IMG/VR virus record: IMGVR_UViG_3300033388_002676
Location: 1 to 20,086 of that record
Direction: 5' to 3' (one strand)
Origin: a virus
DNA length: 20,086 bases
Below are positions 1 through 20,086 of this stretch, piece by piece. The notes under the pieces are model-generated. The model worked only from the letters and a program-made list of their open reading frames with translations. It did not search any database and was not told the DNA's origin. Numbering within the stretch: the stretch's first letter is position 1; every line of letters starts with the position of its first letter. The translations under genes were made by a program, and so were the position numbers.

Positions 1-1546
1 CTGTGACTCTATTATATCTTCCATCTCCCGGGCTTAATATCCCAGAGTCAGCACCATTGATTACGTTTATCCTTTTCTTTTCAGACACATAGATATCCCT
101 GTCGAATTCAGAGAAGGTATAACAGCCCCTTTCCTTCCATACAACCGATACCTTTCCAGCTCTACCTAAGTCATTGATATCATAGTAATATAGAGCCTGT
201 ACCGAAACTATAACGGTTGAAGTTATGACATTGGTCCACTTGATTCTATACCAATATGAATAATTCTTGTTTGCCTGGAATGATCTCATTTGTGGTATCT
301 TAGAGGTTCTGTCCCAGGATATATATCCACTATTATAAAGATCGTCGGTTCCATCCTCCGGGTTTGTAAGCGTTTCCCACGTTGTCCCAGTCCACGTCTC
401 GACACTTGAAAATGCAAGAGTGGCTTCTTCATTCGGAGTGGATCCAACATCGAAATAGAAGGCCCAGGCAGGAGTGTGAGTTGCTATATAAAGGTATTCA
501 GTTGATGGTAGGCTTCCAATTTGGACTGTGCTTGCTGCATATGTCTTATATTGATCCCCGCTCTGTACCTGGCATTCAACAACATATCCCGGTAATGGGC
601 TCATTATATTTTCGAGAAGTCTGAAGTCCCCATTGTATGTCACTGAATTATAACTGACAGTTTCCGTCGCTGAGTCAGATGTGGGCTCGAACCGGTACCA
701 GTAGCCGGATTGTCCGAACATAACGGTAGGCCGCTCTGTTCCGTCTATTGCTCTGCCGGCCATTGTAGCGATGAATGTTCCGAGAGTGTTACCAAATCCT
801 GACGTTCCATCTGTAACCCCTGTGGACTGCGTATCCCAGTCATCACCATCATGGAATTGAAAGAGTATAGATCTACCCGTACCGGTTGCCAAGGTCTCAA
901 GGTCAAATATAAAATCCGTAGCCGGAAAATCTGTGCAGACATAGAGGGCATCTTCGTTCGCTACCGTAAATGTCACAGTTACAGATGTAGCGCCACTTCC
1001 TGGATCGGTAACATCAACCGTAAGATCTTGACCTTCTTCAAGAATCCTTATCATTCCGGTTGTTGGCTCTTTTAAATATACGACCTTTCTCGGTCTTGCG
1101 CTGACGGCTGGCTTTATTAGGTGCTGGATCTTTCCCTCTGAAAAAACAATATGGTCTCTGAATGTTGACCATGATGCAGGTAATACTGTTCCAGTGCTGC
1201 TGCTGTTTATCGTGGTTTCGTTTATAACGATTGATCCGAATGCTCCGGTAGTTGTCCCGGGTGGTTCGTCAGTAGCCTCATAAACATCACCATCATCGAG
1301 CTGAGCATAGAATTTCTCACCCTTCTTATATGAAAAGAGGCTGAGGCATGTCCCGAGGTCTGTCGTGTGGTGACGGACGAGTCCTGGCCGCATCTTGAAG
1401 CCTGGGCCATGGATCCGGACGTTTTCAGCTTGAGAATATTGAGTCATCTTAAGCTGCGCTTTATCCCAGTCCGTGTTCACACCGGAGGCAGCCGGCATGA
1501 CACCAGCCTTATTTACAATGGTTTCCTGCAGTTGCATAGAATTCAT
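1..1546 (-). CDS. Putative tail nozzle (tail tubular protein B-like), 3' end beyond window
   Basis: An open frame of about 515 codons runs from the ATG at 1546 off the left edge without a stop. It starts one base after the upstream adaptor gene's stop (TAATATG), so it is probably translationally coupled; no strong Shine-Dalgarno is visible. Near residues 45-57 is a GPGFKMRPGL segment, which resembles the early RPG-type element of podoviral nozzle proteins. The rest is rich in Thr, Ser, Gly, Tyr and Trp and looks beta-structured, with no membrane segments. Gene order (capsid, then adaptor, then this gene) matches adaptor-nozzle order in short-tailed phages such as T7 gp11-gp12. The product would form the distal tail tube. 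The nozzle call is inference from position and one motif; a tail fibre or other large tail protein is possible. Confidence 0.5.
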   Translation of the reverse strand, partial: MNSMQLQETIVNKAGVMPAASGVNTDWDKAQLKMTQYSQAENVRIHGPGFKMRPGLVRHHTTDLGTCLSLFSYKKGEKFYAQLDDGDVYEATDEPPGTTTGAFGSIVINETTINSSSTGTVLPASWSTFRDHIVFSEGKIQHLIKPAVSARPRKVVYLKEPTTGMIRILEEGQDLTVDVTDPGSGATSVTVTFTVANEDALYVCTDFPATDFIFDLETLATGTGRSILFQFHDGDDWDTQSTGVTDGTSGFGNTLGTFIATMAGRAIDGTERPTVMFGQSGYWYRFEPTSDSATETVSYNSVTYNGDFRLLENIMSPLPGYVVECQVQSGDQYKTYAASTVQIGSLPSTEYLYIATHTPAWAFYFDVGSTPNEEATLAFSSVETWTGTTWETLTNPEDGTDDLYNSGYISWDRTSKIPQMRSFQANKNYSYWYRIKWTNVITSTVIVSVQALYYYDINDLGRAGKVSVVWKERGCYTFSEFDRDIYVSEKKRINVINGADSGILSPGDGRYNRVT

Positions 1547-1547
1547 A

Positions 1548-2285
1548 TTAGAATATCCAGTTACTTGAACGGCTTCCACCACTAAAACCCTTGTGGATCC
1601 TCACATGACTCTGAGTTCTGTTTTTACCATACCATCGCTGTTGTTTGGCTTCACTGTCCCGGGCCTTCTCATATTCAGCTGAATAATATTCGGCCAGCTG
1701 GGGGTTGTACCATTTCTTGGCGGCCATACGCATGATTCTGGCAGCCGTTCCCCATGATATCAGCTCGAGCCATTCTGTATATATAAAATCAGGTATTTTT
1801 GTTGTTTCGAGGTCCGGCATGAGAATAGCCTTCACAAGCATATTCTCAGTGCCGGCACACACGTCGTCAGGTATTGGCCTGACCTGCAGAGTATCATCCG
1901 GATCCACCCAGAATACCTGAAGAGCAGTTCCGTCGCCGTAGACGTAACCTGCTGATATTCCAGTAGAAGATAGAACTTCCTCTGTCTCAATATTGATAGG
2001 GCGCACATATGTGTACTGATAATCCTCGGCGCCATCTTCCTTATATTTCACCCAGTCGATCATATGAAGATCTGCCTTGCCTTGAGTATCGGGGATAGTT
2101 AAATCATAAGCATATTCATCCTCTTCAACATCGATAGGATCAAGAACCAGGCGCCAGGCCCAGGTTACTTTACAGAAGTCTCTGATTACCCTGACTATTT
2201 GAGCATCGACGAATGCTGTATCATCGGACGCCTTCTTTACATAGTAATCGACCTCTGATCTGAAGTCTGCGATATCTATGGACAT
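1548..2285 (-). CDS. Putative head-tail adaptor (tail tubular protein A-like)
   Basis: This gene encodes 245 residues with the ATG at 2285 preceded by AGAGGT. The C-terminal half has a WGTAARIMRMAAKKWYNP element followed by an AEYYSAEYEKA helix. This resembles the pattern of podoviral gp11-like adaptor proteins, where an alanine-rich helix precedes a 'W-x-NP-x-LA-x-YY' motif and a long helix. The N-terminal half is acidic and includes VEEDEYAYDLTIP, typical of the beta portion in these proteins. The adaptor would form a dodecameric ring docked under the portal and connect it to the nozzle. Its neighbour downstream is the large tail protein, separated by one base. Identification rests on motif resemblance and synteny. 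The alternative is a generic structural protein of unknown role. Confidence 0.5.
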   Translation of the reverse strand: MSIDIADFRSEVDYYVKKASDDTAFVDAQIVRVIRDFCKVTWAWRLVLDPIDVEEDEYAYDLTIPDTQGKADLHMIDWVKYKEDGAEDYQYTYVRPINIETEEVLSSTGISAGYVYGDGTALQVFWVDPDDTLQVRPIPDDVCAGTENMLVKAILMPDLETTKIPDFIYTEWLELISWGTAARIMRMAAKKWYNPQLAEYYSAEYEKARDSEAKQQRWYGKNRTQSHVRIHKGFSGGSRSSNWIF

Positions 2286-2295
2286 TATTTACCTC

Positions 2296-2847
2296 TTAGG
2301 TTAAAGTGAGCTCGTCGCCTACCAGATAAAGCCGATTGCTCGAAGATAGGTCAGCGATCATTGAATTTGCGATTGCTTTCATGGCGGTCAGGCGGCCGAC
2401 AGGTATCTCACATTGATATTTCTCAAGCATGTGTTTCTCGAGGGTGCTCTTGTGAGTCATCCCCTTTATATATTTGAGCTCTCGCTCTTCGATGTCTTCC
2501 TGTGTGACCATCAGTTTTCTGGTTTCTTCCAGGGGCTGGCCTCCCGGGGGAGCATTGTCTGTGTCGGTGACTTCCGCGACAATCTCATTATCCATATCAT
2601 CGTCATCGTCTTCGACCGGCTCACCCTCGACCCTTGCGGTACCGAGGAACTCAAGCATCTTCTTGCTCTCGATATACTTAAGGTTACCCTTACCCATACC
2701 GAGCAGCTTCCGTAGCGGCGCTGCCTCTTCCTTCGTGAGCGTTTTGTATCCCTTCTTTACCAGGAATGCGCTCCAACCGAATAGCGCGAAGTCACCTTCT
2801 TTAGTCACCTTATACAGAAACAGATTTCCGTCAAGTCTTTTAGCCAT
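2296..2847 (-). CDS. Hypothetical protein with acidic linker, between capsid and tail genes
   Basis: A 183-residue product starts at ATG 2847 behind a strong GGGGAGGG. I do not recognise the family. Residues 1-70 are basic and compact (MAKRLDGNLFLY, then a KKGYKTLTKEEAAPLRKLLG segment). An acidic run of five consecutive Asp follows near residue 80, then a Pro/Gly-rich hinge. The C-terminal 70 residues look helical (EDIEERELKYIKGMTHKSTLEKHML). It is the first gene after the terminator at 2897-2939, so it probably begins its own transcript with the adaptor and nozzle genes. Its place between head and tail genes suggests a head-completion or tail-assembly role, but nothing in the sequence proves that. 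Confidence 0.7.
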   Translation of the reverse strand: MAKRLDGNLFLYKVTKEGDFALFGWSAFLVKKGYKTLTKEEAAPLRKLLGMGKGNLKYIESKKMLEFLGTARVEGEPVEDDDDDMDNEIVAEVTDTDNAPPGGQPLEETRKLMVTQEDIEERELKYIKGMTHKSTLEKHMLEKYQCEIPVGRLTAMKAIANSMIADLSSSNRLYLVGDELTLT

Positions 2848-2878
2848 GATACCCTCCCCTGTTGTTTATCTGGTTGAT

Positions 2879-2896
2879 GTTGTCCATATGGGCAAC
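2879..2896. promoter_or_regulatory. 18-bp near-perfect dyad just after the terminator
   Basis: On the minus strand this reads GTTGCCCATATGGACAAC, a palindrome matching at 16 of 18 positions. It directly follows the T-run of the terminator at 2897-2939 and lies 31 bases before the start of the 183-residue gene. It could be an operator for a promoter serving the adaptor-tail transcript, or a small 5' hairpin. No good -10/-35 pair is visible beside it. Confidence 0.3.
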
Positions 2897-2939
2897 AAAA
2901 AAGAATAGGGGCGCCCTGCTGAGCGCAGAATGCCCCTAT
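2897..2939 (-). terminator. Intrinsic terminator downstream of the capsid genes
   Basis: On the minus strand an 8-bp perfect stem (ATAGGGGC at 2939-2932 with GCCCCTAT at 2912-2905) is followed by TCTTTTTTG, with six T at 2902-2897. It lies 31 bases beyond the stop of the 169-residue gene and before the next gene. This is a textbook rho-independent layout and probably separates the capsid transcript from the tail transcript. Confidence 0.85.
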
Positions 2940-2949
2940 ATATTATTAA

Positions 2950-2960
2950 CACTATGTCAA
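2950..2960 (-). promoter_or_regulatory. TTGACATANTG intergenic motif, copy 1
   Basis: The minus strand reads TTGACATAGTG between the stop of the 169-residue gene and its terminator. Two more intergenic copies in the same orientation occur at 8187-8197 and 12799-12809. It contains a consensus -35 hexamer, but no -10 at normal spacing follows, so its role is open. Confidence 0.3.
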
Positions 2961-2969
2961 GACTTTATC

Positions 2970-3479
2970 TTAGACGTTGGCGCCCAAGAGGTCGAATCCC
3001 TTCATGCCTATCAGGTAGACATGATATTTGGCATCGATGGTGGTCTGGACGGCATGCACAAGATCGATGGTGTCATCGACAATATATGCATAATTGTCGT
3101 AGCTGGTCGATCCGTAAGCATCGGCTGCAACGGTACCCAGCCACTCAGCTCCATCAAGAGCGTTAGCAGCCATCCAGCCTGCGGTAGCGTCACCGTCACC
3201 GAGTTCGATGGTCGCGGAGGTCTGCGTGCTGTCGGCCTCTTCGATGTAAACTCCACCACTGAGGGCGACGAAACCAGCCGGGACGTGGAAGACGTTTAAG
3301 ATTGCACCGGACACGAACCCCGGAAAAGAACTCAGGGGAGTATTCGGAGCGGACGCCAGGGCCAGTTTCTGAGGATTCAGAACCAGGTCAGCGACATCGA
3401 TGAATTTCTTCAGCACGACGTAACCGAATGCGTCGTATGTTACGGCGTTACTTTCGCCTAAAAATTGGTACTCAGGCAT
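2970..3479 (-). CDS. Putative capsid decoration or minor structural protein
   Basis: A 169-residue protein starts at ATG 3479 behind AGGAGG (minus strand AAAAAAGGAGGCTATTATG). It is rich in Ala, Gly, Val, Asp and Thr, has a net acidic charge, and carries no Cys, signal peptide or membrane segment. This composition fits a beta-sandwich virion protein. It is the next gene after the major capsid protein and the last one before a strong terminator, a usual slot for decoration or cement proteins. I do not recognise a named family, so the role is inferred from position and composition. Confidence 0.5.
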   Translation of the reverse strand: MPEYQFLGESNAVTYDAFGYVVLKKFIDVADLVLNPQKLALASAPNTPLSSFPGFVSGAILNVFHVPAGFVALSGGVYIEEADSTQTSATIELGDGDATAGWMAANALDGAEWLGTVAADAYGSTSYDNYAYIVDDTIDLVHAVQTTIDAKYHVYLIGMKGFDLLGANV

Positions 3480-3531
3480 AATAGCCTCCTTTTTTAAGTT
3501 ATATTAGGGTTAAAGAACCATCAGGAGATAA

Positions 3532-3558
3532 CCCGGGGACCGTGACTGCATCCCCGGG
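3532..3558 (-). other. GC-rich hairpin between capsid gene and the next gene
   Basis: A perfect 8-bp inverted repeat (CCCGGGGA at 3532-3539, TCCCCGGG at 3551-3558) with an 11-base loop lies 21 bases beyond the capsid stop. On the minus strand it is not followed by a T-run, so it is not a canonical terminator. It could be a transcript-stability or processing element that sets the ratio of capsid to the following product. Confidence 0.5.
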
Positions 3559-3578
3559 ACGCCTGGGGGGGGTTCGGT

Positions 3579-4496
3579 TTAGCCTCGAGCGACGTACATC
3601 CACAAGAGGGCTTCGGGTTTCAGAACCTTGTAGCCGTAAACGTTCAGGCCACGGACCAAGGTGCCAAAGGTGGACTCAGCTCGCAAGCTTTCCATTTTGG
3701 TCATCTGTGAGGCCCAGCTGATCCCGGCTTTATGACCGGCGATACAATTATAAGTGGTATAATTGCCGTCAGTCTCCTGGGTCAGAAGATTCGAAATATA
3801 AATGGTCAGTCGATCGATCATTCCGATCCGGCCGTTCCGCATGATACTCGTGCCGTCGCCGGCCAGGGAAGCGTCCTTAAGATCGGACTTTTTGATCATG
3901 GCCGCAAACCAAGGCGGGATGACTGCGTACCGAGACTCCTCGGGGAGATTCTGCTCGTCCATGACGGTGCCACAGTCGACCAGGAAGTCCAAGACGGAAG
4001 CCTTGGTGATGATTGCCGGAGTCGCGCTGACACCAAGATTGATGTCGCCGGACTTTACGCCAGCGGTGGCGCCGTGATTGCCGGTTGCAGCATCGGAGAA
4101 AACGTCACCGAGAAACTCTTCGTCGACGGTGATCTTCATTTGCTGAGCGGCGTCGCGGGACCAGCTGTCCATCAGGGCCACATCGGTCTGGTGCTTATCG
4201 ATGTCGTCACAGATGAAGTTGAAATATTTGGCCTTGTCGATCGGCATGTCCTTTTTGGGACTGTCGGGACGTTGGATCTGCAGGGACTGATTTTTGACAT
4301 AATCACGGATGACGATGTCAGGAACGGTGCGGACCTGGACTTTGTCGCCAACGTCCTTGATCTCGCCTTCGTAGTCAGTGTTGCAAATGGCTGCGGAAAC
4401 GGTGGCAGCATAGAATTTGACGAGCAGCTTCCCACTCCATATTTCAGGAATAAAGTTACCACTGTATTGGGGGGTACCCGGAGCTACAGCTATCAT
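3579..4496 (-). CDS. Major capsid protein, HK97-fold
   Basis: This 305-residue protein starts at ATG 4496 with AGGAGG seven bases upstream. The C-terminal third carries the pattern of podovirus and siphovirus coat proteins: an AGHKAGISWASQMTKMES segment (about residues 252-269), then a TFGTLVRGLNVYGYKVLKP segment and a final hydrophobic strand. The N-terminal part has IPEIWSGKLLVKFYAATV, the usual N-arm to E-loop entry of these coats. It forms the icosahedral shell around the scaffold. The scaffold-like gene lies directly upstream and a probable decoration gene directly downstream, the classic capsid cassette order. No protease-type prodomain is seen. Its ribosome-binding site is inside a perfect hairpin (4499-4541), suggesting translational control. 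Confidence 0.88.
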   Translation of the reverse strand: MIAVAPGTPQYSGNFIPEIWSGKLLVKFYAATVSAAICNTDYEGEIKDVGDKVQVRTVPDIVIRDYVKNQSLQIQRPDSPKKDMPIDKAKYFNFICDDIDKHQTDVALMDSWSRDAAQQMKITVDEEFLGDVFSDAATGNHGATAGVKSGDINLGVSATPAIITKASVLDFLVDCGTVMDEQNLPEESRYAVIPPWFAAMIKKSDLKDASLAGDGTSIMRNGRIGMIDRLTIYISNLLTQETDGNYTTYNCIAGHKAGISWASQMTKMESLRAESTFGTLVRGLNVYGYKVLKPEALLWMYVARG

Positions 4497-4498
4497 AA

Positions 4499-4541
4499 TA
4501 AAGCCTCCTGTAATTTTATGTACTGTTGACAGGAGGCTTTA
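4499..4541 (-). promoter_or_regulatory. Hairpin sequestering the capsid gene ribosome-binding site
   Basis: A perfect 13-bp inverted repeat (TAAAGCCTCCTGT at 4499-4511, ACAGGAGGCTTTA at 4529-4541) has a 17-base loop. In the minus-strand mRNA the 3' arm contains the AGGAGG of the capsid gene and the 5' arm contains its exact complement, CCTCCT. The 5' arm starts seven bases after the scaffold stop codon (4549), within reach of a ribosome finishing the scaffold gene. That geometry predicts coupled translation. No T-run follows, which argues against a terminator. Confidence 0.7.
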
Positions 4542-4548
4542 AAGTGCG

Positions 4549-5577
4549 TTATGCCTTTTGTTGCCTCCTGAGTTCTTTTTGATAATCGGAATAGATCTTG
4601 TCGTATTCCGCCTCTGTTATTCGGCCCTGGATATGATCCTGCTGGGCTTTGCTAATGTCTGCAGCGGTGAGTCTCACCTGGTTTTCACCTAAGTTCGGCT
4701 CTCCTCCGCCCCCTCCTACCGGTATATCGTCTACAAACGAAGTTGACTTCGTCTGAACAATGCCGGCAACCTCAATGTATTGATTAAAAATACTTGAGAC
4801 CTGATCGCCCCGGAGCTCCTGTGCGGCTACCTGTAAATGAGACATACGAGGCACGCCACTAATGGGATCTACAACGTTTAACCAGGAGATGAATTTGGGA
4901 TCTTTATTGATTGCTCGCCAGTCACCCTTGATTGTGCTATCCAAGGCCTGTGTGTAGCGATCCGCCCTCGTCTTGCCCATTTCTTGTTCAATGGAATCAA
5001 CACGTTGAGACACATCTCCGTCCTGAGCTCCGCCTTTCGGTCCTGCGGTTTTCAGTCCGTTAATGATCTCTGACTGGTCCCGGATAATTGCATTCAGCCG
5101 ATTAACCGTGATAGCCATGTCCTTCATCTCTTTTCCCCATCCTTCGAAGTCTTCCGGATCCAGGTCACCTACTTTCGAATCAGCATCGGTGGCGCTGTTG
5201 GGAACTGATTGTTTCGAGTTTAAGTCCTCGATAATTTTTGCCTGGCGTTCGAATGATAACTGCAGTTCAGCCATCTGTCCTCGGACATCACCAATTTCCT
5301 TGTCATACTTTCCCTGAAGGACTTTGTACTTGTGTTCCCACTGGGATCCTTGGTCGTTGGTGTCGATGATCGCGGCCGGTACTGTTTCGGGCGGATCAGT
5401 CGGGGCTACTGCTGCGGCTTCTGCGGCGATCTCTGCTTCGGTCTTGTTGACCACGACAACCTCTTGAACTGGATTGTCTTCTGGCTTCGCTTTTATCTGC
5501 TCTACCAGTTTTTCCGCCGCTCTTTCCTGCTTCCGCACTGCACTTGGAACATTCGATAAGTCTTCGTCTTTTGCCAT
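4549..5577 (-). CDS. Capsid scaffolding protein (putative)
   Basis: I chose the ATG at 5577 (MAKDEDLSN, 342 residues) because AGGAGG lies seven bases upstream; an in-frame ATG at 5610 lacks such a site. The protein is highly charged and low in Cys. An Ala/Glu/Pro-rich N-terminal region leads to a heptad-like, probably coiled-coil stretch (around KYKVLQGKYDKEIGDVRG and the following 40 residues). The C-terminus is short and basic (DYQKELRRQQKA), as in scaffolds that dock on coat protein with a basic helix. It sits immediately upstream of the major capsid gene. A scaffold would nucleate procapsid assembly and then leave or be degraded. No protease motif was seen, so a fused maturation protease is unlikely. 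Confidence 0.72.
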   Translation of the reverse strand: MAKDEDLSNVPSAVRKQERAAEKLVEQIKAKPEDNPVQEVVVVNKTEAEIAAEAAAVAPTDPPETVPAAIIDTNDQGSQWEHKYKVLQGKYDKEIGDVRGQMAELQLSFERQAKIIEDLNSKQSVPNSATDADSKVGDLDPEDFEGWGKEMKDMAITVNRLNAIIRDQSEIINGLKTAGPKGGAQDGDVSQRVDSIEQEMGKTRADRYTQALDSTIKGDWRAINKDPKFISWLNVVDPISGVPRMSHLQVAAQELRGDQVSSIFNQYIEVAGIVQTKSTSFVDDIPVGGGGGEPNLGENQVRLTAADISKAQQDHIQGRITEAEYDKIYSDYQKELRRQQKA

Positions 5578-5766
5578 GGTGTTTCCTCCTGAGCCCTTTC
5601 GGGTATTCATTATGAAGTATCGAGTCCGGCATCTGCTCGGGTATTCGATATCCCCTCGGATACATTAAGCGTGGTATAAATAGCTCTTTTAATTATACAT
5701 AGTGTCTATATAAAAAAAACAGAATAAATGCCCCCAGGCCCAATAGATCCTAACTACCTTTAATTA
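5578..5766 (-). promoter_or_regulatory. 189-base intergenic region ahead of scaffold, with T8 tract and TATAAT
   Basis: On the minus strand, eight T (5719-5712) are followed 14 bases later by TATAAT (5697-5692), then about 115 bases of leader before the scaffold start. The T-run is preceded by ATTCTG, similar to the ATTCT before the T-runs of the two clear terminators, but no convincing stem is present (the sequence before it is G-rich with few complementary C). It may be a weak terminator followed by a promoter for the scaffold-capsid transcript. No consensus -35 lies at 16-18 bases. Confidence 0.35.
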
Positions 5767-6165
5767 CTACAGTTCTGGTACGTTGCTGGTTACGGTAAAT
5801 TCGTCACCCTTTGGGAAGATAATCGATATAAAATAGATCAACACGTCTGACTTATAAAGATACAATCCACACTCCCATGGTGGAATATCTGGATGATCAT
5901 TACGCTTGTTCTCGATAACTACCTTGTTTTCCTTAAGAAGTTGATCAAGACGAGCTGCAGCCTGTGTTTGGTCCATGGTAACGTCGAAGACCAGGGGAGC
6001 ATTAACTCCCAATGTTTTCAATCCGTTTGTCATCATGGCGCCCCTGTAGGCCCGGGCATAAACAATTGAAGGAAAGGATCGGATACTGGCATCCTTCATA
6101 ATATCCTTCAGCATGTCACCGTGTTCTATTTTTATATCCCCAAGATATCTATCGTCCATTGACAT
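5767..6165 (-). CDS. Hypothetical protein
   Basis: A 132-residue product starts at ATG 6165 (GGGAAAGGTAG upstream) or at the second ATG, 6159. It overlaps the end of the preceding 63-residue gene (stop at 6149) by about 17 bases. The sequence is mixed alpha/beta, with a helical LDQLLKENKVVIENKRND region and a hydrophobic strand pair near YKSDVLIYFISIIFP at the C-terminal end. The hydrophobic part is too short and too interrupted for a firm membrane call. It is the last gene before the intergenic region ahead of the scaffold. I do not recognise the family; location among head genes is the only hint of a virion or assembly role. Confidence 0.7.
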   Translation of the reverse strand: MSMDDRYLGDIKIEHGDMLKDIMKDASIRSFPSIVYARAYRGAMMTNGLKTLGVNAPLVFDVTMDQTQAAARLDQLLKENKVVIENKRNDHPDIPPWECGLYLYKSDVLIYFISIIFPKGDEFTVTSNVPEL

Positions 6166-6340
6166 CTACCTTTCCCACGATAGGCACCGGAGGATTGATC
6201 GGGATAAGGTTGATACCCATCTGGATACCCTGTGCTGCGCAATGAAAGAACGGATCAAGCCTGAATCCGTACTTAGCGAGAACAGCGTTGAGCTCTGTTT
6301 GGCACTGTTCCTTGACTAATGTCTCTGGTGTGACAATCAT
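6149..6340 (-). CDS. Small hypothetical phage protein
   Basis: This encodes 63 residues from ATG 6340, preceded by GGGGGG ten bases upstream. The N-terminal 45 residues follow the pattern ETLVKEQCQTELNAVLAKYG then FRLDPFFHC, a short helix and strand layout I have seen in small proteins of virulent phages, though I cannot name a family or function. The remainder is Pro/Ile-rich. Its 5' end overlaps the 3' end of a Cys-rich gene (6273-6467) by 68 bases in another frame, and its 3' end overlaps the next gene. Confidence 0.7.
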   Translation of the reverse strand: MIVTPETLVKEQCQTELNAVLAKYGFRLDPFFHCAAQGIQMGINLIPINPPVPIVGKVDVNGR

Positions 6341-6467
6341 TTTCTTTAACCCCCCATATAAATAGCTTATTTAGTTGACAATACTTGAGATCCTCTTCAT
6401 AGTACAGGCATCGCCGGCATCGTTCCATGCATGCCGGCCAGTCTATTTCCTTATTCGCTATCCTCAA
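6273..6467 (-). CDS. Small Cys-rich protein, TTG start, overlaps both neighbours
   Basis: I propose a TTG start at 6467 because GGGAG lies seven bases upstream, giving 64 residues. The first 47 residues look like a genuine zinc-site protein: Cys at CMERCRRCLYY, a further Cys at LKYC, then a GVKENDC ending. The C-terminal 17 residues overlap the next gene's start in another frame and look less constrained. It overlaps the 104-residue gene by 17 bases and the 63-residue gene by 68 bases. Without this gene the stretch 6341-6450 would be the only unexplained gap of its size in this gene run. The function is unknown; zinc binding is inferred from Cys spacing. Confidence 0.5.
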   Translation of the reverse strand: MRIANKEIDWPACMERCRRCLYYEEDLKYCQLNKLFIWGVKENDCHTRDISQGTVPNRAQRCSR

Positions 6468-6765
6468 TGAATTTCTCCCAGATCGAGATGTGTCCGTCAA
6501 CGAGCTTCCCCTCGTCATCAAATTTCCGGAGCTGGTCGCAGATGGCAACATGCAATAATTCAGGGACATGGATGTCGACCTCAATATTATAATCACTATC
6601 CCAGGTGATCATTTGATCGATCTGCTTGATCTGCAGGTTTGTGTTCTCTTCCTCTGTGAACGAAAGGGCCTCTCTCAGAGTCCTAAGTAGCTTTAATGTT
6701 TGGAAATTTCCTTCGCCAGGCAGGACGCCCAGCAATGCAATTCTTTCAGATATATTCAGTAGCAT
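6451..6765 (-). CDS. Hypothetical phage protein with 'LPGEGNFQTLK' N-terminus
   Basis: A 104-residue product starts at ATG 6765 behind GGGGGG. The N-terminal half shows LNISERIALLGVLPGEGNF, then TLKLLRTLREALSFTEEE, a pattern of two helices around an LP-x-EG-x-F turn that I recognise as recurring in tailed-phage small proteins of unknown function. The C-terminal half has short alternating hydrophobic residues and an acidic end. No catalytic motif is visible. It is preceded by a perfect 9-bp hairpin and followed by an overlapping Cys-rich gene. Its place between virion genes may indicate an assembly role, but this is only positional. Confidence 0.75.
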   Translation of the reverse strand: MLLNISERIALLGVLPGEGNFQTLKLLRTLREALSFTEEENTNLQIKQIDQMITWDSDYNIEVDIHVPELLHVAICDQLRKFDDEGKLVDGHISIWEKFIEDSE

Positions 6766-6786
6766 AATTCCCCCCTAATTGTTATA

Positions 6787-6813
6787 TGGAGGGGACCGGA
6801 ATGATCCCCTCCA
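6787..6813 (-). other. Perfect 9-bp hairpin between two small genes
   Basis: TGGAGGGGA (6787-6795) pairs with TCCCCTCCA (6805-6813) over a 9-base loop. It starts six bases after the stop of the 62-residue gene and ends 22 bases before the next start. No T-run follows on the minus strand, so it is more likely a stability or processing element than a full terminator. Confidence 0.55.
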
Positions 6814-6818
6814 AATGG

Positions 6819-7007
6819 TTAGATGTCTGTTTCCTCAATGACTACGGCGACATGGACGTGCCACTTCTTACCTGCAGGACACACTGCTCTAAGAATGTCC
6901 TCCTGCGGCCCTTCGACCTTCAGCTCTTCACCAGCTGCCAGATCGAAGTCATCGTCACCGATCTTGTCACATCGGCAGATATTCTGTTCGATTAACTCAA
7001 TGGCCAT
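6819..7007 (-). CDS. Small hypothetical protein, probable beta-structured
   Basis: A 62-residue acidic protein starts at ATG 7007 behind AGGAGG with five-base spacing. It has three Cys (CRC near residue 12 and one in VCPAGKKWHVHVAVVIEE). The CPAGKKW strand followed by alternating hydrophobic residues recalls short beta-rich proteins encoded next to tail or head-fibre genes in phages. It lies 11 bases after the 265-residue beta-rich protein and is probably co-expressed with it. A role as a small virion or chaperone component is speculative. Confidence 0.7.
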   Translation of the reverse strand: MAIELIEQNICRCDKIGDDDFDLAAGEELKVEGPQEDILRAVCPAGKKWHVHVAVVIEETDI

Positions 7008-7020
7008 TATAGCCTCCTGC

Positions 7021-7818
7021 TTACGCGATCGTCTGTGCTGCTACCAGATAATGCGTGGTCCCATCCAAATCGATCTTGATGGTCTTGTAGTTCGAGAAGT
7101 TCAGCGTGCTTCCGCCGGAGGTATTCGCGCTAACCATTCCGCTTGCAGTGTCGATCTTCAAGAGGTTGGTAATCGCGTTGCCACCATAGACGTGAACAGC
7201 TGCGTCGAAGGTTGTCGGGGTTGCGGTACCGTTATGAGTGATGTTCAGGAAGTACATCGATCCTGCACTCACGGTCTGGGCCATATGCGTGTCCAGCCAC
7301 AGAACGGATCCAACACCTACCTGGGTCCACGTTCCGCCGTTACCCATAATGAAGTATCCAACAGTCGGATACAAGCTTGCACCATTTAAGGTACCGAGGT
7401 TTACAAACTGACCATAGACAGCCATGTCAGTCCCGCCTGTCAGGGTAAAACCGGTCTGGACTCGTGCGACACCCTGCAGGGCTCGGAGACCGCCGGAGGT
7501 TCTCGAGGCCGGAGTGCTTCCGCCTGGCTCGATCTCACAGGTGACATCGATACCATACACAATACCGGTTGCGCCCTGAGCATCGAATTTGAATTCACCG
7601 CAATAGGTCTGCGCGGTTTGATTGTGAAGATGGATCTTGAGGGATCCCTGGTTTACCTTTATACCGTTGGTGGTATAGGCGCCGGTGAGGGCGATACCGT
7701 AAGCGGCGTCCTTGTCAATGGCAATACATGCGTTCTGATCGCCGGGGATAGTGGCGTCGGACATGATCAGCGTGTCGACGGTCAGCTCTCCGATGTGTAC
7801 TTGTTCTCTCCAACCCAT
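7021..7818 (-). CDS. Putative beta-rich virion protein (fibre- or decoration-like)
   Basis: This encodes 265 residues from ATG 7818 with AGGAG eight bases upstream. The protein is rich in Gly, Thr, Ala and Asn, has no long charged helices and reads as repeated short strands, for example GFTLTGGTDMAVYGQFVNLG and a C-terminal YKTIKIDLDGTTHYLVAAQ element. That C-terminal element resembles endings I associate with metagenomic phage structural proteins. No signal peptide or enzyme motif was seen. It could be a tail or head fibre, or a decoration protein. Nearby SPRY and 221-residue beta-rich genes suggest this is a block of surface-exposed virion proteins. Confidence 0.55.
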   Translation of the reverse strand: MGWREQVHIGELTVDTLIMSDATIPGDQNACIAIDKDAAYGIALTGAYTTNGIKVNQGSLKIHLHNQTAQTYCGEFKFDAQGATGIVYGIDVTCEIEPGGSTPASRTSGGLRALQGVARVQTGFTLTGGTDMAVYGQFVNLGTLNGASLYPTVGYFIMGNGGTWTQVGVGSVLWLDTHMAQTVSAGSMYFLNITHNGTATPTTFDAAVHVYGGNAITNLLKIDTASGMVSANTSGGSTLNFSNYKTIKIDLDGTTHYLVAAQTIA

Positions 7819-7858
7819 GGTAATATCTCCTTTTTATATTGCGCTTAGGGAGGCGCAG

Positions 7859-8149
7859 TTAGAATTTAGTGACCAGGTTTTGTTTGACCGGTCGGTTATG
7901 AAACAATGTGTCCCCCTTCTGATAGGCCCTGACGAGGAGCTCGGCAGCCTCGTTGAATCCCTTTACGAATCCACGATCGAAAGCTTTGTCTCCTCCGTCA
8001 ACGACATCAGTGCAGACATTTAGGGCCATTTCTTTGGATAACCTTGTCATGCGGTCTATAACGTGCTCTAAAAACTCACGATTTCCGCCTGAAGCCATGT
8101 TATATACTGCCCTTGAAATGTCTTTGTCTGGTACTATTTTAAACTTCAT
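7859..8149 (-). CDS. Hypothetical helical protein
   Basis: I place the start at ATG 8149 (MKFKIVPDKDISR, 96 residues) because GGGGAGG lies just upstream; an upstream in-frame start at 8197 has no ribosome-binding site. The protein is mostly helical, including GNREFLEHVIDRMTRLSKEM and KAFDRGFVKGFNEAAELLV, and contains a single Cys. It follows the mini-gene array and precedes the 265-residue virion protein. A TTGACATANTG motif (8187-8197) lies between it and the array. I do not recognise the family. Confidence 0.7.
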   Translation of the reverse strand: MKFKIVPDKDISRAVYNMASGGNREFLEHVIDRMTRLSKEMALNVCTDVVDGGDKAFDRGFVKGFNEAAELLVRAYQKGDTLFHNRPVKQNLVTKF

Positions 8150-8186
8150 GCATCCTCCCCAGGAAATATAAGGTACTTGATATACA

Positions 8187-8197
8187 CAATATGTCAA
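8187..8197 (-). promoter_or_regulatory. TTGACATANTG intergenic motif, copy 2
   Basis: The minus strand reads TTGACATATTG four bases after the stop of the last MDKSK-array gene and 38 bases before the next start. It may be a promoter element for the 96- and 265-residue genes. The nearest -10 candidate, TACCTT at 16 bases, is poor. Confidence 0.35.
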
Positions 8198-8201
8198 CAG
8201 A

Positions 8202-8402
8202 TTAAGCTATCTTACCACCACTGTCTCCGCTCCACGTCAGAGGATCTCCAACAGGGTTACAGTTGCAATGGCATTCTGATTTATCGCACTTGCAGACCTT
8301 CCTGGTATCGATTTCTCTCGAAAGCTTCGCTCGTCCCTTGTCATGCTTGAACATATCATATTCCATGCTCTCGCAACACTTCGCCATTTTGCTATTATCC
8401 AT
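8202..8402 (-). CDS. MDKSK-array protein 4: Cys-rich mini-protein
   Basis: A 66-residue product starts at ATG 8402 behind GGAGG, which is inside the stop region of the preceding array gene. It opens MDNSKMAK, a degenerate form of the MDKSK[L/I]P start shared by the three genes upstream. Unlike them it has seven Cys: CC at residues 9-10, then a dense cluster near residues 37-48 with CKC and CHCNC spacing, which suggests metal binding or disulfides. It is the last member of the tandem array. Function is unknown. The relationship to the others is a judgement from five N-terminal residues and position; it could be unrelated. Confidence 0.7.
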   Translation of the reverse strand: MDNSKMAKCCESMEYDMFKHDKGRAKLSREIDTRKVCKCDKSECHCNCNPVGDPLTWSGDSGGKIA

Positions 8403-8404
8403 GA

Positions 8405-8590
8405 TTAATCCTCCGTTAATTTTTTATTAAGAGCGTCCATTTTTTCCTTACGAGTCTTGATACGATCTACAACATTATCGCCTGCAGACCCGGGCGCCGT
8501 CTTCTTGGGTTTCTTTTTCTCTCCACCCAACCATGGAATTGGAAAAGGAATAGATTTCCTTGTCATTTCAGGTAATTTCGATTTGTCCAT
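8405..8590 (-). CDS. MDKSK-array protein 3: basic mini-protein
   Basis: A 61-residue product starts at ATG 8590 behind AGGGG. It begins MDKSKLPEMTRKS, near-identical to array member 2 over its first seven residues. A Pro-rich stretch (FPIPWLGG), a Lys/Pro-rich segment and a charged helix (DRIKTRKEKMDALNKKL) follow. The isoelectric point would be high. It ends two bases before the next array gene. No known domain was recognised. The conserved start with a variable remainder suggests a shared targeting or binding tag. Confidence 0.8.
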   Translation of the reverse strand: MDKSKLPEMTRKSIPFPIPWLGGEKKKPKKTAPGSAGDNVVDRIKTRKEKMDALNKKLTED

Positions 8591-8597
8591 TATACAC

Positions 8598-8685
8598 CCC
8601 TACTTAGTCACTCGGTTGCGTTAAACATGCGCTTACTTGGTCCCTACTTAACCACCGGCTGCCTCTTTGAGCCTTCGGTTGCGTT
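8598..8685 (-). repeat. Decayed tandem duplication between array genes 2 and 3
   Basis: Two short repeats occur in the same order twice: TCGGTTGCGTT at 8612-8622 and 8675-8685, and CCCTACTTA at 8598-8606 and 8642-8650 (plus strand). One set is the 3' end of array gene 2; the other is in the 57-base gap before array gene 3. This looks like the remains of a tandem duplication with deletion of the material between, consistent with the array growing by duplication. Confidence 0.6.
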
Positions 8686-8800
8686 CTGCCACGGTATCCA
8701 ATACACCCTGGACTCCGCCGGCCTTCTTTTTCTTTTTCTTTTTGCCCCATGAAAAGATAGAAGACTTCTTGCTCATCGGGGGTAATTTTGATTTGTCCAT
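8648..8800 (-). CDS. MDKSK-array protein 2: 50-residue basic mini-protein
   Basis: The ATG at 8800 (AAAGGA upstream) gives a 50-residue product ending at TAA 8650-8648. It begins MDKSKLPPMSKKSS, followed by an aromatic FSWG and a run of seven Lys, then a Gly-containing hinge and a helix (VLDTVAERNRRLKEAAGG). It starts one base after the stop of array gene 1. The Lys run, coded by mixed AAA and AAG, may bind nucleic acid or be a flexible charged linker. No family was recognised. Conservation of the start across the array, with different synonymous codons, indicates selection on the peptide. Confidence 0.8.
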   Translation of the reverse strand: MDKSKLPPMSKKSSIFSWGKKKKKKKAGGVQGVLDTVAERNRRLKEAAGG

Positions 8801-8801
8801 T

Positions 8802-9002
8802 TTAAAATCCTTTCTTTACTCTCATTGTATCCAAGGTCTTCCAGGATTTGATATATCTCTTGCTTGGAAGTGGCAATATCGCCCGATCAGGATTTCTTGT
8901 GATAGTGCCGGCACGTTCTTTCATCCTGCTGTTCTCGTGCTTAGGGCTCCACGGAGTCTCGCTCGATTTCTTGGTTATGTTTGGTATCTTGGACTTATCC
9001 AT
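8802..9002 (-). CDS. MDKSK-array protein 1: basic mini-protein
   Basis: A 66-residue product starts at ATG 9002 behind AAGGAG. It begins MDKSKIPNITKKSSETPW, the same pattern as members 2 and 3 (MDKSK, Leu or Ile, Pro, then Met or Ile, Thr or Ser, Lys or Arg, Lys, Ser). The remainder is basic, with Lys, Arg and Pro throughout, and has no Cys or hydrophobic segment. It is the first gene of the array and follows the SPRY-domain gene by 25 bases. No known function; by position it may be a minor virion or assembly component. Confidence 0.78.
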   Translation of the reverse strand: MDKSKIPNITKKSSETPWSPKHENSRMKERAGTITRNPDRAILPLPSKRYIKSWKTLDTMRVKKGF

Positions 9003-9027
9003 CGTAAACTCCTTGTTTAATTGATTA

Positions 9028-9642
9028 TTATGTATTCCAGATATTTATATCCCATGCCAGATAACCTGCGGGAGGATCAGTATTGAATGGTGTCGCACCG
9101 AAATTCACCGAGACAACGATGTCCTGCTCGTATGGCTCAACAACGACATACATGTCGGTTTCCTCGGTCCATTCCCAGGCAGGATCCGCTCCTGTGACAG
9201 GGTTGCTCGCTTCATCATACACCCCATTTACAGAGAAGAAGGCCTTCTGATTGACCATGTCTACAGCAAGTCCAACAAAATCACCCTGGCTGGCCGAGGC
9301 ACCATATTCCTTTGTATCACCATCAAAAAGGATATCGGTAAAATATTTACCCATACTGCCATCACTCTCACCAGGATAATCAGCGTTGTCCATTGCCAAT
9401 TTACCGAGCCCGAGCATTGAGGTATTCAGGTCATCACCTATGATTTCCATCTCCACATACCATTTACCGGAAAGATAGGAATGGCCATGGGTGGATTTTA
9501 CGACACCGTCTTTTCCATCGCTGCTATAAACCAACAGATCATTGCCACCCAACCTTAAAGCCGTATGTTTATCAGATGGATTGAGCGTTACAGTATTTAC
9601 CAGTGGTGTCGGTATCCATCTATAAAACTTATTCCATGCCAT
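9028..9642 (-). CDS. SPRY-domain-like virion protein (putative)
   Basis: This encodes 204 residues from ATG 9642 behind AAAGGAG. The middle carries the SPRY/B30.2 signature: a GKWYVEMEI strand near residue 59, then a MLGLG element, a GDFVGLAVDMVNQKAFFSVNG segment near residues 120-140 and a C-terminal VVVEPYEQDIVVSVNFG strand. SPRY domains are beta-sandwich protein-binding modules best known from eukaryotes and also found in some phage structural proteins. No signal peptide or enzymatic motif was seen. It follows the 221-residue beta-rich protein within the virion block. A receptor-binding or surface adhesion role is plausible but inferred. Confidence 0.65.
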   Translation of the reverse strand: MAWNKFYRWIPTPLVNTVTLNPSDKHTALRLGGNDLLVYSSDGKDGVVKSTHGHSYLSGKWYVEMEIIGDDLNTSMLGLGKLAMDNADYPGESDGSMGKYFTDILFDGDTKEYGASASQGDFVGLAVDMVNQKAFFSVNGVYDEASNPVTGADPAWEWTEETDMYVVVEPYEQDIVVSVNFGATPFNTDPPAGYLAWDINIWNT

Positions 9643-9660
9643 TGTAAGCTCCTTTATTTA

Positions 9661-10326
9661 TTACGGTTGCTTTAATTCAAATCGACTGTTTGCTTCCACC
9701 CACACCAGGATGTCACCATCATTAGGATCACCGAATAGAACGTCGGACAACAACATTATCGGCGGAACAACGTTTATTCTAACATAAATTGAGCCATTCC
9801 CAACACCCTCAATGATGACTTGACCAATCGCTATGTGTCGATTAGGAGCCGTTGGAGGAGCTGCGACGAATTCACCAGGGGTTGTTGATAACCACACCAT
9901 CGTCCCCGAGGCTATTCCATCGGTATTAATATCCCTCACGAGACCCATTAGGGTAACGTAACCATTTGAATTCTTTCCAATAGCTTCTGTCGTCATGCCC
10001 AGGACAACGGCTTCAGGTTGAGGGTTCGTTGGATCGGCATCAGCCAGTGCAATTAATGGTTTGTTCCCGGACTCACCCGAGACGTACACCACTGATCCAT
10101 CTGGTATCGTATCATTCGTTTCATTCCGGACCCGGACAACATGTTCCTGGCCTAACTGCAGATTAACACTGCCACCAGGTAGACCGTATTCGAGCGTACC
10201 ATCCTCTGAATTCCACTGAAGCTTACCCTCTTCAGTGGTATGTTCATGCTCAAGGTTGAACTGGATTGAATGAACATTAAGTAAATATTCAGCCAGTGCA
10301 TTCCATCGTTCTATCCATCTGCCCAT
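9661..10326 (-). CDS. Beta-rich virion protein (putative fibre or decoration)
   Basis: A 221-residue product starts at ATG 10326 with AAGGAG just upstream. From about residue 40 it follows a pattern I recognise in tailed-phage virion proteins: DGTLEYGLPGG, a GQEHVVRVRNETND strand, IPDGSVVYVSGESG, then GYVTLMGLVRDINTDGI, MVWLSTTPGEF and a final GSIYVRINV strand. These define a small beta domain common near portal or tail genes. The start is a short helix (RWIERWNALAEYLL). It lies nine bases after the portal stop. Exact location in the particle is unknown. Confidence 0.6.
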   Translation of the reverse strand: MGRWIERWNALAEYLLNVHSIQFNLEHEHTTEEGKLQWNSEDGTLEYGLPGGSVNLQLGQEHVVRVRNETNDTIPDGSVVYVSGESGNKPLIALADADPTNPQPEAVVLGMTTEAIGKNSNGYVTLMGLVRDINTDGIASGTMVWLSTTPGEFVAAPPTAPNRHIAIGQVIIEGVGNGSIYVRINVVPPIMLLSDVLFGDPNDGDILVWVEANSRFELKQP

Positions 10327-10335
10327 GTTTTCTCC

Positions 10336-12477
10336 TTACATCTGAGCCATCTGTTCGAGTGGTACAGCCGGAGGAGCTCCGCCGATTGGATCGTCTTCGG
10401 GTCTTCCACCTACCGGTTTCTCCGGCTTCTTCTTTGACTGGCCGCCGCCGGCTGGTTTCGGGCCTGCTTGTTCTTGCTCCGGACCCATGGGCTGCTGTTG
10501 GGCTGCTGCCTGTAGCTGCCATTCAGGTGGGACAATCTCCTCACCGTCCATCTTAAGGGATTTGACTGTCTCGCGTAGGACTTTCGATCTGCCTTCCATG
10601 CCGATAATCGCAAGGTCAACAGGGTTGTTCGTGTAGTTCAAGAATTCTTGTCGTCTGGCCTGCAGCTGCTCCGCTATGATGAGATATTCACTGGCTCTTG
10701 CCACGATATGGATATCTCCGGTATAGTCCATCTTGCCGCTCTCAATGGCGTACAGCCATGTTTGATAGACCACCTTTTTAATGACGTCGATGTCGATGTA
10801 TCCGATAGCATCCTTCATGATCTTACTCGATGCATTCATGAGCATTGCCAGACCATGAGCAGTCTTACCTGCTCCGCCGGCTTGATCACCGACACCCTGT
10901 TCAAAAGCGGGTACTCCCAGCTGTTCCCCGGCTTGTGCATAGAAAAATGTGAATATTTCCATCAGCTGATTTCCGAGCATCTGGGGCTGGAAGAAGTTTA
11001 CTGCTGGTTTGCCGTTTGCATTCGGATCACTTTCTGTCTTCCAGATCTTCCAAGGCCACATACGACTGACATCGGTCGACGGCTGGACTCTATCCTCGAA
11101 TACTTCAACCTGGGGACCGGAGGCAATGGCCATATTATTGGACAATGCCCGGGCTGCAGCGTTGCACATGCGCTGACAATCTTCCATCAGCTCTGTCGGT
11201 GCGAGTCCCCATATAGAATCGACGGACGGATCGAATGATGCACTGTAATAAGGTTTCCATCCGAGCGGGTGCTTGTTGACTTTCAGCATGATTACCCTGC
11301 CATGGACCCACATGCACTGGACAGAGACATGATCTGATATATCGCCTTCATATTTGATACCCCATTCCGCGAGGTATCTACCTGGAATCTCACCATTAAA
11401 TAAAAGAACCTCGATCATGGACGTCGGATCAGTCATCTCCTGCGGTCTATTCTCAATATTAGCTCTCTCTTGGTCTGTCCATAACCAGTTGGTTAAATAC
11501 CCCTTTTGATGGTCAAGCATGGTTGCGTCGATAGCCACCTTGCTGTATCCATCGGTGTCGCGGAATTTGGATAGATCTGCAGGTCGAACACGCATGCGCT
11601 CGACCATGTATCCATCATTGATGTTCTTGGCGGCCGGCGCCGGATACATATCGAAAGGTGAGACCCTGGCAAACTTCAGGACTTTCTTCATGCCCTGCTT
11701 GGCCACACTCTTTCCATCCGGACCCTCGACCCACTCGAGCTGCTTCTCGGTGACGACGAATGGACCACGAAGGAATGCGGTCAGATATACTGAAAAATCC
11801 TTAATGAATTTAGCAAGTTCCGAATAGAAGTTACCCTCAACGAATAGATCCTCGACGTGCTGTTCTGCGAGGAAGCATTCATTGCCGGCTATCTTCTTGA
11901 TCTCGGCCCGGGCAGTCGACATGAGCTCCATCATCCGGATATCTACCATCTCGGGAGTGATAGGAACATTGGGTCCAAGTACCGCAAATATCTGACCTAA
12001 TTCAGCTTTCAGGTTCTCGACGACACGGTCGGCTACTTCCCGGGGAAGATCCGGAATAGGTGTTGGATCGATACCCCACGGTTTCTCGCCGGCAGGTATA
12101 AGGATGTCCTTGATCTGGGCCTCGATGCTCCTGGTCTTGACATTGGTCAGCATCATATAGATCTCAGACCCCCCGAACTCCCGGATCGCGCTTAGATCAT
12201 CCGGGTCATATTTGCCTTTCTTGGCTCGTATGCATTTCGCCAGGCGTTCATCGATCACCCACTTGGCATCCTTGGCTGCTTCCCAGAGGGTGTTAAGGTG
12301 AGCAGTCAAGCCTATGATCTCCGGCTGGTTCTGCTGCTTAGCATCCTCGTTCATCTTCTTATCTATCTGTTTTAATTCTTTATTCCCCACCATCCGTAAT
12401 AGGCCATTGCCTTCAGGGATAGCTGTGATGGGTGCGGCCGGCTGGTTTGGACTGTCTTGACCAATCAATTCTGCCAT
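10336..12477 (-). CDS. Portal protein
   Basis: This encodes 713 residues from ATG 12477 behind GGAG. It has the size and layout of podoviral portal proteins. A helical N-terminal region leads to the FARVSPFDMYPAPAAKNINDG segment (about residues 269-289), the recognisable wing/stem boundary pattern (V-SPFD-YP). A later element, GLAPTELMEDCQRMCNAAARALSNNMA, matches the long conserved helix of this family. The last 70 residues are rich in Gln, Pro and Gly and probably disordered. Portals form the dodecameric ring at one capsid vertex through which terminase pumps DNA. It overlaps the preceding zinc-ribbon-like gene by 13 bases. The terminase gene is unusually far away, about 5 kb upstream. Confidence 0.85.
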   Translation of the reverse strand: MAELIGQDSPNQPAAPITAIPEGNGLLRMVGNKELKQIDKKMNEDAKQQNQPEIIGLTAHLNTLWEAAKDAKWVIDERLAKCIRAKKGKYDPDDLSAIREFGGSEIYMMLTNVKTRSIEAQIKDILIPAGEKPWGIDPTPIPDLPREVADRVVENLKAELGQIFAVLGPNVPITPEMVDIRMMELMSTARAEIKKIAGNECFLAEQHVEDLFVEGNFYSELAKFIKDFSVYLTAFLRGPFVVTEKQLEWVEGPDGKSVAKQGMKKVLKFARVSPFDMYPAPAAKNINDGYMVERMRVRPADLSKFRDTDGYSKVAIDATMLDHQKGYLTNWLWTDQERANIENRPQEMTDPTSMIEVLLFNGEIPGRYLAEWGIKYEGDISDHVSVQCMWVHGRVIMLKVNKHPLGWKPYYSASFDPSVDSIWGLAPTELMEDCQRMCNAAARALSNNMAIASGPQVEVFEDRVQPSTDVSRMWPWKIWKTESDPNANGKPAVNFFQPQMLGNQLMEIFTFFYAQAGEQLGVPAFEQGVGDQAGGAGKTAHGLAMLMNASSKIMKDAIGYIDIDVIKKVVYQTWLYAIESGKMDYTGDIHIVARASEYLIIAEQLQARRQEFLNYTNNPVDLAIIGMEGRSKVLRETVKSLKMDGEEIVPPEWQLQAAAQQQPMGPEQEQAGPKPAGGGQSKKKPEKPVGGRPEDDPIGGAPPAVPLEQMAQM

Positions 12478-12776
12478 GTTTTTTCTCCATTATCGATTGC
12501 ATATCTGAATGCCCATTTCTCTGAATGAGGATCGTACACGGCCCAGACCTTCGGGCAGGTACATATAGGCACTGAAGCCCATGAAGCCTTCCATAGAAGG
12601 ATGACCTCGTAGGCTGCTAAGACTTCTTTGCTTTGAGTTGCGTCGATGATGTTCTCACAGAATGGACAGACCACTACACCTGGGCGGATCTGCTCAAGTT
12701 CATAATAACCCGCTTTGTGATCTGGCAAATACGGCTGGAATTCGCTACGAGACATCTCGACATTGTCACCAATCAT
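12465..12776 (-). CDS. Small zinc-ribbon-like protein upstream of portal
   Basis: The start at ATG 12776 follows AAGGGG; a GTG nine bases earlier is less likely. The product is 103 residues with two Cys pairs: VCPFCENI near residue 37 and ICTCPKVW near residue 72. This fits a two-knuckle zinc site. The C-terminal third is Trp/Tyr-rich (WAVYDPHSEKWAFRY). It is the first gene after the terminator at 12824-12861 and therefore probably begins the portal transcript. No family was recognised. It could be a small regulator or assembly factor. Confidence 0.7.
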   Translation of the reverse strand: MIGDNVEMSRSEFQPYLPDHKAGYYELEQIRPGVVVCPFCENIIDATQSKEVLAAYEVILLWKASWASVPICTCPKVWAVYDPHSEKWAFRYAIDNGEKTWQN

Positions 12777-12798
12777 TATTACCACCCCTTAGAATGAT

Positions 12799-12809
12799 CA
12801 GTATGTCAA
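12799..12809 (-). promoter_or_regulatory. TTGACATANTG intergenic motif, copy 3
   Basis: The minus strand reads TTGACATACTG 15 bases after the T-run of the terminator at 12824-12861 and 22 bases before the start of the first portal-transcript gene. That is the best-placed of the three copies for a promoter element. A normal -10 at 16-18 bases is absent. Confidence 0.4.
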
Positions 12810-12823
12810 GATATTTACAGCGG

Positions 12824-12861
12824 AAAAAAGAATGGCGCACAACATTTATATTGTACGCCAT
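12824..12861 (-). terminator. Intrinsic terminator before the portal transcript
   Basis: On the minus strand ATGGCGTACAA (12861-12851) pairs with TTGTGCGCCAT (12842-12832), ten of eleven positions matched, around an 8-base loop. The stem is followed by TCTTTTTT, with six T at 12829-12824. It lies 27 bases beyond the stop of the 136-residue gene and separates the small-gene run from the virion genes. Confidence 0.85.
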
Positions 12862-12888
12862 GAATTATGATACAACAAATAAGTTGTA

Positions 12889-13299
12889 TTAATAGCAGCT
12901 CATTAGATCCTGGATAGCAATAGTGGTGTGATGATAGCAACTTGAGCATCTGAGAGTCCTCGTCTGCAGCGAGACTTCTCTATCTACCAGTGACGAACCA
13001 CCCTCGTGCCTATTGAACCGATGGACCTTGAATGGAAGCTTGATATACCCGACATACCCATTGCAGTTCACGCACCAGGCATGCACCTTTCTTACGACCT
13101 CGATATCGTACCCATGATCACAGGCTATCTTGTCGAAGATGGTTTGCCTGAGGTACTCAACTTCTTCAAGCGGTATGTCCTGGCACCCCGGGTTAATACC
13201 TGCAGCCGGCCGGACGAGGTCATGCTCATAAAAGGTATCATGATCCTTCCTGGTCAATACGATATCAAACGTCTCACATGTTTTTTTTGTTTTGCTCAT
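12889..13299 (-). CDS. Zinc-ribbon-like hypothetical protein
   Basis: A 136-residue product starts at ATG 13299 behind GGGAG. Two CxxC pairs, WCVNCNG near residues 75-81 and RCSSCYHH near residues 117-124, are 38 residues apart and fit a zinc ribbon. The region between has beta-prone IKLPFKVHRF and charged residues. The N-terminal half is mixed and has no recognisable domain. It is the last gene before a strong terminator. The protein could bind DNA or RNA or regulate a partner, but nothing beyond the Cys pairs supports a specific role. Confidence 0.75.
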   Translation of the reverse strand: MSKTKKTCETFDIVLTRKDHDTFYEHDLVRPAAGINPGCQDIPLEEVEYLRQTIFDKIACDHGYDIEVVRKVHAWCVNCNGYVGYIKLPFKVHRFNRHEGGSSLVDREVSLQTRTLRCSSCYHHTTIAIQDLMSCY

Positions 13300-13450
13300 T
13301 TGTGTTTTCTCCCTTTTCTGTTACATATAAGAAAATGCATTCTCGCTCTGACGGACAATCAAAACATTTATCCTCGACATAGGACGACATGCAAAATCCT
13401 ATGTGGCCAGCGTTCATTACCTCAATTCTTAAAGCATTACCATTTGTCAT
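13274..13450 (-). CDS. 58-residue Cys-containing protein
   Basis: The ATG at 13450 has GGGAGG upstream and forms an ATGA overlap with the stop of the 82-residue gene. The frame ends at TGA 13276-13274, inside the start of the next gene (26-base overlap). Residues 20-40 carry four Cys with the spacing C...KCFDCPSERECIF, which looks like a small metal site. The tail is Asn/Lys-rich. It fills what would otherwise be a 147-base gap. Start site, coupling and Cys spacing support it as real. No family was recognised. Confidence 0.7.
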   Translation of the reverse strand: MTNGNALRIEVMNAGHIGFCMSSYVEDKCFDCPSERECIFLYVTEKGENTNEQNKKNM

Positions 13451-13695
13451 TTGCGTTTCCTCCCACGTTTCTTTTTCATTTCATCGCGATCACCGAATGA
13501 ATCGGAGCTGGATGACCGCTTTATTGCCCCTTCCAGGCCGAATTCAGCTCTGAAGCTTAAAACGGTCTCCTGAGGCAGCCGACATTGAACGTTCTCGGCC
13601 AGACCCATACCAACCCCACAGTTAAAACCAGCGTTTGGATGATAGGCAGCGCAGTGTGCGCAATAACCATTGCTTAAAGCCTCTTCTTTTAACAA
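13447..13695 (-). CDS. 82-residue Cys-pair protein with basic tail, TTG start
   Basis: The start is TTG at 13695, chosen because GGGAG lies six bases upstream. Near the N-terminus is YCAHCAAYHPNAGFNC, a likely zinc-binding knuckle. The middle is mixed, and the protein ends in a strongly basic tail (EMKKKRGRKRK), suggesting nucleic-acid contact. The first 74 bases overlap the 44-residue gene in a different frame. Both have good ribosome-binding sites, so either both are made or the pair is a single gene joined by a frameshift. No known domain was identified. Confidence 0.65.
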   Translation of the reverse strand: MLKEEALSNGYCAHCAAYHPNAGFNCGVGMGLAENVQCRLPQETVLSFRAEFGLEGAIKRSSSSDSFGDRDEMKKKRGRKRK

Positions 13696-13756
13696 TGCGA
13701 TCTCCCTTCCTGGTTAGTGTTGCTCTCTGTCGGAATGCAAATTCTTTAATCTCCAT
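13622..13756 (-). CDS. 44-residue basic peptide overlapping the next gene
   Basis: The ATG at 13756 has GGAGG five bases upstream, one of the best sites in the region. The product is 44 residues and very basic (about 15 Lys and Arg) with Trp and Leu in the second half (FKQWLLRTLRCL). It starts 34 bases after the stop of the 164-residue gene and its 3' half lies within the 82-residue gene in another frame. The overlap raises doubt about which frame is used after base 13695. A small nucleic-acid-binding or membrane-active peptide is possible; no family recognised. Confidence 0.5.
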   Translation of the reverse strand: MEIKEFAFRQRATLTRKGDRIVKRRGFKQWLLRTLRCLSSKRWF

Positions 13757-13790
13757 CTTTACCTCCGGATATGATAATATGAATGATCGA

Positions 13791-14285
13791 TCAATCACCA
13801 AGATCACCCTGGCGCCACAGTTCGTCAAGGATAGCTGTGCCGGCACCGCTGATCTTTGCCAGGGCATCATGCATCGCGAGTGCTACAGCTTCGGATCTCA
13901 GCACTATGAGCGCTTCAATGATCTTGTCCCGGCGTTCCATGGCTTCGAGATAGTCCATATGGTCACTGATAACCTCGTGGGACATAATCTCTCTGGCCAT
14001 CCAATCCTGCCATAGCTCCGGGAGGATAGGTTGGAATTCATGCTCAGGCTCAACAACCTCAGGCTGCATGACATGCGTCTCAACCTCATACTTTTTGCGA
14101 AGCGTCTCGGGTACCGGATAGATCGGATCGATCTTCTGAATAGCGAGCGGCCAGACTTCAAGCGACTCGTTTACAGGGATCTTGTCACAGGCGTCCCTGG
14201 CCTGTTTGTTCTTGAGATGTTCGAGACTTCTTATCTTGGTAAATGCTGGTTTCCAGGCTAACGTCGGTTTGCAGTCTTTCGGCAT
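13791..14285 (-). CDS. Hypothetical helical protein
   Basis: A 164-residue product starts at ATG 14285 behind AAGGAG. It is charged and mostly helical in the C-terminal 90 residues (LPELWQDWMAREIMSHEVI, then ERRDKIIEALIVLRSEAVA). The N-terminal third has Pro and Lys patches. It has no Cys pair apart from two isolated Cys, no membrane segment and no enzyme motif. It overlaps the preceding 75-residue gene by 28 bases. I do not recognise the family. It may be an early or accessory phage protein given its small-gene surroundings. Confidence 0.72.
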   Translation of the reverse strand: MPKDCKPTLAWKPAFTKIRSLEHLKNKQARDACDKIPVNESLEVWPLAIQKIDPIYPVPETLRKKYEVETHVMQPEVVEPEHEFQPILPELWQDWMAREIMSHEVISDHMDYLEAMERRDKIIEALIVLRSEAVALAMHDALAKISGAGTAILDELWRQGDLGD

Positions 14286-14485
14286 ACAGGACTCCTTGAT
14301 GCAAGAAATTTACCGTAGTCTATCGCACTGCTTTCTTTAACAAAAGCACATATACCGACTATCTTGAACCCTACTTCTCCGATCGTCTCGGTGACCTCAA
14401 AATATTTGTCAGGGGTCATTCCTGTAACTTCCCAGGCCTTTACCTTGTCAAACTCGTCGATATATGTGATCCAGTCTCTAACCAT
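14258..14485 (-). CDS. Hypothetical small protein
   Basis: I chose ATG 14485 (MVRDWITYIDEFDK, 75 residues) because AAAGGGA lies seven bases upstream and because it overlaps the previous gene's stop by eight bases, as is typical here. The sequence has a YFEVTETIGEVGFKIVGICAFV core that looks beta-structured and a basic C-terminus (SPVCRKTANRR). An earlier ATG at 14509 lacks a good ribosome-binding site. No family was recognised. Confidence 0.65.
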   Translation of the reverse strand: MVRDWITYIDEFDKVKAWEVTGMTPDKYFEVTETIGEVGFKIVGICAFVKESSAIDYGKFLASRSPVCRKTANRR

Positions 14486-14639
14486 ATTTGATCCCTTTAA
14501 TTGTACCATGACCGTTTATCAGCTTGTCCCTCAAGATAGCATTGTAGATCTTGTGCTCGTCCTCGGTCAGGGTGGCAATGACCGCTGCCCTTGCTGCTTT
14601 CAGGGCTGCTATTTTTGCCATCAGGATTAATTTATTCAT
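14478..14639 (-). CDS. 53-residue helical hypothetical protein
   Basis: The ATG at 14639 overlaps the stop of the 103-residue gene (GATGAATAA) and the frame ends at TAG 14480-14478, eight bases inside the next gene. The first 24 residues form an Ala/Lys-rich helix (MAKIAALKAARAAVIATL), followed by a charged EDEHKIYNAILRDKLI helix. It has no Cys. It fills a gap of about 145 bases that would otherwise be unexplained. The ribosome-binding site is weak, so translation probably depends on coupling. Confidence 0.55.
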   Translation of the reverse strand: MNKLILMAKIAALKAARAAVIATLTEDEHKIYNAILRDKLINGHGTIKGIKYG

Positions 14640-14943
14640 CGGTATTGTCCCTCCGATACATCCCGGCTTTCTTCTTCAAAGGAACGATGATGAGCAGGCC
14701 GAATGAATCGTAGCCAAACTCCCAGTCGAACGTGTTGTTCAGATAGAATGCTTTCCCCGCGAACTCACCCTCGTCCCTGGTCTGGATCGGGTATTTGTTA
14801 CTGTCCGCTTTGAACCCACCGTCGCTTTTCTCCCGGACACGCACCAGATTGTCCGGATCAACTTCGATGGACGTGGACGCTTCAGCCGGTTCAACGATCT
14901 TGAGCAGCTTGGCGTTCTTATTGTTCTGATTAAACACTGTCAT
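14632..14943 (-). CDS. Hypothetical protein
   Basis: The start at ATG 14943 follows GGAGGGG and sits one base after the stop of the 57-residue gene. The 103-residue product is mixed alpha/beta with acidic and Asn-rich segments. The C-terminal half has FYLNNTFDWEFGYDSFGLLIIVPLKKK, a probable beta hairpin. There is no membrane anchor, Cys pair or known motif. An in-frame start at 15018 lacks a suitable site. Function unknown. Confidence 0.7.
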   Translation of the reverse strand: MTVFNQNNKNAKLLKIVEPAEASTSIEVDPDNLVRVREKSDGGFKADSNKYPIQTRDEGEFAGKAFYLNNTFDWEFGYDSFGLLIIVPLKKKAGMYRRDNTDE

Positions 14944-14944
14944 A

Positions 14945-15118
14945 TTATTTCCCCTCCAATTCTGCCACCAATTCCTTGGCAGCGGCTTCGAGGACTTCCA
15001 TACGTCGCATATGATCATCGATCACCGTCTGTAAACGATAGGCGTCCTCAACAAAGATGTTCTTTAGTTGGGCGGCCTGTAACGCTTCCTTGACCGCCAG
15101 CTTCAGTCTCTCAAGCAT
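14945..15118 (-). CDS. 57-residue coiled-coil protein
   Basis: The start at ATG 15118 follows GGGAG and overlaps the end of the 49-residue gene by eight bases. The entire product reads as one amphipathic helix (LERLKLAVKEALQAAQLKN, then DDHMRRMEVLEAAAKELVAELEG), with heptad-like spacing of Leu, Val and Ala. It would form a coiled coil, perhaps as a dimer or a partner of another small protein. No DNA-binding motif or membrane segment is visible. Confidence 0.7.
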   Translation of the reverse strand: MLERLKLAVKEALQAAQLKNIFVEDAYRLQTVIDDHMRRMEVLEAAAKELVAELEGK

Positions 15119-15260
15119 TGATTTTCTCCCTGTGTTTCTTCTTTCGGGTGTACCTCGTCTTGTCCCGCATATCTTCGCCTGGTCCGGTAGTCGGAATGCG
15201 AAGCGCTCTCTTCTGCCTGGACAACCCCTGGTCAAATATTCTCTTTCTTTTCGTAGTCAT
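15111..15260 (-). CDS. 49-residue highly basic protein
   Basis: I place the start at ATG 15260 (MTTKRKRIFDQGLSRQ) with GGTGA four bases upstream. The product is 49 residues and strongly basic: KRKR near the N-terminus and a KKKHREK stretch at the C-terminus, with a Pro/Gly hinge between. It could bind nucleic acid. The frame is open further upstream to an ATG at 15389, which would give 92 residues and remove most of the intergenic gap, but that start lacks a Shine-Dalgarno and the added stretch is full of inverted repeats. Both readings remain possible. Confidence 0.55.
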   Translation of the reverse strand: MTTKRKRIFDQGLSRQKRALRIPTTGPGEDMRDKTRYTRKKKHREKINA

Positions 15261-15300
15261 AATGTCACCATTGTAACACAGGTTGGTACCTAATTCCTCT

Positions 15301-15406
15301 ATCGCGCCAAATAAAACCACTATAGTGTCGCGATATTGCGCGATGTGGCGCAATTCAGACCACTTAAGTGTCCGCATGGAAGAATGCATGGAACATCATT
15401 CCATGC
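15301..15406. promoter_or_regulatory. Dyad-rich region, candidate operator/promoter control site
   Basis: Between the 83-residue gene's stop and the 49-residue gene are several dyads. CACTATAGTG (15318-15327) and CACTTAAGTG (15361-15370) are perfect 10-bp palindromes inside a longer shared pattern, ACCACTWWAGTGTC, with centres 43 bp apart. Also present are ATTGCGC-N6-GCGCAAT (15335-15354) and a perfect 8-bp hairpin, GCATGGAA-N5-TTCCATGC (15386-15406), whose left arm is repeated at 15374-15381. The hairpin begins immediately after the upstream stop codon and may be a weak terminator (ATTCTT follows it). Two matching palindromes about four helical turns apart suit a repressor or activator. No consensus sigma-70 promoter was seen. 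Confidence 0.5.
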
Positions 15407-15658
15407 TTAGCAGTTGCCTTCGGTTTGACCCCATATACGAGTCAGTGGGGTTTCGTCCCCGAGGTTCTGCAGATAGATGTCTGATAATACAATGTAAAAG
15501 TCATGCTCGCAAACATCCATATAAAAGGTGCCATCGGTCTTACGAAATATGAAACAGTCTCGAGCGTGGTCCCACATATGGGTGATCAGGTTCTGTGATC
15601 TCCACCAACGAACTACATCTCCCCAGGTCCATTCAGTGTCAATTAGGTTGTATCCCAT
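15407..15658 (-). CDS. Hypothetical 83-residue protein
   Basis: I chose ATG 15658 (MGYNLIDTEWTW) because GGGAG lies just upstream and it overlaps the stop of the membrane-protein gene (TAATG). The product is rich in Trp, Asp and His (TWGDVVRWWRSQNLITHMWD, then DCFIFRKTDGTFYMDVCEHD), contains three Cys and looks like a compact alpha/beta domain. I do not recognise it. It ends directly at the hairpin that opens the dyad-rich region. Confidence 0.68.
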   Translation of the reverse strand: MGYNLIDTEWTWGDVVRWWRSQNLITHMWDHARDCFIFRKTDGTFYMDVCEHDFYIVLSDIYLQNLGDETPLTRIWGQTEGNC

Positions 15659-15849
15659 TATCGCTCCCATTTCTTGCTTTGACGTTTAATGTAACAATTC
15701 AGGCGCCATTGACGCCACATAATGAATGGCCAGAATACCATGACGAAGTTGTCCCAGTCACCCCATTTAGACATTTCATGCATGGCGTAGGCCGATCCAA
15801 TCAATAGGTAGATGGCAATTAAAACAATAATAAAGAATAAATAGAGCAT
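15658..15849 (-). CDS. Small membrane protein (possible lysis or holin-like)
   Basis: A 63-residue product starts at ATG 15849 behind AAGGGGG. Residues 1-22 form a strong transmembrane segment (MLYLFFIIVLIAIYLLIGSA). A second, shorter hydrophobic-aromatic segment (FVMVFWPFIMW) occurs near residues 35-45, and the C-terminus is basic (IKRQSKKWER), which suits a cytoplasmic tail. Two membrane segments, small size and a basic tail are common in holins, and an endolysin candidate lies about 1.2 kb upstream on the same strand. That is circumstantial; many phages encode other small membrane proteins. Confidence 0.6.
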   Translation of the reverse strand: MLYLFFIIVLIAIYLLIGSAYAMHEMSKWGDWDNFVMVFWPFIMWRQWRLNCYIKRQSKKWER

Positions 15850-15858
15850 GTTACCCCC

Positions 15859-16500
15859 TTAGAAGGTTATATAATCGGTTGCCAGGTTGTGCTTGTAAGC
15901 CTCTTCAGCTGTGATATATCTGCTATCTTTTACCCATTCAGGTGGGATGGAGGTACGCTCCCTAAGTAGCTGATACATAAGATCATTAAAGCCTCTCGTT
16001 GCTTGGGCTCCTGCGGGAGATATTTGTTCAAGCCTTACCATCTCAGACAGTGTGAATTGCTTACCTAATGCACCCTCGAACCAGACCTCGTGGATCATGA
16101 TCACTCCGAGGTTGCCAACAATGCGCTCATGTCCAATCAGGAATATTAGGCCGGCACCGCTCAATGCTTTAGTATAGGTATAGGTCCGGATTTTGAGATT
16201 GTGTAGCATAGACCATCGATTAAGTATATGCATCATGGTCTGGGCCACATCAGCACTGCCACCATCGGAGTCTATGATGATATTGAGCATGGCGCCATTC
16301 TGCAGCATCCATTTAGAGTTGACCAGACCCAGCTCCCTGGTTAGTCTGGCTGCATCCCCTGCCCATAATGTCCCATCAATGGTAATGGTTGATCGTCCAT
16401 CGGATAGGATTGTGGCAGCCTTAGAGCTCTTTACAACCACCGACAAGAAAATCGTAAGCAAGATAACAATGATAGCGGTAATTATTTTTTCTTTCCACAT
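15859..16500 (-). CDS. Membrane-anchored or exported ClpP-like serine protease
   Basis: I use ATG 16500 (213 residues; GGAGG ten bases upstream); ATG 16521 would add seven residues. Residues 7-23 form a transmembrane segment or signal peptide, ending SSKAA, a possible signal peptidase site. After it comes a ClpP/crotonase-type core. IIDSDGGSAD (about residues 75-84) matches the conserved strand-turn. Candidate catalytic residues are Ser114 in KALSGAGLIFLIG, His137 in VIMIHEVW and Asp192 in VKDSRYITAEEAYKHNL, with spacing close to ClpP (Ser, about 25 to His, about 50 to Asp). It is not beside the capsid gene, so prohead maturation is unlikely. An extracytoplasmic role, for example in lysis or superinfection control, is inferred. 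Confidence 0.7.
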   Translation of the reverse strand: MWKEKIITAIIVILLTIFLSVVVKSSKAATILSDGRSTITIDGTLWAGDAARLTRELGLVNSKWMLQNGAMLNIIIDSDGGSADVAQTMMHILNRWSMLHNLKIRTYTYTKALSGAGLIFLIGHERIVGNLGVIMIHEVWFEGALGKQFTLSEMVRLEQISPAGAQATRGFNDLMYQLLRERTSIPPEWVKDSRYITAEEAYKHNLATDYITF

Positions 16501-16543
16501 GATGTCAAAACCTCCACTCATATTTAAATCAGCCTACATTATA

Positions 16544-16906
16544 TCACAGGTCCGTACCTTTTTCCCCAATCACGTTGTCATCATTGAAGGTCCACATCTT
16601 AAGGGTGCGATGATCGGTAGGAACGTCTTTCTCGTTCATGACCTTGGCGGCCGCAGCCAGGGCATCGAACATCCTGTTGTCAATATCGGTGTTCATGTCC
16701 TCGAGGATGCTTGTCCCCCAGAGCTCGTCACCGTCACCGGCCAGGATGTCAACCAGCTTGTCACTGTCAATGATCTCCATCTCACCCCGGCATTCACAGA
16801 TGTATACCCAGCCTCGGCCATGTTCGATACCAGTATACGGGCAGTGCTTCCTGCGCTCGACGATCTTGCCACACTCTTTGCATCTTAGTCTAATAAAATC
16901 AGCCAT
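16544..16906 (-). CDS. Zinc-finger-like protein with long acidic tail
   Basis: I chose ATG 16906 (120 residues) because AAGGGGG lies just upstream; an earlier in-frame start at 16930 lacks a site. Residues 8-40 contain CKECG, a further Cys in KHCPYTG and YICECRG, giving five Cys in a zinc-finger-like arrangement. The rest is acidic with a helical segment (MFDALAAAAKVMNEKDV). It lies between the 28-residue membrane peptide and the ClpP-like protease. No known family was recognised. A regulatory or nucleic-acid-binding role is suggested only by the Cys pattern. Confidence 0.7.
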   Translation of the reverse strand: MADFIRLRCKECGKIVERRKHCPYTGIEHGRGWVYICECRGEMEIIDSDKLVDILAGDGDELWGTSILEDMNTDIDNRMFDALAAAAKVMNEKDVPTDHRTLKMWTFNDDNVIGEKGTDL

Positions 16907-16916
16907 TTGTCCCCCT

Positions 16917-17003
16917 TTAGAGATTACCAAATCTTATCAACATTAGAGTTGCTCCAATCCATGCAACAAACCATAAAGCTAATATAGCCAAGATAATTCT
17001 CAT
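16917..17003 (-). CDS. 28-residue single-span membrane peptide
   Basis: The ATG at 17003 overlaps the stop of the M15 peptidase gene (TAATG) and the frame ends at TAA 16919-16917. The peptide starts MRIILAILALWFVAWIGATL and is almost entirely one transmembrane helix with a charged residue near each end. The coupled start, full hydrophobic span and position directly after an endolysin candidate suggest a mini-holin or other lysis accessory. Its ribosome-binding site (GGGTG) is weak. The gene is very short, so it could also be a chance frame. Confidence 0.5.
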   Translation of the reverse strand: MRIILAILALWFVAWIGATLMLIRFGNL

Positions 17004-17383
17004 TAGTACACCCACATAACCTTTGGAGTCTTGTGCATGTCATCATCAGCATGGATAAAGTCTTTCCGGATCCCTATCCGCTTTATGCCGGCCTTCTTCA
17101 GGGCCTCGACTATGATCCATCGCAGGTTGTCACTGGTACATGAGATATCCACAGCTACACCGAGAGGGTGCGATGATGTCTGACTCGCTCCTATGTTGCT
17201 GTTATGATTATAACATCTGTACCCTGAGTTGATGATGAACGGAGTCTTGGCTGTCCCCCGGGCAATCTCAAGCTTCTGTATGAAATGATGATACATTTTT
17301 GATTGACCGCAACACTTGCACGCGAACTCTTTCTCCCTGAAATACCTGAATTCACTATGAATTCTTTTTTGATCATTACCCAT
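17003..17383 (-). CDS. M15-family peptidase, probable endolysin
   Basis: I place the start at ATG 17383 (126 residues; AAAGGG upstream); ATG 17410, overlapping the terminase stop, would add nine residues. The protein has the M15 D,D-carboxypeptidase pattern: an EFACKCCG element near residue 19, SGYRCYNHNSNIG near residues 53-65, SSHPLGVAVDI with zinc ligands His72 and Asp79, and a final FIHADDD with His111. It would cleave peptidoglycan peptide bonds during lysis. No signal peptide is present, so export would require a holin-type pore; small membrane proteins lie nearby. It directly follows the terminase gene. A virion-associated role is a less likely alternative. Confidence 0.8.
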   Translation of the reverse strand: MGNDQKRIHSEFRYFREKEFACKCCGQSKMYHHFIQKLEIARGTAKTPFIINSGYRCYNHNSNIGASQTSSHPLGVAVDISCTSDNLRWIIVEALKKAGIKRIGIRKDFIHADDDMHKTPKVMWVY

Positions 17384-17409
17384 TGTATTACCCTTTCGAT
17401 ATTCACTCA

Positions 17410-19002
17410 TTATGCACCCCATCCTTTGTCAGGTGGAGCCCCTGAAGGCTTAGCGATCAGGATGCTCCCCTTCTTGTTGAAGTTCGTTTTAGTGAACGGA
17501 TGGACAACGGACCCAGTCCTGAAGGCGTCCGCTCCATTCGATGATACATCATGATAAGGATGATTGCGGTATGTTCCTCGCTTCTCGTCCCACTCTTTTC
17601 TGTATGCTTCCAGGTGTTTAAGGCCTGTGTCGCACTTCTCGAGGTCGAATACACAGTATGGAAGCAGCTTCCTGACTGCCTCTATGCCTGACTCGATCGA
17701 CAGCTTAGGTACAGTTTTTGTGATTAAACCCAGGTCTTTAGCGTAATCCGAGCGCTTCCGACCTATTGAATAGTCGTGATTGTCCATATCATGGGGAACG
17801 TAATGCTTCCCATATTTGTAATCAAGATCATCTTGCATATCTCGAAGTATTTCAGCATAATGGCCCAACCCTTCGTTGAAGTTCTCATAGTAGTTGATGA
17901 CATGGATCTGCAGCCCAATGGTCTGGACGAACCATATCGCGTTGATATCATTGAATCCTATATCCCACCAGGTGTCAACCCTATAGTTAGGAATGAAGTC
18001 TACCTTGGTGATTCTGTTATTCTTACGCAACCAGGCCATCGGCGTTGCATAGTATACACCCTTTGTTGATTCCAGGAAAGCTTCTTCTGGGGTGCTGGGG
18101 TGCTCACGCATCATCAGATCACCCTGATCCTTTTCCTTCATGACATACCAGGCCTGCTTTACCATGGGTATCGGCCGGCGGAGGACATCCTCGACCTTCT
18201 TGAAGTAGCGCTTCAATCTATCTGAAATGACTACGAATTTGGCCTCTTTCTCCTCGAGCTCATTGAGAGGGTTGTCCATCCACCCAAAGAAAAAGAACTT
18301 CCAGGCCATCTTATTGAGCATGGACCTTTCGAGCTGCAGCTTCTGGGCCTCGATCGTCATGTCATAGAAACGCCCCTGACGGCCCTCAGCGGTACTTTCA
18401 ATGAATACCAGTTGACCAGGATGGACAGCGTTCAATGTACCTGTCACGATCTCCTCAGCCTTGTGGGGATACTTTGCGCAGATCTTCCCGAACTCAGAAA
18501 CGTGGACCAGCTGATATGTACCTGATCGGCCCGAGGTTGTCACCCTGATGGAGGATCCGTTCGAGAAGTGGAGCTCCGAGGTTGAGGCACGCTTAGCGGT
18601 GACCGTTCCCCGGATCAATGGATGGAGGTTATTGTAGGCGAACATGATCTTCTTAGTGAAGAAGTCCTTGGCATCATCCTTATTATGAGCAATGACGCAT
18701 GCATGAGTGTTCGAATTAAACATGCAGGTATCCAGGAAAAACAAACAAATAAAGGTAGTTATCCCATGCTGCCTTGATTTCAGAATTATGTTCAAATAAT
18801 GCATCCCCAGGTACAAAAGCCTCTGGGCCATGCGCATCTTGAACGTCATCACATGACCCTTATCATCAACTATCTGATATAGATGATTAATCCGCCATCG
18901 CTGACGTTTCATCTTCTTGATCACCCGGGCATACCAGGTGCGTTCATCATCAGATGTCTGGAAGTCTTCATTAATCTCGAGGTTGTCATCGTATTCAGAC
19001 AT
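17410..19002 (-). CDS. Terminase large subunit
   Basis: This encodes 530 residues from ATG 19002, overlapping the exonuclease stop (TAATG) with AGGGTG upstream. The ATPase half has a Walker A-like LKSRQHGITT at residues 74-83 (the K-x-RQ-x-G-x-T variant), Walker B LVHVSEFG around residues 165-172 with Glu170, and a coupling motif ESTAEGRQG near 202-210. The nuclease half has the acidic residues of the RNase H-fold: Asp347 in WWDIGF, Asp405 in PHDMDN and Asp492 in SNGADAFR. It cuts and pumps concatemeric DNA into the prohead through the portal. No small terminase subunit was identified in the window. The domain order and motifs make this a secure call. Confidence 0.92.
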   Translation of the reverse strand: MSEYDDNLEINEDFQTSDDERTWYARVIKKMKRQRWRINHLYQIVDDKGHVMTFKMRMAQRLLYLGMHYLNIILKSRQHGITTFICLFFLDTCMFNSNTHACVIAHNKDDAKDFFTKKIMFAYNNLHPLIRGTVTAKRASTSELHFSNGSSIRVTTSGRSGTYQLVHVSEFGKICAKYPHKAEEIVTGTLNAVHPGQLVFIESTAEGRQGRFYDMTIEAQKLQLERSMLNKMAWKFFFFGWMDNPLNELEEKEAKFVVISDRLKRYFKKVEDVLRRPIPMVKQAWYVMKEKDQGDLMMREHPSTPEEAFLESTKGVYYATPMAWLRKNNRITKVDFIPNYRVDTWWDIGFNDINAIWFVQTIGLQIHVINYYENFNEGLGHYAEILRDMQDDLDYKYGKHYVPHDMDNHDYSIGRKRSDYAKDLGLITKTVPKLSIESGIEAVRKLLPYCVFDLEKCDTGLKHLEAYRKEWDEKRGTYRNHPYHDVSSNGADAFRTGSVVHPFTKTNFNKKGSILIAKPSGAPPDKGWGA

Positions 19003-19631
19003 TATTCTACACCCTGTTTCACCAGTGCATCATAACATCTGACAGTAGCCTGGACATCAGCATAGGCATCATGGGCATCCTCGAACTCTACACCGAACAG
19101 ATGCTTGTGCAGCTCCTGCAGCTTGGGCCATTTATATCCCCGGCGTGCGTTGCCAGTCTTCCCGCTCTTGTGCGGAAGCTTACAAATCTTTGTAGACTTC
19201 TGCATGGTATCGAACCGCTTGACACCTTTAAAGATCTCATATGCGGATTCCATACCCAGCCGGATCAACTCGGCGCCGACTACGCTCTTATCAAAATACA
19301 CACCGTGGCCTATAAGAAGGTCAGCCATCTCCGCCGCGACCATGAACTCGTACAAGGCCTCTTTGATCGATATGCCCTCTTCAGCTGCCATGGCATTCGT
19401 TACACCATGGACGTCAGTAGCTGCTTGTGGGATGTCAAAGCCCCATGGAATGACCAAACGGTTACGAACTACCATTTTGTCAGTGGATAGGTCAGCTTCC
19501 CTTGGTCCATCATGACCTTTCAGTAACCAGGACAGCTGAACCAGTCGCGGCCAGTTCTCAACGTCATGGTTGCGTGCGTCTCTGCTCAATGGCAGGCCTG
19601 TCGTCTCTGTGTCGAAGAATAGTTTAAACAT
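19002..19631 (-). CDS. DEDDh 3'-5' exonuclease (DnaQ-like)
   Basis: The ATG at 19631 follows GGGGG and gives 209 residues; a GTG two codons earlier is also in frame. It has all three exonuclease motifs: FDTETTG near residues 6-12 (Asp7, Glu9), IGHGVYFDKS near residue 110 (Asp114) and HDAYADV near residue 187 (His187, Asp192), which marks the DEDDh class. Standalone phage enzymes of this type trim DNA or RNA, or serve replication or recombination. It is encoded directly upstream of the terminase with a one-base overlap and downstream of a 57-residue gene with an eight-base overlap. Its substrate cannot be read from sequence. Confidence 0.88.
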   Translation of the reverse strand: MFKLFFDTETTGLPLSRDARNHDVENWPRLVQLSWLLKGHDGPREADLSTDKMVVRNRLVIPWGFDIPQAATDVHGVTNAMAAEEGISIKEALYEFMVAAEMADLLIGHGVYFDKSVVGAELIRLGMESAYEIFKGVKRFDTMQKSTKICKLPHKSGKTGNARRGYKWPKLQELHKHLFGVEFEDAHDAYADVQATVRCYDALVKQGVE

Positions 19632-19797
19632 TTGCACCCCCTATTTTTATTCTCATTCGTTTCCAGTAGCCACGTCCAAGCAGCTCAAAGAAATAGGTCC
19701 AGGTAATATCGAACCATTTCTGACTGCAGATAATACACCTGTCATCCCAACAGATATAGTTTTTTTGATGCTCGACAAATAGTTGTGCTGTTATCAT
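19624..19797 (-). CDS. 57-residue Cys-containing protein
   Basis: The ATG at 19797 overlaps the previous gene's stop (TAATG) and follows AAGGGGAC. The frame ends at TAA 19626-19624, eight bases inside the exonuclease gene. It has Cys at YICWDDRCIICSQKW near residues 14-28, a possible metal knuckle, followed by an aromatic helix (WTYFFELLGRGYWKR). It fills the 165-base space before the exonuclease. No family was recognised. Coupled starts on both sides support it as a real gene. Confidence 0.65.
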   Translation of the reverse strand: MITAQLFVEHQKNYICWDDRCIICSQKWFDITWTYFFELLGRGYWKRMRIKIGGANV

Positions 19798-20086
19798 TAA
19801 AAAGTCCCCTTATACAAGTCTTCTACCAACGTGCTTAAATCCTTACCTTTTCTTGCCTTCAAGTGGATCAGGCGTTCCTTGACACAATTAGCGAATAGCT
19901 TAAAGATGTCACTATACTGTATGATTTCAGGTATTTCCATCTCAATGTCCTCAGTCCCATAATCATCGAAATTAACCCTGCCATGAAGAACACCCATTAA
20001 CGAATACTCTGATCGTGAGTGTTCCATGTGAATGACGCGACCAGGGAACGTCCCGGGGAGATAATCGTTTATAAAACTCAATGGGT
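19797..20086 (-). CDS. Hypothetical protein, 5' end beyond window
   Basis: The frame is open to the right edge; the first possible start inside the window is a TTG at 20081 with no visible ribosome-binding site, so the true start probably lies outside. About 95 residues are seen. The sequence is mixed: a beta-prone YSLMGVLHGRVNFDDYG, an acidic EDIEMEIPEI and a helical DIFKLFANCVKERLIHLKARKG. No membrane segment or enzyme motif was seen. The family is not recognised. Confidence 0.65.
   Translation of the reverse strand, partial: PLSFINDYLPGTFPGRVIHMEHSRSEYSLMGVLHGRVNFDDYGTEDIEMEIPEIIQYSDIFKLFANCVKERLIHLKARKGKDLSTLVEDLYKGTF

Follow-up and report, generated by a model that had tools for sequence, protein, structure and literature searches.

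A clade-matched N-terminal peptide on small genes between portal and scaffold in an SU10-type phage head module

Why should four neighbouring small genes of a virus begin alike and then continue so differently? We addressed this question in a 20,086-base IMG/VR record of an uncultured short-tailed phage, referred to here as the window, whose main genes lie on the minus strand in the order terminase region, portal, two larger accessory genes, a four-ORF array, a gene of ~96 aa, scaffold and capsid (Table 1). The array consists of four small minus-strand ORFs running from 9002 to 8202 between the portal and scaffold genes, with a spacing of 1-57 bases, and a purine-rich stretch resembling a ribosome-binding site precedes each of them. 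An initial annotation had described four consecutive ORFs of 50-66 codons with their own ribosome-binding sites, a shared start written in differing codons, a run of seven lysines in one body and seven cysteines in another, and all of these features were present as described.

Table 1. Coordinates of the array, its landmarks and the body D fusions
Feature	Sequence	Coordinates	Strand	Description
Gene 1	Window	8802..9002	-	66 aa, pI 10.6; tag MDKSKIPNITKKS and body B
Gene 2	Window	8648..8800	-	50 aa, pI 10.7; tag MDKSKLPPMSKKS and body A with seven Lys
Gene 3	Window	8405..8590	-	61 aa, pI 9.9; tag MDKSKLPEMTRKS and body A
Gene 4	Window	8202..8402	-	66 aa, pI 7.6; start MDNSKMAKCCESM, half tag MDNSKMA and Cys-rich body C
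Tag-encoding stretch of gene 1	Window	8964..9002	-	Codons 1-13
Tag-encoding stretch of gene 2	Window	8762..8800	-	Codons 1-13
Tag-encoding stretch of gene 3	Window	8552..8590	-	Codons 1-13
Portal gene	Window	10336..12477	-	SU10-type (Pfam/PHROG); upstream landmark
Scaffold gene	Window	4549..5610	-	Downstream landmark; named by its place before the capsid gene and conservation with annotated neighbours
Major capsid protein gene	Window	3579..4496	-	Landmark for finding relatives
Body D fusions	L137, L139, L121	L137:964-3267, L139:2888-5698, L121:1964-5296		

The genes around the array make up an SU10-type head module, in which an SU10-family portal is followed by scaffold and capsid genes. Relatives of the window capsid protein lie where Rhizobium phage RHph_TM3_14A has a gene annotated 'major capsid protein'. 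The four array proteins have no convincing match to a Pfam or PHROG model (best E 0.07-0.1, under the cut-offs), and neither do their relatives, in line with the initial view that they belong to no described family. Elsewhere in the window, well upstream of the portal, a ClpP-like protein with a hydrophobic N-terminus (15859-16521, minus strand) has weak similarity to PHROG head maturation proteases (E 4.5e-8). In addition, a Peptidase M15 domain protein, possibly an endolysin, adjoins the terminase gene (17003-17422, minus strand).

The first three array genes start with MDKSK[LI]P..[MI][TS][KR]KS, which we call the tag. These starts have 8-9 identities in the 12 residues after the methionine, compared with 4 of 12 for the next best pair among the 35 proteins of the window, and of 2,000 shuffles two gave a best pair with 7 identities and none gave more; the sharing exceeds chance. 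The common start that had been claimed for four genes is found in full on genes 1-3, whereas gene 4 carries its first half only (MD[KN]SK), having just MDNSK in common with the others. Within a genome, a residue that is the same in two tags is written with the identical codon in 33% of cases, as predicted from codon usage (39%), which argues that the peptide and not the DNA is constrained, as originally proposed. Across the tags of the window clade, third positions are 30% identical versus 60% for first and second positions, and the 30 bases upstream of the tagged genes are 37% identical. Taken together, the codon and third-position data indicate that these tags were not recently copied as DNA and that the peptide has been kept. 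The same figures weigh against a DNA-level effect such as gene conversion, recombination hot spots or shared translation-start signals, an explanation that we consider extremely improbable, and for the window clade the codon data lead us to reject gene conversion. What favours such an effect comes from L125, a relative described below, whose tags use the same codon at 13 of 23 identical residues; this is above expectation, and duplication therefore contributes there.

We searched IMG/VR for relatives, which gave 17 loci with the portal and 80 with the capsid protein, and scored a profile of the tag at every start codon of all loci. Tagged genes score at least 21 and other starts at most 11.3, with the exception of the Cys-rich gene of L002, a true member that scores 10.1. 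Tagged genes are present in the window and in five other IMG/VR contigs (L002/L021, L003/L022, L004/L023, L020 and L024), and in all six genomes they lie between portal and scaffold, so the expected recurrence of the start in further genomes was confirmed, at the same locus. The idea that the tag might also stand on other virion genes did not hold: every MD[KN]SK-type match in the five related contigs is inside the array, and across all of IMG/VR a strict DNA pattern of the tag matches the window clade only. A search of cellular genomes with the strict tag gave one match in GTDB (L107), a GTG within a longer open frame, which we judged to be chance.

A relaxed form of the start, M[AS]?DxS, is found in the wider group on 21 of 108 small post-portal ORFs and on 5 of 917 other ORFs (P ~2e-17), and on 9 of 96 small post-portal ORFs when the core clade is left out (P ~6e-7); these P-values are descriptive, because the form of the motif was picked after the sequences had been viewed. 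In the wider-clade relative L041, the relaxed start MDPST precedes a DUF6496 domain (PF20106) in the same interval, a domain not found in the four genes of the window. Starts of the still looser form MD[x]S also occur in wider-clade contigs; one of those followed up is a 23-codon frame with no clear support. We found no report of such a tag in podoviruses in the openly licensed literature.

In L002 (6644-8382) and L003 (16171-17916), the interval between array and scaffold holds genes with a likeness, judged by eye, to a glycosyltransferase and a sulfotransferase. LAGLIDADG-like ORFs, again recognised by eye, lie between the scaffold and capsid genes of L024 and near or within the capsid gene of L014, L015 and L005, which suggests that homing elements flank or interrupt the capsid gene in several relatives. 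The 103,145-base contig behind L026 (G007) has pattern matches at 14561, 33351, 34838 and 91972; it appears to hold two related portal regions, one G006-like and one L026-like, and may join two phage genomes.

Behind the tag, the bodies fall into recurring types. Body A, the commonest, is made up of a Lys-rich linker, then (A/P)G[SAG], then a basic C-terminal segment, and is carried by genes 2 and 3 and by L002, L003, L004 and L024. Genes 2 and 3 are paralogues over their full length (phmmer E ~5e-4) and therefore do not represent two independent bodies; the closest relative of gene 2 is in L024 (E 7.7e-9), and the sole confident element in the structure model of gene 3 is a C-terminal helix at residues 40-60. 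Body B is carried by gene 1, L002 and L020 and, under another tag, by L031 and L125. The Cys-rich body C with its half tag is found in gene 4 and five relatives, that is, in six of six clade genomes. Tagged body D occurs in L004 and L125 and is absent from the window; its structure model has high confidence over the body and low confidence over the tag region. When members with different bodies (A, B and D) are compared, identity is 70% over residues 2-13 and falls to 8% over residues 14-40 (ungapped). The divergence of the bodies noted at the outset is real in that several of them are unrelated, but they are less diverse than claimed because they are members of recurring families. A search for further arrays with body B gave just two loci, both already known, and tblastn of bodies A, B and C against named phages gave no credible match.

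Compared with their L020 orthologues, genes 1 and 4 have dN/dS values of ~0.07 and ~0.14, as expected of real genes and pointing to purifying selection on bodies B and C, while their dN between window and L020 is 7-9 times that of the capsid protein. Close relatives differ in array content, and L020, whose capsid protein is 96% identical to that of the window, goes from B to C with no A gene in between. Small size, such fast evolution and variable content typify counter-defence genes, and would suit proteins that act in the host cytoplasm during infection, for instance against host defences, their common start binding some host or phage factor that has nothing to do with the head. However, the genes lie inside the head-gene operon, a search of the coding strand within the array gave no promoter-like site, and the tag is restricted to the portal-scaffold interval, so that we regard a cytoplasmic role as decidedly unlikely.

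Body D is a widespread phage domain without a name, which we found in 39 loci. It stands untagged directly after the portal in L008/L009/L011, and in Ayaqvirus S45C18 it again lacks the tag and lies between genes annotated as capsid-assembly and capsid; in L069/L137 and the near-identical L146 it extends the C-terminus of the portal. Other fusion partners are an endolysin-like protein and a large protein with matches of the transglycosylase/LysM type (Table 1), and since it is present in endolysin-like and other large proteins it is not portal-specific. The fold of body D is modelled confidently, yet the PDB gave no significant match; its viral matches are uncharacterised proteins, and a tree of the domain gave no resolution on independent recruitment by two clades. 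These occurrences bear on plain paralogy, according to which an ancestral basic head-assembly factor of type A, encoded after the portal, was duplicated; its N-terminus would be the part active in assembly, the remainder of the protein having drifted or been replaced, and no cargo would be delivered. The full-length paralogy of genes 2 and 3 and the frequency of type A favour this explanation, as does a duplicated junction in L125 (below). On the other hand, body D is untagged in many phages and unrelated to A or B, and the tag must therefore have been joined to a separate domain and not only inherited; overall, we find it rather unlikely that paralogy accounts for the array.

L125 represents a second clade, which shares the portal type, and carries an array of its own immediately after the portal. 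The tag of this clade is MD[TP]S[KT]IxDx[IV]AxxK and is carried on bodies B and D, with the starts MDTSKIQDEIAVTKS and MDTSTIADDVAVKKS on body B and MDPSTITDSIASKKF on body D, while the type A gene of L125 starts with MADNSNPIKETPKS, clearly unlike the other three. Mean start alignment scores within a clade are 45.5 for different bodies and 46.4 for the same body, against 17.9 (same body) and 13.6 (different body) between clades, in a small sample in which one four-gene array and L031 represent the second clade. Because bodies B and D of L125 bear another, clade-specific tag, the tag goes with the phage clade and not with the body, and clade-matched similarity of this kind would be expected from a tag that co-evolves with some partner in its own phage. 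The B-D junction GAGAGGGAATATTGATGGACCCTTCAA is present twice in L125 (3583-3611 and 3949-3977), the first copy being followed by a 23-aa remnant only, and this is a trace of cassette duplication and loss.

The tag is kept at the peptide level, stands on several bodies, is limited to small portal-scaffold genes and goes with the phage clade. Among the functions first suggested for it, targeting or packaging agrees with two observations, the location of the tagged genes between portal and scaffold and the fusion of a body to the portal in another phage. From these, together with its modularity and clade-matching, we infer with roughly even confidence that the tag is a docking peptide bringing small accessory proteins to the assembling head. 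The enrichment of relaxed starts after the portal, the low-confidence tag region in the body D model and the changing array content between close relatives speak for the same reading, whereas the presence of body D in proteins other than the portal, the small second-clade sample with its excess of shared codons and the divergent start of the L125 type A gene weigh against it. The tag would be a short unstructured N-terminal peptide through which small accessory proteins, mostly basic ones, are recruited to the portal, the scaffold or the inner capsid surface. The recruited proteins would then enter the procapsid and probably the virion, with the bodies as interchangeable cargo behind the tag, and the basic bodies may contact DNA inside the head. 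A more ambitious version, which we regard as somewhat unlikely, is a clade-specific cargo-loading code of short-tailed phages in which a lineage address peptide co-evolves with a head receptor and swapped bodies deliver effectors with the genome. Alternatively, the tag could imitate the N-terminus of the phage's own scaffold, EDLSNVPSAVRKQ, and use its binding site. The tag profile ranks this N-terminus 5th of 6,307 sequence windows in the DNA studied here and 2nd of 2,554 in L020, but 8th-21st in other clade members; the stretch picked in the second clade is another than the scaffold motif, and the resemblance was first spotted by eye, making mimicry of the scaffold very improbable.

To our knowledge, phage heads offer few described examples of natural peptide signals for protein loading, the classic case being that of T4. 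The T4 capsid targeting sequence (CTS) is an N-terminal peptide of 10-19 residues on IPI, IPII and IPIII, which are small basic internal proteins with divergent bodies (PMC9026906). The array likewise has a short conserved N-terminal peptide on several small proteins with divergent bodies that are encoded among head genes, in a putative cargo set that varies between relatives. Three of its four proteins are basic (pI 9.9-10.7), and the Cys-rich one is not (pI 7.6). In contrast to the array tag, which is known from sequence alone, the T4 peptide has been shown to package proteins and is cleaved by gp21; the phage type and gene position also differ, and no sequence likeness was seen. We therefore propose by analogy that the tag may work like the T4 CTS, while not classing it as a CTS and claiming no common ancestry. 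Encapsulin cargo-loading peptides, which are usually C-terminal and non-viral, are short peptides that direct different cargo proteins into an HK97-fold shell; they resemble the array by description, in placing a short peptide on different cargo.

Kuravirus SU10 and phages of its portal family share with the window the same Pfam/PHROG portal family and a gene between portal and scaffold (gp6, gp7 and gp8), but a tagged array has not been described there. The ejection proteins of SU10 are gp20-24 (PMC9509320). SU10 gp7, likened to the array genes by position alone, is absent from the proteins detected by proteomics in SU10 preparations, which counts against the docking reading (PMC4281155).

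If the docking reading is correct, a tag this compact, modular and clade-matched would make it possible to test directly what guides accessory proteins to the portal or scaffold in short-tailed phages. It would also mark small virion or ejected proteins, which are often dropped by gene callers.
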